Shown here: piece by piece, positions 1-64,000 of the stretch
Numbering within the stretch: the stretch's first letter is position 1
How the letters are laid out: each line of letters begins with the position of its first letter
NCBI RefSeq assembly: GCF_008629655.1
Contig: NZ_VWSG01000006.1
Location: 1-64,000, forward strand
Length of the DNA stretch: 64,000 bases
Source: Paenimyroides baculatum
GTDB taxonomy: Bacteria > Bacteroidota > Bacteroidia > Flavobacteriales > Flavobacteriaceae
Reading direction: 5' to 3'
The notes under the pieces: generated by a model
The model's input: the letters and a program-made list of their open reading frames with translations, nothing else
Databases searched by the model: none
What the model was told of the DNA's origin: nothing
Translations under genes and position numbers: made by a program

Positions 1-81
<81 letters not shown>

Positions 82-88
82 TTTTTAT

Positions 89-116
89 AAACCCCGATCT
101 GAAAAGATCGGGGTTT
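89..116 (+). terminator. rRNA operon terminator hairpin
   Basis: A perfect 12-bp stem (AAACCCCGATCT / AGATCGGGGTTT) with a GAAA loop begins 8 bases after the 5S rRNA. It is the expected intrinsic terminator of the rRNA operon. Confidence 0.85.
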
Positions 117-403
117 CTTGTTTAAAAGTCCTTTACAGACACGAGCGCAGCGAACTGACGAAATAAATGTAAGGGACTTTTTTGTTTTAAAGTGTTTTGT
201 TTTATCACAGATTGTAGGGATTTAAACTAATTTAATTGACACTCAACACTCAAACATCCAGCATCGAGCACCAAATATCCAGCACCCAACACCCCGCAAT
301 AGGGATAGAGCGATTGTTGGAGCTCTTTGTTTTGAAAAAACAAAAGCGACTCGCGAAAGCCCGAACTGTAGCAACAGCGGAAGGGATTGCCCAAATTATG
401 AAT
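117..403. repeat. Gene-free region with degenerate repeats
   Basis: No convincing gene is seen in the roughly 320 bases between the 5S terminator and mtaB. Three structures are visible. An imperfect inverted repeat of AAAAGTCCYTTACA type spans about 123-181 and encloses a GC-richer core (GAGCGCAGCGAACTGACG). A drifting tandem series of CCAGCAYC-like units lies at about 238-296. A GC-richer block at about 300-395 contains a CTTTGTTTT/AAAACAAAAG hairpin and a GCGACTCGCG core. A 65-codon frame across 236-433 is low-complexity and is not believed. The blocks resemble dispersed intergenic repeats of Flavobacteria, but that is a recollection and needs a genome comparison. Confidence 0.45.
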
Positions 404-431
404 AAAAAAACTCCTACAAATGCAGGAGTTT
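404..431 (-). terminator. Terminator of mtaB
   Basis: AAACTCCT / AGGAGTTT stem a few bases beyond the mtaB stop codon, followed on the minus strand by a T run (complement of the A run at 404-410). Confidence 0.75.
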
Positions 432-437
432 AATGTT

Positions 438-1766
438 TTATACCAATTCTTCAACAAAGTCAAATCTAACTAATCCGTCTTCATCAATTTTTGTTAAGGT
501 AATATCGTGAAGGGTGTTTACCAATTCAGGGTTCCAAGGAGTTTTTACTTTTACGTAATTTTCGGTAAATCCGTGAATGTATCCTTCTTTATTTTCGCTT
601 TCAAACAAAACCGTATGGTTAGTGTTTAACTCTTTCTCATAAAATGCTCGACGTTTTTTTACCGACAATCCGCGTAACATTTTACTTCGTTTTGATCGAA
701 CATTTGCCGAAACAACTCCATCAAAATCTATAGCTTCGGTATTATCACGTTCAGAATAGGTGAAAACGTGTAAGTACGAAATATCTAAATCGCTTAAGAA
801 GTTATAAGTTTCTAAAAACAATTCATCAGTTTCACCTGGAAAACCAACAATAACATCTACACCAATGCAGGCATTTGGCATTACTTCTCGAATTTTAGCA
901 ACGCGTTCTGCATACAATTCGCGCAAATAACGGCGTTTCATTTTCTTTAAAATAGTGTTCGATCCAGATTGTAAAGGAATGTGAAAATGCGGCACAAAGG
1001 TTTTACTTTTCGATACAAATTCAATGGTTTCATTCTTTAAAAGATTAGGTTCAATAGACGAAATTCGTAAACGCTCAATTCCTTCAACCGTATCTAAAGC
1101 CTGAACCAATTCAAAGAAGGTATGCTCGTGCTTTTTGTTTCCAAACTCGCCTTTACCATAATCGCCAACATTTACACCGGTAAGTACGATTTCTTTAATG
1201 CCTTTTAGAGAAATTTCCTGTGCATTTTTCATCACGTTTTCCATGGTATCAGAACGAGAAATTCCGCGAGCCAATGGAATGGTGCAATACGTACATTTGT
1301 AATCGCAACCGTCTTGAACCTTTAAAAACGCTCGAGTTCTGTCGCCAATAGAATAACTTCCTACATAAAAATCGGCTTCTTCAATCTCGCAAGAGTGAAT
1401 TTCGCCCATATCGTTTTTAGAAAGATCGTTTATATAATCGGTAATTTTAAACTTTTCGGTAGCACCTAAAACCAAATCAACGCCATCAACAGCAGCCAAT
1501 TCTTCGGGTTTTAACTGCGCATAACAACCCACGGCAGCAACAAAAGCCTTATCGTTATTCTTTAATGCCTTTTTTACAATCTGTTTAAACTGCTTATCGG
1601 CATTTTCGGTAACCGAACAAGTATTAATCACATAAATATCTGCAGTTTCCTCAAAATCAACACGATCAAATCCTTCATCGTTAAAACTGCGGGCAATAGT
1701 AGATGTTTCTGAAAAATTCAGTTTGCATCCCAAGGTATAAAACGCTACTTTTTTTCTGTTTTCCAT
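438..1766 (-). CDS. mtaB: tRNA t6A37 methylthiotransferase MtaB
   Basis: Radical-SAM methylthiotransferase that converts N6-threonylcarbamoyladenosine at position 37 of ANN-decoding tRNAs to its 2-methylthio form. The N-terminal UPF0004 domain has the three cluster cysteines (Cys14 in LGCKLNFSET, Cys50, Cys81). The radical-SAM triad is CDYKCTYC (Cys154, Cys158, Cys161), and a C-terminal TRAM-like segment follows. The 442-residue length is normal for the family. An ATG two codons upstream (1772) is equally possible; the chosen start gives the usual MENRKK N-terminus. MtaB is preferred over MiaB/RimO because of the GCKLN motif. It is transcribed alone and divergently from the next gene. Confidence 0.93.
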   Translation of the reverse strand: MENRKKVAFYTLGCKLNFSETSTIARSFNDEGFDRVDFEETADIYVINTCSVTENADKQFKQIVKKALKNNDKAFVAAVGCYAQLKPEELAAVDGVDLVLGATEKFKITDYINDLSKNDMGEIHSCEIEEADFYVGSYSIGDRTRAFLKVQDGCDYKCTYCTIPLARGISRSDTMENVMKNAQEISLKGIKEIVLTGVNVGDYGKGEFGNKKHEHTFFELVQALDTVEGIERLRISSIEPNLLKNETIEFVSKSKTFVPHFHIPLQSGSNTILKKMKRRYLRELYAERVAKIREVMPNACIGVDVIVGFPGETDELFLETYNFLSDLDISYLHVFTYSERDNTEAIDFDGVVSANVRSKRSKMLRGLSVKKRRAFYEKELNTNHTVLFESENKEGYIHGFTENYVKVKTPWNPELVNTLHDITLTKIDEDGLVRFDFVEELV

Positions 1767-1861
1767 GATCATAACTACAAGTAGTGTAAAAATTCATTTA
1801 TCTTTACTAACTGCATAACTGCGGTTGGCAATTGGCAAATTTACGAACAAATTTTGGTTTG

Positions 1862-3457
1862 ATGAAATATCAGCTTGGTTACCTACTTTTATTTACAAGT
1901 GTTTTATTTTTAGTTAGTTGTGGTAAAAAAGAGAGCATTTTTACTGATAACGACGTGTTTAGATATAATGAAAGTGCAAACATTCAAACATTAGATCCTG
2001 CTTTTGCACGAAACATGGCAATTATCTGGCCTTGTACGCAGTTGTTTAACGGTTTGGTTCAGTTAGATGATTCACTTCACGTTGCACCCGATATTGCAAA
2101 AAGTTGGAACATTTCTGCCGATGGATTGCAGTATGAATTTACACTTCGTAATGATGTTTATTTTCACAAGCATAAAAATTTTGGTAAAGACAGCACGCGA
2201 TTGGTTACGGCGTACGATTTTGAATACAGCTTTAACCGAGTTTTGAGCGAAGAATTGGCATCGCCAGGAACGTGGGTTTTTCAGCATGTGAACAATTATA
2301 AAGCCGTGAACGATTCAGTTTTTAAGATTGATCTAAAAAATCCGTTTCCTGCTTTTTTAAGTCTGCTTTCAATGAAATATGCGTCGGTTGTTCCAAAGGA
2401 AATTACCGAAGATAAATCGATCGATTTTAGATCGAATCCTATAGGAACCGGGCCTTTTCAGTTTAAAATTTGGGAAGAAAATGTAAAATTGGTTTTAAGA
2501 AAAAATCCTAATTATCACGAGAAAGATTCATCGGGAAAAAGATTACCTTATTTAGAAAGCATCGCCATTACTTTTCTGCCCGATAAACAAAGTGGTTTTA
2601 TGCAGTTTATTCAAGGGAAAATTGATATGATTTCTGGGTTGGATCCATCATATAAAGACGAATTGCTGCAGCCTAACGGAAAGCTTCAAGAGAAATATCA
2701 AGACAAAATAAAAATGCTTACCGGACCGTATTTGAATACCGAATATTTGGGTTTTAATATGAACGATCCTTTAATGGGTGATATTCGAATTCGTCAGGCT
2801 TTGAATCATGGTTTCGATCGAACAAAATTGGTTGCTTATCTGCGAAACGGAATGGGCGATGGAAAAGTAAACGGAATGATTCCTAACGGCTTGGCTGGAT
2901 TTCAACCGGCGAAAGATCCTTTGTATAATCCAACCAAAGCGAAGGAACTGATTAATCAGGTCAAGAAAAACAGAAAATTGCCTATTGAAATTACTTTGAG
3001 TACCAACAATACGTATTTGGATATTGCCGAATATTTACATCGCGAGTGGGAAAGACTGGGAATTAAAGTCAAGATTGATGTAATGCCGCCAAGTACATTG
3101 CGCCAGGCAATTGCAACTAATAAATTGTCCTTTTTTCGAGGAAGTTGGATTGCCGATTATCCCGATGCAGAAAATTATCTGTCGCTATTTTACAGCAATA
3201 ACTTTACGCCAAACGGACCAAATTATACGCATTTTAAAAACACTACCTACGATAATTTGTATCAACAGGCATTGAATACGGTTGATGATGAAAAACGTAC
3301 CGAATTATACCAACAAATGGATGCCATAACGGCTCAGCAAGTACCCGTAATTATTCTATTTTACGATAAAGTGGCGAGATTTACGCAGAAAAATGTACAC
3401 AATTTGCAGCCAAATGCCATGAACGGCTTGAATTTAAAGTATGTTCAAAAGCACTAA
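1862..3457 (+). CDS. Peptide ABC transporter substrate-binding lipoprotein (SBP_bac_5 family)
   Basis: Extracellular solute-binding protein of family 5 (DppA/OppA type), which binds oligopeptides for ABC uptake. The N-terminus is a lipoprotein signal ending in a lipobox-like LVSC followed by GKKES. The body shows the family pattern: an early NIQTLDPAFARN motif, then SADGLQYEFTLRNDVYFH, the SIGTGPF-like segment (NPIGTGPFQF) and a C-terminal lobe with ADYPDAENYLSLFYS. A TTG ten codons upstream (1832) would add residues before the signal peptide, so the ATG at 1862 is chosen. No permease or ATPase gene for peptide import lies nearby, which is common for orphan binding proteins in Flavobacteria. 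The substrate is not known. Confidence 0.88.
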   Translation: MKYQLGYLLLFTSVLFLVSCGKKESIFTDNDVFRYNESANIQTLDPAFARNMAIIWPCTQLFNGLVQLDDSLHVAPDIAKSWNISADGLQYEFTLRNDVYFHKHKNFGKDSTRLVTAYDFEYSFNRVLSEELASPGTWVFQHVNNYKAVNDSVFKIDLKNPFPAFLSLLSMKYASVVPKEITEDKSIDFRSNPIGTGPFQFKIWEENVKLVLRKNPNYHEKDSSGKRLPYLESIAITFLPDKQSGFMQFIQGKIDMISGLDPSYKDELLQPNGKLQEKYQDKIKMLTGPYLNTEYLGFNMNDPLMGDIRIRQALNHGFDRTKLVAYLRNGMGDGKVNGMIPNGLAGFQPAKDPLYNPTKAKELINQVKKNRKLPIEITLSTNNTYLDIAEYLHREWERLGIKVKIDVMPPSTLRQAIATNKLSFFRGSWIADYPDAENYLSLFYSNNFTPNGPNYTHFKNTTYDNLYQQALNTVDDEKRTELYQQMDAITAQQVPVIILFYDKVARFTQKNVHNLQPNAMNGLNLKYVQKH

Positions 3458-3502
3458 TTAGATATTGGATATTAACTGAATGTGGGTTACGCCAAAAAAA
3501 CG

Positions 3503-3510
3503 TACTTTTG
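3503..3510 (+). promoter_or_regulatory. Bacteroidota -7 element (TACTTTTG) before the ABC-F gene
   Basis: TACTTTTG fits TAnnTTTG and lies 18 bases before the ATG at 3529. No clear -33 TTG is visible at the usual distance. Confidence 0.6.
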
Positions 3511-3528
3511 TGCTTCAAGAAATCAATC

Positions 3529-5391
3529 ATGAACTATCTTTCAGTAGAAAATATATCAAAATCTTTCGGGGCGCGTACGCTGTTTGAAGGCGTATCGTTC
3601 GGTATCAACAAAGACCAAAAAATTGCATTTGTAGCTAAAAACGGAACCGGTAAATCTACCATATTAAGTATTATTAATGGATTGGATTTTCCAGATACCG
3701 GTCAGGTGGTTATCCGTAAAGGAATCCGTATGGAATTTTTATCTCAAGAACCTCATTTGCAAGATGAATTAACGGTTGAAGAAAGCATTTTTGCATCAGA
3801 TAACGAAATTCTTAAGGTTATTGAACGATACGAAAAAGCATTGGAGAACATGGACGATCAAGAAGCATATCAGCTTGCGTTCGATCAAATGGATCAATAC
3901 AATGCTTGGGATTTTGAAACGCAGTACAAGCAGATTCTCTTCAAATTAAAGCTCGAAGATTTAAAAGCAAAGGTTAAAAATATGTCGGGTGGTCAGCGCA
4001 AACGTCTGGCGTTGGCAATTATCTTGATAAACAAACCTGATTTATTGATTTTAGATGAGCCTACCAACCACTTGGATCTGGAAATGATTGAATGGCTGGA
4101 AGATTACTTCGCTAAAGAAAACATAACCTTGTTCATGGTTACACACGACCGTTTTTTTCTGGAACGTGTTTGTAACGAAATTATTGAATTAGACAACGGA
4201 AAAATCTATCAATACAAAGGAAATTATTCGTACTATTTGCAAAAGAAAGAAGAACGTATTGCATCTGAAAATGCTTCTATAGATAAAGCAAAAAACCTTT
4301 TTGTAAAAGAATTAGACTGGATGCGCCGTCAGCCAAAAGCACGTACCACCAAGTCAAAATCTCGTCAAGACGATTTCTATGTAATTAAAGATAAAGCCAA
4401 TTCGCGTCGTAAAGAGCATGTTTTAGAGTTGGAAATCAATATGGAACGCATGGGGTCAAAAATCATTGAACTGCACAACGTTTCACTGTCGTTCCCAAAC
4501 AAAGTAATCATGAAAAACTTCGATTACCTGTTTAATCGTGGCGAACGCATCGGGATTATTGGTAAAAACGGAACAGGAAAATCTACCTTTTTAAATATTT
4601 TAACCCAAACGCTTCAGCCCGATTCTGGTAAAGTGGTGATTGGCGATACCATTAAAGTTGGTTACTACACGCAAAGCGGTATCAACCCGAAACCTGAACA
4701 AAAAGTTATCGATATTATTAAAGAATACGGCGAATATATTCCGCTTACAAAAGGGAGAACCATTTCGGCAGGTCAATTGTTAGAACGATTTTTGTTCGAT
4801 CGAAAAAAGCAATACGATTTTGTTGAGAAATTAAGCGGAGGTGAGTTAAAACGACTGTACTTGTGTACGGTTTTAATTCAGAATCCTAATTTTTTGATTT
4901 TAGATGAGCCTACGAATGATCTGGATATTGTTACGTTGAACGTACTGGAAAACTTTTTGTTAGATTATCCTGGATGTTTATTGGTAGTTTCGCACGATCG
5001 TTATTTTATGGATAAAATTGTAGATCATTTATTTGTGTTTAGGGGCGAAGGAGAGATTGAAGATTTCCCGGGCAATTATTCCGATTTTAGAATTTACGAA
5101 GATTCTGCTGAACCTGTAAAAGACGATGCTCCGAAAGAAAAAGTAAATTGGAAAGACAATCAGCCTAAAAAAGGTGGCTTGAATTTCAACGAACAAAAAG
5201 AGTTTTCTAAAATTGAACGTGAAATAAAAGATTTGGAATATCAGAAAAAGCAAATCGAAGACGGTTTTTCAAACGGAACTGTTTCTGATGATGAGATGAT
5301 TTCAAAAGGATTAGAACTACAAAAAATAATCGAAACTTTAGAACAAAAAGAAGAACGCTGGTTTGAACTTTCTTCAAAGTTAGAAGAATAA
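3529..5391 (+). CDS. uup: ABC-F family ATPase, Uup-like
   Basis: Soluble protein with two fused ABC ATPase domains and no membrane segments, the ABC-F layout; members act on the ribosome or on DNA repair intermediates. The first domain has AKNGTGKST near residues 36-44, signature MSGGQRKRL and Walker B LLILDEPTNHLD. The second has GKNGTGKST, LSGGELKRL and FLILDEPTNDLD. A linker with basic charge separates them (RRQPKARTTKSKSR). The last 70 residues are a coiled coil (EQKEFSKIEREIKDLEYQKK), which is the Uup C-terminal domain and argues for Uup rather than EttA. The ATG at 3529 is preferred to a TTG at 3508, which lies inside the -7 promoter element. The first P-loop starts with Ala instead of Gly. 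Confidence 0.88.
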   Translation: MNYLSVENISKSFGARTLFEGVSFGINKDQKIAFVAKNGTGKSTILSIINGLDFPDTGQVVIRKGIRMEFLSQEPHLQDELTVEESIFASDNEILKVIERYEKALENMDDQEAYQLAFDQMDQYNAWDFETQYKQILFKLKLEDLKAKVKNMSGGQRKRLALAIILINKPDLLILDEPTNHLDLEMIEWLEDYFAKENITLFMVTHDRFFLERVCNEIIELDNGKIYQYKGNYSYYLQKKEERIASENASIDKAKNLFVKELDWMRRQPKARTTKSKSRQDDFYVIKDKANSRRKEHVLELEINMERMGSKIIELHNVSLSFPNKVIMKNFDYLFNRGERIGIIGKNGTGKSTFLNILTQTLQPDSGKVVIGDTIKVGYYTQSGINPKPEQKVIDIIKEYGEYIPLTKGRTISAGQLLERFLFDRKKQYDFVEKLSGGELKRLYLCTVLIQNPNFLILDEPTNDLDIVTLNVLENFLLDYPGCLLVVSHDRYFMDKIVDHLFVFRGEGEIEDFPGNYSDFRIYEDSAEPVKDDAPKEKVNWKDNQPKKGGLNFNEQKEFSKIEREIKDLEYQKKQIEDGFSNGTVSDDEMISKGLELQKIIETLEQKEERWFELSSKLEE

Positions 5392-5419
5392 AAAAAGGAA
5401 TCTTAAACGATTCCTTTTT
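5391..5419. terminator. Bidirectional terminator shared by uup and the Nudix gene
   Basis: AAAAAAGGAATC / GATTCCTTTTT stem with a short loop between the two convergent stop codons. Its right arm lies inside the last codons of the Nudix gene, so the hairpin is partly coding. Confidence 0.8.
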
Positions 5420-6035
5420 CTTTTTCTAAAGCTGTTTTGCAGTAAATACTGTCATTAAACAACAACTTAATATTTTGGTACGAATTTTTAAGCAGTTCCG
5501 GAATATCCTTTTTATCAACCCAAACAACTTTTTCTATGCCTTCTTCAATCTGTCCGTGTAAATCGCCGGTGTAATTGGTATTCATTAAAAACCAATACGT
5601 GATTTTTAAACGGTATTCGCCGTTTCGCTTAAAAATATGAAAGGTTTTTTCCAGTCGTTTGTTAATTTTTAAATCTCTGCAGCCGGTTTCTTCTTCAACC
5701 TCACGGATAGATGTTTCTTCAATGGTTTCATTTTTTTCAATGCCGCCTTTTGGCAAATCCCATTTTCCGTTTCGGTAAATAAACAAAACCTGTCCTTTAT
5801 CGTTTTCAACCAAACCGCCGCCGGCTTTATTTATGGTAATTTTCTCCTTAAATAATTTAAGCAGTAGCTCTTCATCGGGGTGATATAAATACGCATTTGT
5901 AAGCTGATCTGCGAAATATTGTGCAATTAGTTTCTGCATATCAACCGTATCCAACAAAAAATATTTAAAATCGCGTTCTTTTTCTAACGTACTTGTTAAA
6001 AAAAGTGGCTTATCATTAATAAAAACTTTATACAT
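5403..6035 (-). CDS. Nudix hydrolase
   Basis: Hydrolase of nucleoside-diphosphate-linked substrates. A complete Nudix box GX5EX7REVEEETGC occupies residues 97-119, with the metal-binding REVEEE core. The first 65 residues are an extension typical of Flavobacterial paralogues and show no known motif. The ATG at 6035 is used; a TTG at 6059 would extend the gene into pyrE. The gene is divergent from pyrE with only seven bases between start codons, so the pyrE promoter overlaps this gene's start. Substrate not assignable; 210 residues. Confidence 0.88.
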   Translation of the reverse strand: MYKVFINDKPLFLTSTLEKERDFKYFLLDTVDMQKLIAQYFADQLTNAYLYHPDEELLLKLFKEKITINKAGGGLVENDKGQVLFIYRNGKWDLPKGGIEKNETIEETSIREVEEETGCRDLKINKRLEKTFHIFKRNGEYRLKITYWFLMNTNYTGDLHGQIEEGIEKVVWVDKKDIPELLKNSYQNIKLLFNDSIYCKTALEKEKGIV

Positions 6036-6038
6036 TTG
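6031..6038 (+). promoter_or_regulatory. -7 element (TACATTTG) for pyrE
   Basis: TACATTTG fits TAnnTTTG and ends four bases before the pyrE ATG at 6043. It overlaps the start codon of the divergent Nudix gene. If used, transcription would start at or within a few bases of the pyrE start codon, giving a leaderless or nearly leaderless mRNA. Confidence 0.5.
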
Positions 6039-6042
6039 TAGT

Positions 6043-6684
6043 ATGATTTTTAACGACAATACAGCACAGAAAACGGCCGAATTGCTTTTACAAATAAACG
6101 CAATTAAATTAAATCCTAAAAATCCTTTTACATGGGCTTCAGGATGGAAATCGCCAATTTATTGCGACAATCGCATAACTCTTTCATTTCCAGAAATTAG
6201 AAGATTTTTAAAGAACGAATTTGCTGCAAACATTGTAGAGAAATTTGGCAAGCCAGATTATATTGCAGGCGTTGCAACAGGTGCCATTGGTATTGGTTTG
6301 TTAGTTGCCGAAGCGTTAGAACTGCCTTTTATTTACGTTCGCCCGGAAGCTAAAAAGCACGGTCGTCAAAACCAGATCGAAGGTCAGTTTGAAGCAGGTA
6401 AAAGTGTAGTTGTGGTAGAAGATTTAATCAGCACCGGAAAAAGTAGTTTGCAGGCAGTTGATGCTTTACGTGCTGCCGATGCCAATATTTTAGGAATGGC
6501 TGCTATTTTTACATATGGATTTGATGTTGCTGCAGAAAATTTTAAAAATGCAGACATACAATTGGTTACATTAAGTAATTATCCTACGTTGTTAAAAGCG
6601 GCGGTAGAAAAAAATTATATCTCGCAAGAAGAAGTTGCTACTTTGAGTGATTGGAGTAAAGATCCTTCTATTTGGGGAGTTTAA
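6043..6684 (+). CDS. pyrE: Orotate phosphoribosyltransferase
   Basis: Transfers ribose 5-phosphate from PRPP to orotate, giving OMP in de novo pyrimidine synthesis. The PRPP-binding motif VVVVEDLISTGKS lies at residues 122-134, and the mobile catalytic loop with KKHGRQNQIEG at 104-114. The N-terminal segment FTWASGWKSPIYCDNR is typical of PyrE. The 213-residue length is normal. The next gene starts 13 bases downstream, so the two are probably cotranscribed. Confidence 0.95.
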   Translation: MIFNDNTAQKTAELLLQINAIKLNPKNPFTWASGWKSPIYCDNRITLSFPEIRRFLKNEFAANIVEKFGKPDYIAGVATGAIGIGLLVAEALELPFIYVRPEAKKHGRQNQIEGQFEAGKSVVVVEDLISTGKSSLQAVDALRAADANILGMAAIFTYGFDVAAENFKNADIQLVTLSNYPTLLKAAVEKNYISQEEVATLSDWSKDPSIWGV

Positions 6685-6697
6685 AAAGATATAAATT

Positions 6698-7090
6698 ATG
6701 AATTTAGAAAGTCCGATAGTAACTGTTCAAAAATCATCAGCGTATTTGTTTGATGCTTTAGGTGATATTAAAAATTTCGAAAAGTTAATGCCCGAAAACA
6801 TTGCAAAGTTTGAAGTGATCGATGAAAACTGCTTTGAATTTGCTTTAAAGGGAATGCCCGAAATTAAACTGGTTAAAAAAAGTGCTACACCAAATACAGA
6901 AGTTGTTTTAGGTGCGGCAAGTAGTAAACTGCCATTTACCTTAATTGCCAAGTTAGACGAAAAAGCTGTAGAGGAAACCAATGTTCAATTGTTTTTTGAA
7001 GGAGATTTTAATGCAATGATGGCTATGATGATTAAAGGACCTATTAGTAAGTTCATTGAAACTTTAGCTCAAAATATGGTAAAACTTTAA
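6698..7090 (+). CDS. SRPBCC (START-like) family protein
   Basis: A 130-residue protein with the N-terminal pattern of SRPBCC ligand-binding folds (V-x-K-S-x-x-x-L-F-D-x-L-x-D-x-x-N-F-x-x-L-M-P). The C-terminal helix (MMAMMIKGPISKFIETLAQNM) fits the long closing helix of the fold. It follows pyrE by 13 bases, a linkage familiar in Flavobacteria. No catalytic residues are visible and the ligand is unknown. It is probably cytoplasmic, with no signal peptide. Confidence 0.8.
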   Translation: MNLESPIVTVQKSSAYLFDALGDIKNFEKLMPENIAKFEVIDENCFEFALKGMPEIKLVKKSATPNTEVVLGAASSKLPFTLIAKLDEKAVEETNVQLFFEGDFNAMMAMMIKGPISKFIETLAQNMVKL

Positions 7091-7145
7091 TAAAGCAGTT
7101 TTGTTTACAACCTGTTTTTTTAAAACCATTTAAAATAATAAATCG

Positions 7146-7153
7146 TACTTTTG
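7146..7153 (+). promoter_or_regulatory. -7 element (TACTTTTG) for lpdA
   Basis: TACTTTTG, a TAnnTTTG match, lies about 35 bases before the lpdA ATG. No convincing -33 TTG was found. Confidence 0.6.
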
Positions 7154-7187
7154 TACAACTTTAATTTTACACTAAAAAATATAAAAT

Positions 7188-8591
7188 ATGAATTCTTTTG
7201 ACGTAGTTGTAATAGGTTCTGGTCCGGGCGGATATGTTTCGGCAATTCGTTGCGCACAATTGGGAATGAAAACTGCAATCATTGAAAAATACTCAACTTT
7301 AGGAGGTACTTGTTTAAATGTAGGATGTATTCCTTCTAAAGCTTTATTAGCATCATCGCACCATGTTGATGAAATTAAACATTTTGCAGATCACGGAATT
7401 GAATTACCGGGTGATGTTAAAATCGATCTTGAAAAAATGATTGCCCGCAAACAGGCAATTGTAGATCAAACGAGTGGTGGCGTTAAGTTTTTAATGGATA
7501 AAAACAAGATTACTGTTTTTGAAGGTGTCGGATCTTTTGAAAATGCAACTACAATTAATGTTACAAAAAACGATGGTTCTGTAGAGCAGATTTCTGCTAA
7601 AAATACTATCATCGCAACAGGATCTAAACCATCTTCTTTACCTTTTATATCTATCGATAAAGAGCGTGTTATTACTTCTACCGAAGCATTAAAGTTAAAA
7701 GAAGTTCCTAAACACTTAATCATTATTGGTGGTGGAGTTATCGGGTTAGAATTAGGTCAGGTTTATTTACGTTTAGGTGCACAGGTTTCTGTTGTAGAAT
7801 ACGCAGACCGCGTGTTGCCTACTATGGACGGAGCTGTTTCTAAAGAACTGACTAAAGTGTTGAAGAAAGCAGGAATGAAATTCTACACTTCACATAAAGT
7901 TCAAAAAGTAGAAAGAAACGGCGATGCTGTTTTGGTTGAAGCTTTAAACGCTAAAAACGAAGTGATTTCTTTAGACGGAGATTATGCGTTGGTATGTGTT
8001 GGTCGTCGTCCGTATACTGATGGATTGAATGCTGATAAAGCAGGAGTTAAAATCACAGATAGAGGCCAGGTTGAAGTAAACAATCATTTACAAACATCAG
8101 CTTCAAATATTTATGCAATTGGCGATGTTGTTCGTGGAGCAATGTTGGCACACAAGGCAGAAGAAGAAGGTGTTTTGGTTGCTGAACAATTGGCTGGTCA
8201 AAAACCGCATATCGATTATAATTTGATTCCTGGTGTTGTTTACACTTGGCCAGAAGTTGCTGCTGTTGGTAAAACAGAAGAGCAGTTAAAAGCCGAAAAT
8301 AAAGAATACAAAGTAGGTCAGTTTCCTTTTAAAGCTTTAGGACGTGCACGTGCTTCTTCTGATTTAGATGGATTTGTTAAGATTTTAGCAGATAAAACTA
8401 CCGACGAAATTTTAGGTTTCCACATTGTTGGTGCCCGTGCTGCAGATTTAATCGCAGAAGCAGTTGTAGCAATGGAATACCGTGCGTCGGCAGAAGATAT
8501 TTCTCGTATGTCACATGCACACCCAACCTTTGCAGAAGCTATTAAAGAAGCTGCATTGGCTGCTACAGAAAACAGAGCGTTACATGTATAG
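7188..8591 (+). CDS. lpdA: Dihydrolipoyl dehydrogenase (E3)
   Basis: FAD-dependent E3 subunit that reoxidises dihydrolipoamide with NAD+ in the pyruvate, 2-oxoglutarate and branched-chain dehydrogenase complexes or the glycine cleavage system. The FAD motif VVIGSGPGGY is at the N-terminus. The redox disulfide is Cys42 and Cys47 in GGTCLNVGCIPSK. The NAD motif IIIGGGVIGLELG is central. The C-terminal catalytic dyad is His445 and Glu450 in HAHPTFAEA. The 467-residue length is typical. It is transcribed alone between its own promoter and a strong terminator, with no E1/E2 genes beside it. Confidence 0.96.
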   Translation: MNSFDVVVIGSGPGGYVSAIRCAQLGMKTAIIEKYSTLGGTCLNVGCIPSKALLASSHHVDEIKHFADHGIELPGDVKIDLEKMIARKQAIVDQTSGGVKFLMDKNKITVFEGVGSFENATTINVTKNDGSVEQISAKNTIIATGSKPSSLPFISIDKERVITSTEALKLKEVPKHLIIIGGGVIGLELGQVYLRLGAQVSVVEYADRVLPTMDGAVSKELTKVLKKAGMKFYTSHKVQKVERNGDAVLVEALNAKNEVISLDGDYALVCVGRRPYTDGLNADKAGVKITDRGQVEVNNHLQTSASNIYAIGDVVRGAMLAHKAEEEGVLVAEQLAGQKPHIDYNLIPGVVYTWPEVAAVGKTEEQLKAENKEYKVGQFPFKALGRARASSDLDGFVKILADKTTDEILGFHIVGARAADLIAEAVVAMEYRASAEDISRMSHAHPTFAEAIKEAALAATENRALHV

Positions 8592-8610
8592 TTTTATAAA
8601 ATATCATTAT

Positions 8611-8643
8611 AAAAAAATCGAACATTTATGTTCGATTTTTTTT
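8611..8643 (+). terminator. Terminator of lpdA
   Basis: AAAAAAATCGAACA / TGTTCGATTTTTTT stem-loop with a T run, 20 bases after the lpdA stop. It is symmetric and could also serve the facing rmuC-like gene. Confidence 0.85.
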
Positions 8644-8692
8644 ATACTATAAATTCAGAATTTGATTATTCACTTTAATAAAATACGTTTGC

Positions 8693-8725
8693 TTGTCAAG
8701 CTGAACTTGTTTCAGCTTCTCATTA
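8693..8725. repeat. Dispersed palindromic intergenic repeat (candidate)
   Basis: The sequence has an AAGCTGAA / TTCAGCTT stem (8698-8705 and 8711-8718) inside a GTCAAGCTGAACTTG context. It closely resembles an intergenic motif that, from memory, recurs through many Bacteroidota genomes (GTCATGCTGAACTTGTTTCAGCAT). It has compensating changes in both arms relative to that remembered consensus. Only one copy lies in this window. Confidence 0.5.
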
Positions 8726-8766
8726 GTTTAGCACAAGAAAAAAAATTAGAAAGTATAATCTAATAT

Positions 8767-10110
8767 TCAATATTCAGAATCATCTTCATCATTAAAATCC
8801 TTCAGAACATTTTTAGGCGAAATGCCGTATTTCAACAAATGATTTGTTTGCGACAAAATGTTTCCTCTACCATCTTTCAACTGATTTTGTGCTTTTAAGT
8901 ACGAATCTTGTGCTTGTTGGATTTGCTTGCCAACCTGTTCAAAACTTTTGGTGAAAAGAACTGTTTTTTCATAGATTTTTTCAGCTTGTTTTACAATTTT
9001 CTGTGCCGATTTATCTTGCTTGTCTTTATTCCATAAATCTGAAATCAACTTTAAACACGCAATTAAATTTGTCGGACTAATTAATAATATTCGCTTTTTG
9101 TATGCATCGTTCCACAAATTAGTATCGCTTTGCAACGCTAATAAATAAGCAGGTTCAATAGGAATGAATAACATAGTAAAATCCAATCCGTCAATTAAAT
9201 CGTTATAATTTTTCGCACTTAATTCATCAATATGTAAGCGTAAAGACTTTAAATGACTGTTAAGATAAATAGTTTGCTCTTCAGTGCTTTCGGTATTACA
9301 GTAAGCATCATAGGAATTCAGCGAAACCTTTGAATCTACAATGATAGAGCGGTTATTTGGTAAATCAATAATAATATCCGGACGTACATTTTTACCTTCG
9401 TTTGTAACCAAATTAGTCTGTGTACGGTATTCTCGATTCTTAACCAAGCCCGATTTTTGCAGTATATTTTCTAAAATCATTTCGCCCCAATCGCCTTGTT
9501 TTTTATGATTTGTTTTTAGTGCATTTGCCAAATTATTAGCTTCGGTACTAATTTTATTGGTTTGCAGCATCAATTCTTTAATGCGTTCGTCTAAAGAAAA
9601 TCTAATTTTCGATTCTTTGTCATACGTTTCTTCAACCTGTTTTTTAAAACGCTCGATATTTTCACTCAACGGTTGTAAAATAGCATCAATATTCTGTTTG
9701 TTGGCTGCGGTAAATCGTTCCGATTTTTCTTCCAATAATCTTTGGGCGATATTTTCAAACTGTAAAGTTGTCTGCTTGTGCAAATGTTCGATCTCTGTTT
9801 TCTGAAACAATAACTTTTCTTTTAAAACACTGTTTTCTGCTACAATATTTTGCTTTTCAGCTGTCAGTACTTTTAAATCATTAGTTAACGTAAGTTGATC
9901 TTGTTTGAAATGACCGATTTCATTAGATAAAATTTCGTTCCGAATTTTTAAATCTTGATTTAGGCTTTTTTGATGGAGTAACTGATCATTTGTCTGATTT
10001 ATAATGTTTTCAGAAGAAGTTAACGATCTTTTTAAATTAGCAGTTTTATAAAAAAAGTAGAAAGAAACTACACATAAAAAGACGATTGTGGATATTAAAA
10101 AGCCGGTCAT
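8767..10110 (-). CDS. rmuC: RmuC-family DNA recombination protein
   Basis: Membrane-anchored coiled-coil protein of the RmuC family, linked genetically to limiting recombination at inverted repeats; the C-terminal part carries a nuclease-like fold. A single N-terminal membrane helix (residues about 3-22) is followed by a long coiled coil (about 25-180). The conserved RmuC core follows: QGDWGEMILENIL, YRTQTNLV, VRPDIIIDLPNNRSIIVDSKVSL and FIPIEPAYLLAL. The ATG at 10110 is chosen over 10149 because a TATTTTTG promoter element lies between them and because this start puts the membrane helix at the N-terminus. The C-terminus is acidic. Confidence 0.88.
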   Translation of the reverse strand: MTGFLISTIVFLCVVSFYFFYKTANLKRSLTSSENIINQTNDQLLHQKSLNQDLKIRNEILSNEIGHFKQDQLTLTNDLKVLTAEKQNIVAENSVLKEKLLFQKTEIEHLHKQTTLQFENIAQRLLEEKSERFTAANKQNIDAILQPLSENIERFKKQVEETYDKESKIRFSLDERIKELMLQTNKISTEANNLANALKTNHKKQGDWGEMILENILQKSGLVKNREYRTQTNLVTNEGKNVRPDIIIDLPNNRSIIVDSKVSLNSYDAYCNTESTEEQTIYLNSHLKSLRLHIDELSAKNYNDLIDGLDFTMLFIPIEPAYLLALQSDTNLWNDAYKKRILLISPTNLIACLKLISDLWNKDKQDKSAQKIVKQAEKIYEKTVLFTKSFEQVGKQIQQAQDSYLKAQNQLKDGRGNILSQTNHLLKYGISPKNVLKDFNDEDDSEY

Positions 10111-10124
10111 ATTATATTTTATTA

Positions 10125-10132
10125 CAAAAATA
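10125..10132 (-). promoter_or_regulatory. -7 element (TATTTTTG) for the rmuC-like gene
   Basis: Read on the minus strand this is TATTTTTG, 15 bases before the ATG at 10110. It lies inside the longer frame from 10149, so it decides the start in favour of 10110. Confidence 0.55.
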
Positions 10133-10235
10133 AGTCTGAAAGGCGACATACTATGACGAATTTTTATTAATTTTAAAATATAAATTGCACGTTTGCCAAT
10201 ATGCTAGTTGGTTTAAACATTTAAAAAGAAATATT

Positions 10236-10742
10236 ATGAGAAAGATTTTATTAATGGCATCTTTAATGATTGCCGGTGGTGCTTTTGCACAAGACTACAA
10301 AAATTCAATTGGTATTCGTTTAGGTTCGGGGTATTACGACGCTGTTGGAGCTTCATTTAAAACGTTTATTACACAGCCTGGAGCTTTAGAGTTTAATTTA
10401 GGTATCAGACCTTATTCGGATTCTTATTGGAATGGGAAACATAAATGGACAAATGTTTCACTTTCTGGTGCGTATCAGCATCATTTTCCTATCGGAGATA
10501 TCGATGGATTTAAATGGTACGTTGGTGGTGGTTTGGTATTTGCCAACTCTTTTTCTGATCATAATGATTATTCAGGATTAAGTGTAGGGATTTTCCCAAC
10601 GGGTGGTGTAGATTATAAATTAAAAAGTGCACCATTTGCATTTTCTGTAGATTTACGTCCAACTGCTCATATTACAGAAGGAATAAATCATCATCACGGT
10701 TTTTTCTTTAATGGTGGAGTAACAGCTCGTTACACATTTTAA
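10236..10742 (+). CDS. Outer-membrane beta-barrel protein
   Basis: A 168-residue protein with a clear signal peptide (MRKILLMASLMIAGGAFAQ, cleaved after AFA-Q). The body alternates hydrophobic and polar residues and ends in an aromatic (VTARYTF), the signature of outer-membrane beta barrels. About eight strands are suggested by the length. No family-specific function can be assigned. The ATG at 10236 is chosen because the signal peptide begins there; an ATG 17 codons upstream adds a non-signal extension. It is transcribed alone and followed by a terminator. Confidence 0.8.
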   Translation: MRKILLMASLMIAGGAFAQDYKNSIGIRLGSGYYDAVGASFKTFITQPGALEFNLGIRPYSDSYWNGKHKWTNVSLSGAYQHHFPIGDIDGFKWYVGGGLVFANSFSDHNDYSGLSVGIFPTGGVDYKLKSAPFAFSVDLRPTAHITEGINHHHGFFFNGGVTARYTF

Positions 10743-10764
10743 TTTTAGATCGAAATACAAAAGA

Positions 10765-10800
10765 ACAAGCGTAATTATTTAAAATTACGCTTGTTTTATT
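10765..10800 (+). terminator. Terminator of the outer-membrane protein gene
   Basis: ACAAGCGTAATT / AATTACGCTTGT 12-bp stem followed by TTTATTT, about 22 bases past the stop. Confidence 0.8.
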
Positions 10801-10871
10801 TAAGCTGATTTATTTTTAACAAAAACATTTGGTAATAGCTTTATTTTTTATATATTTCGAAAAAATAAGCT

Positions 10872-11258
10872 ATGAAAACAAAATTTGATATAGAGTATCC
10901 TATAACCGCATCGCCGCAGTTATTGTATCAGTATATTTCAACGCCTTCTGGACTTTCAGAATGGTTTGCAGACAACGTAAATTCGCGTGGAGAATTTTTT
11001 ACTTTTATTTGGGGTGACAGCGAAGAAAAAGCAAAACTAGTTACCAAAAAAACCGATGAAAAAGTGAAATTTCGCTGGTTGGAAGAAGACGAAGCAGAAA
11101 CAGACTACTTTTTTGAGTTACGAATTGTTTTAGACGAACTTACAAAAGACGTGACCTTAATGGTAACCGATTTTGCCGAAGACAACGAGATAAAAGATCA
11201 AACGCAATTGTGGGATAACCAAATTGCCGATTTGAAAAAAGTGTTAGGGTCTGCATAA
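10872..11258 (+). CDS. START-like domain protein (AHSA1-like SRPBCC fold)
   Basis: A 128-residue protein with the SRPBCC pattern: FDIEYPITASPQLLYQYIS at the N-terminus, the LSEWFADNV segment typical of AHSA1/START_2 proteins, a central FRWLEEDEAETDYFFELRI strand pair and a C-terminal helix. Members are common single-copy genes in Flavobacteria, usually annotated only as START-like. It is rather acidic and has no signal peptide, so it is likely cytoplasmic. Function unknown; ligand binding is the family expectation. Confidence 0.82.
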   Translation: MKTKFDIEYPITASPQLLYQYISTPSGLSEWFADNVNSRGEFFTFIWGDSEEKAKLVTKKTDEKVKFRWLEEDEAETDYFFELRIVLDELTKDVTLMVTDFAEDNEIKDQTQLWDNQIADLKKVLGSA

Positions 11259-11267
11259 TTAAAGCCT

Positions 11268-11275
11268 TATATTTG
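11268..11275 (+). promoter_or_regulatory. -7 element (TATATTTG) for the class IV aminotransferase gene
   Basis: TATATTTG fits TAnnTTTG and lies 26 bases before the ATG at 11302. Its last base is the first base of the hairpin that ends the preceding gene. Confidence 0.55.
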
Positions 11276-11301
11276 CTCTGAAAATTTCAGAGCTTTTTTT
11301 T
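11275..11301 (+). terminator. Hairpin abutting the aminotransferase start codon
   Basis: GCTCTGAAA / TTTCAGAGC stem followed by eight Ts that run into the ATG at 11302. It looks like the terminator of the START-like gene, yet it overlaps the next gene's promoter and leader. Confidence 0.65.
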
Positions 11302-12138
11302 ATGATTAATTTTAACGGGAATTTAGTAGCACAATCAAACGAAAATATTGAACAAAACAGAGGTTTTTTATATGCCGATGCCGTTTTTGAAACACTAAAG
11401 GTTTTAGACGGAAAAGTACTTTTTTTAGAAGATCATTATTTTAGACTAATGGCATCTATGCGTATTTTGCGTATGGAAATTCCGCTTGAATTTACGTTAG
11501 AATATCTTGAAAGCGAGATTTTAAAAACCATAAACGCATTAAACTTAAACAATGCACGCGTTCGATTGACTGTTTTTAGAAACGGAGAGGGCAGATACCA
11601 GCCCGAACAAAGAACCGTAAGTTTTGTAATTGTTGCAGAAAGTACGGGAGCTGTGTATATAAATACTGTAGGTAAATATGAAGTAGAACTTTTTAAAGAT
11701 TTTCACGTATCAAAACATTTGTTAAGTACTTTAAAAACCACCAGTTGTTTAATTAATATTACTGCCAGCATTTTTGCACAGGAAAATGATTACGAAAACT
11801 GCTTGCTGATCAACGATGAAAAAAATGTAATAGAAGCCATTAACGGAAACATCTTTGTAATAAAAGACAATGTTATAAGTACACCACCAATCGCTGATGG
11901 ATGTAAAAATGGAATTATCAGAAAGAAATTAATTGAAATTATAAATAAAACGGAAAATTTAACATTTGAAGAACGTTCAATTTCACCTTTTGAATTACAG
12001 AAAGCAGATGAAATTTTTATAACCAATATTGCTGTAGGAATTCAATCGGTTACGCAATATCGCAAGAAAATGTTTGCAAATACAATTGCAAATAGTTTAC
12101 TGATGAAACTGAACGCTCAAATAAAATTTAATTCATAA
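11302..12138 (+). CDS. Class IV PLP-dependent aminotransferase (PabC/IlvE-like)
   Basis: Fold-type IV PLP enzyme, 278 residues. The likely PLP lysine is Lys145 in LLSTLKTTSCL, and the cofactor-binding Glu178 lies in NVIEAINGNIFVI, matching the E-x-x-x-x-N pattern of the family. An N-terminal RGFLYADAVFETLKV is typical. Length and sequence fit aminodeoxychorismate lyase (folate pathway) better than branched-chain or D-amino-acid aminotransferase, but the split is not safe from sequence alone. The 3' end overlaps the convergent yqgE by 11 bases. Confidence 0.82.
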   Translation: MINFNGNLVAQSNENIEQNRGFLYADAVFETLKVLDGKVLFLEDHYFRLMASMRILRMEIPLEFTLEYLESEILKTINALNLNNARVRLTVFRNGEGRYQPEQRTVSFVIVAESTGAVYINTVGKYEVELFKDFHVSKHLLSTLKTTSCLINITASIFAQENDYENCLLINDEKNVIEAINGNIFVIKDNVISTPPIADGCKNGIIRKKLIEIINKTENLTFEERSISPFELQKADEIFITNIAVGIQSVTQYRKKMFANTIANSLLMKLNAQIKFNS

Positions 12139-12688
12139 CGGGATCTTCAGGGGCATTCGCCCAAATAATAAACTCATCCCCAAGATCAATCATCAACTCT
12201 TTCCATAATTTGGAAGGAGTTTTTTCTAACAAATGATCAGTAAACTGGTTTTCAATACAAGTCCAGGCTTTTTCGCTGATTTCTTCTAGCAGCTGATTTT
12301 CTTCCCAACCGCTGTATCCCAAGAAAAAACGAATGTCTGTCTGTGCCACCTTATTGCTTTTTAAAAGATCGAATAAAGCTTCGTAATCGCCACCCCAGAA
12401 GATACCGTCTTTAATTTCGATACTGTTCGGGATAAGCGAAGGAATGGTGTGCAGAAAATACAGATTGTCTTGTTCCACGGGACCTCCGTTGAAAATTCTG
12501 AAATTGGTATGCGCTTCGGGAATAATGTCTTGTAACGACAAATTTAAAGGCTTGTTTAAAATAAAACCTACGCTTCCTTTCGCGTTGTGTTCAGCTAATA
12601 GTAAAACCGTTCTACTAAAAACTGCGTCTAATAAAATCGAAGAATCAGATATTAATAGCTTTCCTTTAGTGGGTGTTAGCTGTTTCAT
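12128..12688 (-). CDS. YqgE/AlgH family protein
   Basis: 186-residue member of the UPF0301 (YqgE/AlgH) family, named after a Pseudomonas alginate regulator but of unknown biochemical role. Family motifs are clear: KGKLLISDSSILLDAVFSRTVLLLAEHN, GSVGFILNKPL, a central FNGGPVEQDNLYFLH and FFLGYSGWEENQLLEEI. It is convergent with and overlaps the aminotransferase gene. HU lies upstream on the same strand, but a terminator separates them. Confidence 0.92.
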   Translation of the reverse strand: MKQLTPTKGKLLISDSSILLDAVFSRTVLLLAEHNAKGSVGFILNKPLNLSLQDIIPEAHTNFRIFNGGPVEQDNLYFLHTIPSLIPNSIEIKDGIFWGGDYEALFDLLKSNKVAQTDIRFFLGYSGWEENQLLEEISEKAWTCIENQFTDHLLEKTPSKLWKELMIDLGDEFIIWANAPEDPVMN

Positions 12689-12712
12689 AAAAATTTTTAT
12701 TTAAAAATAAAT

Positions 12713-12749
12713 AAAAAAATAAAAAAAACCACGCTTTGCAGGTGGTTTT
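12713..12749 (-). terminator. Terminator of the HU gene
   Basis: AAAACCAC / GTGGTTTT stem about 20 bases past the HU stop on the minus strand, followed there by a long T run. Confidence 0.8.
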
Positions 12750-12769
12750 TCATTATTTGTAAAAGAAAA

Positions 12770-13075
12770 TTATTTTTTCTTTTTAGCTGCAGCTTTAACT
12801 GGTGTATTAACAGCACCATCTAAATCAGCACCCGCTTTAAATTTAACTACTTTTTTAGCAGCAATTTTAATAGATTTTCCAGTTTGTGGATTTCTTCCTT
12901 CTCTTTCAGCTCTTTCAGAAACTGACCATGAACCAAAACCTACTAAAGAGATTTTTTCACCGTTAGTTAATGTTTGACCTACATTCTTTAAAAATGATTC
13001 TAATGCTGATTTAGCAGCAGCTTTAGTGATTCCTGCATCTTCCGCAATTGCGTCGATTAATTGTGTTTTGTTCAT
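12770..13075 (-). CDS. HU-family DNA-binding protein
   Basis: Histone-like dimeric DNA-bending protein, 101 residues. It starts MNKTQLIDAIAEDAGITK and contains the HU core VGFGSWSVSERAEREGRNPQTG, where the beta-arm Pro (NPQTG) intercalates into DNA. The C-terminus adds a short Lys/Ala tail (VKAAAKKKK), a lysine-rich extension seen in some Bacteroidota HU proteins. It has its own strong promoter and terminator. HupB cannot be told from other paralogues, so no symbol is given. Confidence 0.94.
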   Translation of the reverse strand: MNKTQLIDAIAEDAGITKAAAKSALESFLKNVGQTLTNGEKISLVGFGSWSVSERAEREGRNPQTGKSIKIAAKKVVKFKAGADLDGAVNTPVKAAAKKKK

Positions 13076-13110
13076 AATAATTTTTTTATTTGAGTTAATC
13101 TTAACATATA

Positions 13111-13140
13111 CAAATTTAAAAGTTAAATTGATTTACACAA
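13111..13140 (-). promoter_or_regulatory. Promoter of HU: TTG, 19-base spacer, TAAATTTG
   Basis: On the minus strand TTG (13140-13138) is followed after 19 bases by TAAATTTG (13118-13111). Both Bacteroidota sigma-A elements are present at the expected spacing, 35 bases before the HU ATG. Confidence 0.7.
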
Positions 13141-13192
13141 CTTTTTTTTATAAAAAAGTGCGAAAAATAACAAAAAAACGCTACTAAAATGG

Positions 13193-14137
13193 TTAATTAC
13201 AGCTTGCATTGTCAGAAAATTGCATTCCGTTAAGCAATTCTGCGGTCTTCATTTTCTTTTTTCCGGGGAACTGTAACGACAAAATTTCGATAAAACCATC
13301 GTTCGTTGCAATGCGAATGGTCTTTTTTGCAGCGATAAATTTGCCTGGTTTAAAATTGTGTTTTTCTATAGTATAAGTAACATCGTGAATTTTAATATTG
13401 TATTCGTTACCATTATCGGTTAAAATAGTGTAAGCCGACGGATACGGATTTAACCCACGAATTAAATTGTACACTTCTTTGCTTGATTTGTTGAAATCGA
13501 TTTTACAGTTTTCGCGGTTTAATTTATAAGCCGTTTTTGTTTCTTCGGCAGGTTGAATGGTGGTTTTAACCTGATTACTTTCAATTAACTTTAATGTTTC
13601 AACAACCGTTTCGGCTCCTAAAAGCATCAGTCTATCATGTAATTCGCCTGCAGTTTCTTCTACCGATATATTGGTTTCACTCTTTAAAATAACAGCACCG
13701 GTATCAATTTTTTCATCAATAAAAAAGGTAGATACGCCTGTTTTTTCTTCTCCATTAATAATTGCCCAATTTATTGGTGCCGCACCGCGATAATCGGGTA
13801 ATAAAGACGCATGTAGGTTAAACGTACCTAATTTTGGCATTTGCCATACTGCTTTTGGCAACATTCTAAATGCTACAACAATTTGCAAGTTGGCGTTTAA
13901 TGCGGCTAATTCTGCCAGAAAATCTTCTGATTTTAAATTGGTCGGCTGTAAAACTTTCAAATTGTTTTCTTCTGCATAAACTTTAACGGCAGACTGGTTT
14001 AATTTTTGCCCGCGACCAGCCGGTTTATCCGGAGCTGTTATAACCGCAGCAATTTCATAGTTGTTTTTTAAAATAGTATCTAAAATTCCCACCGCAAAAT
14101 CGGGTGTTCCCATAAAAACAATTCGTAATTTTTCCAT
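13193..14137 (-). CDS. fmt: Methionyl-tRNA formyltransferase
   Basis: Formylates initiator Met-tRNA using 10-formyl-THF. The N-terminal formyltransferase domain has the hallmark SLLPDYRGAAPINW at residues 111-124, preceded by Asn107 and His109, and the catalytic aspartate in KIDTGAVI (Asp145). The C-terminal tRNA-binding domain holds GLNPYPSAYT. The 314-residue length is normal. The start codon overlaps the recQ stop by one base (TAATG), so the two are translationally coupled. Confidence 0.96.
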   Translation of the reverse strand: MEKLRIVFMGTPDFAVGILDTILKNNYEIAAVITAPDKPAGRGQKLNQSAVKVYAEENNLKVLQPTNLKSEDFLAELAALNANLQIVVAFRMLPKAVWQMPKLGTFNLHASLLPDYRGAAPINWAIINGEEKTGVSTFFIDEKIDTGAVILKSETNISVEETAGELHDRLMLLGAETVVETLKLIESNQVKTTIQPAEETKTAYKLNRENCKIDFNKSSKEVYNLIRGLNPYPSAYTILTDNGNEYNIKIHDVTYTIEKHNFKPGKFIAAKKTIRIATNDGFIEILSLQFPGKKKMKTAELLNGMQFSDNASCN

Positions 14138-16035
14138 TATAATTTTATGTATGTGGCATTTTTGTAAAGATATTCGCCTTCTTCGGTCAATTCTTTTAAT
14201 GCTTGTGCTAAATAATTTGATTTGTGGATGAACATCGACTTTAAATCGGTCAATTCAAAAATATGATCTTTTGGATATTTTTTGAGTTCCGTTTTAATTT
14301 CGTCGATTAAAATGCTGCTGTTTTTTGATTTTTTATTTTGAATACAAGTAGAGCATTTACCGCAGTCTTCGTTGTAATCTTCGTCGAAATAATTTAAAAG
14401 AATTTTATTTTTACAAACGTTTGTATTCGTAACATATTGCAGCATCGCCTTAAATTGCTGATCTTTTATAGCATTAAACTGCGTAAGGTTTTTTGCAACG
14501 CGGTTAATGGTAATATCGTCTTCTCGTATTTCGGTTAAAATAACGTTGGTATCGTTTGGAGCCTGTACAAAAGTGCAAAATCCCTTTAAAACCCACGATT
14601 CTATGGTTTCGATAATTTTTTGATTGGGCATTTTTGTATGTTTCGATAAAACATCGATATCAATTGCCGTTTCGCCGTCTTGAATGCCGCGGTAATGATG
14701 CAAGATGCTTAAAAACAAAATTTCTTCTAACGAATGATTGCTGAAATAGGCAATGGCATCGTTTGAATTTATTAAGAAATGAATGTAGTTTTTGTACTTA
14801 AAGGCTTGTTCAAAACTTAAAACCGACTGTCGATCTAAAAATTCAAACGCATGAAAAGTTTTGCTTACCGGTAAATTGTATTTCTGACAAAAATCTTTAA
14901 AGTTAAAACGAATAGTTTCGTTAAAACCTTCGCCATAAGCAATTTGAAAATGATTTACGAAACGTTTGTACACCATTTTTACAAAGTCGATTTCCAAATT
15001 GTTCAGCTCGTGAAAACCTTTTGCCTGATTGATACTGTTCGAACTCAACAATAAGGTTGCAAACGCCTTTTCGCCATCGCGACCTGCACGACCTGCTTCC
15101 TGATAATAACTTTCCAAGTTATCGGGAATGTGTAAATGAATTACATTGCGAACATTTGGTTTGTCAATTCCCATTCCAAAAGCATTGGTGGCTACCATAA
15201 CCAGAACGGTTTCGTTTAGCCAATCGTTTAGTTTTTGTTTTTTCGATTTAAAATCTAAACCACCGTGAAAAAAATCGGCAGAAATTCCGTACGATTTTAA
15301 ATTCTGAGCAACTTCAATAGTAGCTTTTCTGCTTTTTACATAGATAATTGCCGGTGAAGGATTTTTTTTAAGGATTTGAAACAACAATTCCTCTGAATTT
15401 TCTTGCTGATAAACACCGTAATACAATTCGTTTCTTAAAAAAGTCTTTTTAAAAACTTTTGGATTTTTAAGTTGAAGAATGTTTATGATATCTTCTTGAA
15501 CACGATTGTTTGCCGATGCTGTAAGTGCGATAAACGGAACGGTTGGAAGCCACTCTTTTAACTTGCCGATTTCTAAATAAGCCGGACGAAAATCATGTCC
15601 CCATTGCGATATGCAGTGCGCTTCGTCAATAGCAACTAAATTTATAGGTAACTGAATGATTCTGCTTAAAATCCATTCGTTTTTTAAACGTTCGGGTGCA
15701 ATGTATAGAAATTTGTAGTTTCCGTATTGCGAATTATCCAACAAATTCGAAATATCTTCTGTTGATAAATTTCCCGATATGGATAAAGCCTTAATGTTTC
15801 GACTTTTTAACTGATTGATCTGATCTTCAATTAAAGCAATTAAAGGCGAAATTACCAGACAAATTCCATCGGTCATTAAAGCCGGTATCTGAAAGCAAAT
15901 ACTTTTTCCGCCGCCGGTTGGCAGCAAAGCAAGGGTATCGTTTCCCTGAAAAACCGATTCTATTATTTCTTCCTGCGGAATTCTAAAAGAATCATAACCC
16001 CAATGTTTTTTTAAAATATGTACAGCTTCAAACAA
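14137..16035 (-). CDS. recQ: ATP-dependent DNA helicase, RecQ family
   Basis: 3'-5' superfamily 2 DNA helicase, 632 residues. Walker A TGGGKS is at 40-45 and the DEAH box at 137-140. It is followed by the RecQ-specific aromatic-rich loop CISQWGHDFRPAY. Motif VI is YYQEAGRAGRDG. A zinc-binding region has four cysteines (C-x-n-C-G-K-C-S-T-C). No HRDC domain is obvious at the C-terminus; a winged-helix RQC segment is plausible. It is shorter than E. coli RecQ style proteins with HRDC and resembles the short Bacteroidota paralogues. It is coupled to fmt downstream. Confidence 0.92.
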   Translation of the reverse strand: MFEAVHILKKHWGYDSFRIPQEEIIESVFQGNDTLALLPTGGGKSICFQIPALMTDGICLVISPLIALIEDQINQLKSRNIKALSISGNLSTEDISNLLDNSQYGNYKFLYIAPERLKNEWILSRIIQLPINLVAIDEAHCISQWGHDFRPAYLEIGKLKEWLPTVPFIALTASANNRVQEDIINILQLKNPKVFKKTFLRNELYYGVYQQENSEELLFQILKKNPSPAIIYVKSRKATIEVAQNLKSYGISADFFHGGLDFKSKKQKLNDWLNETVLVMVATNAFGMGIDKPNVRNVIHLHIPDNLESYYQEAGRAGRDGEKAFATLLLSSNSINQAKGFHELNNLEIDFVKMVYKRFVNHFQIAYGEGFNETIRFNFKDFCQKYNLPVSKTFHAFEFLDRQSVLSFEQAFKYKNYIHFLINSNDAIAYFSNHSLEEILFLSILHHYRGIQDGETAIDIDVLSKHTKMPNQKIIETIESWVLKGFCTFVQAPNDTNVILTEIREDDITINRVAKNLTQFNAIKDQQFKAMLQYVTNTNVCKNKILLNYFDEDYNEDCGKCSTCIQNKKSKNSSILIDEIKTELKKYPKDHIFELTDLKSMFIHKSNYLAQALKELTEEGEYLYKNATYIKL

Positions 16036-16069
16036 AATGCGGTGTTTTTTCTTTAAAAATAAAGAAAAA

Positions 16070-16603
16070 TTATAAATTATTCAATATAAAAGTAATTCTT
16101 GTATCCAAATTAGCTTTTGGTACTTCGGTTAGCTGGTAACCGTAGCTTTCGTAAGTTTCTACCAAATGGTTATGGATCAGTTTTGCCTGTTCAAAATTCT
16201 CGTATCGTTCGTTATCGCTCACATAAATATCTTCCCAAGGCGGCAATATAAAAATTTTGGTGTAACGGTGGTTTTTGCAGGCGTCATCAAAAAATGCAGG
16301 ATAGGCGTCGCCAATGTAATGCATGTACGCTAATACATCGGGAATACCACGGTCTATAAAAACACAAGTTGTATCTTCTTTTACTGCGTTGTTAAACTGA
16401 TCTATACGTCCTTTTAAAAGTAATTCGCTAAACAAAAGCGGTTCTTTTAAAAACAATTGGTCAATGCCTGTTTTTTGGGCTTCTAAAGTAACCTGACGTG
16501 AAATTTCGGGATAACAAACGTATCCTTTTTCTGTAAGTGCGTTAATAATTGATGTTTTCCCTGAACCGGGACCGCCAATAAGTAAAATAGTTTTAGTATC
16601 CAC
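16070..16603 (-). CDS. AAA_28-like P-loop ATPase/kinase
   Basis: 177-residue P-loop NTPase. Walker A GGPGSGKTS lies at residues 9-17, and CVFIDRGIPDVLAYM is a likely Walker B and lid region. The shape matches AAA_28 (NadR kinase-like) proteins, which phosphorylate small molecules or are of unknown role. The gene is 34 bases upstream of recQ on the same strand and may share its transcript. Substrate not identifiable. Confidence 0.82.
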   Translation of the reverse strand: MDTKTILLIGGPGSGKTSIINALTEKGYVCYPEISRQVTLEAQKTGIDQLFLKEPLLFSELLLKGRIDQFNNAVKEDTTCVFIDRGIPDVLAYMHYIGDAYPAFFDDACKNHRYTKIFILPPWEDIYVSDNERYENFEQAKLIHNHLVETYESYGYQLTEVPKANLDTRITFILNNL

Positions 16604-16692
16604 CTTAAAAAATCAAAGGGCAAATTTACACAGAAAAATTAAATTGTATGTTCAATTAAAACGGATATTAGTATATTTACCTTAATCTAATG

Positions 16693-16700
16693 TATATTTG
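16693..16700 (+). promoter_or_regulatory. -7 element (TATATTTG) for the DUF493-DUF4290-murA operon
   Basis: TATATTTG fits TAnnTTTG and ends 16 bases before the ATG at 16717, in the divergent intergenic space. Confidence 0.6.
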
Positions 16701-16716
16701 TAGATAATTTTATTTT

Positions 16717-17004
16717 ATGGACAAGAAAACCGAAGAATTCTACGTACGCCTTAAAACCGAGTTAGATAATACAACCGAAAAGTGGCCTGCAGAATACCTA
16801 TATAAATTTATTGTTCCTGCCAGCGAAGAGAAAATTGCTTTGATAGAAAAAGCTTTTAATGATATGGGAGCAGTGATTACAACAAACAAATCTAAAAACG
16901 GAAACTACTCAAGTGTGTCAATAAACGTGGTTATGCCAAGTGCCGATGCTATTATTGACAAATACAAAGAAGTTTCAACTATAGAAGGAATTATTTCCTT
17001 ATAA
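16717..17004 (+). CDS. DUF493 family protein (YbeD-like)
   Basis: 95-residue protein with the ferredoxin-like DUF493 pattern: YLYKFIVPASEEKIALIEKAF, then alternating strands ending in SVSINVVMPSADAIIDKYKEVS. E. coli YbeD belongs to the same family, with a possible regulatory (ACT-like) role. It is the first gene of a tight operon with DUF4290 (6-base gap) and murA. Confidence 0.87.
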   Translation: MDKKTEEFYVRLKTELDNTTEKWPAEYLYKFIVPASEEKIALIEKAFNDMGAVITTNKSKNGNYSSVSINVVMPSADAIIDKYKEVSTIEGIISL

Positions 17005-17010
17005 TTTTTT

Positions 17011-17847
17011 ATGAAATTTAAGCCAACCGAAGCAATAAATCATTTAGAATACAATACCGATCGTAAAGATTTGGTATTGCCAGAATATGGTCGTCATTTA
17101 CAAAAACTGATCGATCAGGTTATTTTAATTGAAGACAGTGTCGAACGCAACAAAGCGGCTCGTGCAGTAATTGATATCATGGGAACTATAAATCCGCATT
17201 TGCGCGATGTTTTAGATTTTCAGCATAAACTGTGGGATCAGCTTTTTAAAATGTCTCGTTTTCAGTTAGATGTTGATTCGCCTTACGAAAAACCAAGAGC
17301 AACCACCAATTTTAACGAACCAATTTTAATTGAATATCCACGAAACAATCACAGATATCGTTTTTACGGATCTAATATTGTTGATATGATCAACGAAGCA
17401 ATTAGTTGGGAAGAAGGTGAACGCAAAGAAGCGCTGATCATGGTGATAGCCAACCACATGAAAAAAAGTTATGTGAATTGGAATAATGAATCTATTGACG
17501 ATGCCGTTATTTTTCAGCATTTAAAAGATTTATCGAATGGAAAGATCGATCTAACAGCAAGTTTGGACGATAACAACAATACGGTTAATTTAATGAAACC
17601 GAATGTTCGCAGCAATCAGTTTCAAAATCGAAACGCATCAGCAACGAACACAAATAATAGAAATAATTCGTTTCAAAACCGAAGCAATTCAGGAAATAAT
17701 AATCCAAATCAGCAGCGAAACAATCCAAACAATAAGCAGGCAAATACGCCGAATGCCAATAACAGGTTTGTAAAAAAAGCGAATCCAAATAATAACAACA
17801 CCAATAGTAACAATTCATCTAAAAATACAAATAGAAATACAAATTAA
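17011..17847 (+). CDS. DUF4290 protein with Asn-rich tail
   Basis: 278-residue Bacteroidota-specific DUF4290 protein. The N-terminal 190 residues form the conserved part (LEYNTDRKDLVLPEYGRHLQ at 12-31, RAVIDIMGTINPHLRDV, then an ANHMKKSYVNWN segment). The last 85 residues are low complexity and very rich in Asn, with Gln, Arg and Lys, so probably disordered. Function unknown. The gene's TAA overlaps the murA ATG by one base, a near-invariant linkage worth noting. No signal peptide, so cytoplasmic. Confidence 0.85.
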   Translation: MKFKPTEAINHLEYNTDRKDLVLPEYGRHLQKLIDQVILIEDSVERNKAARAVIDIMGTINPHLRDVLDFQHKLWDQLFKMSRFQLDVDSPYEKPRATTNFNEPILIEYPRNNHRYRFYGSNIVDMINEAISWEEGERKEALIMVIANHMKKSYVNWNNESIDDAVIFQHLKDLSNGKIDLTASLDDNNNTVNLMKPNVRSNQFQNRNASATNTNNRNNSFQNRSNSGNNNPNQQRNNPNNKQANTPNANNRFVKKANPNNNNTNSNNSSKNTNRNTN

Positions 17848-19163
17848 TGGGAACTTTTAAAATTGAAGGCGGACATACTTTAAACGGTGTTGTACAACCA
17901 CAAGGAGCTAAAAATGAAGCACTACAGATTTTATGCGCAGTTTTATTAACCGATGAAAAAATTACAATTTCTAATATTCCCGATATTATAGATGTTAACA
18001 AACTTATTGTTTTGTTGCAGAATTTAGGGGTTGCTGTTGAAAAATTAAACCGAAATACTTATACTTTTCAGGCAGATAAGGTTGATTTAGGATATTTAGA
18101 ATCTGATAAATTCCGTGAGGAAGGAAAATCGCTTCGCGGTTCTATTATGATTGTAGGCCCTTTATTAGCACGCTTTGGTAAAGGATTTATTCCAAAACCG
18201 GGTGGCGATAAAATTGGTCGTCGCAGATTAGATACCCATTTTGAAGGATTCATAAATTTAGGTGCTAAATTCAGATACAACCGTGAAGAATATTTTTACG
18301 GTGTAGAAGCTCCAAATGGTTTAACCGGCGCTTACATGTTGTTAGACGAAGCTTCGGTAACCGGAACAGCAAACATATTAATGGCAGCTGTTTTGGCGAA
18401 AGGAACTACCACAATTTACAACGCAGCTTGCGAACCTTACTTACAGCAACTTTGCAGAATGTTAAATTCTATGGGCGCTAAAATTACAGGTGTAGGTTCT
18501 AATTTGATTTCTATTGAAGGAGTTGAAAAATTAGGCGGATGTACACACCAGATTTTACCTGATATGATCGAAATTGGATCGTGGATAGGTTTGGCAGCAA
18601 TGACACGTAGCGAGGTGACTATAAAAAACGTAAGCTGGGAAAATTTAGGTGTAATACCAACCGCTTTCAGAAAATTAGGAATCACTATTGAAAAAGTGAA
18701 TGAAGACGATATCTTTATTCCTGCACATACCAACGGATACGAAATTAAAGGCGATATAGACGGATCTATTTTAACGATAGCCGATGCGCCTTGGCCAGGT
18801 TTAACACCCGATTTGTTGAGTATTTTTCTTGTAGTAGCAACGCAGGCAAGGGGAGAAGTGTTGATACATCAAAAAATGTTCGAATCGCGTTTGTTCTTTG
18901 TTGATAAATTAATTGATATGGGCGCAAAAATTATTCTGTGCGATCCGCACCGTGCCGTAATCATTGGTCATGATTTTAAATCGCAGTTAAAGGCAACCAA
19001 AATGTCATCGCCAGATATTCGTGCCGGAATTTCATTATTAATTGCCGCATTATCTGCAAAAGGAACAAGTGTTATTCAAAACATAGATCAAATAGATCGC
19101 GGTTACGAAAATATCGACGAGCGTTTATTGGCTTTAGGAGCAAAAATTGAACGTTTAGATTAA
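17847..19163 (+). CDS. murA: UDP-N-acetylglucosamine 1-carboxyvinyltransferase (MurA), Asp121 form
   Basis: First committed step of peptidoglycan synthesis: adds enolpyruvate from PEP to UDP-GlcNAc. The EPSP-synthase-like fold is clear: QGAKNEALQ with Lys22 and Asn23, LRGSIMIVGPLLARFG and the PGGDKIGRRRLDTHFEGF loop. In E. coli the loop reads PGGCAIG, where Cys115 is the fosfomycin target. Here the equivalent residue is Asp121 (codon GAT, 18207-18209). That change is known to keep activity and block fosfomycin alkylation. The 438-residue length is slightly longer than E. coli MurA. It is last in the operon and followed by a terminator. Confidence 0.95.
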   Translation: MGTFKIEGGHTLNGVVQPQGAKNEALQILCAVLLTDEKITISNIPDIIDVNKLIVLLQNLGVAVEKLNRNTYTFQADKVDLGYLESDKFREEGKSLRGSIMIVGPLLARFGKGFIPKPGGDKIGRRRLDTHFEGFINLGAKFRYNREEYFYGVEAPNGLTGAYMLLDEASVTGTANILMAAVLAKGTTTIYNAACEPYLQQLCRMLNSMGAKITGVGSNLISIEGVEKLGGCTHQILPDMIEIGSWIGLAAMTRSEVTIKNVSWENLGVIPTAFRKLGITIEKVNEDDIFIPAHTNGYEIKGDIDGSILTIADAPWPGLTPDLLSIFLVVATQARGEVLIHQKMFESRLFFVDKLIDMGAKIILCDPHRAVIIGHDFKSQLKATKMSSPDIRAGISLLIAALSAKGTSVIQNIDQIDRGYENIDERLLALGAKIERLD

Positions 19164-19184
19164 GATAAAAAGTACACAACATAC

Positions 19185-19218
19185 AAAGAGAATCAGCTAC
19201 TGATTCTCTTTTTTTTAT
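19185..19218 (+). terminator. Terminator of the murA operon
   Basis: AAAGAGAATCA / TGATTCTCTTT stem-loop with a T run about 22 bases past the murA stop. Confidence 0.88.
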
Positions 19219-19368
19219 TTTAATCTATTGATTTTTAATTGTAAAACAAAAAAAGTACATATCAAAGCCTAAAAACGTTTGTGAATTCAAAATTTATGTT
19301 GATATTTGCACTCGCTAACAAAAAGCATAATCGTTGATAGAATCAGCTAGAAAAAAGTAACAAAATAA

Positions 19369-19399
19369 TTTGTAGGTTTTAAAAATATTAATACTTTTG
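19369..19399 (+). promoter_or_regulatory. Promoter of the tRNA-Glu array: TTTG, 19-base spacer, TACTTTTG
   Basis: TTTG (19369-19372) and TACTTTTG (19392-19399) at textbook Bacteroidota spacing, 21 bases before the first tRNA. Confidence 0.72.
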
Positions 19400-19420
19400 C
19401 AACCGCAAATACAAAATAAT

Positions 19421-19492
19421 GGCCCGTTCGTCTATCGGTTAGGACGCCAGGTTTTCATCCTGGTAAGGGGGGTTCGATTCCCCCACGGGCTA
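19421..19492 (+). tRNA. tRNA-Glu (UUC), copy 1
   Basis: 72-nt cloverleaf with acceptor arms GGCCCGT/ACGGGCT, anticodon loop with TTC, T arm GGGGG-TTCGATT-CCCCC. No CCA is encoded. All four copies are identical. Confidence 0.96.
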
Positions 19493-19495
19493 CAA

Positions 19496-19512
19496 AGGTT
19501 ATCATCGAACCT
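19496..19512 (+). repeat. Inter-tRNA hairpin, first of three
   Basis: AGGTT / AACCT stem followed by an A run, between tRNA-Glu copies 1 and 2. The same hairpin recurs after copy 2. After copy 3 it is AGGTTT / AAACCT, where both arms have changed together. It is absent after copy 4. A processing signal is possible. Confidence 0.5.
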
Positions 19513-19522
19513 AAAAAACGAT

Positions 19523-19594
19523 GGCCCGTTCGTCTATCGGTTAGGACGCCAGGTTTTCATCCTGGTAAGGGGGGTTCGATTCCCCCACGGGCTA
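19523..19594 (+). tRNA. tRNA-Glu (UUC), copy 2
   Basis: Identical to copy 1; 30-base spacer from the preceding copy. Confidence 0.96.
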
Positions 19595-19625
19595 CAAAGG
19601 TTATCATCGAACCTAAAAAAAAGAT

Positions 19626-19697
19626 GGCCCGTTCGTCTATCGGTTAGGACGCCAGGTTTTCATCCTGGTAAGGGGGGTTCGATTCCCCCACGGGCTA
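19626..19697 (+). tRNA. tRNA-Glu (UUC), copy 3
   Basis: Identical to copy 1; 31-base spacer from the preceding copy. Confidence 0.96.
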
Positions 19698-19727
19698 CAA
19701 AGGTTTTCATTAAACCTAAAAAACGAT

Positions 19728-19799
19728 GGCCCGTTCGTCTATCGGTTAGGACGCCAGGTTTTCATCCTGGTAAGGGGGGTTCGATTCCCCCACGGGCTA
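19728..19799 (+). tRNA. tRNA-Glu (UUC), copy 4
   Basis: Identical to copy 1; 30-base spacer from the preceding copy. The sequence after it does not repeat the inter-tRNA hairpin. Confidence 0.96.
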
Positions 19800-19954
19800 C
19801 AGTTAGTTGTAAATAAGTTTTGTAAAATACTAGTCAGTGTCTCGATTATTATTTTATTAGTTAAAACCAAAGTGATTGGTAACAATTGTGGGAGGTTTTT
19901 CTTTTTTAACTAAAAGTTTTAAAAATAATTAATTACAATTAAAAAGATTAAAAA

Positions 19955-20206
19955 ATGGCAAATCACAAGTCAGCTTTAAAAAGAATTAGAAGCAACGAAA
20001 AAAAGAGAGTATTAAACAAGTATCAGCACAAAACAACTCGTAACGCGATTAAAGCTTTACGTTTAGTTGGAGAGAAAGCAGAAGCTGCTGAAAAATTAGT
20101 TGTTGTTACTTCTATGATCGATAAATTAGCTAAAAAGAATATTATTCACGCTAACAAAGCAGCTAACTTAAAATCTAAATTAACAAAACACGTTAACGCA
20201 CTTTAA
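19955..20206 (+). CDS. rpsT: 30S ribosomal protein S20
   Basis: Primary 16S rRNA-binding protein of the small subunit body, 83 residues. It starts MANHKSALKRIRSNEKKR and ends NKAANLKSKLTKHVNAL, both diagnostic of S20. It is highly basic and helical. The 155-base leader after the last tRNA-Glu holds an ACCAA/TTGGT hairpin at about 19867-19881, which might take part in autoregulation; no family match is claimed. It could be cotranscribed with the tRNA array because no terminator was seen between them. Confidence 0.96.
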   Translation: MANHKSALKRIRSNEKKRVLNKYQHKTTRNAIKALRLVGEKAEAAEKLVVVTSMIDKLAKKNIIHANKAANLKSKLTKHVNAL

Positions 20207-20236
20207 TTAGTTAATGTTTTTGAGATATATAACACT

Positions 20237-20262
20237 TAAGCTCTCCTTAACCGAGGGCTTTT
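20237..20262 (+). terminator. Terminator of rpsT
   Basis: AAGCTCTC / GAGGGCTT stem with one G-T pair and a T run, 30 bases past the stop. Confidence 0.72.
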
Positions 20263-20305
20263 TGTTGTTAAATGGCATCTGCAAAATAAGAGAAACTTTA
20301 GTTTT

Positions 20306-22105
20306 ATGACCCAAATAAGAAATATCGCAATTATTGCACACGTTGACCACGGTAAAACTACATTGGTTGATAAAATTATGTACCACTGTCAACTTTTTCG
20401 TGATAACGAAAATACAGGAGACCTTATCCTTGACAATAACGATTTAGAACGTGAAAGAGGTATTACCATTACTTCTAAAAACGTTTCGGTTCAGTACAAA
20501 GGAACAAAAATTAACATTATCGATACTCCTGGTCACGCGGATTTCGGTGGTGAAGTAGAACGCGTATTGAATATGGCCGATGGTGTTTGCCTTTTGGTAG
20601 ATGCTTTCGAAGGACCAATGCCACAAACTCGTTTCGTTTTGCAAAAAGCGATCGATTTAGGATTGAAGCCTTGCGTTGTAATCAATAAAGTAGATAAAGA
20701 AAACTGTACTCCGGAAGAAGTGCACGAAAAAGTTTTCGACTTGATGTTTGAACTTGGAGCAACTGAAGATCAATTAGATTTCCCAGCGGTTTACGGTTCT
20801 GCAAAAAACAACTGGATGTCTGACGATTGGAGAAACCAAACTGATAACATCGAGCCATTATTAGACATGGTTATAGAGCATGTACCAGCTCCAAAAGTTT
20901 CAGAAGGTAATCCTCAAATGTTGATTACATCTTTAGACTTTTCAGCATTTACAGGTCGTATCGCTATCGGTCGTTTGGAAAGAGGTGTTTTGAGAGAAGG
21001 AATGCCAATTTCTTTGGTAAAAAGAGACGGAAGTGTAACAAAATCTAGAATTAAAGAATTACATACTTTTGAAGGTCTTGGACGTAAAAAAGTTACTGAA
21101 GTAATTGCTGGAGATATTTGTGCTGTTGTTGGAGTTGAAGGTTTTGAAATTGGAGATACCATTTCAGACCACGAAAACCCAGAAGGTTTAGCGTCTATCG
21201 CGATTGATGAACCAACAATGAGTATGTTGTTTACAATTAACGATTCGCCTTTCTTTGGTAAAGAAGGAAAATTCGTAACTTCTCGTCACATTCGTGAGCG
21301 TTTAACAAAAGAATTAGAGAAAAACTTGGCTATGAGGTTAGGTGAAACTGATTCTGCTGATAAATTCATGGTTTTTGGTCGTGGAGTATTGCACTTGTCT
21401 GTTCTTATTGAAACAATGAGAAGAGAAGGATACGAACTTCAAATTGGTCAACCACAAGTTATCATCAAAGAAATCGACGGTAAAAAATGTGAACCAATCG
21501 AGGAATTAACTATTGATTTGCCAGAAAATCTTTCAGGTAGAGCGGTAGAGTTTGTTACCATGCGTAAAGGTGAAATGCTTTCTATGGAAACTAAAGGCGA
21601 ACGTATGATTATTAAATTCAACATTCCATCACGTGGAATTATCGGATTAAGAAATCAACTTTTAACAGCGACTGCTGGTGAGGCTATTATGGCACACCGT
21701 TTTATTGGATATGAGCCTTTCAAAGGTGAAATTGCCGGACGTAACAAAGGTTCGTTAATTTCTATGGAAAAAGGAAAAGCAATTCCTTATTCTCTTGATA
21801 AATTACAAGATCGTGGTAAATTCTTCATTGAACCAAACTCTGAAATTTATGAAGGTCAGGTTATTGGAGAAAATTCTCGTGCAGATGATATGTCTGTAAA
21901 CGTAACGAAAGAGAAAAAACAATCTAACGTTCGTTCTTCTGGAAATGATGAAAAAGCAAGAATCATCCCGCCAATCATTTTCTCACTTGAAGAAGCTTTA
22001 GAATATATTCAAAAAGATGAATATGTTGAGGTAACACCAAAATCGATCCGTATTCGTAAAATTCATTTAAGCGAAACGGACAGAAAACGTTATAAAAACG
22101 ATTAA
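20306..22105 (+). CDS. typA: Translational GTPase TypA/BipA
   Basis: Ribosome-associated GTPase related to EF-G and LepA, used in stress and low-temperature ribosome assembly. G1 is AHVDHGKTT, G2 RERGITI, G3 DTPGHADF, G4 NKVD, and the effector region is intact. The C-terminal BipA-specific domain follows (PSRGIIGLRNQLLTATAGEAI and a Lys-rich C-terminal region). The 599-residue length is normal. It is transcribed alone and ends at a terminator shared with convergent htpG. Confidence 0.97.
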   Translation: MTQIRNIAIIAHVDHGKTTLVDKIMYHCQLFRDNENTGDLILDNNDLERERGITITSKNVSVQYKGTKINIIDTPGHADFGGEVERVLNMADGVCLLVDAFEGPMPQTRFVLQKAIDLGLKPCVVINKVDKENCTPEEVHEKVFDLMFELGATEDQLDFPAVYGSAKNNWMSDDWRNQTDNIEPLLDMVIEHVPAPKVSEGNPQMLITSLDFSAFTGRIAIGRLERGVLREGMPISLVKRDGSVTKSRIKELHTFEGLGRKKVTEVIAGDICAVVGVEGFEIGDTISDHENPEGLASIAIDEPTMSMLFTINDSPFFGKEGKFVTSRHIRERLTKELEKNLAMRLGETDSADKFMVFGRGVLHLSVLIETMRREGYELQIGQPQVIIKEIDGKKCEPIEELTIDLPENLSGRAVEFVTMRKGEMLSMETKGERMIIKFNIPSRGIIGLRNQLLTATAGEAIMAHRFIGYEPFKGEIAGRNKGSLISMEKGKAIPYSLDKLQDRGKFFIEPNSEIYEGQVIGENSRADDMSVNVTKEKKQSNVRSSGNDEKARIIPPIIFSLEEALEYIQKDEYVEVTPKSIRIRKIHLSETDRKRYKND

Positions 22106-22121
22106 TTATATTTTATTTCAT

Positions 22122-22150
22122 AAAAAAAGGAGCTTTTAAGCTCCTTTTTT
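22122..22150. terminator. Bidirectional terminator between typA and htpG
   Basis: AAAAAAAGGAGCTT / AAGCTCCTTTTTT near-perfect palindrome in a 46-base gap between convergent stops. Confidence 0.9.
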
Positions 22151-22151
22151 G

Positions 22152-24002
22152 TTATTTAATACTTTCGAAATTTCGTTTTACAAAAGCAGTTAATTCTTCT
22201 CCTTTAAGTAAACCTTGTGCCAGTTTTGCCAAATCTAATGCTTGCTTAACCAAATTGTTTTTTGTTTCTTCGTTACTTTCGTTTAAAATTTTCGAAGCAA
22301 TTTCAGAATTTGTATTTACAATTAAGTTGTACGAATCTGGGAAACTGCCAAACATTGAATTACCGCCCATTGCCTGCATTTCTTTCATACGGCGCATAAA
22401 TTCTGGTTGCGTAATCATAAAAGGTTCTGCACTGCTGTCTAAAGCTTCGGTTTGAATGTTGTAGCTTTTATTTGCAATAGCAGTTTCAATAAATTCTTTT
22501 AATTGGGTTGTTTCGGTTTCGCTTAATTTCGATATAACTTCCTCATCTTTCTTAATTAAATTATCGATAGAATCAGCATCAACTCGAGAAAAAGTAACGT
22601 CTTGGTTATCCATTTCCAATTTTTGAATCAAGTGCGAAACAATTGGTGAATCTAATAACAAAACTTCATACCCTTTTGCTTTTGCATTGGCAATGTAGCT
22701 GTGTTGCGCATCTTTGTTCGATGCGTATAAAAGAACCGTTTTATCATCTTTATTTGTTTGGTTGATCTTCGCTTTTTCTTTTAACTCTTCCCAAGTATAA
22801 AAAGCATTGTCAACAGTTGGGTACAAAACAAAATCTTTCGATTTTTCGTAGAATTTATCTTCACTCAACATACCGTATTCCAAAACAATTTTAATATCGT
22901 TCCATTTTTGTTCAAAAGCAGCACGGTCTTCGTTAAATAACGATTTTAGTTTGTCGGCAACTTTTCTAGTAATGTAGTTCGATATTTTTTTAACATTTCC
23001 ATCTGCCTGTAAATAAGAACGCGACACGTTTAACGGAATATCCGGCGAATCAATAACACCTTTCAACATCGTTAAAAATTCAGGAACGATTCCTTCTACA
23101 TTATCGGTTACAAAAACCTGATTTTGATATAATTGGATTTTATCTTTTTGAATGCTTAAATCGCCCGATAATTTTGGGAAATAAAGAATTCCGGTTAAAT
23201 TGAATGGATGATCTACATTTAAATGGATGTGAAACAAAGGATCATCGAACTGCATTGGATACAATTCACGGTAAAAGTTTTTGTAATCTTCGTCTGATAA
23301 ATCACTTGGTTTCTTTGTCCACGCCGGGTTTGGATTGTTGATGATTGAATCAACAACAACTTCATTTTCGCCTTCTTTTTCAGTTTTAGTTCCGAATTTA
23401 ATAGGAACAGGCATGAATTTATTGTACTTATTAAGTAATTCCTGAATTTTATGATCTTCTAAAAATTCGGTAGAATCATCGGCGATATGAAGGATGATTT
23501 CGGTTCCGCGATCGGTTTTGTTTGATGGTTCTAAAGTAAATTCCGGAGATCCATCACACGTCCAATGCACAGCAGGCTCATCTTTGTAAGATTTTGTAAT
23601 GATTTCAACCTTACTTGCAACCATGAAAGCAGAGTAAAATCCTAAACCAAAATGACCTATAATTCCTGAATCTTTAGCAGAATCTTTGTACTTGTCTAAA
23701 AATTCTTCGGCACCCGAAAAAGCTACTTGGTTAATGTATTTTTCAACCTCTTCACCTGTCATTCCCAATCCTTGATCAATAATATGAAGCGTTTTGTTTT
23801 CTTTATCAATCTTCACTTCAATTTTAGGATTGCCGTATTCCACAGCAGCCTCACCAATTGATGTTAAATGTTTCAGCTTTAAAGTAGCATCGGTTGCATT
23901 ACTTATTAATTCACGTAAAAAGATTTCGTGATCGCTGTATAAAAATTTTTTAATTAACGGAAAAATGTTTTCTACCGTTACGTTTATTTTACCTGAAGTC
24001 AT
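22152..24002 (-). CDS. htpG: Molecular chaperone HtpG (Hsp90)
   Basis: Bacterial Hsp90, a dimeric ATP-dependent chaperone. The N-terminal GHKL ATPase domain has FLRELISNATDATLK, HIIDQGLGMTGEEV and IGHFGLGFYSAFMV. Middle and C-terminal domains follow in the usual order, including SRSYLQADGNVKKI. The 616-residue length fits. The frame stays open 74 codons upstream, but that extension is hydrophobic low-complexity sequence translated from the intergenic region; the ATG at 24002 gives the canonical MTSGKINVTVENIFPL start. Confidence 0.97.
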   Translation of the reverse strand: MTSGKINVTVENIFPLIKKFLYSDHEIFLRELISNATDATLKLKHLTSIGEAAVEYGNPKIEVKIDKENKTLHIIDQGLGMTGEEVEKYINQVAFSGAEEFLDKYKDSAKDSGIIGHFGLGFYSAFMVASKVEIITKSYKDEPAVHWTCDGSPEFTLEPSNKTDRGTEIILHIADDSTEFLEDHKIQELLNKYNKFMPVPIKFGTKTEKEGENEVVVDSIINNPNPAWTKKPSDLSDEDYKNFYRELYPMQFDDPLFHIHLNVDHPFNLTGILYFPKLSGDLSIQKDKIQLYQNQVFVTDNVEGIVPEFLTMLKGVIDSPDIPLNVSRSYLQADGNVKKISNYITRKVADKLKSLFNEDRAAFEQKWNDIKIVLEYGMLSEDKFYEKSKDFVLYPTVDNAFYTWEELKEKAKINQTNKDDKTVLLYASNKDAQHSYIANAKAKGYEVLLLDSPIVSHLIQKLEMDNQDVTFSRVDADSIDNLIKKDEEVISKLSETETTQLKEFIETAIANKSYNIQTEALDSSAEPFMITQPEFMRRMKEMQAMGGNSMFGSFPDSYNLIVNTNSEIASKILNESNEETKNNLVKQALDLAKLAQGLLKGEELTAFVKRNFESIK

Positions 24003-24128
24003 ATTTTTGTACTTATTTTTTTTAAATTTAATTTGGTTTAAAATAGTCAAAATAGATACCAAACTGATAAATATGACAAAAAGACATAAAAAAAAACAGG
24101 CAAAATTAAATTGAGGCACAAATTTTGT

Positions 24129-24136
24129 TAATTTTG
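24129..24136 (+). promoter_or_regulatory. -7 element (TAATTTTG) for the lipocalin-like gene
   Basis: TAATTTTG fits TAnnTTTG, 20 bases before the ATG at 24157. Confidence 0.55.
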
Positions 24137-24156
24137 AAATATAAAATATTATAATT

Positions 24157-24615
24157 ATGAAAAAGGTCTTAGCAATAGGAATTTTATCGTTAGCAATGTT
24201 TTCATGCAAAACATCTACGAACACTAAAAATGACGTTCCGACTCAAATTAAATTAAAAGGGGAGTGGACATTAACAAATGTAAAATATCCGTCAGGATAT
24301 AAAGTAACATCTTTCAATGTTGCCGATGCAAAATGTTTTGAAGGAAGCCAATGGAAATTTGTATCGAATAATAACACAGGTACAGTTACTTTAAACAACA
24401 ATAGTGCTAATTGTCCGCAATATAATTCTAAAATTATATGGAACATTAAGCAAGATACATCTTTCAACTTAAAGTTTATTGGTGATGATAAAGCTAAACA
24501 CGTAACAACAGGTTACAATTTAACAGCATCTAATATCACAGACAATACTTTTGAATTGATTGATAATTCTACAGAAGCTACTATTGTATATTCATTCGTA
24601 AAAAACAACAAATAG
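24157..24615 (+). CDS. Lipocalin-like lipoprotein
   Basis: 152-residue predicted lipoprotein: short signal peptide with lipobox MFSC (Cys17), then a beta-rich domain beginning KLKGEWTLTNVKYPSG, the lipocalin-like GxW start. Two further cysteines (in DAKCFEGSQW and SANCPQYNS) may form a disulfide. It probably sits in the outer membrane facing the periplasm. It is followed after 14 bases by an OmpA-family lipoprotein gene, so the two form an envelope operon. The exact ligand is unknown. Confidence 0.8.
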   Translation: MKKVLAIGILSLAMFSCKTSTNTKNDVPTQIKLKGEWTLTNVKYPSGYKVTSFNVADAKCFEGSQWKFVSNNNTGTVTLNNNSANCPQYNSKIIWNIKQDTSFNLKFIGDDKAKHVTTGYNLTASNITDNTFELIDNSTEATIVYSFVKNNK

Positions 24616-24629
24616 AAAATAATTAAGTT

Positions 24630-25328
24630 ATGAAGAAATTAAATGTATATGTATTAAGTACTGCACTTTTAGCAGGCTCTTTTTTAACAAGTTGTAATAC
24701 GGTTAAAAATGCAAATAATACGCAGAAAGCTGCTGTAGTAGGTGCTACTGCAGGTGCCGTTTTAGGTGGTGTTTTAGGTAACAACGTTGGTAGCAAAAAT
24801 AATAGTGCTTTAGGTGCTGTTTTAGGTGGAGTTATTGGTGGTACTGCAGGTGCAATCATTGGTAAAAACATGGATAAGCAAGCTCAAGAAATTGAAACCG
24901 CTTTACCAGGAGCTCAAGTTGAAAGAGTTGGAGAAGGTATTAAAGTAATATTAAACGAGAATACAGTAAACTTTAACTTTGATTCTGCAGAATTAACTTC
25001 AACAGCAACTTCTAATTTAGATAAAATTGTTAAGGTTTTTAAACAAAATCCTAAAACACATATCATGATTTACGGTTATACTGATAGTGTAGGTAAAGAT
25101 GAATATAATATGAAATTATCTCGTAGCCGCGCGAATGCTGTAAAAGCTTATTTAGGATCTAAAGGAATTGGGGCTAAAAGAATTACATCACAAGGTATGG
25201 GTGAAGCAGATCCAATTGCATCTAACGATACAAAAGATGGACAAGCAAAAAACCGTCGTGTTGAATTTGGAATTGTAGCTAATGAAGACATGATTCAAGA
25301 TGCTCAAAAAGAAGCAGCACGTTATTAA
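24630..25328 (+). CDS. OmpA-family lipoprotein with glycine zipper
   Basis: 232-residue lipoprotein. The lipobox is LTSC (Cys22). A Gly/Ala-rich glycine-zipper stretch follows (about residues 35-80; repeats of GAVLGGVLG type), then an OmpA-C peptidoglycan-binding domain from about 110 to 220 with NFDSAELT, IYGYTDSVGKDEYN, LSRSRANAVKAYL and NRRVEFGI. The layout is that of E. coli YiaD. It likely links outer membrane and cell wall. Second gene of the operon, with a terminator right after it. Confidence 0.9.
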   Translation: MKKLNVYVLSTALLAGSFLTSCNTVKNANNTQKAAVVGATAGAVLGGVLGNNVGSKNNSALGAVLGGVIGGTAGAIIGKNMDKQAQEIETALPGAQVERVGEGIKVILNENTVNFNFDSAELTSTATSNLDKIVKVFKQNPKTHIMIYGYTDSVGKDEYNMKLSRSRANAVKAYLGSKGIGAKRITSQGMGEADPIASNDTKDGQAKNRRVEFGIVANEDMIQDAQKEAARY

Positions 25329-25352
25329 TAAAATATAAGTTTTTTATAATTT

Positions 25353-25387
25353 AAAGCAGAGTTATTCTTGTAACTCTGCTTTTTTTG
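25353..25387 (+). terminator. Terminator of the OmpA lipoprotein operon
   Basis: AAAGCAGAGTTA / TAACTCTGCTTT 12-bp stem followed by a T run. Confidence 0.88.
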
Positions 25388-25449
25388 CTTTAAGTATAAA
25401 ATAATTCGTAATTTTAGATCCGTTTTAAAACAACATAAAAACCTAACTA

Positions 25450-27423
25450 ATGAATAAAAACTTCTTTCAAGTAAAAAAAATATCTACACGTTTAATTTTA
25501 GCGGCTATTTTATTAGCAGGCAGTGGTGTTTCCGCTTCTAATATAATAATCAATAAAAGTTATAAAGTAAATACTGATTTACCAAAACCACAATATCAAA
25601 ATAGATTGGGAACTTTTATGGTTGATATGTCAGATGTAAACCTTTCTTTGACTGAATTTTCCAAAAGCTTAAATAGTTATTTTGATTTAGATAAATCGCA
25701 CAGATTTGAATTGGTTAATGAAAAGCACGATTCGCAAACCGGATTTACCAATTACAGCTACCAGCATTTTTATAAAGATGTTAAGATAAACGGAGATATA
25801 ATTTTTCTACATGTAAAAGAAGGTAAACTGCAATTTGTTAATGGGCAGGTAGTTAATGTAAAGGAATTATCAACTTCCGGTTCAATCAGCGAAGAAAAAC
25901 TTAAAAGTATTGCTTACGATGATTTTGGGAGAAAAGACGATGTAAAAGTAAGTACAGTTGAAACTTATATATTAAAACATCAAACAGAGAAAAATGTAAC
26001 TCTTAAGCTGGTAAACAAAATTAATCTTACAAGTTTTAATCCGGCGAAGAGTATTGATTTTGTAATAGACGCGCAAACAGGCGAAATATTATCGCAAATT
26101 AATAAAGTTATGCATGCTGATACGCCTAGTTCAAGTGCTACTTACTTTAGAGGAACAAAAAGTATTACTGTAGATTCTTATAATGGTAATTACAGGTTAA
26201 TGGATAATGCTAGAAAAATTAGAACTTTAAATGGTTCTCAATTAAACGGAAATTTAAATTCTAACGGAACTTTTTCAGGTTTTTCAGAATATACAAATTC
26301 ATCACCTAATTATACATCAACAAACATTAGACCAGCAGTTGAAGTTCATTGGGGAATGATACAAACCTACGATTACTATAAAAATATACACAACAGAGCA
26401 AGTTTTGATGATAATAACCACGATATAAATAATTATTATAATGCAGGTTCTTTTTTAGGAACTCATGATAATGCAGCGGCATTTGATGCTGTGTTTGGAA
26501 ATGACGTTTATAATGGAATGTTTTACGGCAGAGGTAGTTCCATGATGCATCCGGTAGTAGCTCTTGATGTTGCAGGTCACGAATTCACTCACATGGTTGT
26601 TAGTAGAAATGGCAATGGCGGTTTAGATTATCAAGGAGAGTCTGGAGCTTTAAATGAATCTTTTGCCGATATTTTTGGAACAGCCATTGAGTTTTATGTA
26701 AATGATAACCCAAATTGGACAATTGGAGAAGGTATTTTTAAAAGTAATATCAATTACAATTATTTTAGAAGTATGAGCGATCCTAATACTACACCGGCTT
26801 TTTTGGCGCCAAATCAGTCAGATACTTATGAGGGAAACTATTGGGCAAATACTTCTTCTTCTTTTGATAATGGTGGTGTACATATTAACAGTGGTGTTGG
26901 TAATCATTGGTTTTATTTGTTAAGCGTGGGTGGAATGGGAATAAATGATTTAAATAACAACTATTATGTTAATCCAATAACCATTCAAAAAGCAGAAAAA
27001 ATAGCTTATAAAGCCTTAACAACAGGATTAACACCAACTGCTACTTATTTAGATGCTTATAATGCTACTATTGCAGCAGCAATTACTTTATACGGAGCGA
27101 ATTCTAACGAATGGGAGCAAGTTGTTAATGCTTGGTATGCTGTAGGAATTGGCGATGCACCCGCATCAACTAAAAATTACGAAATGCAGTCTAAATTAAA
27201 AGTGTATCCAAATCCAACTACTGGAAATGAAGTTACTATTGAATCTGAATTAGATGCTGCTACAGCTGTTGAAATGTACGATTTAGCTGGTAGAAAAGTT
27301 TTAGCTCCTACATTGTTGCAAAACCGAACAACTATAAATGTTGCAGGTTACAAAACAGGAATGTACATTTTAAAATTTAAATCAAATCAAGGAGAATATT
27401 CTCATAAATTAATGATTAAGTAA
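25450..27423 (+). CDS. Secreted M4 (thermolysin-like) metallopeptidase with T9SS sorting domain
   Basis: 657-residue secreted zinc protease. A signal peptide covers about residues 1-30. A propeptide with FTP/PepSY-type sequence covers about 45-220. The peptidase domain has HEFTH at 377-381 (zinc ligands His377, His381; catalytic Glu378) and the third ligand Glu403 in NESFADIFG. A downstream GVHINSGVGNHWFY contains the catalytic histidine region. The last 80 residues are a type A T9SS C-terminal sorting domain (KVYPNPTTG, YDLAGRKVL, GMYILKF, KLMIK). It is therefore expected outside the cell or on its surface. Confidence 0.94.
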   Translation: MNKNFFQVKKISTRLILAAILLAGSGVSASNIIINKSYKVNTDLPKPQYQNRLGTFMVDMSDVNLSLTEFSKSLNSYFDLDKSHRFELVNEKHDSQTGFTNYSYQHFYKDVKINGDIIFLHVKEGKLQFVNGQVVNVKELSTSGSISEEKLKSIAYDDFGRKDDVKVSTVETYILKHQTEKNVTLKLVNKINLTSFNPAKSIDFVIDAQTGEILSQINKVMHADTPSSSATYFRGTKSITVDSYNGNYRLMDNARKIRTLNGSQLNGNLNSNGTFSGFSEYTNSSPNYTSTNIRPAVEVHWGMIQTYDYYKNIHNRASFDDNNHDINNYYNAGSFLGTHDNAAAFDAVFGNDVYNGMFYGRGSSMMHPVVALDVAGHEFTHMVVSRNGNGGLDYQGESGALNESFADIFGTAIEFYVNDNPNWTIGEGIFKSNINYNYFRSMSDPNTTPAFLAPNQSDTYEGNYWANTSSSFDNGGVHINSGVGNHWFYLLSVGGMGINDLNNNYYVNPITIQKAEKIAYKALTTGLTPTATYLDAYNATIAAAITLYGANSNEWEQVVNAWYAVGIGDAPASTKNYEMQSKLKVYPNPTTGNEVTIESELDAATAVEMYDLAGRKVLAPTLLQNRTTINVAGYKTGMYILKFKSNQGEYSHKLMIK

Positions 27424-27450
27424 ATAAAATTTAATATTTTTAATACAAAT

Positions 27451-27480
27451 AAAGGTTAACGCAATATCGTTAACCTTTTT
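27451..27480 (+). terminator. Terminator of the M4 peptidase gene
   Basis: AAAGGTTAACG / CGTTAACCTTT 11-bp stem with a T run, ending 14 bases before the next start codon. Confidence 0.88.
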
Positions 27481-27493
27481 AATTTTTATACAG

Positions 27494-28159
27494 ATGGATT
27501 TTAATATAGCATCAGATCACTGGGAAGCACTTGATTTACTTAAAGCAGTAACATCTCTAATTATTGGTATGATACTAGGTGCCGAACGTGAGCTTAAAGA
27601 TAAAGCTGCTGGTTTTAGAACCATTACATTAATTTGTTTGGGAAGCACACTTTTTACTCTGCTTTCATACAAATTGGGCATGGGCGAATCTGAAGATGCT
27701 ACACGTATTGCTTCGTATGTGGTAAGTGGAATTGGTTTTTTGGGTGCGGGAGTCATCTTTAAAGACGGTTTTACAATAAACGGATTAACTACAGCAAGTA
27801 TTATTTGGATTGCCGCTGCTATTGGAATGAGTATTGGTTTCGGACAATTTTATATTGCTTTTACCTTTTTAGGAGCCAGCTTTGTAATTATTCATTTAGG
27901 CGGATACATCAATAAAAAACTACTTACCATGATTTCTTTGAAAAATATTGAATTACAGATTGATAAGAAAGATTATGAAAGCAGAAATGAATTAGAAACA
28001 GATATAAATAATTTTTGCAAAAGGATTGAATTACGCCAGATGGAAGAACATAATAACATAATAATTCTTCATTACGAGTGTAAAGTATACACTAAAAAAG
28101 TGTTGGATCTTGAAAATTACCTTGTAAACAATAAATACATCAACAGCTTTAAAATATAG
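27494..28159 (+). CDS. MgtC/SapB family membrane protein
   Basis: 221-residue inner-membrane protein. The N-terminal MgtC domain has about four membrane segments with family motifs LIIGMILGAERELKDKAAGFRT, SYVVSGIGFLGAGVIFK and NGLTTASIIWIAAAIGM. The C-terminal 80 residues form a soluble, likely ACT-like domain. MgtC proteins are tied to Mg2+ limitation and membrane ATPase control. The stop codon abuts the convergent GNAT gene with no spacer. Confidence 0.9.
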   Translation: MDFNIASDHWEALDLLKAVTSLIIGMILGAERELKDKAAGFRTITLICLGSTLFTLLSYKLGMGESEDATRIASYVVSGIGFLGAGVIFKDGFTINGLTTASIIWIAAAIGMSIGFGQFYIAFTFLGASFVIIHLGGYINKKLLTMISLKNIELQIDKKDYESRNELETDINNFCKRIELRQMEEHNNIIILHYECKVYTKKVLDLENYLVNNKYINSFKI

Positions 28160-28777
28160 TTAGATTGTATTTGTAGGATTAATTTTACCAGAAAGCATCT
28201 GTTTTACTGTTTCGTTCCATTCATTGTTTAAAATACTTAAAACCATTGTGTCACGGCGAACACCGGTTTTTGGGCAAATGGCATTACTGCGTAAAACGCC
28301 GTCAACGGAACAACCAATACTAAGTAGTGCATTTATACTGCGCAAATTTTCGGTATATGCTCTAAATTCCACGCGAACCATCTGCATTTTTTCAAAAGCA
28401 AATTCTAAAAGCAGCCATTTACAGTGCTTGTTCACGCCGGTTCCCTGATGCTCTTTTCCGTACCAAGTGTAACCCATTTGCAGTCTGTTACTGTCCAAAA
28501 AAATATCGCAGTAACGTGTAGCTCCCACGAATTTTTGTTTCTTTTTATCAAAAACTGCAAACGTATATTCTTTTTGATCGATTCTTTTCTGAATGGCAAT
28601 TCCTATGTACTTGTTTAAGTTTTCGGGCGTATCACATTTAACCATAGAATATTCCCATATTTCTGGCTCATTCAGCGTATATTCCAAAAGTTCTTCATAA
28701 TGCTTTGCCGATAACGGTTCAAGCATTACAAAATCATTTTCCAGAATATAATCTTCGTTAAAATCGAAATTAATCAT
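28160..28777 (-). CDS. GNAT-family N-acetyltransferase (RimJ/RimL-like)
   Basis: 205-residue GNAT acetyltransferase. It starts with MLEPLSAKHYEELLEY-type sequence (residues 17-33). The acetyl-CoA region is GYTWYGKEHQGTGVNKHCKWLLL, matching the WxxPxxWGxGxx pattern, and VEFRAYTENLRSINALLSIG is the RimJ/L motif. The C-terminus has the VRRDTMVLSILNNEW segment that commonly closes these proteins. Substrate unknown. The 112-codon gene upstream is 18 bases away, so the two probably share a transcript. Confidence 0.87.
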   Translation of the reverse strand: MINFDFNEDYILENDFVMLEPLSAKHYEELLEYTLNEPEIWEYSMVKCDTPENLNKYIGIAIQKRIDQKEYTFAVFDKKKQKFVGATRYCDIFLDSNRLQMGYTWYGKEHQGTGVNKHCKWLLLEFAFEKMQMVRVEFRAYTENLRSINALLSIGCSVDGVLRSNAICPKTGVRRDTMVLSILNNEWNETVKQMLSGKINPTNTI

Positions 28778-28795
28778 TAAACAGTACTGTGAATC

Positions 28796-29134
28796 TTATT
28801 GAATTATACTTTTAAAGAAAACCTTACAGTTATTGTCAAAATCGGTATCTTTTAAAAACGCTAACGCCATAGAGCTGATTTTTTCGTAATCATCTTTTTC
28901 TAGCTGATCTTTAAAAATATCGTTATAAATGTTACTGATTATACCAAAAACACCTTTTAGTTCTTCGGGTTTTATCTCTTTATTTTTTGCAAATATAATC
29001 CTTAAAAAGTTAGCTGCAACATAGGCTGCAATTTCTACCGCAATGTTAACCGAAATTTCACCTTTTAGACTTTTATGGTATAGAAGTGTTTCTAAATCTT
29101 TTTGAATTAAATTTTCTATGTTTGATGAATTCAT
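28796..29134 (-). CDS. Hypothetical protein, mostly alpha-helical
   Basis: 112-residue protein not recognised. It is acidic, rich in Ile, Lys and Asn, and predicted mostly helical, with a hydrophobic stretch VNIAVEIAAYVAANFLRIIF (about 29-48) too mixed to call a membrane helix. No signal peptide. A terminator lies directly upstream, so it starts a unit with the GNAT gene. Codon use looks like the neighbours. It might be a Flavobacteria-restricted gene. Confidence 0.65.
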   Translation of the reverse strand: MNSSNIENLIQKDLETLLYHKSLKGEISVNIAVEIAAYVAANFLRIIFAKNKEIKPEELKGVFGIISNIYNDIFKDQLEKDDYEKISSMALAFLKDTDFDNNCKVFFKSIIQ

Positions 29135-29151
29135 ATCTGTTTTAAGATAAA

Positions 29152-29176
29152 AAAAACCTGCTTTAAACAGGTTTTT
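29152..29176 (-). terminator. Terminator of the FKBP lipoprotein gene
   Basis: AAAAACCTG / CAGGTTTTT stem just after the stop codon (minus strand), 18 bases before the next gene. Confidence 0.82.
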
Positions 29177-29182
29177 AATTTA

Positions 29183-30139
29183 TTAATGACAACTTTTATC
29201 GAGATGTTTTTTTACCGAACCACCTTCGCAGGTTGGTATTTTGTCAAAATCATATAGTTTTTTAACTGTTTCTCCATTTTCTGTTGTGGTGTATGTAATT
29301 TCTTCGCGGGTTGTATAACCGTCACCATCATCATCTAAATCTATAAAGTTTGGTTTACCGTCGCCGTCTGTATCATCATCCCACAAATCACCGTTTCCGT
29401 TTACATCTTCGTATTTATCTAAAATACCATCGTTGTCGTGATCCGCATCTTTTTTGGCGATCAATGTTATATGGAAAATTATTGGGGAATAAGCACTAAT
29501 AGATCCTGATGGAGAACTGAAATATCCTAATCCCGATGGAATAAATACCAAAACACGACCTGGATTTTCGTAAGTATAAGTACCGTCACCATTATCTGTA
29601 ATGCTGGTAGCAGTTTTAATTTTTTCAAGAATTTGTCGGTAACCTGCGATCGTTTCTGTGTAGGTTGAGTAAGCTGGATAGGCACTCCAATATCCGAACT
29701 GGTATTTATCGAAAACACTTTTATCTAAATTGTAACCTGTGTACGACGTAAAAGCATTATCGTGAATCATTGGTGTTTCGCCACCGCCTTCGTTCAAAAT
29801 TATATAGTAGATTTTATATTCTACAGGATCATTCTGTTTTTGTAAACCTTGTACCCCAGTAAAATATGGCAGATTTTTTACGGTGATTGACTGTAAAGGA
29901 TATTCGTTTTGTTTCCAAATAGAATTATCAGCTTCAGACGCAACAGTTTCAAAATTTACACCATCTTCTAAAACCTCAACGCTGTTAGTTTTTAAAAATG
30001 TTTCAATTTCCTTAATATTTTCATTAAAAACTTCCTGTTTGTCACGATCAACTATTTCTTTAGCATTATCATCTGGTTTACAGTTCCAAAGTAATAGTGA
30101 ACCCGTGCAAATTACAGCCGATATAAAAAATCTTTTCAT
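29183..30139 (-). CDS. FKBP-type PPIase lipoprotein with thrombospondin type 3 repeats
   Basis: 318-residue lipoprotein. The signal peptide ends with a lipobox-like LWNC (Cys20). The central part (about 95-230) is a diverged FKBP domain of the Bacteroidota kind (VFDKYQFGYWS, VLVFIPSGLGYFSS, IIFHITLI). The end of the protein carries Asp-rich calcium-binding type 3 repeats (DADHDNDGILDKYED, DDDTDGDGKPNFIDLDDDGDGY). Members are thought to help fold exported proteins; the FKBP active site here is weakly conserved, so catalysis is not certain. Several Cys lie at the C-terminus. Confidence 0.83.
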   Translation of the reverse strand: MKRFFISAVICTGSLLLWNCKPDDNAKEIVDRDKQEVFNENIKEIETFLKTNSVEVLEDGVNFETVASEADNSIWKQNEYPLQSITVKNLPYFTGVQGLQKQNDPVEYKIYYIILNEGGGETPMIHDNAFTSYTGYNLDKSVFDKYQFGYWSAYPAYSTYTETIAGYRQILEKIKTATSITDNGDGTYTYENPGRVLVFIPSGLGYFSSPSGSISAYSPIIFHITLIAKKDADHDNDGILDKYEDVNGNGDLWDDDTDGDGKPNFIDLDDDGDGYTTREEITYTTTENGETVKKLYDFDKIPTCEGGSVKKHLDKSCH

Positions 30140-30176
30140 TTAACTTAAATTAATGGTGCAAGATACAATTTTCATT

Positions 30177-30184
30177 TATTTTTG
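30177..30184 (+). promoter_or_regulatory. -7 element (TATTTTTG) for the hslR operon
   Basis: TATTTTTG fits TAnnTTTG, 32 bases before the ATG at 30217. Confidence 0.5.
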
Positions 30185-30216
30185 TTTAAAAATTAACCCA
30201 AAATTATAATATAAAC

Positions 30217-30618
30217 ATGCGTGTAGATAAATATTTGTGGTGTATCAGAATTTTTAAAACGCGAAGTATTGCAACCGAAGCTGTTAAAAAAGGACATGTT
30301 TCTGTGAACAATCAGCAGGCAAAAGCGTCAAGAGATGTGTTTGCGGGTGATAAAATTCAGGTTCGGAAAGATCAAATAAATTATCAGTATTCGGTTTTGG
30401 ATATTCCGCAGAACAGAGTAGGAGCCAAGTTGGTTGATATGTACCGAAAAGATGATACGCCGGCAGAAGCTTTTGAACATTTGGAACTTTTAAAACTAGC
30501 GAAAGAGCATTACAGATTAAAAGGCGATGGAAGACCAACCAAAAAAGACCGAAGAGAGATAGACGGATATTTAGATGATGAAACCTATTTTGAAGAATTA
30601 AACAATGAAACTAAATAA
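30217..30618 (+). CDS. hslR: S4-domain RNA-binding protein, Hsp15-like
   Basis: 133-residue protein with an N-terminal S4 RNA-binding domain (MRVDKYLWCIRIFKTRS, KKGHVSVNNQQAKASRDVFAGD). The C-terminal basic region includes KGDGRPTKKDRREID, as in HslR. E. coli Hsp15 frees nascent chains from stalled 50S subunits. It overlaps the next gene by 14 bases, making the first member of a three-gene unit. Confidence 0.9.
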   Translation: MRVDKYLWCIRIFKTRSIATEAVKKGHVSVNNQQAKASRDVFAGDKIQVRKDQINYQYSVLDIPQNRVGAKLVDMYRKDDTPAEAFEHLELLKLAKEHYRLKGDGRPTKKDRREIDGYLDDETYFEELNNETK

Positions 30619-31186
30619 AGAATATTGGACAGAGCGTTACAGCCAGAATAACATTCCGTGGGATGCTGGCGTAATCACAACGCCTATTAAAGAATATATT
30701 GATCAATTAACTAATAAAGATTTAAAAATTTTAATTCCCGGTGTTGGTAATGGTCACGAGTTAAATTATCTGTACACCAACGGATTTAAAAATGTTTATG
30801 GTTTAGATATTTCTGAAGAACCTATTGCAAATTTTAAAAGAAATAATCCCAATTTTCCTGAAGATCAATTAATAGTTGGCGATTTTTTTAAACATGATAA
30901 TCAATATGATTTAATAATTGAACAAACATTTTTTTGCGCCTTAAATACAGAATTAAGACCTTTGTATGTAGCTAAAATGCACAATTTGTTAAAAGAAAAT
31001 GGTAAATTGGCGGGTGTTTTATTCTCATTTCCGCTAACAGAACAAGGTCCGCCATTTGGTGGCAGTGTAGATGAATATCAGAAATTATTTTCAGATAGTT
31101 TCTTACTTAAAACATTAGAACCCTGTTACAATTCAATAAAACCAAGAGAAAACAACGAACTGTTTATTATATTCCATAAAAAATGA
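30605..31186 (+). CDS. TPMT-family SAM-dependent methyltransferase
   Basis: 193-residue class I methyltransferase of the thiopurine S-methyltransferase-like family. The N-terminal YWTERYSQNNIPWDAG motif is diagnostic. The SAM loop is LIPGVGNGHELNYL. FFCAL in EQTFFCALNTELR and the GPPFGGS segment follow. Natural substrates of bacterial members include sulfur, selenium and halide nucleophiles, so the substrate is open. It overlaps hslR upstream and the phosphoribosyltransferase downstream (4 bases). Confidence 0.88.
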   Translation: MKLNKEYWTERYSQNNIPWDAGVITTPIKEYIDQLTNKDLKILIPGVGNGHELNYLYTNGFKNVYGLDISEEPIANFKRNNPNFPEDQLIVGDFFKHDNQYDLIIEQTFFCALNTELRPLYVAKMHNLLKENGKLAGVLFSFPLTEQGPPFGGSVDEYQKLFSDSFLLKTLEPCYNSIKPRENNELFIIFHKK

Positions 31187-31680
31187 CACAAAATATTATA
31201 CTAACACAGCAACAGATACAGCAAATAACCAAACGTATTGCATACCAGATTTACGAAACTTTTGTAGATGAAACCGAGATTGTAATTGCAGGTATTGCAA
31301 ACAGTGGTTATACTTTTGCACAGAAAATAAGCGATGAGGTTTCTAAAATTTCAGATATAAAAGTTGTTTTGGGAAAAGTTGAAGTAAACAAACAAAATCC
31401 GTTACAGGAAATTAAAACTGATTTATTAAAAGCCGATTATGAAAACAAGGCAATTGTTTTGGTTGATGATGTAATGAATTCTGGTGCTACATTGGTTTAT
31501 GGCGTTAAATACTTTTTAGAAGTACCATTGAAAAAGTTTAAAACAGCCGTTTTAATTGACAGAAGCCACAAAAAATATCCGGTAAAAGCTGATTTTAAAG
31601 GGATTTCTTTATCAACATCGAGTTTAGAACACATTCAGGTTGTTTTTAACGAAAATGAAGAATATGCTTATTTAAGCTAA
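31183..31680 (+). CDS. Phosphoribosyltransferase-domain protein (PyrR-like)
   Basis: 165-residue type I PRTase fold. The PRPP loop is IVLVDDVMNSGATLVYG (about 90-106), where the usual TG is SG. The N-terminus (ILTQQQIQQITKRIAYQIYE) resembles PyrR and other small PRTases. No RNA-binding or pyr attenuator context is seen, so a regulatory PyrR role is not supported. Last gene of the hslR unit; a shared terminator follows. Confidence 0.82.
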   Translation: MTQNIILTQQQIQQITKRIAYQIYETFVDETEIVIAGIANSGYTFAQKISDEVSKISDIKVVLGKVEVNKQNPLQEIKTDLLKADYENKAIVLVDDVMNSGATLVYGVKYFLEVPLKKFKTAVLIDRSHKKYPVKADFKGISLSTSSLEHIQVVFNENEEYAYLS

Positions 31681-31682
31681 TA

Positions 31683-31712
31683 AAAAACCTCAAACATTTG
31701 TTTGAGGTTTTT
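31683..31712. terminator. Bidirectional terminator between PRTase and T9SS genes
   Basis: AAAAACCTCAAAC / GTTTGAGGTTTTT 13-bp stem between convergent stop codons. Confidence 0.9.
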
Positions 31713-31717
31713 GTTAT

Positions 31718-33634
31718 TTATTTTGTTTCATACATTACTTCAACCCAACCGGTTTTAATGCCGTTTAAAGATTCAAAGCTATAAAAGTAAGTTCCTGATG
31801 GTAAAACACTACCGTTGGTTGCTTGCCCGTGCCATTGGTTTGTGTAGCCTTCGCCGTAACTGTAAACTAAAGATCCTAGCCTGTTATAAATACTTAGTTT
31901 TGAAACTACCTGTGGTGTTAAATCCCATGAGTCGTTTAAGCCGTCTCCGTTTGGTGAAATTCCTCTTGGTACTAAGCAATCATTATTATAAACGGTAAAC
32001 TGTGTTTCGTAGGTGCATTTATTAAAATCTGGATATTCTTCATCTACAAATAAACTGTTGCCATAAATATAGATGGTTTGTTTGCCGTAAATAATAGCTT
32101 CAGAAGCATAGGCGCTTAAACGCTTTCCTTGTCCGTTAGGTTGGGTAAAATAATTATAGCCTAAAGGTAAAGGCGTTAAAATATATGGCTCGCATTCAAA
32201 ATTATATTTGTCGGTAAAGGTTATTCGTTCTTTAGAATTAAGATGTAATTCTGAAATTATGAAACAATCTCTATCGTCTTCAACTCTAACATGAATAATT
32301 TCGTTTGTGCCAAATGGTACACTATAATTTGTTGGTTGTGAAATTATATTTGTTTTATTTATGGCATCGTTTCTTGTAGTATGATAACTAAATTCATAAA
32401 TAATTTGTGTTTCATAATCAGTAAGATAGCTTTCAGATTTTGTTAAATTGTAAACCAAACTATTAGCTGTTGGAGTAGCGCAAAATTCAGAATATTCTAT
32501 AATTTTTGGTGGAAAATTTAATAAAACTCTTAATTTTATAGGTACAATAATTGGGCATTTGTCATTAATTGAAATGTGTAAATAAATTGTTTTAGTTGCA
32601 CTTAGGTAATTTGTAATATTTTTAATGTTTCTATTATTATTTGCTATAGCATCCTCTTCATTTTCATAGAATTTATAATCAATATCAGCAGTATTTAGGT
32701 TGTTAATTTGGTCTTCTATATCGGTTAAATCAAAATATTCGTCTTTTGTATAATCAAAATCGCAAATTTCAAGCATTAAATCGTTTTCTGGTAATTTGGC
32801 AACTTCGTTGACAATAAAAGTTATTTCAGTAACACGCGCCAATAAACCATTTGCACGTTTAAATCGGGCATATATGGTTTTAGGACTATCGGTTATCGAA
32901 ACATCAAAAGGAGTTGAAAGTGAGTTTGTAGCAAACAGACTATTAGCATCGGCTTCATATTCAAAAAAATCGATGGTAAATGTTTGATTTATATTGTTAA
33001 TTTCGTCTCTAATCTGATCTAAATCAAACGATTCTTTACCGTTTTTATCTTCGTCACAAACTTCGTATATTTTCCCAATAACACTACAATTTAAAACTGC
33101 ATCACCACCAAAAGATAAATCATAACTAACAACAGAACTTTCCCAATGATCTACTGCAATTAAAATTCCGTCACCCGGAACTACATCATACCAACGAACC
33201 ATACCCGGAACAACTGCTGTAGCTGGTGGCGCTGCACCTGCTGTTTCGCAAAGTTGTGTTGGTTCCAACATTGATAAACCTATATCTGCTGTAGTAATGC
33301 CTAAAATGGTGTTTTGTGAACCGCGGTCACTTGGTCCTAAATTGGATAAGTTTGGGTTTAACCACGATGCGAAATCAAAATCTACCATTGTATTTGGGCT
33401 TACCTCAAACGTAAAGGTTGATCCAGACTCTATTTCTACATAGTAAAGTGTAATAGCAGTTGATAGTGGTAACGTACTGCATGAAGTATATAAATTATTA
33501 TAAATATTTGTAGTAGGAGTAGTTCCTTGAACGGTTTGTCCGGAACATAGATTGATTATATGTGAAGGGTTTATATTTTGGCTATAGCTAAAATTGAAAC
33601 CCAGAAGTAATAAAACAGTAATAATATATTTCAT
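31718..33634 (-). CDS. Secreted protein with gliding-motility type (T9SS type B) C-terminal domain
   Basis: 638-residue secreted protein. The signal peptide (MKYIITVLLLLGFNFSYSQ) is clear. The central part contains several Asp-rich repeats of the kind EVCDEDKNGKESFDLDQI and EICDFDYTKDEYFDLTDI, typical of large Flavobacterial surface proteins. The C-terminus carries the type B sorting signal (RGISPNGDGLNDSWDL, LSIYNRLGSLVY, LPSGTYFYSFE). It should cross the outer membrane through the T9SS and stay on or leave the surface. Function beyond adhesion-like surface display is not known. Confidence 0.9.
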   Translation of the reverse strand: MKYIITVLLLLGFNFSYSQNINPSHIINLCSGQTVQGTTPTTNIYNNLYTSCSTLPLSTAITLYYVEIESGSTFTFEVSPNTMVDFDFASWLNPNLSNLGPSDRGSQNTILGITTADIGLSMLEPTQLCETAGAAPPATAVVPGMVRWYDVVPGDGILIAVDHWESSVVSYDLSFGGDAVLNCSVIGKIYEVCDEDKNGKESFDLDQIRDEINNINQTFTIDFFEYEADANSLFATNSLSTPFDVSITDSPKTIYARFKRANGLLARVTEITFIVNEVAKLPENDLMLEICDFDYTKDEYFDLTDIEDQINNLNTADIDYKFYENEEDAIANNNRNIKNITNYLSATKTIYLHISINDKCPIIVPIKLRVLLNFPPKIIEYSEFCATPTANSLVYNLTKSESYLTDYETQIIYEFSYHTTRNDAINKTNIISQPTNYSVPFGTNEIIHVRVEDDRDCFIISELHLNSKERITFTDKYNFECEPYILTPLPLGYNYFTQPNGQGKRLSAYASEAIIYGKQTIYIYGNSLFVDEEYPDFNKCTYETQFTVYNNDCLVPRGISPNGDGLNDSWDLTPQVVSKLSIYNRLGSLVYSYGEGYTNQWHGQATNGSVLPSGTYFYSFESLNGIKTGWVEVMYETK

Positions 33635-33679
33635 ATAATGAATTTTATAACTATAAATATAAACTAAAATAACAATAAA

Positions 33680-34198
33680 TTAATTGTTATTTTGAATTAT
33701 TGATGAAATTTCTAAGCATATATCATCAACTTCTTTATTGTTTACGTCTATTTTATATTTTGAAAAATTATAAAAATAACTGCGTTCAAGCACATGTTGA
33801 CCAACAAAAGAATTTAAATCATCAATATTTTCTAGTAAAGGTCTATCAGAATTTTGCTTTAAACGACTGACTAATGTTTCAATACTTGCTTTTAAATAGA
33901 ACGATATCACATTTTCATCTTGCAAACGCAAATGATTATTAGCATAACATGGCGTACCTCCGCCTAGACTAATTATTAAAGATTTGTTTTCTTTTAATAA
34001 CTGATTTAACCAAATGTTTTCCTGCTTTCTAAAATAGATTTCTCCCTTTCGCTTAAAAATTTTCGCCATTTTTAAGCCTTCTTTCTGTTCTATAAATTCG
34101 TCTAAATCTATAAAATCTATATTTAAATTTTGGTTAAGTTTCTTACCAACGGTTGTTTTGCCGCTTCCCATATATCCAACCAAAATAATTTTTTTCAT
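33680..34198 (-). CDS. aroK: Shikimate kinase
   Basis: Phosphorylates shikimate at O3 with ATP in the chorismate pathway. Walker A is GYMGSGKTT (residues 8-16). The shikimate-binding part is IDLDEFIEQKEG with the FRKQE segment, and SLGGGTPCY is the Walker B-like conserved glycine triplet. 172 residues, the normal size. Alone on the minus strand with a 45-base gap to the downstream gene. Confidence 0.94.
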   Translation of the reverse strand: MKKIILVGYMGSGKTTVGKKLNQNLNIDFIDLDEFIEQKEGLKMAKIFKRKGEIYFRKQENIWLNQLLKENKSLIISLGGGTPCYANNHLRLQDENVISFYLKASIETLVSRLKQNSDRPLLENIDDLNSFVGQHVLERSYFYNFSKYKIDVNNKEVDDICLEISSIIQNNN

Positions 34199-34292
34199 AG
34201 GTAAATTAGTGTTTGTTAGTTGATTAAGCTATTGCTTGTAAAAAACATTAAAATTATATAAAATATATCATTAAAAAATTAAAAAAGTGTGT

Positions 34293-34300
34293 TATATTTG
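34293..34300 (+). promoter_or_regulatory. -7 element (TATATTTG) for the tRNA-Lys cluster
   Basis: TATATTTG followed by CACCCGC, 25 bases before the first tRNA. No clear -33 TTG is seen. Confidence 0.6.
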
Positions 34301-34325
34301 CACCCGCAATTACGTTAGTAATTAA

Positions 34326-34398
34326 GACTCGATAGCTCAGTTGGTAGAGCACAACACTTTTAATGTTGGGGTCCTGGGTTCGAGCCCCAGTCGGGTCA
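34326..34398 (+). tRNA. tRNA-Lys (UUU), copy 1
   Basis: 73-nt cloverleaf, acceptor GACTCGA/TCGGGTC, anticodon loop CTTTTAA with TTT. No encoded CCA. Identical to copies 2 and 3. Confidence 0.96.
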
Positions 34399-34406
34399 CA
34401 TAGTAA

Positions 34407-34489
34407 GGCTGTGTGGAGGAACTGGTAGACTCGCCATCTTGAGGGGGTGGTGTCATCAAGACGTGTCAGTTCGAATCTGATCACAGTCA
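34407..34489 (+). tRNA. tRNA-Leu (GAG)
   Basis: 83-nt class II tRNA, acceptor GGCTGTG/CACAGTC, anticodon stem CCATC/GGTGG with loop TTGAGGG (anticodon GAG), long variable arm TGTC-loop-GACG. It sits between two tRNA-Lys copies. Confidence 0.93.
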
Positions 34490-34511
34490 CTTTTAAAATA
34501 TTGATATTATT

Positions 34512-34584
34512 GACTCGATAGCTCAGTTGGTAGAGCACAACACTTTTAATGTTGGGGTCCTGGGTTCGAGCCCCAGTCGGGTCA
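34512..34584 (+). tRNA. tRNA-Lys (UUU), copy 2
   Basis: Identical to copy 1. Confidence 0.96.
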
Positions 34585-34617
34585 CATTTATATCAATTAA
34601 AATTAAATAAGTCATTT

Positions 34618-34690
34618 GACTCGATAGCTCAGTTGGTAGAGCACAACACTTTTAATGTTGGGGTCCTGGGTTCGAGCCCCAGTCGGGTCA
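34618..34690 (+). tRNA. tRNA-Lys (UUU), copy 3
   Basis: Identical to copy 1; a terminator follows eight bases later. Confidence 0.96.
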
Positions 34691-34697
34691 CTTTTTT

Positions 34698-34731
34698 AGG
34701 ATAAATCTAATTTTAGGTTTATCCTTTTTTA
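34698..34731 (+). terminator. Terminator of the tRNA-Lys cluster
   Basis: AGGATAAATCT / AGGTTTATCCT stem with one G-T pair and a T run. Confidence 0.83.
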
Positions 34732-34793
34732 TTATATAATTTGTATTTCAGAAACTTCCTGAAAAATTTAAGAAAATATTTTATCTTTAAAAT

Positions 34794-35432
34794 ATGAAAT
34801 CATATTTATATCTTCTTGTTTTGATCTTTGTGTCGATGCAATTTTGTGCACAGTCGAATAAATTACAGTTTAAAACGACACATGGAAGTTTTAAAGTGAT
34901 ACTTTATGATTTTACGCCGAAACACAAAAAGTTGATTTTGGATGCCATTAAAGATGATGTTTATAAAGATGCCTTATTCAATCGAATTATTGAAAATTTT
35001 GTAGTTCAAGGCGGTGAGCACGATTATGATATTGCGCAAAGAGAAAAAGATTTACCTACAAATGAACATCACCGATTGGCTGCCGAATTTGATTCAAGAG
35101 CTTTTCATAAAATAGGTGCTTTAGGTGCTGGAAGAGATGACAATCCGCAGAAAGCATCTTTTTTAAATCAGATTTATTTTGTGGTAGGTAAAGCTGTTTC
35201 TGTAACCGATTTAGATAATATCGAACAGAAAAAAAGCATTAAATTTACCAAAGAACAGCGTGAAACATATTTTTCCAAAGGCGGACTTCCGCGTTTAGAT
35301 GGAGATTATACTGTTTTTGGTGAGGTTTACGAAGGATTAGATGTTTTACTGAAAATAAGCAAATTAAAAACCAACGAAAAAGATGCGCCTTTACAGCCTG
35401 TATTTTTTGAAATTATAGAGATTAAAGAATAA
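34794..35432 (+). CDS. Cyclophilin-type peptidyl-prolyl isomerase, exported
   Basis: 212-residue protein with a signal peptide (cleaved near FCAQ) and a cyclophilin domain. Visible family features are TTHGSFKVILYD near the N-terminus, FNRIIENFVVQGG (the FHRVI-xx-FVIQGG motif, with Asn replacing His), and YTVFGEVYEGLDVLLKI at the C-terminus. There are insertions relative to small cyclophilins. Likely periplasmic folding helper. Transcribed alone. Confidence 0.88.
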   Translation: MKSYLYLLVLIFVSMQFCAQSNKLQFKTTHGSFKVILYDFTPKHKKLILDAIKDDVYKDALFNRIIENFVVQGGEHDYDIAQREKDLPTNEHHRLAAEFDSRAFHKIGALGAGRDDNPQKASFLNQIYFVVGKAVSVTDLDNIEQKKSIKFTKEQRETYFSKGGLPRLDGDYTVFGEVYEGLDVLLKISKLKTNEKDAPLQPVFFEIIEIKE

Positions 35433-35457
35433 AAAGCAGCTATATAATATCTGATTT

Positions 35458-36441
35458 TTATTTTAATCGTTCTTTTAAAAGGCACAAAACACCAATTTCA
35501 CTTTCAGATAAATTTTCATTCTTTTTTAGTAGTTTGTTAACTTCTTTCCGAAAATATTTCAATGTTTTTCCATTAATGTATTTGTCAATTACGCGGGGAT
35601 CAATATATGAACTTCGGGCTACAGCAGGCGTATTTCCTAATTTTTCGCTTACTTGTATAACTGCATTTCGAATGTTTTTGTCCATTGTTTTCTGATCTTT
35701 TTCCTCTTCAACATCTAATTCATCTAAAGCAATGGCAGCAATCATGGTTCCCGACCAGGTTCTAAAATCTTTTGCAGAAAATTCTTCGCCCATAACTTCC
35801 CGAATGTATTGATTCAAATGTTCGCTTTTCACGTCTTGAATAATACCGTTTTCATCAATGAATTTAAAAATTTCGTAACCCGGCATTTCATCGATTTCTT
35901 TTACAATTTTTGCCAGCTTTGCATCGGTAATATGTTTTTCCTGATCTTTCCCAGACTTTCCTCTGTACGTAAAAATAAGTTCGTCGCCGTTTATTTCTAA
36001 ATGTTTGCTGCGCATGGTTGTTAAACCGTAACTCTTGTTTTGCTTGGTGTAGAAGTCGCTTCCCGGACGAAAAAAAGCAGATTCCAATAGACGAACCATT
36101 GTAGCCAAAACCTTTTCGCGTGTTGGTTTGCGTTTTCGCATGTGCTGACCTGTAACGCGACGCATACGTTCTAATTGTTCGGCAAATTCAATAATTCTAT
36201 CAAACTTTTTTTGCTCTTGTTTTTGTCTGAATTTTGGATTGTAGATGTATTGTTTTCTACTTTGTTCATCTCTGCCGGTTACCAAAATTTTACTGTTCTT
36301 CTTTTCAGAAATTTCCACCTCTTTCCATGCAGGCGGAATTACTAACGATTTTAAATAGGTCTTTACAGCTGTATCTGTAACGGTTTTTCCGTTTTCATCT
36401 GTATAACTAAATCCTTTTCCCTTTTTCTTTCGGTAATACAT
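35458..36441 (-). CDS. DNA topoisomerase IB
   Basis: 327-residue poxvirus-like type IB topoisomerase that relaxes DNA through a 3'-phosphotyrosine intermediate. The probable catalytic Tyr279 lies in SSYIDPRVI. Other conserved catalytic positions are Arg144 (TTMRSKH), the FTYRGKSGK lysine region (about 157-165) and Arg227 in AKDFRTWSGT, where Ser229-230 replaces the more usual His. Bacterial members are scattered and were likely spread by transfer, though composition here matches the neighbours. Confidence 0.9.
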   Translation of the reverse strand: MYYRKKKGKGFSYTDENGKTVTDTAVKTYLKSLVIPPAWKEVEISEKKNSKILVTGRDEQSRKQYIYNPKFRQKQEQKKFDRIIEFAEQLERMRRVTGQHMRKRKPTREKVLATMVRLLESAFFRPGSDFYTKQNKSYGLTTMRSKHLEINGDELIFTYRGKSGKDQEKHITDAKLAKIVKEIDEMPGYEIFKFIDENGIIQDVKSEHLNQYIREVMGEEFSAKDFRTWSGTMIAAIALDELDVEEEKDQKTMDKNIRNAVIQVSEKLGNTPAVARSSYIDPRVIDKYINGKTLKYFRKEVNKLLKKNENLSESEIGVLCLLKERLK

Positions 36442-36527
36442 AGCTGTAGAATTTTAATAACAAAATCAGTTCAAATGCTATTAAAGATAATGTTATTTCA
36501 AAAACCTTGCAATTAAAATAATTCCAA

Positions 36528-37136
36528 TTAAACCAATTCTTTTGTGAAAACCGATGTTAAATGATTCATATAATCTGTGTAATAATTAGCGATGCGTTCT
36601 GGAGTAGCATTTTTTTCCAGATCATGAAAATGAAATCCTTGAATTTTGCTCATACCCGTAAAAGCATTCATTTTGTGAAAGCCAAATAAAACGCCGTCAT
36701 CAACCGAAGTTTCGTTAAAAAATTCACCAGGCAACGTAAATGCTGTATCTGGCGCATTCCACGTTGTGTTAACCATATAATTTTTTCCGTTCATTAATCC
36801 GCCGGTTCCGTAGTTTATCGCCGGATTTTTACTAGAACGACCATCGCTGCTGTAAATTCCGTTTTGATGCCCAGCTGTAAAAACCTCATCAATATATTTC
36901 TTCAGTCTGTTTGGAACTTGAAACCACCAAATAGGCGTGTTGTAAATAATCAAATCTGCCCATTTAAAATTTTTAACCTCATCTTCTGCTATAAATTCGT
37001 CGTTAATATCGGTAACTCTAACTTCAAAATCGTTCTTACTTAAAAAATCAACTGTCCAATTGGTCAATGTTTTATTGAAAGCCCCGCCAGAATGCGCAAA
37101 ATGTTGTCCGCCGTTTATTATAAATATATTTTTCAT
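36528..37136 (-). CDS. mdaB: NAD(P)H-dependent flavin oxidoreductase (MdaB-like)
   Basis: 202-residue flavodoxin-fold quinone reductase of the MdaB (modulator of drug activity B) family. Motifs: NIFIINGGQHFAHSGGAFN at the N-terminus, the flavin loop YNTPIWWFQVPNRLKKYIDEVF and the TTWNAP segment. It faces a LysR-type regulator across a 92-base gap, which suggests that the regulator controls it. Confidence 0.88.
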   Translation of the reverse strand: MKNIFIINGGQHFAHSGGAFNKTLTNWTVDFLSKNDFEVRVTDINDEFIAEDEVKNFKWADLIIYNTPIWWFQVPNRLKKYIDEVFTAGHQNGIYSSDGRSSKNPAINYGTGGLMNGKNYMVNTTWNAPDTAFTLPGEFFNETSVDDGVLFGFHKMNAFTGMSKIQGFHFHDLEKNATPERIANYYTDYMNHLTSVFTKELV

Positions 37137-37158
37137 TGTATATCGTTTAATTACAAAG

Positions 37159-37166
37159 CAAAATTA
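37159..37166 (-). promoter_or_regulatory. -7 element (TAATTTTG) for mdaB
   Basis: Minus-strand TAATTTTG, 22 bases before the mdaB ATG in the divergent mdaB/LysR gap. Confidence 0.5.
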
Positions 37167-37202
37167 TAACGCTATTTCGTATTATTAAAATAATATAAAT
37201 TA

Positions 37203-37210
37203 TACATTTG
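37203..37210 (+). promoter_or_regulatory. -7 element (TACATTTG) for the LysR gene
   Basis: TACATTTG, 18 bases before the chosen ATG at 37229. It argues against the TTG at 37208 as a start, since that TTG lies within the element. Confidence 0.55.
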
Positions 37211-37228
37211 TATCATAATTATAATGAT

Positions 37229-38128
37229 ATGATTAATTTAGAATGGTACAGAACGTTTAAGGCGATTTACAAAATGGGTACGCTAACCGGAGCTGCCGAA
37301 GCTTTGTATATCTCGCAACCCGGAGTTAGCCTGCATTTAAGTTCGTTGGAAGCTTACGTTGGATATAAATTATTTGATAGAACCAGCAGAAAAATGATTC
37401 CTACCGAACGAGCGAAAGTTTTGTTTAATGCGATTAATGAGCCTTTGACAAAGTTGGAAATTGTGGAGAAAACATTTCAGAAATCGACCGAAAAACATGC
37501 GCCGACAATTAGCATTGGTATGTGTTTTGAAACTTTTCAGACCACTTTAGAGCCTTTTGTTTCAAGTCTTGATTTTAATTTGATCATCAGTTTTGGAGAT
37601 TATCCTGAAATGTTAGATCAATTGGAAAAAGGAATTTTAGATTTGATCATTACACCGAAAAAAGGAACTTCGTTATTAATTGATCATGAACCTTTTTCGA
37701 GCGAAAAAATCATTTTGGTTGGAGGGAAGGATGTGGAGGTTTCTGAATTTAAAAAGCATCTGAAAGCAAATGATAAAATGGTTTTAGAAACTTGGCTGAA
37801 AGATCAAAAATGGTATGGAACAACCGGCGATATGGAACATCTGTTTCAGTTTTGGAGTTTGAATTTTGATAAAAAGCCCGATTTTCGTCCGAATTATATC
37901 GTGCCGAACCTGAATTCTATTGTTCGATGTTTGTTTGGAGGTAGCGGATTGGCGGTTATTCCTGATTTGCTTTGCCAGAAAGAAATTGATGAGGGAAAAA
38001 TTCAGCTGATTTGGGAAGGAGAAAAAGAATTGATCAATACGCTGTATTTCGGAACTCGTAAAAAATCGATCCATCAACAGGAAATTAATCAGATAAAGGA
38101 ATTATTCAAACAAGTAATGCCTAAATAA
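37229..38128 (+). CDS. LysR-family transcriptional regulator
   Basis: 299-residue LysR-type regulator. The N-terminal winged helix-turn-helix is MINLEWYRTFKAIYKMGTLT to about residue 65, with GAAEALYISQPGVSLHLSSLE. The C-terminal half is a periplasmic-binding-like effector domain. Its divergent position suggests autoregulation and control of mdaB, possibly in response to quinones or oxidants; that is inference from gene order. Confidence 0.92.
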   Translation: MINLEWYRTFKAIYKMGTLTGAAEALYISQPGVSLHLSSLEAYVGYKLFDRTSRKMIPTERAKVLFNAINEPLTKLEIVEKTFQKSTEKHAPTISIGMCFETFQTTLEPFVSSLDFNLIISFGDYPEMLDQLEKGILDLIITPKKGTSLLIDHEPFSSEKIILVGGKDVEVSEFKKHLKANDKMVLETWLKDQKWYGTTGDMEHLFQFWSLNFDKKPDFRPNYIVPNLNSIVRCLFGGSGLAVIPDLLCQKEIDEGKIQLIWEGEKELINTLYFGTRKKSIHQQEINQIKELFKQVMPK

Positions 38129-38161
38129 AATTGATTCTCAAAATATAAAACAAATACAAAA

Positions 38162-38204
38162 AAATAAATCAGGTACTTTTTACGGTACCTGAATTTATTT
38201 TATT
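38162..38204 (+). terminator. Terminator of the LysR gene
   Basis: CAGGTAC / GTACCTG stem extended by A/T pairs (AAATAAAT / ATTTATTT with one bulged A), followed by T. The rest of the gap to 38417 shows no clear element. Confidence 0.75.
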
Positions 38205-38417
38205 ACCTAATAAACGGTAATTCTGTTTTCATAGCGTAAAGGATAAAACAATTTACGTACCAAAATTTAAGATAACTATAACAAACCTTAATAATCGCGC
38301 AAAAATTGATTTTAAAATCAAGTTCGATTATAAAATGATGTTTTTTTAAGTGAAAATTATCTCCTAATAGTGGTAAAATTCCACAAAATAATTGTTGAAA
38401 ATTTTATGATAGAATAG

Positions 38418-38924
38418 TTAGATATTCAAATCGCCTTCTCTACCAATATCCATTTTACTTCCGGTTACTGCGCTTGCTGCAACTTTAAAGAAAGTAATTA
38501 GCTTGTTGGTTTTGTTGTCCCAATAATGTGCTTCGGCTGGAGTAATTTTCAAGATACGAATATTCGGATCTTCCTTACCTTTTTCAAACCAGGCCGCAAT
38601 CATGTCGTTCCAATATTTATCAATACGAGCAGCATTTTGCGATACTTCGCCTGTTCCGTTTATGCTTAAAAATTCGTACGATTTTACATCGGCAAATGTT
38701 AGCGAAACTTCTTTGTTTTGCTGTAAATGTTGGTGCGTATCGCTTTCGGCAGAAAACAAGAACCAAATATTTCCTTGATCGTCTACTTCTTGTCGGCTCA
38801 TTGGTATGCTGTGCGGATAATTCGTTCCTTTGGTAAATGTTGATAGCATTCCGATATCAATCGAATCTACCATTTTCTTCAATTTTTCAATTGCTTCGGT
38901 GTTGTTTAAATTTTCTGTACTCAT
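38418..38924 (-). CDS. Pyridoxamine 5'-phosphate oxidase-like (general stress FMN-binding) protein
   Basis: 168-residue split-barrel flavoprotein of the PNPOx-like general stress family. Features: IDIGMLSTFTKGTNYPHSIPMSRQ at the N-terminus, GNIWFLFSAESDTHQHLQQN and the LSINGTGEV strand, ending in ITPAEAHYWDNKTNKLITFFKVA. It lacks the full PNPOx active site, so FMN or F420 binding rather than PNP oxidation is expected. Transcribed alone. Confidence 0.86.
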   Translation of the reverse strand: MSTENLNNTEAIEKLKKMVDSIDIGMLSTFTKGTNYPHSIPMSRQEVDDQGNIWFLFSAESDTHQHLQQNKEVSLTFADVKSYEFLSINGTGEVSQNAARIDKYWNDMIAAWFEKGKEDPNIRILKITPAEAHYWDNKTNKLITFFKVAASAVTGSKMDIGREGDLNI

Positions 38925-39136
38925 AGCTTTTAATTTTAATTGTTAAAACGTTAGTAATTAATGTTGTTGTAGCTTAATAAGCAATAATTGTACAAGTTTT
39001 TTGTCAGTGTAAACTGCATTCCTGATAAAAAGTGGTTTATAACTGCATTTAATTTTACCATGTGTTATTTATATCCGAAATTTGCAAAAAATTTCTGCTA
39101 TGGAAATTTTAATGTTATTCGTTTTATTCTGTTAAT

Positions 39137-40219
39137 ATGTCGTTAGATAAAGTTTCTAAATTCAGTATTGTTTCTGCATACGCCGTTGTTTATTTTGTAT
39201 GGGGATCTACCTATTTTTTTATAGAAAAGGCTCTGCATTGGTTTCCGCCGTTTGTATTGGGATCGATCCGTTTTATAATTGCCGGAAGTGTTTTAATGAC
39301 TTATTGCTATTTAAAAGGATACAAACTTTTTAACAAACGCGATGTTGAAAGAGCCGTGCTTATTGGTTTTCTTTTGCTTTTTGTTGATATGGCTGCCGTA
39401 ATTTGGGCAGAACAATATATATCGAGTGCCATTGTATCGATACTTGGGGCAGCAGCAGCAATTTGGTTTGTACTTTTGGATAAACCCAAATGGAAAGCAA
39501 ATTTTGGAAGCATTCCTATTGTTTTAGGTTTGATATTGGGCTTTGCCGGAGTTGTGATGCTTTTTGGAGAACAACTAGTTAATTCAGAAAGTGGATCAGA
39601 CAGTAATAATGTTATTGCCATGCTTGTAATGATTTTTGGAACAATTGCCTGGACAGTAGGATCACTCTATACAAAATACACACAAGACAAGAAACCATCT
39701 ACAGAAGATCGAAAAATAAAGCCGTTAAACGTAATGGTTAAAACGGCATGGCAAATGGTAACAGCAGGTGTCGCTTTTACGGTTTCGGCATTAATCACTG
39801 GTGAATATTCCACATTTAGTTTTGCCAATGTACCTTTAGAAGGTTGGGGATCTATTACCTATTTAATCACAATGGGATCTATATTGGCATTCAGCTGTTA
39901 TATTTGGTTGTTACAGGTACGTCCGGCAACCGAAGTAAGTACGTATGCTTATGTAAATCCGGTAGTTGCCTTATTCTTAGCTCACTTTTTTACACAGCAT
40001 AAAGTTACTGCGTTGCAAATTCTTGGTTTAACGGTTATATTGGTTTCGGTATTGTTAATGAACTGGAATCTTTACAAAGACAACAGAACCTTCCGTGTTA
40101 TTCGTGCACGCAAAAAACTGAAACGCTTTAAATACATGGCACCAAAAAGTAGTATTCCGCGTATTGTTGAGGTGGCTGATTTTAACGAACGTGAAAAACA
40201 AAAGCAAAATAAAAGCTGA
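39137..40219 (+). CDS. EamA/DMT-superfamily transporter
   Basis: 360-residue inner-membrane protein with about ten membrane helices in two EamA repeats. The first repeat has YFVWGSTYFFIEKAL and AEQYISSAIVSILGA. The second has YIWLLQVRPATEVSTYAYVNPVVA. A basic cytoplasmic tail of about 40 residues follows the last helix (RARKKLKRFK). The relative RhtA/YdcZ families export amino acids and metabolites; the substrate is unknown. Confidence 0.88.
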   Translation: MSLDKVSKFSIVSAYAVVYFVWGSTYFFIEKALHWFPPFVLGSIRFIIAGSVLMTYCYLKGYKLFNKRDVERAVLIGFLLLFVDMAAVIWAEQYISSAIVSILGAAAAIWFVLLDKPKWKANFGSIPIVLGLILGFAGVVMLFGEQLVNSESGSDSNNVIAMLVMIFGTIAWTVGSLYTKYTQDKKPSTEDRKIKPLNVMVKTAWQMVTAGVAFTVSALITGEYSTFSFANVPLEGWGSITYLITMGSILAFSCYIWLLQVRPATEVSTYAYVNPVVALFLAHFFTQHKVTALQILGLTVILVSVLLMNWNLYKDNRTFRVIRARKKLKRFKYMAPKSSIPRIVEVADFNEREKQKQNKS

Positions 40220-40273
40220 TATCTATAATTTCATATTCTGATTTCTTACCGTAGACCATTGTTTGAACTTGTT

Positions 40274-40281
40274 TATATTTG
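40274..40281 (+). promoter_or_regulatory. -7 element (TATATTTG) for the VOC gene region
   Basis: TATATTTG, 24 bases before the ATG at 40306; it likely still drives the frameshifted gene and the following ORFs. Confidence 0.55.
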
Positions 40282-40305
40282 TATAGAAGATTAAATAATA
40301 TAAAT

Positions 40306-40667
40306 ATGAAATTAGGAGCATTTTCAATAAGTCTTGCAGTAAAAGACATTCATAAATCAAAAGATTTTTACGAAAGTTAGGATTTGTTTATAAAGGTGGT
40401 AACATAGAGCAGAATTGGATTGTACTTAAAAACGAAAACGCAGTAATTGGACTTTTTCAAGGAATGTTTGAAGGAAATATAATTACTTTTAACCCGGGTT
40501 GGGATGGAAATGCTCAGAACGTGGAAGATTTTGATGATGTAAGACACATCCAAAATCATTTGCAAAGTTTAGGAATTCAACTCACAAGAACAGCTGATGA
40601 AACTACTTCCGGACCAGAGTATATCACATTAACAGATCCCGATGGAAATAATATTTTAATCGATTAA
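40306..40667 (+). pseudogene. Frameshifted VOC (glyoxalase/bleomycin resistance) family gene
   Basis: The ATG at 40306 opens a VOC reading frame (MKLGAFSISLAVKDIHKSKD) that stops at TAG after 24 codons (stop at about 40378-40380). The rest of the fold, from GGNIEQNWIVLKNENAVIGLF to the end DPDGNNILID at 40667, continues in the next frame. Adding one T in GAAAGTTAGGATTTG restores FYESLGF, the expected family sequence, and the total length of 362 bases is one short of a multiple of three. It is either a recent inactivating deletion or a base-calling error in a short run. Confidence 0.82.
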
Positions 40668-40680
40668 CACAGATAGATTT

Positions 40681-41199
40681 ATGAATATTGAGCAGATTTT
40701 TCAAGACAAAAGCATAAAAGCGAAAGAAAAAGTGACAACTATCGGAGATTGGTTATTAAAAAACGAATTACCGTTAGAAGAACTTTTGGTGTTTGCAGAT
40801 AATCAAAAAGCTTCTGATAAAGCCACTTGTATAGAAGCAGTTGAATACGCGACTAAAAAACAGCCTGCCCTTGCCGATGAAAGTTTACTTGCGTATGTTA
40901 CAGATTCACTTAAACATGATGAACCAAGAATAAAATGGGAAAGTGCTAAAGTAATTGGTAACATTGCTAAATTATTTCCAGATCAGGTTCAAAAATCTAT
41001 ATTAAATCTTTTGCTGAATGCAGAAAATCAGGGAACTGTAGTTCGTTGGGCAACTGCTTATGCATTGGCAGAAATACTTAAATTAAAAACAACTGCTAAC
41101 AAAAATTTAATACCAAAAATAGAGATGCTTAGCGAACAGGAAGAAAATAATGGTGTGAAGAAAAAGTATCTGGATGCTTTGAAAAAAGTAAAGAAATAA
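40681..41199 (+). CDS. HEAT-repeat protein
   Basis: 172-residue all-helical protein with repeated HEAT-like helix pairs, e.g. DEPRIKWESAKVIGNIAKLF (about 81-100) and GTVVRWATAYALAEILKL. It has no signal peptide, so probably a cytoplasmic protein-binding scaffold. It lies 13 bases after the broken VOC gene and 21 bases before the DUF1801 gene, in a possible three-gene unit. Partners unknown. Confidence 0.8.
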   Translation: MNIEQIFQDKSIKAKEKVTTIGDWLLKNELPLEELLVFADNQKASDKATCIEAVEYATKKQPALADESLLAYVTDSLKHDEPRIKWESAKVIGNIAKLFPDQVQKSILNLLLNAENQGTVVRWATAYALAEILKLKTTANKNLIPKIEMLSEQEENNGVKKKYLDALKKVKK

Positions 41200-41220
41200 A
41201 AAGATATTTTTTGATGATTT

Positions 41221-41673
41221 ATGAGTATTGAAAAACAGATAAAGACATATATTGATTCTCAGTCAGGATCTAAACGTGCCGATTTACAGTCATTACACAT
41301 TATGATTTTAGATCTAATGCCGAAAACCCAACTGTGGTTTTTAGATGGAAAAGATGCTACAGGCAAAACCATCGCTAATCCAAACATTGGTTATGGATTG
41401 CAAATGATAAATTATGCCGATGGATCTTTCAAAGAATTTTATCAGATTGGAATAAGTGCTAATACAAAAGGAATATCGGTCTATATTATTGGTATTAAGG
41501 ATAAAGAATATTTAGCAAAGACTTTTTTAGCAATAATTGGCAAGGCAACTATAACGGGCTATTGTATCAAATTCAAAACAATAAAAGATATAAATATCAG
41601 TTTGCTAAAATCTGCAATCCAATATGGAATTAATCAAACATCGGTCGATTTAGTATTAAAATGTTTATTATAA
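41221..41673 (+). CDS. DUF1801 family protein
   Basis: 150-residue protein matching the DUF1801 (YdhG-like) fold: QSGSKRADLQSLHIMILDLMP, then the conserved TIANPNIGYGLQMINYADGS and the FYQIGISANTKGISVYIIGI strands, ending IKFKTIKDINISLLKSAI. Function unknown. Its 3' end overlaps the convergent murF by six bases. Confidence 0.83.
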   Translation: MSIEKQIKTYIDSQSGSKRADLQSLHIMILDLMPKTQLWFLDGKDATGKTIANPNIGYGLQMINYADGSFKEFYQIGISANTKGISVYIIGIKDKEYLAKTFLAIIGKATITGYCIKFKTIKDINISLLKSAIQYGINQTSVDLVLKCLL

Positions 41674-42957
41674 TTTATCCAAAATTCTTTCTAGTGCCAT
41701 TCCTCTTGATCCTTTTATTAAAAGTAATTCTTCATTTATTGGAGTTTCTTTCAACTGATTGAAGAAATCTTGAATGTTTTTGGAGTATTGCACCACATTA
41801 TTTTTTACTTGAACTTTAAAGAAGTGTTCACCAATAAATATTGTTGGAATTTTAGTTTCTATCACCTGATTTATTGTTTGTAAATGTTCTTTATCTGACT
41901 CATTTCCTAATTCGAACATATCTCCTAAAATCATTAATTTAGAAGGGTTTGCTAACTGATTGAAATTTTCGATAGCAACCTGCATACTACTTGGGTTAGC
42001 ATTGTAGGCATCTAATAAAATATTTTTATCATTTATTTTTGTCCATTGCGAACGGTTGTTTTGCGGAGTATAATTTTCTATAGCTTCTTTTATATTTTCC
42101 AAAGAGATATTAAAATATTGACCGATTATGACTGCAAATGCGATATTTGGAATGTTGTACAATCCGGTAAGGTTCGATTTTATCTCAATACCATTTAATT
42201 CAACCGTTGCCATTGGTTGTGCATTCGCATTTGTAATTTGGATGTTTGCCAACGAATTATTTTCTATTGAAAATCCAAAACGAGTACTTTTTGCAGTTTT
42301 ATCTGTTTGAATAGCATCATCGAAATTTACAAATATGGTTTTGTTGTTACTTTGCAGGTAATCATACATTTCGCTTTTACCTTTTATAACGCCTTCAATT
42401 CCTCCAAAACCTTCTAAATGTGCACGACCAAAATTTGTGATAAAACCAAAATCTGGTTGAGCAATTGAACATAAAAGTTCGATTTCTTTTTGATGATTTG
42501 CTCCCATTTCAATAATCGCCAAATCGGTATCTTCTGTCATACGCAACAACGTCAACGGAACACCAATATGATTATTCAAATTTCCGATTGTTGCAATAGT
42601 ATTGTATTTTGTGTTTAAAACCGCATGCAATAATTCTTTGCTGGTTGTTTTTCCGTTGCTTCCTGTTAAGGCAATAATCGGTAAACCGATATGAAACCTA
42701 TGAAAAGCAGCTAAATCTTGTAGCGTTTTAAGAACATCATCTACAACAATTAGTTTGTTGTTTTCTAATTTCTTTAAATTTTTATCATCAACCACAGCAA
42801 ATGCAGCTCCATTTTCTAACGCTTGTAATGCAAAATTGTTTGCATTAAAATTTTCTCCTTTTAATGCGAAGAATAGGCTGTTTTCTGTGATGTTTCGTGT
42901 ATCGGTACTTACGCCGTTACATTGATTGTATATAGAATAAAGTTCGAATATTTCCAT
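41668..42957 (-). CDS. murF: UDP-N-acetylmuramoyl-tripeptide--D-alanyl-D-alanine ligase
   Basis: Adds D-Ala-D-Ala to the UDP-MurNAc-tripeptide, the last cytoplasmic step of the peptidoglycan precursor. N-terminal domain (VSTDTRNITENSLFFALKGENFN), Mur ligase P-loop ALTGSNGKTTSKEL (about 95-108), substrate loop IIEMGANHQKEIELLCSIAQPDFGFITN and C-terminal ILLDAYNANPSSM. The 429-residue length is normal. Alone, not in the usual dcw cluster. Confidence 0.95.
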   Translation of the reverse strand: MEIFELYSIYNQCNGVSTDTRNITENSLFFALKGENFNANNFALQALENGAAFAVVDDKNLKKLENNKLIVVDDVLKTLQDLAAFHRFHIGLPIIALTGSNGKTTSKELLHAVLNTKYNTIATIGNLNNHIGVPLTLLRMTEDTDLAIIEMGANHQKEIELLCSIAQPDFGFITNFGRAHLEGFGGIEGVIKGKSEMYDYLQSNNKTIFVNFDDAIQTDKTAKSTRFGFSIENNSLANIQITNANAQPMATVELNGIEIKSNLTGLYNIPNIAFAVIIGQYFNISLENIKEAIENYTPQNNRSQWTKINDKNILLDAYNANPSSMQVAIENFNQLANPSKLMILGDMFELGNESDKEHLQTINQVIETKIPTIFIGEHFFKVQVKNNVVQYSKNIQDFFNQLKETPINEELLLIKGSRGMALERILDKL

Positions 42958-42995
42958 AAAAAATAAAGTCGTTTGTTGACTTTTTACTGATGCTG

Positions 42996-43003
42996 CAAAT
43001 TTA
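42996..43003 (-). promoter_or_regulatory. -7 element (TAAATTTG) for murF
   Basis: Minus-strand TAAATTTG, 38 bases before the murF ATG. A TTG lies 16 bases upstream (43022-43020), slightly close for a -33 box. Confidence 0.5.
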
Positions 43004-43061
43004 AAACTATTTTTTGATACAATTTAAACTATCTTATATGATCCTTTGATCTTAAAAAGAA

Positions 43062-43093
43062 AACAGTCCTTAAATTGATAATTAAGGACTGTT
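43062..43093 (-). terminator. Terminator of fumC
   Basis: AACAGTCCTTAA / TTAAGGACTGTT 12-bp stem downstream of the fumC stop, with T-rich sequence after it on the minus strand. Confidence 0.85.
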
Positions 43094-43119
43094 ATTTAAT
43101 ATGTTATGCTAAATTTGAA

Positions 43120-44517
43120 TTACTTCAAACTACCTACCATTTCTTCGGGCTTTACCCATTCGTCAAATTCTTCGGCAGTTACATAGCCCAAAGCAATTGC
43201 GGTTTCTTTTAAAGTAGAATTATTTTTATGTGCTGTTTGTGCAATTTCGGCTGCTTTGTAATATCCTATTTTGGTGTTTAAAGCAGTGACAAGCATTAAC
43301 GAATTATCAACTAATTCTTTTATTCGATCATAATTAGGTTCGATTCCCTGTGCACAATGTTCGTCAAATGATACGCAGGCATCGCCTAATAAACGAGCCG
43401 ATTGCAAGAAATTTGCCGCCATTAAAGGTTTAAAAACGTTTAATTCGTAATGACCTTGTGTTCCGCCAATTGTAATAGCAACGTCGTTACCCATAACTTG
43501 AGCGGCAACCATTGTAAGTGCTTCGCACTGTGTAGGATTTACTTTTCCAGGCATAATTGATGATCCCGGTTCGTTTTCAGGAATTAATATTTCCCCAATT
43601 CCTGAACGCGGACCTGATGCCAACATACGGATATCGTTCGAAATCTTATTAAGAGAAACTGCCAACTGTTTTAAAGCACCGTGTGTTTCTACAATGGCAT
43701 CGTGTGCAGCCAAAGCTTCGAATTTATTTTCGGCAGTTATGAATGGATGCCCTGTAAATTCTGCAATATATTTTGCTACCAAAACATCGTAACCAGCCGG
43801 CGTGTTTAAACCTGTTCCAACTGCGGTTCCGCCTAAAGCGATTTCCGATAAATGGCTTAACGTGTTTTTTACCGCTTTTATACCGTAATTCAATTGTGCA
43901 ACATAGCCTGATAATTCCTGACCCAAAGTTAACGGAGTAGCATCCATTAAGTGCGTTCGACCTATTTTAACGACATTCATAAACTCGGCTGACTTTTTTG
44001 CCAATGTATCACGTAATTTTTCAACGCCCGGAATTGTTACTTCAACCACAGCTTTGTAAGCTGCAATGTGCATTCCGGTAGGGTAGGTGTCGTTAGACGA
44101 TTGCGATTTATTTACATCATCGTTTGCTTTTAAAACTGGTTCACCTTCGCCAATTTTAAATCCTGCTAAAACTTGAGCGCGATTGGCAATTACTTCGTTC
44201 AAATTCATGTTAGATTGTGTACCAGAACCTGTTTGCCAGATTACTAAAGGAAACTGATCATTTAATTGGTCGGCTAAAATCTCATCGCAAACGACGGCAA
44301 TTGCATCTCTTTTTTCAATTGGTAAAACTCCTAAATCATGATTTGCATAAGCTGCAGCCTTTTTTAAATAAGCAAAACCTTTAATAATTTCTAAAGGCAT
44401 TGAAGCCGCATTACCAATTTTAAAGTTATTACGCGAACGTTCTGTTTGTGCACCCCAATATTTATCGGCAGGTACTTTTACCTCGCCCATAGTATCGGTT
44501 TCAATTCTATATTCCAT
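43120..44517 (-). CDS. fumC: Class II fumarate hydratase
   Basis: Hydrates fumarate to malate in the TCA cycle; iron-independent class II enzyme. Signatures: [32 protein letters not shown], the B-site/active region [16 protein letters not shown] and the superfamily motif [11 protein letters not shown]. 465 residues, normal for FumC. Start [24 protein letters not shown]. Transcribed alone. Confidence 0.97.
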
Positions 44518-44611
44518 AAATTGTTATTTATAATAAATATAAATAAAGGTAATGAAATTTGTCGGTAAATTGAGTTAAGGTCAGAATTTTTAGAAGAAAT
44601 TATGATTTTTG

Positions 44612-44642
44612 TTTGGGTAGTTAAAGTTTCGTTATATCTTTG
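44612..44642 (+). promoter_or_regulatory. Promoter of a 52-residue membrane protein gene: TTTG, 19-base spacer, TATCTTTG
   Basis: TTTG (44612-44615) and TATCTTTG (44635-44642) at the expected spacing, 29 bases before the ATG at 44672. A full consensus promoter for so small an ORF supports that the gene is real. Confidence 0.7.
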
Positions 44643-44671
44643 TAACTGTATACACACAAAATTCCGGAATC

Positions 44672-44830
44672 ATGTTTGAATTTCAACAATTTATAGCTTT
44701 TATTATCGGTTTAACCATTATGACCATGGGTTTTTGGTTAATGATTTTCCTTATCAGTTTCGTAATGTACTGGGCAACCGGTGGAGCAATTGATTTAATG
44801 AAAGAGAAAAAAGCTAAAAAGAATGCATAA
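44672..44830 (+). CDS. Small membrane protein, 52 residues
   Basis: The ATG at 44672 encodes MFEFQQFIAFIIGLTIMTMG and runs to TAA at 44830. Residues about 7-37 are strongly hydrophobic with two possible membrane helices, followed by a short acidic/lysine tail (DLMKEKKAKKNA). It has its own consensus promoter and a strong terminator directly after, so it is probably expressed. No family is recognised. Possibly a regulator or subunit of an inner-membrane complex; unproven. Confidence 0.78.
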   Translation: MFEFQQFIAFIIGLTIMTMGFWLMIFLISFVMYWATGGAIDLMKEKKAKKNA

Positions 44831-44846
44831 TATTTATGTAAAGTAA

Positions 44847-44878
44847 AAAAAATCCTTTTCAATTGAAAAGGATTTTTT
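44847..44878 (+). terminator. Terminator of the small membrane protein gene
   Basis: Perfect palindrome AAAAAATCCTTTTC / GAAAAGGATTTTTT. Confidence 0.88.
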
Positions 44879-44885
44879 ATGCAAT

Positions 44886-44916
44886 AAAAAACGCTTTCGT
44901 TGTGAAAGCGTTTTTT
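44886..44916. terminator. Terminator facing the PspC operon
   Basis: AAAAAACGCTTTC / GAAAGCGTTTTTT 13-bp stem directly beyond the TAA of the 20-residue ORF on the minus strand. Symmetric, so also a second stop for plus-strand transcripts. Confidence 0.88.
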
Positions 44917-44919
44917 GTT

Positions 44920-44982
44920 TTAGAATAAACTTGTAATAAGATCAATCAAAGTTTGTCCGATTAATAATAATAAGTAAAACAT
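44920..44982 (-). CDS. Candidate 20-residue hydrophobic peptide
   Basis: ATG at 44982 encodes MFYLLLLIGQTLIDLITSLF and TAA ends at 44920. It lies 14 bases after the PspC stop and three bases before a terminator, so it would be the last ORF of the PadR-PspC operon. The peptide is one hydrophobic helix with single Gln, Asp and Thr residues, long enough to sit in a membrane. Its length is too short for sequence statistics to decide; conservation between relatives would. Confidence 0.4.
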   Translation of the reverse strand: MFYLLLLIGQTLIDLITSLF

Positions 44983-44996
44983 AAGCCTTAAGAATT

Positions 44997-46502
44997 TTAG
45001 TTTATAGTATTGTTTGTGTTCTGTAATGTTCCAGTATTATTGAATTTGTAATAATGTTTACCTTCATCAATCTGCTGATTCCAAAAATAACGATTATCAT
45101 TTCCATTTATTTTAACAGACTGATTTTCTGTGATATAAACTTTGATTCGTACTTTAGAATCTTCTGTAAAATCGTTCAATGTTGTTAAAACTGAATTTGA
45201 AAGCACTAATGTATCACTTTTAATTGAATAATCATAATTTAATGTGTTACTAAATTGCGTTGCTTCGATTTGAATGTTGTATTTGCTTAAAGATTTAAGA
45301 TTCAGATCTTTATTGTTGAAAACTTTTTCTTCAATTTCCATATATGCTTTGCCTGTGTTCGATTCAAAAACTTCCACATAAATATCGTCAATTTCACTGT
45401 ATTTATATTTTCCTGAAATAGTATCATTTATCGTAAAAATTCGTTGATCTTTCTGAAAAATAATGTTTAAGGTATCTTTATCGTTCAAATTTAAATCGGT
45501 TTTCGACATTTTTGTATCGAAATTTCCTTCGAACAATGACTCTATTTTATCTTTTTGAATATCTAAATTGATCATTACATAACTGAAAATGAAGATAGAA
45601 AGCAACCAGAAGAATCCTAAAATACCTGAAACCCAGCCTATATGTTTAACTTTCGAGCTTAAAATTCTAATTCCCAATAAAAGTAAAAGGATAAACGGAA
45701 TAACGCTCATTACAAACAAACTTAAACTTAAACCCCAAAACGGTATGCCTGTTTGTGCTTCATCGTAATTTACAAATTCGTTAAAAATATGACCTTTATC
45801 GGTGTTCATAATTATTGGCGCAAAGAAACTACCAAAAATTCCCATTACACCAAAAACAATTAGTATGATACCAATAATTCTGCGTAAAACTGTGGCCACC
45901 GAACTTCCTGCTGTACGAATTTGCTGATACGAATTTGCTGCACCCTCGCGAAACTGTCTTTCTATGTTTGAAATATTAACAGGTTCTCCTTTCATTTCTA
46001 AAACATCGGCAACTGTAACCGCTTTTGGGATAATAACCCAAAGGATTAAGTAAATTACAAAGCTTAAACCGTAAGCGAAGAACAGTAAGATAAAAAGTAT
46101 GCGTACCCAAACCGGATCTATATTAAAATAATGACCTAAACCAGAACATACACCTCCTAGAATTCTTTTTTCGCCATCGCGGTAAATTTTCTTATACGCT
46201 TTGTTTGTTGTTGTGAAATGGTTTGGACGTACAGGTTCGTCTTCAATAATATAATCTTCTGGTTTACCCATAATATTTATTATTTCGTCTACATTATTCA
46301 TACGAATAACACCAGTCTGCGGATCAATTCTTTCGGCAAAAAGCTCTGCAATACGTGATTCAATATCAGCAATAATTTCATCTTCGCTTTCTTGCTGAAT
46401 AGAATTTCTAACTGCCTGTATGTATGAATCTAACTTGTTGTATGCATCTTCATCGATGTGAAAAACAAGTCCTGCTATATTTATGGTTACGGTTTTATTC
46501 AT
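44997..46502 (-). CDS. PspC-domain membrane protein
   Basis: 501-residue inner-membrane protein. The N-terminal about 95 residues form a soluble region (MNKTVTINIAGLVFHIDEDAY; DEIINIMGKPEDYI). A PspC domain follows (RILGGVCSGLGHYFNIDPVWVR, then two membrane segments). Several further membrane helices span about 205-320, and the C-terminal 170 residues are a beta-rich extracytoplasmic domain. PspC proteins sense envelope stress; in Bacteroidota they pair with PadR regulators, as here (8-base overlap with padR-like gene upstream). Confidence 0.9.
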   Translation of the reverse strand: MNKTVTINIAGLVFHIDEDAYNKLDSYIQAVRNSIQQESEDEIIADIESRIAELFAERIDPQTGVIRMNNVDEIINIMGKPEDYIIEDEPVRPNHFTTTNKAYKKIYRDGEKRILGGVCSGLGHYFNIDPVWVRILFILLFFAYGLSFVIYLILWVIIPKAVTVADVLEMKGEPVNISNIERQFREGAANSYQQIRTAGSSVATVLRRIIGIILIVFGVMGIFGSFFAPIIMNTDKGHIFNEFVNYDEAQTGIPFWGLSLSLFVMSVIPFILLLLLGIRILSSKVKHIGWVSGILGFFWLLSIFIFSYVMINLDIQKDKIESLFEGNFDTKMSKTDLNLNDKDTLNIIFQKDQRIFTINDTISGKYKYSEIDDIYVEVFESNTGKAYMEIEEKVFNNKDLNLKSLSKYNIQIEATQFSNTLNYDYSIKSDTLVLSNSVLTTLNDFTEDSKVRIKVYITENQSVKINGNDNRYFWNQQIDEGKHYYKFNNTGTLQNTNNTIN

Positions 46503-46833
46503 GACTATTCTTATTAGTTATAATGTTAACGGCTTCACTTAATTCTTTCCAGGTTACGGTTAGTTCTTTTAAAAAATCGTTGCCCAGTTCGGTTAATCGG
46601 TAGTACTTTCGCGGTGGTCCCGATGTTGATTCTTCCCAACGATAGCTTAACAATTCGTCGTTTTTTAGGCGGGTAAGCAGCGGATAAACGGTGCCTTCTA
46701 CCACAAGTAACTTTGCTTCCTTCAAGGTGTCTAAAATTTCAGATGTGTAACAGTCTTTATCTTTTAGAACCGATAGAATACAAAATTCCAGAATCCCTTT
46801 GCGCATTTGCGCTTTTGTGTTTTCAATATTCAT
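46495..46833 (-). CDS. PadR-family transcriptional regulator
   Basis: 112-residue winged-helix regulator with the PadR layout: MRKGILEFCILSVLKDKDCY, then TVYPLLTRLKNDELLSYRWEE with the wing SGPPRKYYRLTELG. It precedes and overlaps the PspC gene, so it is likely to regulate its own operon, probably on phenolic or envelope-stress ligands; the ligand is not known. Confidence 0.93.
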   Translation of the reverse strand: MNIENTKAQMRKGILEFCILSVLKDKDCYTSEILDTLKEAKLLVVEGTVYPLLTRLKNDELLSYRWEESTSGPPRKYYRLTELGNDFLKELTVTWKELSEAVNIITNKNSHE

Positions 46834-47120
46834 AGAACTTAATATTTTAGGTTAAAAGTAAAGGCAGGTAACGTAAACCTTTTTTTTGTGATTGAGTAAA
46901 CTATTCAAATTAATAACAGTATGAGAAATGTGTTGTTTTAATTTATCGGCTTACAATCACCTGCATATTTACCTTATTGTTTCATTTTGATATAGCAAAG
47001 ATATATACAAAAGCATGTACTTTGTATTGCATAGTACTGATAATTAACTTTTTTTTAACAATTGGATTAATTTCAATTGTCATAAAAAAAATCGTAAATT
47101 AGCTGTAAACCTTGAATATT

Positions 47121-47573
47121 ATGGATTTTAACGTAAAAAACCTGAATCTTTATCTTCTTAAAAATTTACCATCGGCATACTTGTGTGGTGTTCGCGTTTA
47201 TTCTATTAGCGATGTTCATTGCATAGTTCGTGCAAAACACAGATGGTTTAATCAAAATCCTTTTAAATCGATGTATTTCGCAGTTCAGAACATGGGAGCC
47301 GAGCTTACTACAGGCGTTTTGGTTATGAAAGCTATAAAAGAATCGAACAAAAAAGTATCAATGTTGGTGTTGAATCAAAAATCGCAATTCACCAAAAAAG
47401 CAACCGGAGTTATTACGTTTAAATGCGAAGATGGATTGATGATTCGTGAAAAAGTGAACGAAGCATTACTTACAAAGCAAGGAATTTCGTTTTGGGTTCG
47501 ATCTGAAGGATACGACGAACAAGGAGATAAAGTGGGAACTTATGATTTTGAATGGACATTAAAAGCAAAATAA
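47121..47573 (+). CDS. DUF4442 (hotdog thioesterase-like) protein
   Basis: 150-residue protein with the DUF4442 pattern: CGVRVYSISDVHCIVRAKHRWFNQNPFKSMYFAVQNMGAE, which places the HotDog catalytic-helix region near residues 30-60. It has no signal peptide. Acyl-CoA or related thioesterase activity is the family guess. The ATG at 47121 is preferred to a TTG three codons earlier. It is one base from the next gene, so cotranscribed. Confidence 0.82.
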   Translation: MDFNVKNLNLYLLKNLPSAYLCGVRVYSISDVHCIVRAKHRWFNQNPFKSMYFAVQNMGAELTTGVLVMKAIKESNKKVSMLVLNQKSQFTKKATGVITFKCEDGLMIREKVNEALLTKQGISFWVRSEGYDEQGDKVGTYDFEWTLKAK

Positions 47574-47574
47574 T

Positions 47575-48480
47575 ATGAAAGTTTTAATTACAGGTGCCAC
47601 GGGATTTATCGGAACTGCGTTGTGTTCGCATCTTTTAAAGAACAATCATTCGGTACATTATTTAGTTACCGATACCACAGATATAAAAGACAAAGATAAT
47701 TACAAAGGTTTTTTGTGGAATCCCGAAAAAAATGAAATCGATTTAAATTCATTGACTGATGTTGATGCAATTGTAAATTTGGCTGGGCACACGATAAATT
47801 GCAACTGGACAGATGAAAATAAAAAGCAGATTCACGACAGCCGAATAAATTGTTCAAACACGCTTTTTAATGCTTTGCAGAATAATGTTCATCAGGTTAA
47901 ATCTATTGTAAACGCATCGGCAATTGGTATTTATCAATCAAGCGAAACAGCAGTTTATACTGAAAATTCTACGGATTTTGGAAACGATTTTTTAGCAGAA
48001 GTTTGTAAAGATTGGGAAGCTGCCAATTTACGTTTTGAAGGTTTAAGAATTAAAACTGCTATTACGCGTTTTGGTTTGATTTTATCTAAAGACAACGGCG
48101 TTTTGCATGAATTGGCTAAAGTAGTTTCAAAAGGATTGGGAGCAAATTTAGGCAACGGTAAACAATGGATGAGTTGGATACATTTTAACGATGTTATTGA
48201 AATTATTTATCAGTTATTAAAAGATCAACACAGCGGTATTTTTAATGTAGTTGCACCAAATGCGGTAAAACAGAATGAGTTTTTAAAGTTATTAGCAACG
48301 CAATTAAACAAGCCTTTGTGGTTGCCAAACATTCCGTCGGTTTTTATAAAAGTTGGATTGGGCGAGCGTTCAGCATTAGTGCTTTCAAGCCAGCATGTAC
48401 AATCAATTCAATTACCAAAAATAGATTATAAATTTAGGTTTACAGATTTAGCAAGCGCATTTAAAGATCTGTATAAGTAA
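47575..48480 (+). CDS. TIGR01777-family SDR oxidoreductase (YfcH-like)
   Basis: 301-residue extended SDR with NAD(P) motif TGATGFIG at residues 6-13. SIVNASAIGIYQS stands for the active-site strand, and WEAANLRFEG is a family motif. The C-terminal DUF1731-like region has LPNIPSVFIKVGLGERSALVLSSQHV. Family proteins are putative epimerase-like enzymes. The gene is coupled to the DUF4442 gene upstream and precedes DUF4180 by nine bases. Confidence 0.88.
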   Translation: MKVLITGATGFIGTALCSHLLKNNHSVHYLVTDTTDIKDKDNYKGFLWNPEKNEIDLNSLTDVDAIVNLAGHTINCNWTDENKKQIHDSRINCSNTLFNALQNNVHQVKSIVNASAIGIYQSSETAVYTENSTDFGNDFLAEVCKDWEAANLRFEGLRIKTAITRFGLILSKDNGVLHELAKVVSKGLGANLGNGKQWMSWIHFNDVIEIIYQLLKDQHSGIFNVVAPNAVKQNEFLKLLATQLNKPLWLPNIPSVFIKVGLGERSALVLSSQHVQSIQLPKIDYKFRFTDLASAFKDLYK

Positions 48481-48489
48481 TATCAAAAT

Positions 48490-48834
48490 ATGATTATTCA
48501 ATCTCATAAAATAAACAACATAGAAATTGCCGAAGTAATTTCAGACAAAATTCTTATTCAAAACCCCGATGATGCTTTAGATTTAATAGGAAATCTATAT
48601 TATCAGGGATTTGATAGAATCATTATTTATGAGAAAAATCTTACTCCAAATTTTTTCGACCTGAAAAATAAACTGGCAGGAGAAATACTACAAAAAGTCT
48701 CTAATTACCGAATGAAACTTACCATTATCGGTGATTTTTCAAACCTAAAAAGTAAAAGTTTAAACGATTTTATTTACGAAAGCAACAAAGGTAAACAGGT
48801 GAATTTTAAAGAATCGTTGTTAGAGGCATTATAG
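48490..48834 (+). CDS. DUF4180 protein
   Basis: 114-residue protein with the DUF4180 pattern (DDALDLIGNLYYQGFDRIIIYEKNLTPNFFDLKN; later LTIIGDFSNLKSKSLNDFIYESN). It is predicted alpha/beta and cytoplasmic. Last gene of the DUF4442-SDR unit; ends two bases from convergent rsmG. Function unknown. Confidence 0.84.
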   Translation: MIIQSHKINNIEIAEVISDKILIQNPDDALDLIGNLYYQGFDRIIIYEKNLTPNFFDLKNKLAGEILQKVSNYRMKLTIIGDFSNLKSKSLNDFIYESNKGKQVNFKESLLEAL

Positions 48835-48836
48835 GT

Positions 48837-49469
48837 TTAGCTATTTTTAAACTTCAACGGTAAATACACTACTTTTTTAGTTTCGAAAAACTCATCGGCA
48901 AAAAAGTCGATTAAATTATATAAGGTTGCTTTTGGGAAATCTTTTAATTCTTCAGATAAATCGCCACCTTTTAAATACAGAATTCCGTTTTCTAAATCGT
49001 GAACCGATTGTTTCTTTGTTTTTCCTTTTACCCAAGTAACAAAATCGGGCATATTGGTTACGGCGCGACTTACAATAAAATCGAATTTATTGCTAACTAG
49101 TTCGGCTCTTTTTTGTTCGGCTTTTATATTTTTCAATTGTAAGGCAGTTGCAACTTCGTTTACCACTTTTATTTTTTTAGCAATCACATCAATCGCATAA
49201 AAATTAGTTTCGGGAAACAAAATAGCCAACGGAATAGCTGGAAAACCACCACCTGTGCCAACATCCATCACATCGGCATTCGGTTTAAATTCCATAATTT
49301 TTGCAATTCCCAACGAATGTAAAATGTGTTTGGTGTATAATTCGTCGATGTCTTTTCGCGAAATCACGTTAATTTTAGCATTCCAATCCTGATATAAATC
49401 ATACAACTGCGTAAACTGATTGATCTGTAACTCGGTTAAATTCGGGAACTGTACTAAAATTTCTTCCAT
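48837..49469 (-). CDS. rsmG: 16S rRNA (guanine527-N7)-methyltransferase
   Basis: Methylates G527 of 16S rRNA (loss gives low-level streptomycin resistance in other bacteria). SAM motif I is DVGTGGGFPAIPLAILFPE, preceded by the RsmG-typical HILHSLGIAKIM. FIVSRAVTNMPDFVTW follows. 210 residues, normal. Not adjacent to gidA as in E. coli. Confidence 0.94.
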   Translation of the reverse strand: MEEILVQFPNLTELQINQFTQLYDLYQDWNAKINVISRKDIDELYTKHILHSLGIAKIMEFKPNADVMDVGTGGGFPAIPLAILFPETNFYAIDVIAKKIKVVNEVATALQLKNIKAEQKRAELVSNKFDFIVSRAVTNMPDFVTWVKGKTKKQSVHDLENGILYLKGGDLSEELKDFPKATLYNLIDFFADEFFETKKVVYLPLKFKNS

Positions 49470-49483
49470 GACTTAATTTTTGC

Positions 49484-49491
49484 CAAAAATA
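49484..49491 (-). promoter_or_regulatory. -7 element (TATTTTTG) for rsmG
   Basis: Minus-strand TATTTTTG, 14 bases before the rsmG ATG. Confidence 0.55.
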
Positions 49492-49598
49492 CATCTTTAT
49501 CAGCATAAAAAGAAGTATATTTAGTTTTAAAGAACTTATTTTCGAAATAACATTTAGGTTACATTAAATTTATTTCTTTGTTTCAAAAATATGTCGAT

Positions 49599-50852
49599 AT
49601 GAAAAAAATAATTACTGGGCTCTTTTTATGGCTTTCGGTTTGTGCGTATTCGCAAGAAACTTTGAATGCCATGTTTTACAACGTGTTTAAATTTCCTAAT
49701 TCGCTTCCACAGAATCGACAGTTGATTCTAGGCGATATTTTAGACGATTACAAACCCGATTTGTTTATGATTTGCGAGTTGGCAACAGAAAATGGAGCCA
49801 ATTTAATTCTAAATACATCGTTGCAAAATCAGGTTGATCCGTACGCGCGTGCTGTTTTCGTAGCCGATCTTACAGACACGGCAGATCCTTTGCAAACAAT
49901 GGTTTTTTACAACCAACGCAAACTTACTTTAGTCGGTCAGCAGACTTTACCAACGGTTTATCGCGACATCAACCAATATTCTTTTCAGTTGAATGTAAAT
50001 GCGAACGATCCTATTAATCTGGAAGTTTTTGTGGCGCATTTAAAATCCAGCACCGGACCAGCAAACAGACAGATGCGTTTTGATATGGTTGAAGCAGTTA
50101 CACAGCAATTACAAAATTTAACGCAACCTAATACCTATGTGCTTTTTGCGGGTGATTTTAATTTTTATAATTCCAATGAAGATGGTTATCAGAAAATATT
50201 AGATCCTACAAATGCCATTAAATTGATTGATCCTATAAATGCGCCGGGAAGCTGGCAAGACAATGCATCGTTCAGTTATTTGCATACGCAAAGTACACGT
50301 TTGTCAAGCACCGGTTTTGGTGGTGGTGCAAACGCGGGAGCTTCGGGTGGTTTAGATGATCGTTTTGATTTTATTATGATGAGCGAAAATTTCAATACAA
50401 GTTCTCGTTTTTCGTATGTGAACGGAAGTTACAGTGCTTATGGAAACAATGCAAACTGCTTGAATAAAAGTGTGAACGATGCAACTTGTACAGGAACTTA
50501 CTCTTTAACGTTGCGCAATAATCTGTATAATATGAGCGATCATTTGCCGGTTGTGATGCAGTTTCAGATAAATGAACCTTTAGCGACAACATCGTTTACA
50601 AAAGAAAAAGCTTTAATGTGGTTTCAATCATCGAATGTAACTGATACCGAAGTTGTTATAGGTATTGATACATCGCGATTTGATGCCCAGAACAACAAGC
50701 TTTATATTTACAATACGTTGGGGCAGTTGGTAAAAACGGTTGCTGTAAATAATCAGTCAAGCATTACTGTTTCAATCGAAAATCTATCAGGAGGAATGTA
50801 TTTTATAAAATCAAACGGAAGTTCTACGGTGTTGAAATTCATCAAAAAATAA
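49599..50852 (+). CDS. Secreted endonuclease/exonuclease/phosphatase-fold protein with T9SS domain
   Basis: 417-residue protein with a signal peptide (MKKIITGLFLWLSVCAYSQ). The body matches the EEP superfamily: NAMFYNVFKFPNS and the DYKPDLFMICELAT glutamate region, the central FVAHLKSSTGPANRQMR, FAGDFNFYN and a C-terminal MSDHLPVVMQF with the catalytic His. A type A T9SS sorting domain closes it (LYIYNTLGQLVKTV, LSGGMYFIK, VLKFIKK). It probably cleaves nucleic acid or a phosphoester outside the cell. ATG at 49599 preferred to the TTG at 49578 for the signal peptide. Confidence 0.88.
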   Translation: MKKIITGLFLWLSVCAYSQETLNAMFYNVFKFPNSLPQNRQLILGDILDDYKPDLFMICELATENGANLILNTSLQNQVDPYARAVFVADLTDTADPLQTMVFYNQRKLTLVGQQTLPTVYRDINQYSFQLNVNANDPINLEVFVAHLKSSTGPANRQMRFDMVEAVTQQLQNLTQPNTYVLFAGDFNFYNSNEDGYQKILDPTNAIKLIDPINAPGSWQDNASFSYLHTQSTRLSSTGFGGGANAGASGGLDDRFDFIMMSENFNTSSRFSYVNGSYSAYGNNANCLNKSVNDATCTGTYSLTLRNNLYNMSDHLPVVMQFQINEPLATTSFTKEKALMWFQSSNVTDTEVVIGIDTSRFDAQNNKLYIYNTLGQLVKTVAVNNQSSITVSIENLSGGMYFIKSNGSSTVLKFIKK

Positions 50853-50888
50853 AATTTCGCTACAAATAAAAATTATACATTTTCTATG

Positions 50889-50941
50889 TTAAAAAAGCCC
50901 AAAGGTTGTTTTATTTTACGTTGCAATATCGTTACCTTTGG
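50889..50941 (+). promoter_or_regulatory. Inverted repeat around the aminotransferase promoter
   Basis: CCAAAGGT (50889-50896) and ACCTTTGG (50934-50941) form an 8-bp inverted repeat, and the right arm overlaps the -7 element TACCTTTG (50933-50940). It could be an operator or a weak hairpin. The ATG of the aminotransferase is 20 bases further on. Confidence 0.45.
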
Positions 50942-50960
50942 TTGCATAAATTACAAATAA

Positions 50961-52157
50961 ATGAGCGCACAACATTTGTCAGATAGAATTAATAGTTTAT
51001 CTGTTTCGCAAACCTTGGCAATGGCTGCAAAAGCACGCGAATTAACTGCTTTAGGTAAAGATATTATTAGTTTAAGTTTAGGTGAACCCGATTTTAACAC
51101 GCCCGATTTTATTAAAGAGGCTGCTAAAACGGCAATCGATGAAAACTGGAGCAATTATCCGCCAGTCGATGGTTATTTGGAACTGAAACAGGCAATTGTA
51201 ACAAAATTTCAACGCGATAACGGTTTAAATTATCAGCCTGCAAATATTGTGGTTTCTACCGGTGCAAAGCAATCTTTATACAATATTGCACAAGCAATGA
51301 TTAACGAGGGAGACGAGGTTATTCTTCCGGCGCCTTACTGGGTTAGTTATTACGAAATTATAAAAATGGCTGGCGGAATTCCAGTTGTTGTGCCAACATC
51401 AGTAGCGTCTGATTTTAAAATTACACCATACCAACTTCAGCAGGCAATCACACCAAAAACAAAAATGATGTGGTTTAGTTCGCCTTGTAATCCTTCGGGA
51501 TCGGTTTATAACAGAGAAGAACTAACAGCTTTGGCAGATGTTTTAAAGAATCGTGAAGATATTTATGTGGTTTCTGATGAAATTTATGAACACATTAATT
51601 TTTCGGGAAGTTTTTGCAGCATAGGATCAATTCCGGGAATGTTTGAAAGAACAATTACAGTAAACGGCGTTGCGAAAGCTTTTGCTATGACAGGTTGGAG
51701 AATTGGATACATTGGTGCTCCCGAATTTATTGCAAAAGCATGTACTAAATTACAAGGTCAGGTTACAAGTGGTGCAAATTCTATCGCGCAACGTGCAACA
51801 ATTGCAGCTTTAGAGGCAGCTCCTTCAGAAATTGGTTATATGGTTGAAGCATTCCACAAACGCAGAGATTTGGTTTTACATTTAGTGAATGATATTAAAG
51901 GTTTAGAAGTAAATGTACCAGAAGGTGCTTTTTATGTTTTTCCTGATGTTTCGTACTATTTTGGTAAAACGTTAAACGGAGTTTTAATCAATAATGCCGA
52001 TGATTTAGCATTGTATTTGTTAGAATATGCTAACGTTGCAACTGTAACGGGCGATGCTTTTGGTAACCCAAACTGTATCCGTTTATCTTATGCTACCAGC
52101 GAAACTATTCTAATTGAAGCATTTAAACGAATTAAAGAAGTTTTAAAAGAACAATAA
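50961..52157 (+). CDS. Class I aminotransferase (aspartate aminotransferase-like)
   Basis: 398-residue PLP enzyme of subgroup Ib, probably aspartate aminotransferase. The PLP lysine is Lys239 in NGVAKAFAMTGWRIGY. Supporting residues are Asn177 (SPCNPSGS) and Asp206 (VSDEIYEH). The N-terminal LSLGEPDFNTPDFI is typical. Amino-acid specificity is not decidable from sequence alone. Transcribed alone and terminated by a hairpin shared with YceI. Confidence 0.92.
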   Translation: MSAQHLSDRINSLSVSQTLAMAAKARELTALGKDIISLSLGEPDFNTPDFIKEAAKTAIDENWSNYPPVDGYLELKQAIVTKFQRDNGLNYQPANIVVSTGAKQSLYNIAQAMINEGDEVILPAPYWVSYYEIIKMAGGIPVVVPTSVASDFKITPYQLQQAITPKTKMMWFSSPCNPSGSVYNREELTALADVLKNREDIYVVSDEIYEHINFSGSFCSIGSIPGMFERTITVNGVAKAFAMTGWRIGYIGAPEFIAKACTKLQGQVTSGANSIAQRATIAALEAAPSEIGYMVEAFHKRRDLVLHLVNDIKGLEVNVPEGAFYVFPDVSYYFGKTLNGVLINNADDLALYLLEYANVATVTGDAFGNPNCIRLSYATSETILIEAFKRIKEVLKEQ

Positions 52158-52178
52158 TTCTTTTCGATAAATCATAAA

Positions 52179-52207
52179 AAAATCCCGAAAGTAACTTTCG
52201 GGATTTT
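52179..52207. terminator. Bidirectional terminator between the aminotransferase and YceI genes
   Basis: AAAATCCCGAAAG / CTTTCGGGATTTT 13-bp stem with a three-base loop between convergent genes. Confidence 0.9.
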
Positions 52208-52229
52208 ATTTAAGCTATTTTGTAATTGA

Positions 52230-52895
52230 TTATTTTGTTGCTTTAACAGAAATTTTCAATTTAATGTTATCGTTAATAACTTTATCACCAGCTAAATCTT
52301 TAACAACAGATCCAGAGTTGTAGTTAACAGCCCATTTAGTTCTGTCAATTTCAAATTCGTCAGAAGCTACAGTAACGTCAGCATCAGTAACAGTAACAGT
52401 CGCTGGGAATTTAATTCCGTGAGTTGCTTCTTTAATAGTTAAATTACCTTCAACCATTTGTTTCCCGTTTTCTTCAGTAACTTTAGTGATTTCAAAAGAA
52501 GCGGTTGGGAATTTAGATACATTAAAGAAATGGTCAGCATTTTCAGCAGTAGCACCTTTTAAATGTCCTTCTAAACCAGTTTTCATTTCAGCATCAGTAA
52601 TATCGGTAACAACAATAGAATTCATATCAATTGTAAATTTACCACCAGTTACAGCCTTGTTTGTTACAAAAACCTGACCGTCTTTTAAAGCGATCGTTCC
52701 AGTATGTTGGTCACCAGAAACTTTACCACCAACCCAGTCAATTTTAGATTCAGCAACATTTGCGTTATATGTTACAGCATCAGCTGTTTGTGTAGTAGTT
52801 CCAACTGTATCGGTTTCAGCAGTTGTGTTTTCTTTTTTACATGCAGTTAATGATAAAGCTGCCAAAGCAACTAATGCAAATACATTTTTTTTCAT
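52230..52895 (-). CDS. YceI-family lipoprotein
   Basis: 221-residue lipoprotein. The signal peptide MKKNVFALVALAALSLTAC ends in a lipobox LTAC (Cys19), followed by a Thr-rich linker. The YceI domain follows (YNANVAESKIDWVGGKV, FTIDMNSIVVTDI, NADHFFNVSKFPTASFEI), a lipocalin-like fold that binds polyisoprenoids in characterised members. It ends INDNIKLKISVKA. The ATG at 52895 is used because the signal peptide begins there. Confidence 0.92.
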   Translation of the reverse strand: MKKNVFALVALAALSLTACKKENTTAETDTVGTTTQTADAVTYNANVAESKIDWVGGKVSGDQHTGTIALKDGQVFVTNKAVTGGKFTIDMNSIVVTDITDAEMKTGLEGHLKGATAENADHFFNVSKFPTASFEITKVTEENGKQMVEGNLTIKEATHGIKFPATVTVTDADVTVASDEFEIDRTKWAVNYNSGSVVKDLAGDKVINDNIKLKISVKATK

Positions 52896-52917
52896 AATTA
52901 AAAATAATTTATTTATG

Positions 52918-52925
52918 CAAATATA
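52918..52925 (-). promoter_or_regulatory. -7 element (TATATTTG) for the YceI gene
   Basis: Minus-strand TATATTTG, 22 bases before the ATG. Confidence 0.55.
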
Positions 52926-53006
52926 TTTAAAATCTAATATCAAAAAACGAAAAATGCATAACAGCGAAATTTCTTAATATAGATTAATTCTATCTTATAC
53001 TGCCAA

Positions 53007-53039
53007 TTTGTCTAAAATATAAGAATGGCTTTACTTTTG
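53007..53039 (+). promoter_or_regulatory. Promoter of grpE-dnaJ: TTTG, 21-base spacer, TACTTTTG
   Basis: TTTG (53007-53010) and TACTTTTG (53032-53039), 31 bases before the grpE ATG. No CIRCE element (TTAGCACTC-N9-GAGTGCTAA) is seen upstream, so HrcA control is not supported. Confidence 0.68.
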
Positions 53040-53070
53040 TTTAATAGTGATTAGTTAAACATGGATAAAA

Positions 53071-53607
53071 ATGGAAAACGAAGAATTAAAAGATAAAAAC
53101 ATACAGCAAAATGCTGAACACGAAATAGATAATCAAAGTATAGAAACAGCAGATCATTTAACGGAAAAAGAGCAGTTAGAAGAGCAATTGGCGAATGAAA
53201 AAGACAAGTTCTTAAGATTGTTTGCTGAGTTTGAAAACTTTAGAAAAAGAACTGCACGCGAGCGTATTGAATTATTTGCTACTGCAAATGAAGATGTTAT
53301 GAAAAGCGTTTTGCCGGTTTTAGATGATTTTGACAGAGCAATTTCGCAAATGGAAACATTGGGAGAAAGCGAACATCTGACAGGTTTTAATTTAATATCA
53401 ACTAAATTGCGTGACAATTTGTCGGCAAAAGGTTTAGCTTTGGTAGAAATTAAAAAAGGCGATGTATTTAATGCAGATATTGCCGAAGCTATAACGCAAA
53501 TTCCAGCTGGCGACGAGTTTAAAGGAAAAGTTTTTGATGTTGTAGAAAATGGATATAAGCTAGGCGACAAAATTATTCGTTTCCCAAAAGTTGTTATCGG
53601 TCAATAA
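53071..53607 (+). CDS. grpE: Nucleotide exchange factor GrpE
   Basis: 178-residue co-chaperone that releases ADP from DnaK. Acidic N-terminus, long helix (EQLEEQLANEKDKFLRLFAEFENFRKRTARER), then the beta domain with LIIRF-like DKIIRFPKVVIG at the end. It is 9 bases from dnaJ, so cotranscribed; no dnaK is in the window. Confidence 0.95.
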   Translation: MENEELKDKNIQQNAEHEIDNQSIETADHLTEKEQLEEQLANEKDKFLRLFAEFENFRKRTARERIELFATANEDVMKSVLPVLDDFDRAISQMETLGESEHLTGFNLISTKLRDNLSAKGLALVEIKKGDVFNADIAEAITQIPAGDEFKGKVFDVVENGYKLGDKIIRFPKVVIGQ

Positions 53608-53616
53608 GAAACCAAA

Positions 53617-54735
53617 ATGAAGAAAGATTATTACGAAATATTAGGTATAGATAAAAGTGCCGATGCCGGTGCAATTAAGAAAGCATACCGCAAGAAAGCT
53701 ATTGAGTTTCACCCTGATAAAAATCCGGGGGATAAAGAAGCCGAAGAAAAATTTAAGTTGGCTGCAGAAGCTTACGAAGTTTTAAGCGATGCCGATAAAA
53801 AAGCACGTTACGATCAGTACGGTCACGCTGCATTTGAAAGTGGTGGCGGTTTTGGCGGCGGTGGCGGCTTTAACAACATGGAAGATATTTTCAGTCAGTT
53901 TGGCGATATCTTCGGTGGTGGTTTTGGTGGCTTCGGCGGTTTTGGTGGCAGTGGCGGTCCACGTCGTGTAAAAGGTTCTAGCCTGCGTATTAAAGTAAAA
54001 CTTACTTTAGAAGACATTGCTAACGGCGTAGAAAAAAAGGTAAAAGTTAAGCGTAAAATGCAGGCGAGTGGGGTAACTTACAAAACCTGTAATACTTGTA
54101 ACGGTTCGGGACAGGTAATGCGCGTGCAAAATACCATTTTAGGACGTATGCAAACTTCTTCACCTTGCCCTACCTGTCAGGGTTCAGGGCAAATTTTAGA
54201 TCACAAACCACAAGGAGCAGATGCAGAAGGAATGATCACTTCAGAAGAAACCGTTTCAATCAAAATTCCGGCAGGAGTTTCAGACGGTATTCAGTTGAAA
54301 GTTTCTGGTAAAGGAAACGATGCACCTGGTGCAAACAGTATTCCTGGAGATTTAATTGTGGTGATCGAAGAAATAGAACACGAATTTTTAAAACGCGAAG
54401 GCGAAAATATTCATTATGATTTATATTTGAATATTGCCGATGCTGCTTTAGGCGGATCTAAAGAAGTTGATACCGTTAATGGTAAAGTTCGAATTAAAAT
54501 TGAAGAAGGAATTCAATCCGGAAAAATTTTACGCTTAAAAGGTAAAGGTTTACCAAGTTTAAATGGTTACGGAAATGGCGATTTCCTAATCCATATCAAC
54601 GTTTGGACGCCTAAAAAATTATCAAAAGAACAAAAAGATTTCTTCGAAAAAATGAAGGAAGACGAGAATTTTATACCACATCCTCAAAAAGGAGATAAAA
54701 GTTTTTTTGAAAAAGTAAAAGAAATGTTTTCGTAA
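53617..54735 (+). CDS. dnaJ: Chaperone protein DnaJ with a single zinc-binding pair
   Basis: 372-residue type I J-protein stimulating DnaK ATPase. J domain residues 1-70 with HPD at 32-34. The Gly-rich stretch is about 76-115. The zinc region has only two CxxCxGxG repeats (CNTCNGSG at 158-165; CPTCQGSG at 184-191), so four cysteines where canonical DnaJ has eight. That is one zinc centre; the outer pair is replaced by residues with no Cys. C-terminal substrate domains follow. This half-centre layout seems typical of Flavobacterial DnaJ. Confidence 0.95.
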
Positions 54736-54804
54736 TACAAAAAAACTTTGTAAGTTTGTATTACACTTATAAAACGGTGGATTTTCTTTTTCATAGCAAT
54801 TTTT

Positions 54805-54842
54805 CCCATCCTTGTTTGTAAAAACAAGGATGGGTTTTTTTT
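54805..54842 (+). terminator. Terminator of grpE-dnaJ
   Basis: CCCATCCTTGTTT / AAACAAGGATGGG 13-bp stem followed by eight Ts, about 70 bases past the dnaJ stop. Confidence 0.9.
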
Positions 54843-54852
54843 AACTACTTTG

Positions 54853-54860
54853 TATCTTTG
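54853..54860 (+). promoter_or_regulatory. -7 element (TATCTTTG) for the ABC exporter operon
   Basis: TATCTTTG, 25 bases before the ATG at 54886. Confidence 0.6.
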
Positions 54861-54885
54861 TAACTATTTTATTTAGTTTAAAACT

Positions 54886-55809
54886 ATGAAACCAATATTA
54901 CAGGTAAATAATGTTGTAAAAAAGTATGGCGACAAAACCGCTTTAAACAACATATCTTTAGACATACCGCAGGGCAGTGTTTTTGGTCTTTTAGGACCAA
55001 ACGGAGCCGGTAAAACTTCATTAATCCGTATTATCAACCAGATTACTTTTCCCGATAGTGGCGAAATTTTGCTCGATGGCGAAAAATTAAGTCCTCATCA
55101 TGTAAAGCATATCGGCTACATGCCCGAAGAACGCGGTTTGTACAAAAGTATGAAAGTAGGCGAGCAGGCATTGTATCTTGCTCAACTGAAAGGGATTTCT
55201 AAAGACGAAGCCAAAAAACAATTGAAATATTGGTTTGATAAATTGGAAATCGGCGATTGGTGGAACAAAAAAATTCAGGAATTATCAAAAGGAATGGCGC
55301 AAAAAATTCAGTTTGTGGTAACCGTTCTGCATCAGCCTAAATTATTGATTTTCGATGAGCCTTTTTCAGGTTTCGATCCTGTTAATGCAAACATCATAAA
55401 AGACGAAATTTTAGAATTGAAGCAAAAAGGAAGCACCATTATTTTTTCAACACACCGTATGGAAAGCGTTGAAGAAATGTGCGATGAAATTGCTTTAATT
55501 CATAAATCTGATAAATTGTTAGACGGATCTTTGGTAGATATTAAAAAACAATTTCGTTCAAATACCTTCGATTTAGGAATAAATGCTTTAAATCCAAATC
55601 AATTGAAAGATTTCTTAAAGGCAAAATATCAAATCGAAGATACTTTTTTTAAATCGTTAGATAATGAACTAAAATTGTCTGTGAAATTAAACGACAGATC
55701 AGCCAACGAATTGTTGAATGATGTACTTCCGTTTGGGCAAGTAACGCACTTTTCTGAAAAAATCCCGAGCATCAACGACATTTTTATTCAAACTGTAACC
55801 AATAACTAA
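54886..55809 (+). CDS. ABC transporter ATP-binding protein (NatA-like)
   Basis: 307-residue ATPase of the DMT/Nat exporter type: Walker A GLLGPNGAGKTS, signature LSKGMAQKIQ, Walker B LLIFDEPFSGFDP and the H-loop STHRMESVEEM. The C-terminal 90 residues match the DUF4162 domain often fused to such ATPases. It overlaps the permease gene by one base (TAATG). Exported substrate unknown; Na+ or lipid-related export are family examples. Confidence 0.92.
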   Translation: MKPILQVNNVVKKYGDKTALNNISLDIPQGSVFGLLGPNGAGKTSLIRIINQITFPDSGEILLDGEKLSPHHVKHIGYMPEERGLYKSMKVGEQALYLAQLKGISKDEAKKQLKYWFDKLEIGDWWNKKIQELSKGMAQKIQFVVTVLHQPKLLIFDEPFSGFDPVNANIIKDEILELKQKGSTIIFSTHRMESVEEMCDEIALIHKSDKLLDGSLVDIKKQFRSNTFDLGINALNPNQLKDFLKAKYQIEDTFFKSLDNELKLSVKLNDRSANELLNDVLPFGQVTHFSEKIPSINDIFIQTVTNN

Positions 55810-57110
55810 TGGGCGTTTTATCTTTAATTATAAAAAGAGAATTTATTTCTAAAGTTCGAAATAAATCATTTATCGTGATGACCTTTGTTAGTCCGATTAT
55901 TTTTGTGGCAGTTGCGGCGTTGATCGGCTATTTAAGTTCCATGAAAACGGAAGTAAAGCATATTGGTATTCACGACGAAAGCGGAATGTTTGTCAATGAA
56001 TTTAAAAATTCCGAAAGCTACAAATACCACGATGTTTCTAAAATTGATCCAAAATTATTGAAGGATAGCGTTTCGCAGGCGAATTATGAAGGCGTTCTGT
56101 TTATTCCGAAAAAAGATAATTTAAAAGATTATGAAAAAGCGATAGAATATGTGTCAGAAGACAGTCCAAGTTTAGGATTTATTGCTGATACAGAATCAAA
56201 GCTTTCAGAAAAATTATTGCGTAAAAACTTAAATAATCAAGGTATTGATACTGTTTTGCTAGATAAATCTCAGATTGATGTTACCATGCATCTTACAAAA
56301 GCATCGGGCGAAGAAACAGTTAAAGGTGTTAATGAAATTAAAATAGGGGTGGGTGCTATTTTTGGATATTTAATAATGATGTTCATTATTATTTACGGAA
56401 ACATGGTAATGCGCAGTGTAATCGAAGAAAAAACAAGTCGAATCATAGAAATTATCATTTCATCCATCAAACCAATCCAGCTGATGATGGGTAAAATCAT
56501 CGGAACTACTTTAGCAGGTATTTTGCAGTTTGTAATATGGGCTATTGTTGGTGTAATTTTACTCGTTGTAGCAAATCTTCTTTTAGGTTTGAATACATCA
56601 AGTCCAACAACTGAAATGATTTCTAAAGCACCAGAATATAACCAACTGTTATCAAATGTAACTATCATATTTATGGAAATTAAAAAACTTCCGCTTTTAA
56701 GTATGGCAGTTTATTTTTTGATTTATTTCATTGGCGGATACTTTTTATACAGTTCATTGTACGCTGCAATTGGAGCAGCAGTAGATAATGAAACCGATAC
56801 ACAACAATTTATGTTTCCGGTAATTATGCCGTTAATGTTGGGCGTTTACATTGGTTTTTTCACAGTAATGAACGAACCGCATGGAACCGTAGCAACTATT
56901 TTTTCAATGATTCCGTTTACATCGCCAATTGTAATGTTAATGCGCATTCCGTTTGGCGTACCGTTTTACGAAATTGCACTTTCAATTGCACTTTTATTTG
57001 CTACCTTTATAGCTATTGTTTGGGTAGCAGCAAAAATTTACCGTGTAGGTATTTTAATGTACGGCAAAAAACCAACTTGGAAAGAACTTATAAAATGGCT
57101 TAAATATTAA
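55809..57110 (+). CDS. ABC-2 type permease (NatB-like)
   Basis: 433-residue permease. Starts with a membrane helix (FIVMTFVSPIIFVAVAALIGYL), then a large extracytoplasmic loop of about 140 residues, then five or more membrane helices with VIEEKTSRIIEIIISSIKP in the conserved cytoplasmic coupling region. It forms the pore with the preceding ATPase. Ends with basic WVAAKIYRVGILMYGKKPTW. Followed by a regulator gene two bases away, so one operon. Confidence 0.92.
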   Translation: MGVLSLIIKREFISKVRNKSFIVMTFVSPIIFVAVAALIGYLSSMKTEVKHIGIHDESGMFVNEFKNSESYKYHDVSKIDPKLLKDSVSQANYEGVLFIPKKDNLKDYEKAIEYVSEDSPSLGFIADTESKLSEKLLRKNLNNQGIDTVLLDKSQIDVTMHLTKASGEETVKGVNEIKIGVGAIFGYLIMMFIIIYGNMVMRSVIEEKTSRIIEIIISSIKPIQLMMGKIIGTTLAGILQFVIWAIVGVILLVVANLLLGLNTSSPTTEMISKAPEYNQLLSNVTIIFMEIKKLPLLSMAVYFLIYFIGGYFLYSSLYAAIGAAVDNETDTQQFMFPVIMPLMLGVYIGFFTVMNEPHGTVATIFSMIPFTSPIVMLMRIPFGVPFYEIALSIALLFATFIAIVWVAAKIYRVGILMYGKKPTWKELIKWLKY

Positions 57111-57112
57111 GT

Positions 57113-58276
57113 ATGGCTAAAATTTTAATTATAGAAGACGAAGCTTCAATCCGCAGGGTATTATCTAAAATATTGGCTGAAGAAAACGATCAGTATGTTG
57201 TTTTTGAAGCTGCCGATGGAGAAGAAGGTTTAGAAAAAATAAAAAACGATGATTTCGATTTAGTTATTTGCGATATTAAAATGCCTAAAAAAGACGGCGA
57301 AGAAGTATTGCAAGAAGCAAAAAAGATCAAACCGGAAACGCCTTTTATTATGATTTCTGGTCATGGCGATTTAGAAACAGCTGTTAATACCATGCGTTTG
57401 GGAGCTTTTGATTATATATCGAAACCACCAGATTTAAACCGATTGTTGACAACGGTTCGCAATGCTTTAGACAATAAATTGCTGGTTGTAGAAAACAAGC
57501 GTTTAAAAAAGAAGGTAAGTAAACATTACCAAATGATTGGCGAAAGCGACCCTATTCAGCAAATTAAGGATATGGTTGATAAGGTTGCCGAAACCGATGC
57601 ACGCGTGTTGATTACAGGTCCAAATGGAACGGGTAAGGAGTTGGTTGCTCATAATCTTCATGAAAAAAGTAATCGAGCACAATTTCCTTTGATCGAAGTA
57701 AACTGTGCGGCAATTCCGTCAGAATTAATCGAAAGTGAATTGTTCGGTCACGTAAAAGGTGCGTTTACATCGGCTGTTAAAGATCGCGCAGGTAAGTTTG
57801 AAGCTGCCGATAAAGGAACGATCTTTTTAGATGAAATTGGTGATATGAGTTTGGCTGCACAGGCAAAAGTTTTACGTGCATTACAAGAAAGTATGATTAC
57901 TAGGGTAGGAGCCGATAAGGATATTAAAGTTGATGTCCGTGTAATTGCGGCTACAAATAAAGATTTGCGTAAGGAAATCGAAGAAGGCAGGTTCCGAGAA
58001 GATTTGTACCATCGTTTGGCTGTTATTTTGATAAAAGTTCCGGCTTTGAACGATCGTAGAGATGATATTCCATTGTTGATTGAACATTTTACAAAGAAAA
58101 TTGGCGAAGAAAACGGAAGTGCACAAAAATCATTTTCTGCCGATGCCATAAATCTTTTAAAAGCGTATGATTGGACAGGAAATATTCGTGAATTGCGAAA
58201 TGTGGTAGAACGCCTGATAATTTTAGGTGGAAAAGAAATTTCAAAATCCGACGTAGAATTATTTGCATCAAAATAA
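57113..58276 (+). CDS. NtrC-like response regulator, receiver plus AAA+ domain, no DNA-binding domain
   Basis: 387-residue protein. The receiver domain (1-120) has Asp54 (LVICDIKMPKK) as the phosphorylation site. A linker precedes the AAA+ sigma-54-type ATPase domain: Walker A GPNGTGKE (169-176), Walker B GTIFLDEIGD (235-244), and the arginine-rich end FREDLYHRL. The sigma-54-contact loop reads GAFTSA (216-221) instead of the usual GAFTGA, and the protein stops right after VELFASK without the C-terminal Fis-like helix-turn-helix. No histidine kinase is adjacent. So it keeps phosphorylation and ATPase sites but should not bind DNA by itself. Confidence 0.9.
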   Translation: MAKILIIEDEASIRRVLSKILAEENDQYVVFEAADGEEGLEKIKNDDFDLVICDIKMPKKDGEEVLQEAKKIKPETPFIMISGHGDLETAVNTMRLGAFDYISKPPDLNRLLTTVRNALDNKLLVVENKRLKKKVSKHYQMIGESDPIQQIKDMVDKVAETDARVLITGPNGTGKELVAHNLHEKSNRAQFPLIEVNCAAIPSELIESELFGHVKGAFTSAVKDRAGKFEAADKGTIFLDEIGDMSLAAQAKVLRALQESMITRVGADKDIKVDVRVIAATNKDLRKEIEEGRFREDLYHRLAVILIKVPALNDRRDDIPLLIEHFTKKIGEENGSAQKSFSADAINLLKAYDWTGNIRELRNVVERLIILGGKEISKSDVELFASK

Positions 58277-58281
58277 ACAAA

Positions 58282-58914
58282 ATGAATTTAAAAAAGATAA
58301 ATCCAAAATTACAGCAAGCGTTAATTGAAAATGGTTTAATCGAAGCTCCAAATGTTATAAAAGAAGGTTTTGGAACCATAAAATCGGGTAACGATGTAGT
58401 GTTGATTATTGAGGATAAAAAAGAACAGAAAGAAGCAATTGCAATTTCGGTAATTCAGCGGTTAGAAAAAGCCTTTATGTTATCTCCGCGCGCGTTAGTA
58501 ATTGTCGAAGACAAACCTGAAGCTTTATTAATGGAAACCGTGTTTAAAGAATTGGCAAAATATACCGATTTGCGAATTTTTATGACGCACGATAAAACCG
58601 ATTTGGATGAAGACAAAAACCAGATTTCTTTAGGAATCGATGTGTTGATTGGAACGCCAGAACGATTAAGCTATATGTTTGGTAATGCCGGCTTTGATGT
58701 AAATCAACTAAAAATGCTGGTAATTAACGATACCGATGAACTGTTGCGTTTACGTCATGATACTCGTTTACACCGTTTATCTGAAAGTATCGGGAAAACA
58801 CAGCGTTTATACATATCAGAACAAGAAACCGAACGATTGGAGTTCTTTGTAGATAAAACCATGTTAGATAGTTATTGGTTTTCAGATGAAGAATCTTTAG
58901 AGGAAGAAGAATAA
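58282..58914 (+). CDS. Degenerate DEAD-box helicase domain (pseudo-helicase)
   Basis: 210-residue protein matching only the first RecA domain of DEAD-box helicases. The N-terminus resembles the Q-motif region (LQQALIENGLIEAPNVIKEGF, about 10-30). The helicase TPGRL motif is present as GTPERLS (124-130). The Walker A position is EDKKEQKE (44-51), without Gly-Lys-Thr. The DEAD position is NDTDEL (149-154), and the SAT motif position reads ISE. Without a P-loop or DEAD it cannot hydrolyse ATP and lacks the second RecA domain. It probably acts as a binding or regulatory domain. Five bases after the regulator gene, so in the same operon. Confidence 0.8.
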   Translation: MNLKKINPKLQQALIENGLIEAPNVIKEGFGTIKSGNDVVLIIEDKKEQKEAIAISVIQRLEKAFMLSPRALVIVEDKPEALLMETVFKELAKYTDLRIFMTHDKTDLDEDKNQISLGIDVLIGTPERLSYMFGNAGFDVNQLKMLVINDTDELLRLRHDTRLHRLSESIGKTQRLYISEQETERLEFFVDKTMLDSYWFSDEESLEEEE

Positions 58915-58943
58915 AAAAACAGAGCATTAAGCTCTGTTTTTTT
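58913..58943. terminator. Bidirectional terminator between the pseudo-helicase and rny
   Basis: AAAAAAACAGAGC / GCTCTGTTTTTTT stem that begins at the stop codon of the plus-strand gene. Confidence 0.9.
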
Positions 58944-58961
58944 GTTGTAATCACGATTATA

Positions 58962-60527
58962 TTATTTAGCTATATTAACAGCTCTTGTTTCTCTGATAAC
59001 GGTAATTTTAACCTGACCTGGATAAGTCATTTCGGTTTGAATTTTCTGTGATATCTGGAACGATAAGTTAGATGCTAATTCATCTGAAACTTTTTCGCAA
59101 TCTACAATAACACGTAATTCTCTACCAGCTTGGATTGCATACGCATTTTTAACACCGCCAAAACCGTAAGCAATATCTTCTAAATCTTTTAAACGTTGAA
59201 TGTATGAGTCTAAAACTTGTCTGCGTGCACCTGGTCTTGCTCCTGAAATAGCATCACAAACCTGAATGATTGGTGATATTAATGAATTCATTTCAATTTC
59301 ATCGTGGTGAGCACCAATGGCGTTACAAACTTCTGGTTTCTCACCATGTTTTTCTGCCAACTGCATACCTAATAATGCATGTGGTAAATCACTTTCTGTA
59401 TCTGGCACTTTACCAATATCGTGTAATAAACCTGCGCGTTTTGCTAATTTTACGTTTAATCCTAGTTCTGCGGCCATTATACCACAAAGTCTAGCTACCT
59501 CACGTGAATGGTGTAATAAATTTTGACCGTAAGAAGAACGGTATTTCATACGACCAACCATTTTGATTAATTCAGGGTGTAAACCGTGAATTCCTAAATC
59601 AATAACAGTACGTTTACCTGTTTCAACAATTTCTTCGTCGATTTGTTTGGCTGTTTTGGCAACAACTTCTTCAATTCTTGCTGGGTGAATACGTCCGTCT
59701 GTTACTAAACGGTGTAACGATAAACGGGCAATTTCACGTCTTACAGGATCAAAACATGAAAGGATAATAGCTTCAGGAGTGTCATCGACAATAATTTCTA
59801 CACCCGTTGCAGCTTCTAACGCACGAATATTACGACCTTCACGACCAATTATACGTCCTTTTACATCGTCTGATTCAATATTAAAAACAGATACACAGTT
59901 TTCAATAGCTTCTTCTGTTCCTACACGTTGAATGGTGTTGATGATAATTTTACGAGCTTCTTGTTGAGCCGTCATTTTAGCTTCTTCAACAGTATCTTGA
60001 ATGTAAGCCATTGCATGTGTTTTAGCTTCGGCTTTTAAGTTCTCAACTAATTGTAGTTTGGCTTCTTCTGCAGTTAAACCAGCAATTTGTTCTAGTTTTT
60101 CAACCTGAACACGGTGCAATTTATCTGTTTCTTCTTGCTTTTTCTCTAAAGATTCTAATTTTAATTCATAATCTTTAATAGTTTTTTCACTTTCCTCGGC
60201 AGCTTTTTTAGCGCGGTTTAATTCATTAGAAATCTGAGATTCTTTATCGCGGGTTCTTTTTTCAGATTCTGCCATTTTTTTATCTCGCGATAAAATAACC
60301 TGCTCATGTTCTGCTTTTAGTTCAATAAACTTTTCTTTTGCCTGAAGAATTTTATCTTTTTTAAGAGTTTCTCCTTCTGCGCGTGCGTCTTTTAAAATTA
60401 CCTTGGCCTCGCTGTTTGCATTTTTAAGTATAGATGATGCGTTGTTTTTTTCAAGGTATTTTGCAATTGCAAAACCAATTCCGGCACCCACTATAATTGC
60501 GCAAATAATAAATATTGCTGTTTCCAT
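58962..60527 (-). CDS. rny: Ribonuclease Y
   Basis: 521-residue membrane-anchored endoribonuclease that starts mRNA decay. An N-terminal membrane helix ([22 protein letters not shown]) is followed by a long coiled coil to about 195. A KH domain follows ([23 protein letters not shown]), then the HD catalytic domain with the HD pair in GLLHDIGK and the HDxx motif [11 protein letters not shown]. The 3' end lies behind a shared terminator; the 6S-like RNA and zapA lie upstream on the same strand. Confidence 0.97.
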
Positions 60528-60545
60528 TCGTGTGTAAATAGTTAA

Positions 60546-60706
60546 TAAAAAAAGCCCACATTAGAAGAGTTGCATAAACTCTGGAAAACAAGTTTTGAGT
60601 TATCTTGCCGTTCAAGGATCCATTCTAGATGGCTTGCTTTAGTGGCAATGGTTCACCCATTTTAATTTGTTAGTGTTGAGTTTATCAAACAGAAGCTAAT
60701 GTGAGC
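60546..60706 (-). ncRNA. ssrS: 6S-like RNA between zapA and rny
   Basis: A roughly 160-base structured RNA on the minus strand. The 5' arm GCTCACATTAG (60706-60696) pairs with the 3' arm CTAATGTGGGC (60564-60554), directly followed by a T run (60553-60547), so the closing stem is also a terminator. Inside, ATAAACTC/GAGTTTAT (60581-60574 with 60685-60678) forms a second stem. TTGCC/GGCAA (60609-60605 with 60648-60644) is a third, and CCAT/ATGG (60632-60629 with 60623-60620) caps the apex. The long rod with an open central bubble is the 6S RNA shape, and zapA is its classical neighbour. A Rfam class 6S-Flavo RNA exists in Flavobacteria; membership is recalled, not checked. Confidence 0.75.
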
Positions 60707-60735
60707 AGTATTTTTCAGCCTTAAAATTAAAGCTG

Positions 60736-61038
60736 TTATTTTATATGATATTTTAATAAAATTTGATCTAAACCGTTGTTAAATTCAATTAGTTTTTCTT
60801 TAGAATTATCTAAACCTTCTTCGTTTTGTATTCTGTTTTGTTCTACTTGCGATGCAAACTGTAAAGCACAAAATGCTAATACATCTTGCTTGTCGCGCAT
60901 TTCAAAATTTTCTTCGAGCTGTAAGGTCATCGTTTCTATTTTTTTTACTGCGGCGCGTATTCCTTCTTCTTGATCCGGATTAACGGTTAACGGATACACT
61001 CTGTCTGCAATAGAAACTTTTATCTTTAATTTTTCCAT
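60736..61038 (-). CDS. zapA: Cell division protein ZapA
   Basis: 100-residue ZapA, which bundles FtsZ filaments at the division site. N-terminal KIKVSIADRVYPLTVNPDQEEGIRAAVKKI is the conserved part and QDVLAFCALQFASQVEQN begins the C-terminal coiled coil. An ATG at 61038 is chosen; a TTG at 61044 is the only other option. It lies six bases from the upstream coiled-coil gene. Confidence 0.92.
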   Translation of the reverse strand: MEKLKIKVSIADRVYPLTVNPDQEEGIRAAVKKIETMTLQLEENFEMRDKQDVLAFCALQFASQVEQNRIQNEEGLDNSKEKLIEFNNGLDQILLKYHIK

Positions 61039-61044
61039 AAACAA

Positions 61045-61341
61045 TTAATCTATTTTTGTTAATTGTGATATGCAATGATCTATTTCCCGAACTAATGAAT
61101 TTATCTTTAGTTTTGTTTCTTTTTTAAAATCTTCACTGCCCAATAACCCGTTTGCAATTTTTAAATTATCATACTGTTTTTGTAATTCAATATGTTTTTG
61201 CTGCAAATTGGTTTGCTGTGTTTGGTGTTGTAAAAGCTCGTTTCTTAATTGTTCGTTTTCTTTAACAACTTTTTCCAAATGCTGTATCAATTTATTCAAC
61301 TTCGTTTCAATCGATAAAGTGATATCACTTAGTTTTTCCAT
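61045..61341 (-). CDS. Small coiled-coil protein upstream of zapA (ZapB-like)
   Basis: 98-residue protein that is nearly all coiled coil with heptad hydrophobics (LIQHLEKVVKENEQLRNELL). It has no other domain. Its place before zapA, plus its coiled-coil form, matches the ZapB-like or SlyX-like partner seen in this position in Bacteroidota, but sequence alone does not prove a division role. First gene of the unit with zapA. Confidence 0.8.
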   Translation of the reverse strand: MEKLSDITLSIETKLNKLIQHLEKVVKENEQLRNELLQHQTQQTNLQQKHIELQKQYDNLKIANGLLGSEDFKKETKLKINSLVREIDHCISQLTKID

Positions 61342-61364
61342 TATTCAGCACTTAAATAATTATA

Positions 61365-61372
61365 CAAATTTA
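61365..61372 (-). promoter_or_regulatory. -7 element (TAAATTTG) for the coiled-coil/zapA unit
   Basis: Minus-strand TAAATTTG, 23 bases before the ATG at 61341. Confidence 0.6.
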
Positions 61373-61499
61373 CTATTCTTTCATCGAAAATAAAAAAAAA
61401 AAATGAAATATCCGCGCTTTATTTGTTTTAATTTAATTCTGTATTTTTAAATTAGATAATTAAAATTTTGTTATCTTCTTCTTTATTAAAAAATTAAGT

Positions 61500-63170
61500 A
61501 TGATTTACAGATTAATTTGTTTGTTGTTGATTGGTTTAAATTGCTTTGCACAGCAGAAAAATATTCCGGAGTTCGATGTTCCTATTAAAATTCCATTGTT
61601 GGTTGCGGGTAGTTTTGGAGAACTGCGTCCGAATCATTTTCATGCCGGAGTAGATTTTACTGCAAATTATAAAATTGGCGATCCTATTTACGCACCTGCC
61701 GATGGCGTTGTAAATCGATTGAAAGTGAGCAGTTTTGGTTACGGAAAAGCACTTTACGTTAAACATACAAACGGCTACACGACTGTTTACGGACATTTAA
61801 GTACTTACAACGATAAAATTACTGCGTATGTAAATGAGAAACATTACGAAAATAAAAAGTTCGAAATGGAATTATTTCCGCTTGCAAACGAACTTCCTGT
61901 TAAAAAAGGAGACATAATTGGATATATCGGTAATACCGGTGGATCTGGCGGACCGCATCTTCATTATGAAATTCGCGATACCAAAACCGAACACATTTTA
62001 AACCCTATTGCCGTTTCTTTGAAAGATAAAATTACCGATACCGAACAGGCAATTATTAACGGCATTTATGTGTATCCATTAACAGATGAAACAATAATTA
62101 ATAACGAAAATTCGTTTTTCGAAGTAGCTTTAAACAAGGCAAATAATACGTATGTAAGTGAAACAATTCAGGCAAAAGGAACAATTGGTTTCGGAATTAA
62201 CACGCACGACACACAAAACGGTAGTCGCGGTAAAAACGGAATCTATAAAATTGTAACTTATTTGAACGGATCGAAGTATTTTGAAGTGATTTTTGATGAA
62301 TTTTCGTTCGATGAATCTAAATACCTGAATCAGTATATCGATTACAAATATTATCAGCTGACAGAAAACCGAATTCAAAAACTGTTTATTATTAACGATT
62401 TACCGTTGAGTTTAATCAAAACAAAAAAGAACAACGGACAAATAAATGTTAAGAACGATGCAGATTTCAATTTTAAAATTGAAGTTTTTGATGCGCATGA
62501 TAATAAACAAACCATTCAAATTCCTATTAAATATTACGATTATCAAACCGTAGAAAAACCAAAACCAGCGGGCAAATACATTGATTATTTAAAAGATTAT
62601 GCGTTTGAAGAAAAAAATTTTTCGGTTGAATGGGATGCGCGCACTTTTTTTGAAGATGTTTATTTAAAAATGGATTTTGCCGATAATACACTTGTTTTGC
62701 ATAAAGACGAATATCCGGTTCAGAAAAATATCAGCATAAAAATAATTGTTCCAGATGATTATCCTAACAAAGACAAAACGTTTATAGGAAAAACCGATGG
62801 CAAAAAAATCAAATTTTTTGATACTTGGAAACGCGATAACGATTTCAGAATTCGTACAAAAGAACTCGGAACATATAAATTGGTACAAGATACAGAAGAT
62901 CCGATTGTTAGTTTTACAAGCAGTCAAAGTGAATTTACGGCAGACGATGTTTTGGTTTTTGAAATTGAAGACAAACTTTCGGGAATTGATACCTACAGCG
63001 GATTTTTAAATAACGAGTGGATTTTATTTGATTACGATTACAAAACAAAGAAATTAATTCATAAATTAAGCGATAAAAAATTTACAGCCGGTAGCAATAC
63101 TTTACGATTAGAAGTTACCGACCGTGTTGGAAATAATACTACATTTGAACAAACTATAGTTGTTAACTAA
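61500..63170 (+). CDS. M23-family metallopeptidase (LytM domain)
   Basis: 556-residue secreted protein. Signal peptide (MIYRLICLLLIGLNCFAQQ) then an M23 peptidase domain directly: zinc ligands His48 and Asp52 in HFHAGVD, His99 in VYGHLS region, and His153/His155 in GPHLHYE. It would cleave peptidoglycan cross-links or another peptide substrate. The rest (about 200-556) is beta-rich with a C-terminal TDRVGNNTTFEQTIVV, probably Ig-like domains. The TonB receptor gene starts ten bases after its stop, so cotranscription is likely. Confidence 0.9.
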   Translation: MIYRLICLLLIGLNCFAQQKNIPEFDVPIKIPLLVAGSFGELRPNHFHAGVDFTANYKIGDPIYAPADGVVNRLKVSSFGYGKALYVKHTNGYTTVYGHLSTYNDKITAYVNEKHYENKKFEMELFPLANELPVKKGDIIGYIGNTGGSGGPHLHYEIRDTKTEHILNPIAVSLKDKITDTEQAIINGIYVYPLTDETIINNENSFFEVALNKANNTYVSETIQAKGTIGFGINTHDTQNGSRGKNGIYKIVTYLNGSKYFEVIFDEFSFDESKYLNQYIDYKYYQLTENRIQKLFIINDLPLSLIKTKKNNGQINVKNDADFNFKIEVFDAHDNKQTIQIPIKYYDYQTVEKPKPAGKYIDYLKDYAFEEKNFSVEWDARTFFEDVYLKMDFADNTLVLHKDEYPVQKNISIKIIVPDDYPNKDKTFIGKTDGKKIKFFDTWKRDNDFRIRTKELGTYKLVQDTEDPIVSFTSSQSEFTADDVLVFEIEDKLSGIDTYSGFLNNEWILFDYDYKTKKLIHKLSDKKFTAGSNTLRLEVTDRVGNNTTFEQTIVVN

Positions 63171-63180
63171 ATAAAATATT

Positions 63181-64000
63181 TTGAACAAAAGCATATATGT
63201 TTTTTCGGCTTCTATAATCTCTGCATTTGGGTTCGCGCAAACGGCTCAAATTAAGGGTGTTGTGTTAAACGAACAAGATTCTCCCGTACAAAATGTGTTG
63301 GTACAGGCACAAGACAGGCAGGTTTATACAAATGCTAACGGATTTTATTTTTTAGAAGTGTCTCCGTCAGATCAAGTTACCATAAAATTTCAAGCCGATG
63401 CTTACCAAACGGTTATTTACACAGAATCATTGGAAAAAAATCAGTCATTTGAACTGAATATCCGCTTAAGTGATCATTCAGAAGAACTGGAAGTATTGGT
63501 TATCGATAAAAATTTACAACAGCGTTTTGAAGGAACAACCATTATTTCACCCGATGTTATAAGTAGAATTCCTGGGGCAAATGCTGGTGTAGAAAATATT
63601 TTGAAAACACTTCCAGGAGTTTATTCAAATAATGAACTTTCAACCCAATATGCCGTTCGTGGCGGAAATTACGATGAAAACCTTATTTATGTTAACGAAA
63701 TAGAAGTGTATCGACCATTTTTAATTCGATCTGGTCAGCAGGAGGGTTTAAGTTTTACGAACACTTCAATGACCGATAAAGTCGATTTTTCGTCAGGTGG
63801 ATTTCAAGCCAAATACGGCGATAAAATGTCGTCTGTTTTAGATATTACCTATCGCAAACCAAAACAATTCGGCGGACAATTAGATGCCAGTATTTTAGGT
63901 GGTGGTGTTACGGTTGATTTAGCTTCGAAAGATGAAAAATGGACAGCAATTACCGGTTTTAGATACAGAAATAATGCGTTGCTGGTAAATTCGCAAGATG
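63181..64000 (+). CDS. TonB-dependent receptor, 5' part (runs off window)
   Basis: An open frame starts with TTG at 63181 and continues to the window end without a stop. The N-terminus NKSIYVFSASIISAFGFAQT is a signal peptide. A carboxypeptidase-like regulatory domain follows (about 23-100; IKGVVLNEQDSPVQNVLVQ and YTNANGFYFLEV), then a plug domain with RIPGANAGVENILKTLPGVYS, AVRGGNYDENLIYVNEIEVYRP and GFQAKYGDKMSS. TonB box sequence EELEVLVIDK precedes the plug. No in-frame ATG lies before the signal peptide, so TTG is the likely start. It is an outer-membrane importer; ligand unknown. Confidence 0.88.
   Translation, partial: MNKSIYVFSASIISAFGFAQTAQIKGVVLNEQDSPVQNVLVQAQDRQVYTNANGFYFLEVSPSDQVTIKFQADAYQTVIYTESLEKNQSFELNIRLSDHSEELEVLVIDKNLQQRFEGTTIISPDVISRIPGANAGVENILKTLPGVYSNNELSTQYAVRGGNYDENLIYVNEIEVYRPFLIRSGQQEGLSFTNTSMTDKVDFSSGGFQAKYGDKMSSVLDITYRKPKQFGGQLDASILGGGVTVDLASKDEKWTAITGFRYRNNALLVNSQD

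Follow-up and report, generated by a model that had tools for sequence, protein, structure and literature searches.

Does the narrow stretch between zapA and rny in Paenimyroides baculatum encode the 6S RNA of this bacterium, and if so, from which promoter is the RNA made? The first-pass annotation had placed here, on the minus strand, a structured RNA in the 6S position, far in sequence from E. coli 6S, and had proposed for it the role of a global RNA polymerase decoy. A lineage-specific family, 6S-Flavo, was published in 2010 and is entered there as fulfilling the same function as a validated class (Weinberg et al., PMC2864571). 6S RNA is reported as detected in F. psychrophilum (PMC9723704), and the 6S RNA of B. 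thetaiotaomicron is described with two kinds of product RNA (PMC7366714). We analyzed the locus within the window, i.e. the whole 64,000-nucleotide stretch of contig NZ_VWSG01000006.1, and compared it with genomes of the same family (Flavobacteriaceae), order and class. Genome draws were even samples, not censuses, and searches of more than 40 genomes used stricter filters.

We found that the Rfam covariance model of 6S-Flavo (RF01685) matches positions 60576–60681 of the minus strand at 94.2 bits (curated cut-off 85, E 5.1e–15), which settles the family in favor of the earlier proposal. The match covers the model end to end (1–108 of 108) and is the only copy in the P. baculatum genome. In a survey of the family with one genome per genus, 59 of 60 genomes contain RF01685, each with one match, and 53 of these exceed the cut-off; the sole genome without a match is an 80%-complete assembly. 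The model is group-specific, matching only 4 of 119 genomes of the class. Searched across the whole P. baculatum genome, the canonical 6S model RF00013 gives no hit at E ≤ 1 (the same model does hit 6 of 14 control genomes), as expected of a sequence said to be far from E. coli 6S. Hence, it is architecture, gene order and published work that link this RNA to canonical 6S. Scanning 501 bases at permissive settings also returned an end-to-end match to Bacteroidales-1 (RF01693), below threshold at 30.7 bits versus a cut-off of 60 (E 0.0023). Across the phylum, RF01693 matches 3 of 148 genomes, none of them reaching the cut-off.

The RF01685 match covers only the inner part of the RNA. The ends given below are predicted ends, placed by conservation across relatives. 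All features lie on the minus strand and are listed in the direction of transcription.

60547–60710, minus strand: 6S-Flavo RNA, predicted full extent, starting at UACUGC and including the whole U run (conservation; RF01685 at 60576–60681)
60696–60706, minus strand: closing stem, 5′ arm, GCUCACAUUAG, pairing with 60554–60564
60678–60685, minus strand: AU-rich second stem, 5′ arm, AUAAACUC, adjoining the conserved bubble bases AAC (fold, alignment, covariation)
60574–60581, minus strand: second stem, 3′ arm, GAGUUUAU, pairing with 60678–60685 (fold, covariation)
60554–60564, minus strand: closing stem, 3′ arm, CUAAUGUGGGC, running directly into the U run
60547–60553, minus strand: run of seven U, terminator-like, directly after the closing stem (sequence)

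An inner UUGCC/GGCAA stem and an apical hairpin are present on the same strand, and with them every element that the first-pass annotation had named (long closing stem, AT-rich second stem, inner stem, apical hairpin, T run) has been located. Its bounds, 60546–60706, were right to within a few bases: a full-length covariance model, R1, matches 60548–60710 at 147.8 bits, the P. baculatum sequence being among the 29 from which R1 was built. The folding energy of 60546–60709 is –42.0 kcal/mol versus –27.9 ± 3.4 for 200 dinucleotide shuffles (z –4.1, none of the 200 as good). A wider stretch, 60530–60720, folds less exceptionally (z –3.2, 2 of 200 shuffles as good).

Covariation was scored on 62 loci, comprising the 59 of the family survey, two further ones of the same genus and a single locus of another family, which were trimmed so as to start at the conserved UACUGCC and stop with the last U of the run and were aligned by sequence only; the scored structure was derived from this same alignment. 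The consensus fold has 35 pairs, with 97.6% of cells paired. Both sides have changed in 28 of the 35 pairs, amounting to 240 cells versus 55.5 in shuffles and 16–48 with slid partners (none of 500 shuffles as high). The proposed stems thus covary, and the fold and the covariation together give the 6S hairpin architecture of closing stem, large central bubble and apical stem, with the compensatory changes in conserved secondary structure that are looked for in 6S-Flavo. The inner stems and conserved bases are the same in RF01685 and in P. baculatum. However, the Rfam model is 108 nt long and leaves the outer part unpaired, whereas the RNA of P. baculatum and its relatives is ∼164–206 nt long, and the closing stem, unpaired in the model, covaries strongly (changes on both sides in 10 of 12 pairs of this helix across the 62 sequences). 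The extent of 6S RNA in flavobacteria can now be redrawn to include a covarying closing stem that is absent from the Rfam model. In 62 of 62 loci the closing stem is followed by a run of 4–9 T, so that transcription probably also ends at this stem.

The genes around the RNA are arranged as follows.

61365–61372, minus strand: sigma-A –7 box TAAATTTG, exact, 31 nt before orf98, the putative operon promoter (same box in 54 of 54 loci)
61045–61341, minus strand: orf98, without a Pfam match, leading the putative orf98–zapA–6S operon (upstream in 60 of 62 loci)
60736–61038, minus strand: zapA, upstream neighbor (PF05164, E 2.6e–15)
60711–60735, minus strand: zapA–6S spacer, in which relatives usually carry GTTCTTT (sequence comparison)
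58962–60527, minus strand: rny (RNase Y), downstream neighbor (PF12072 with HD and KH domains)

zapA, 6S and rny all lie on one strand. Within the covariation set, zapA is upstream in 61 of 62 loci and rny downstream in 60 of 62, the lone locus without zapA being cut by a contig end. R1, which derives from 29 of the 62 sequences, was built without the neighboring genes, and gene order is therefore an independent check on its matches. The model matches 77 of 119 genomes of the order and 25 of 149 genomes of the class (a different draw from the 119 class genomes searched with RF01685). Among 62 matches in other families of the order, zapA is upstream in 61 and rny downstream in 61, both genes being present in 61 of 62; for 20 matches in other orders, the corresponding counts are 15, 17 and 15 of 20. 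Three class matches (L138, L143, L149) have neither neighbor, and some of them may be false. In a model-fitted alignment of 40 R1 matches, one row of which (L126) is a weak match of 24.8 bits on the wrong strand, 93.3% of cells pair. The full-length model thus extends 6S detection beyond the family, mostly at the same zapA–rny locus.

The position next to zapA is real and conserved, as had been claimed, and is shared with E. coli, where zapA and ssrS (RF00013) follow each other on one strand, 41 nt apart and in the same order as in P. baculatum. The E. coli RNA is likewise a long hairpin with a central bubble, but the downstream gene is fau in E. coli and rny in P. baculatum. The curated RF01685 score, the covarying stems and the conserved zapA–6S–rny locus together confirm a 6S-Flavo RNA adjoining zapA. 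We therefore put at about 0.93 the probability that this long irregular hairpin of ∼164 nt is the one 6S RNA of the P. baculatum genome and belongs to Rfam family 6S-Flavo. As a 6S gene, the RNA at 60547–60710 is an additional member of an already published family and a matter of routine annotation.

Two other readings of the hairpin have to be weighed against this identity. That AT-rich spacers often fold is all we found in favor of a chance hairpin between two genes, and none of 200 shuffles folds as well, the stems covary and the locus is conserved, so that this reading can be practically discounted. The hairpin could also act in cis, as a leader of rny reached by read-through past the closing stem, rather than as a free 6S RNA. 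About 20 nt separate the end of the U run from the start of rny, the gene found downstream in 60 of 62 loci, and no obvious sigma-A promoter of its own is seen for rny: the exact –7 box TAnnTTTG occurs in none of the 62 loci within the last 100 nt of the RNA and in 5 within the 80 nt after it. However, such a leader would be at odds with the score of 94.2 bits against a curated 6S family and with a U run that follows a covarying closing stem. Moreover, the related RNA of Bacteroidales type does not lie beside rny, RNase Y being found in 2 of the 118 loci listed, ∼2.5 and ∼7 kb away. We regard an exclusively cis-acting role as very improbable; read-through into rny could add to a 6S role but not replace it.

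As a 6S RNA, the P. baculatum transcript would inherit the decoy role from its family membership. By analogy with the 6S family, its central bubble would mimic an open promoter, and the RNA would be held by the housekeeping sigma holoenzyme as cells slow down and released as the polymerase uses the 5′ strand of the bubble to template a short product RNA. The stretch copied may lie across the invariant AAC beside the stem ACUC/GAGU. The search pattern for the 3′ strand of the bubble was found in 61 of 62 loci, and 41 of these 61 carry TAAACTTG or TAAACCTG there, which is close to TAnnTTTG; the strand reads AAAACTTG in P. baculatum and often AAATCCTG in the Bacteroidales loci examined. We keep a promoter mimic at the level of sequence as a weak idea only, as position five is mostly C where TAnnTTTG has T. 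RF01693, for which Rfam notes '6S-Bacteroidales RNA suggested', shares the ACUCA and CUCAAA...CUUGU...GAGUUU blocks with the P. baculatum RNA and is likely the kind to which Bacteroides 6S RNA belongs.

Where, then, is the promoter? The –7 box of the housekeeping sigma factor in this phylum is given as TAnnTTTG (PMC7366714, PMC9723704). A sigma-A promoter of its own directly before 6S was considered for the family and found unsupported: within 85 nt of the RNA, TAnnTTTG occurs in 2 of 61 loci versus 2.7 in shuffles (mononucleotide here and in all word counts below). The family counts omit L062, a locus of another family already counted in the order set as L129, and in one family locus (L022) the sequence ahead of the RNA is only 62 nt long. 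Among the other families of the order the box is found just before 6S in 0 of 62 loci (shuffles 2.2), and in other orders in 4 of 20 (shuffles 0.8), the latter speaking somewhat against a uniform rule. Pooled over zapA-type relatives, a local –7 box is present in 6 of 143 loci and is no commoner than chance. At the start of orf98, 600–700 nt upstream of 6S, TAnnTTTG recurs in 54 of 54 loci that extend far enough (backwards-read pattern, 7), and in 26 of 34 loci of the order and class (backwards-read pattern, 3). We infer that 6S synthesis in zapA-type loci is operonic and perhaps antiterminated. 6S would then be the 3′ part of the orf98–zapA transcript, with its 5′ end made by processing and the closing stem and U run ending the transcript, a scheme drawn from comparison of the loci.

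The suggestion of antitermination comes from the spacer between the zapA stop and 6S. The word GTTCTTT is present there in 98 of 143 loci outside Bacteroidales (e.g. L002, L131, L189): 46 of 61 in the family, 38 of 62 across other families of the order and 14 of 20 in other orders, with shuffles giving ≤0.2 each. One family of the order mostly lacks it among the spacers examined. Outside the spacer, the sense strand of the same loci contains the word 4 times in 87,660 nt for the order and 5 times in 56,214 nt for the class. The spacers of relatives carry this boxA-like core word in a set position upstream of the RNA, at a near-constant distance from its start in the family (18–32 nt) and at 10–70 nt outside it. 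In its context the word often reads GTTCTTTAAAATA or GTTCTTTAACATA, resembling the boxA of rRNA leaders: the E. coli rrnB leader carries GCTCTTTAACA 143 nt before 16S, at the place and with the core of boxA, and the spacer word agrees with this core at 7 of 8 letters (GTTCTTTA/GCTCTTTA). In nine family genomes, GTTC(A/T)TT lies 121–149 nt before 16S in 19 of the 20 rRNA leaders with room, from 8 of the 9 genomes (16S loci L071, L075 and L082, too short or with a wrongly placed start, are omitted). However, 18 of these 20 leaders read GTTCATT and only one GTTCTTT, so the match of the spacer word to the local boxA is close, not exact. The E. coli zapA–ssrS gap has neither GTTCTTT nor GCTCTTT. 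Given the rRNA-leader words and the E. coli rrnB core, we read the spacer word of relatives as boxA-like, not as a proven boxA.

A related pattern, MGTTCTTTWAAAWA, is common genome-wide, with 2–11 matches per genome and 64 in total across 12 genomes (reversed control 0–5, 21 in total), and an exact match falls within the 6S spacer in only 4 of the 12. Hence, it is the position before 6S, not rarity, that carries the boxA argument. In an Rfam scan of 20 loci with this pattern, one holds 6S, ∼1.2 kb away, and two have tRNA genes right beside the word; the latter lie in two other genomes of the family (L103, 1501–1598; L104, 1412–1592).

Bacteroidales-type loci look different. At least 118 of them were picked by a 6S core sequence word (two records titled as other groups, L292 and L326, are probably mis-binned), and 116 remain after setting aside two with <110 nt upstream. 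TAnnTTTG lies within 110 nt before the core word in 108 of these 116 listed loci (shuffles 7.7), and GTTCTTT in 1 of 116 (shuffles 1.2). ZapA was not found beside 6S at E ≤ 0.01 in any of the 118 loci listed, and the two RNase Y matches mentioned above are the only ones; the missing neighbors are weak evidence at this sensitivity, as only 62 of the 118 loci have >1 kb on both sides and ZapA is short and variable. In contrast to this local –7 box, zapA-type loci mostly have a box at the operon start and often GTTCTTT before 6S, and two gene plans therefore seem to exist: in one, 6S stands alone and has a promoter to itself; in the other, it forms the tail of an operon, frequently behind a boxA-like word. 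This pattern, a comparative inference, is the fresh part beyond known 6S-Flavo membership, and it makes the origin and control of 6S in the phylum directly testable.

By position, the P. baculatum locus would belong to the operon-tail plan. Its own spacer (60711–60735), however, does not contain the boxA core word that six other genomes of the genus carry there as GTTCTTT (four), GTTCTTA (one) or GCTCTTT (one). Positions 60716–60735 read CAGCTTTAATTTTAAGGCTG. This short inverted repeat includes TAATTTTA, a –7 box with one mismatch (60729–60722, 7 of 8 letters). Such one-mismatch boxes are uninformative as a class in the family; a weak promoter, TAATTTTA, may have replaced the boxA-like word here.

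Under a boxA reading, a site just past the zapA stop would let the antitermination complex shield the untranslated stretch from Rho and help the closing stem to form between its distant arms, and 6S output would share machinery with rRNA. In E. coli, Nus factors and SuhB at boxA are credited with a role in 30S maturation, and boxA is reported to counter Rho in reporters (PMC4807359); both roles would suit a long untranslated hairpin closed by its distant ends. Among the titles and abstract openings listed in searches of the open-licence literature, none reports a boxA before 6S. GTTCTTT might instead be a promoter element or a 6S processing site. Its near-constant 18–32 nt distance in the family is what a DNA element might show, and the prevalence of GTTCATT in family rRNA leaders, the lack of the word in P. 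baculatum and the abundance of the related pattern elsewhere point the same way. On the other hand, the agreement with the rrnB core, the wider spacing outside the family, easier to reconcile with an RNA signal than with a promoter, and the –7 box at the orf98–zapA start instead argue for boxA, and we hold the promoter or processing reading to be plausible, if on the doubtful side. The full scheme, in which 6S outside Bacteroidales (within Bacteroidia) would be a promoterless tail of orf98–zapA whose boxA recruits the rRNA antitermination complex, Bacteroidales would have stand-alone sigma-A genes and P. baculatum would have lost boxA, falls just short of an even chance in our judgement. Were the boxA link true, a brake on RNA polymerase would be tied to the machinery that makes rRNA.

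Other RNA genes of the window include four tandem tRNA-Glu(TTC) genes at 19421–19800 and a cluster of three tRNA-Lys(TTT) and one tRNA-Leu(GAG) at 34326–34691. A 5S rRNA gene at 1–83 is cut at its 5′ end by the contig start, and an rRNA operon therefore probably breaks the assembly there.
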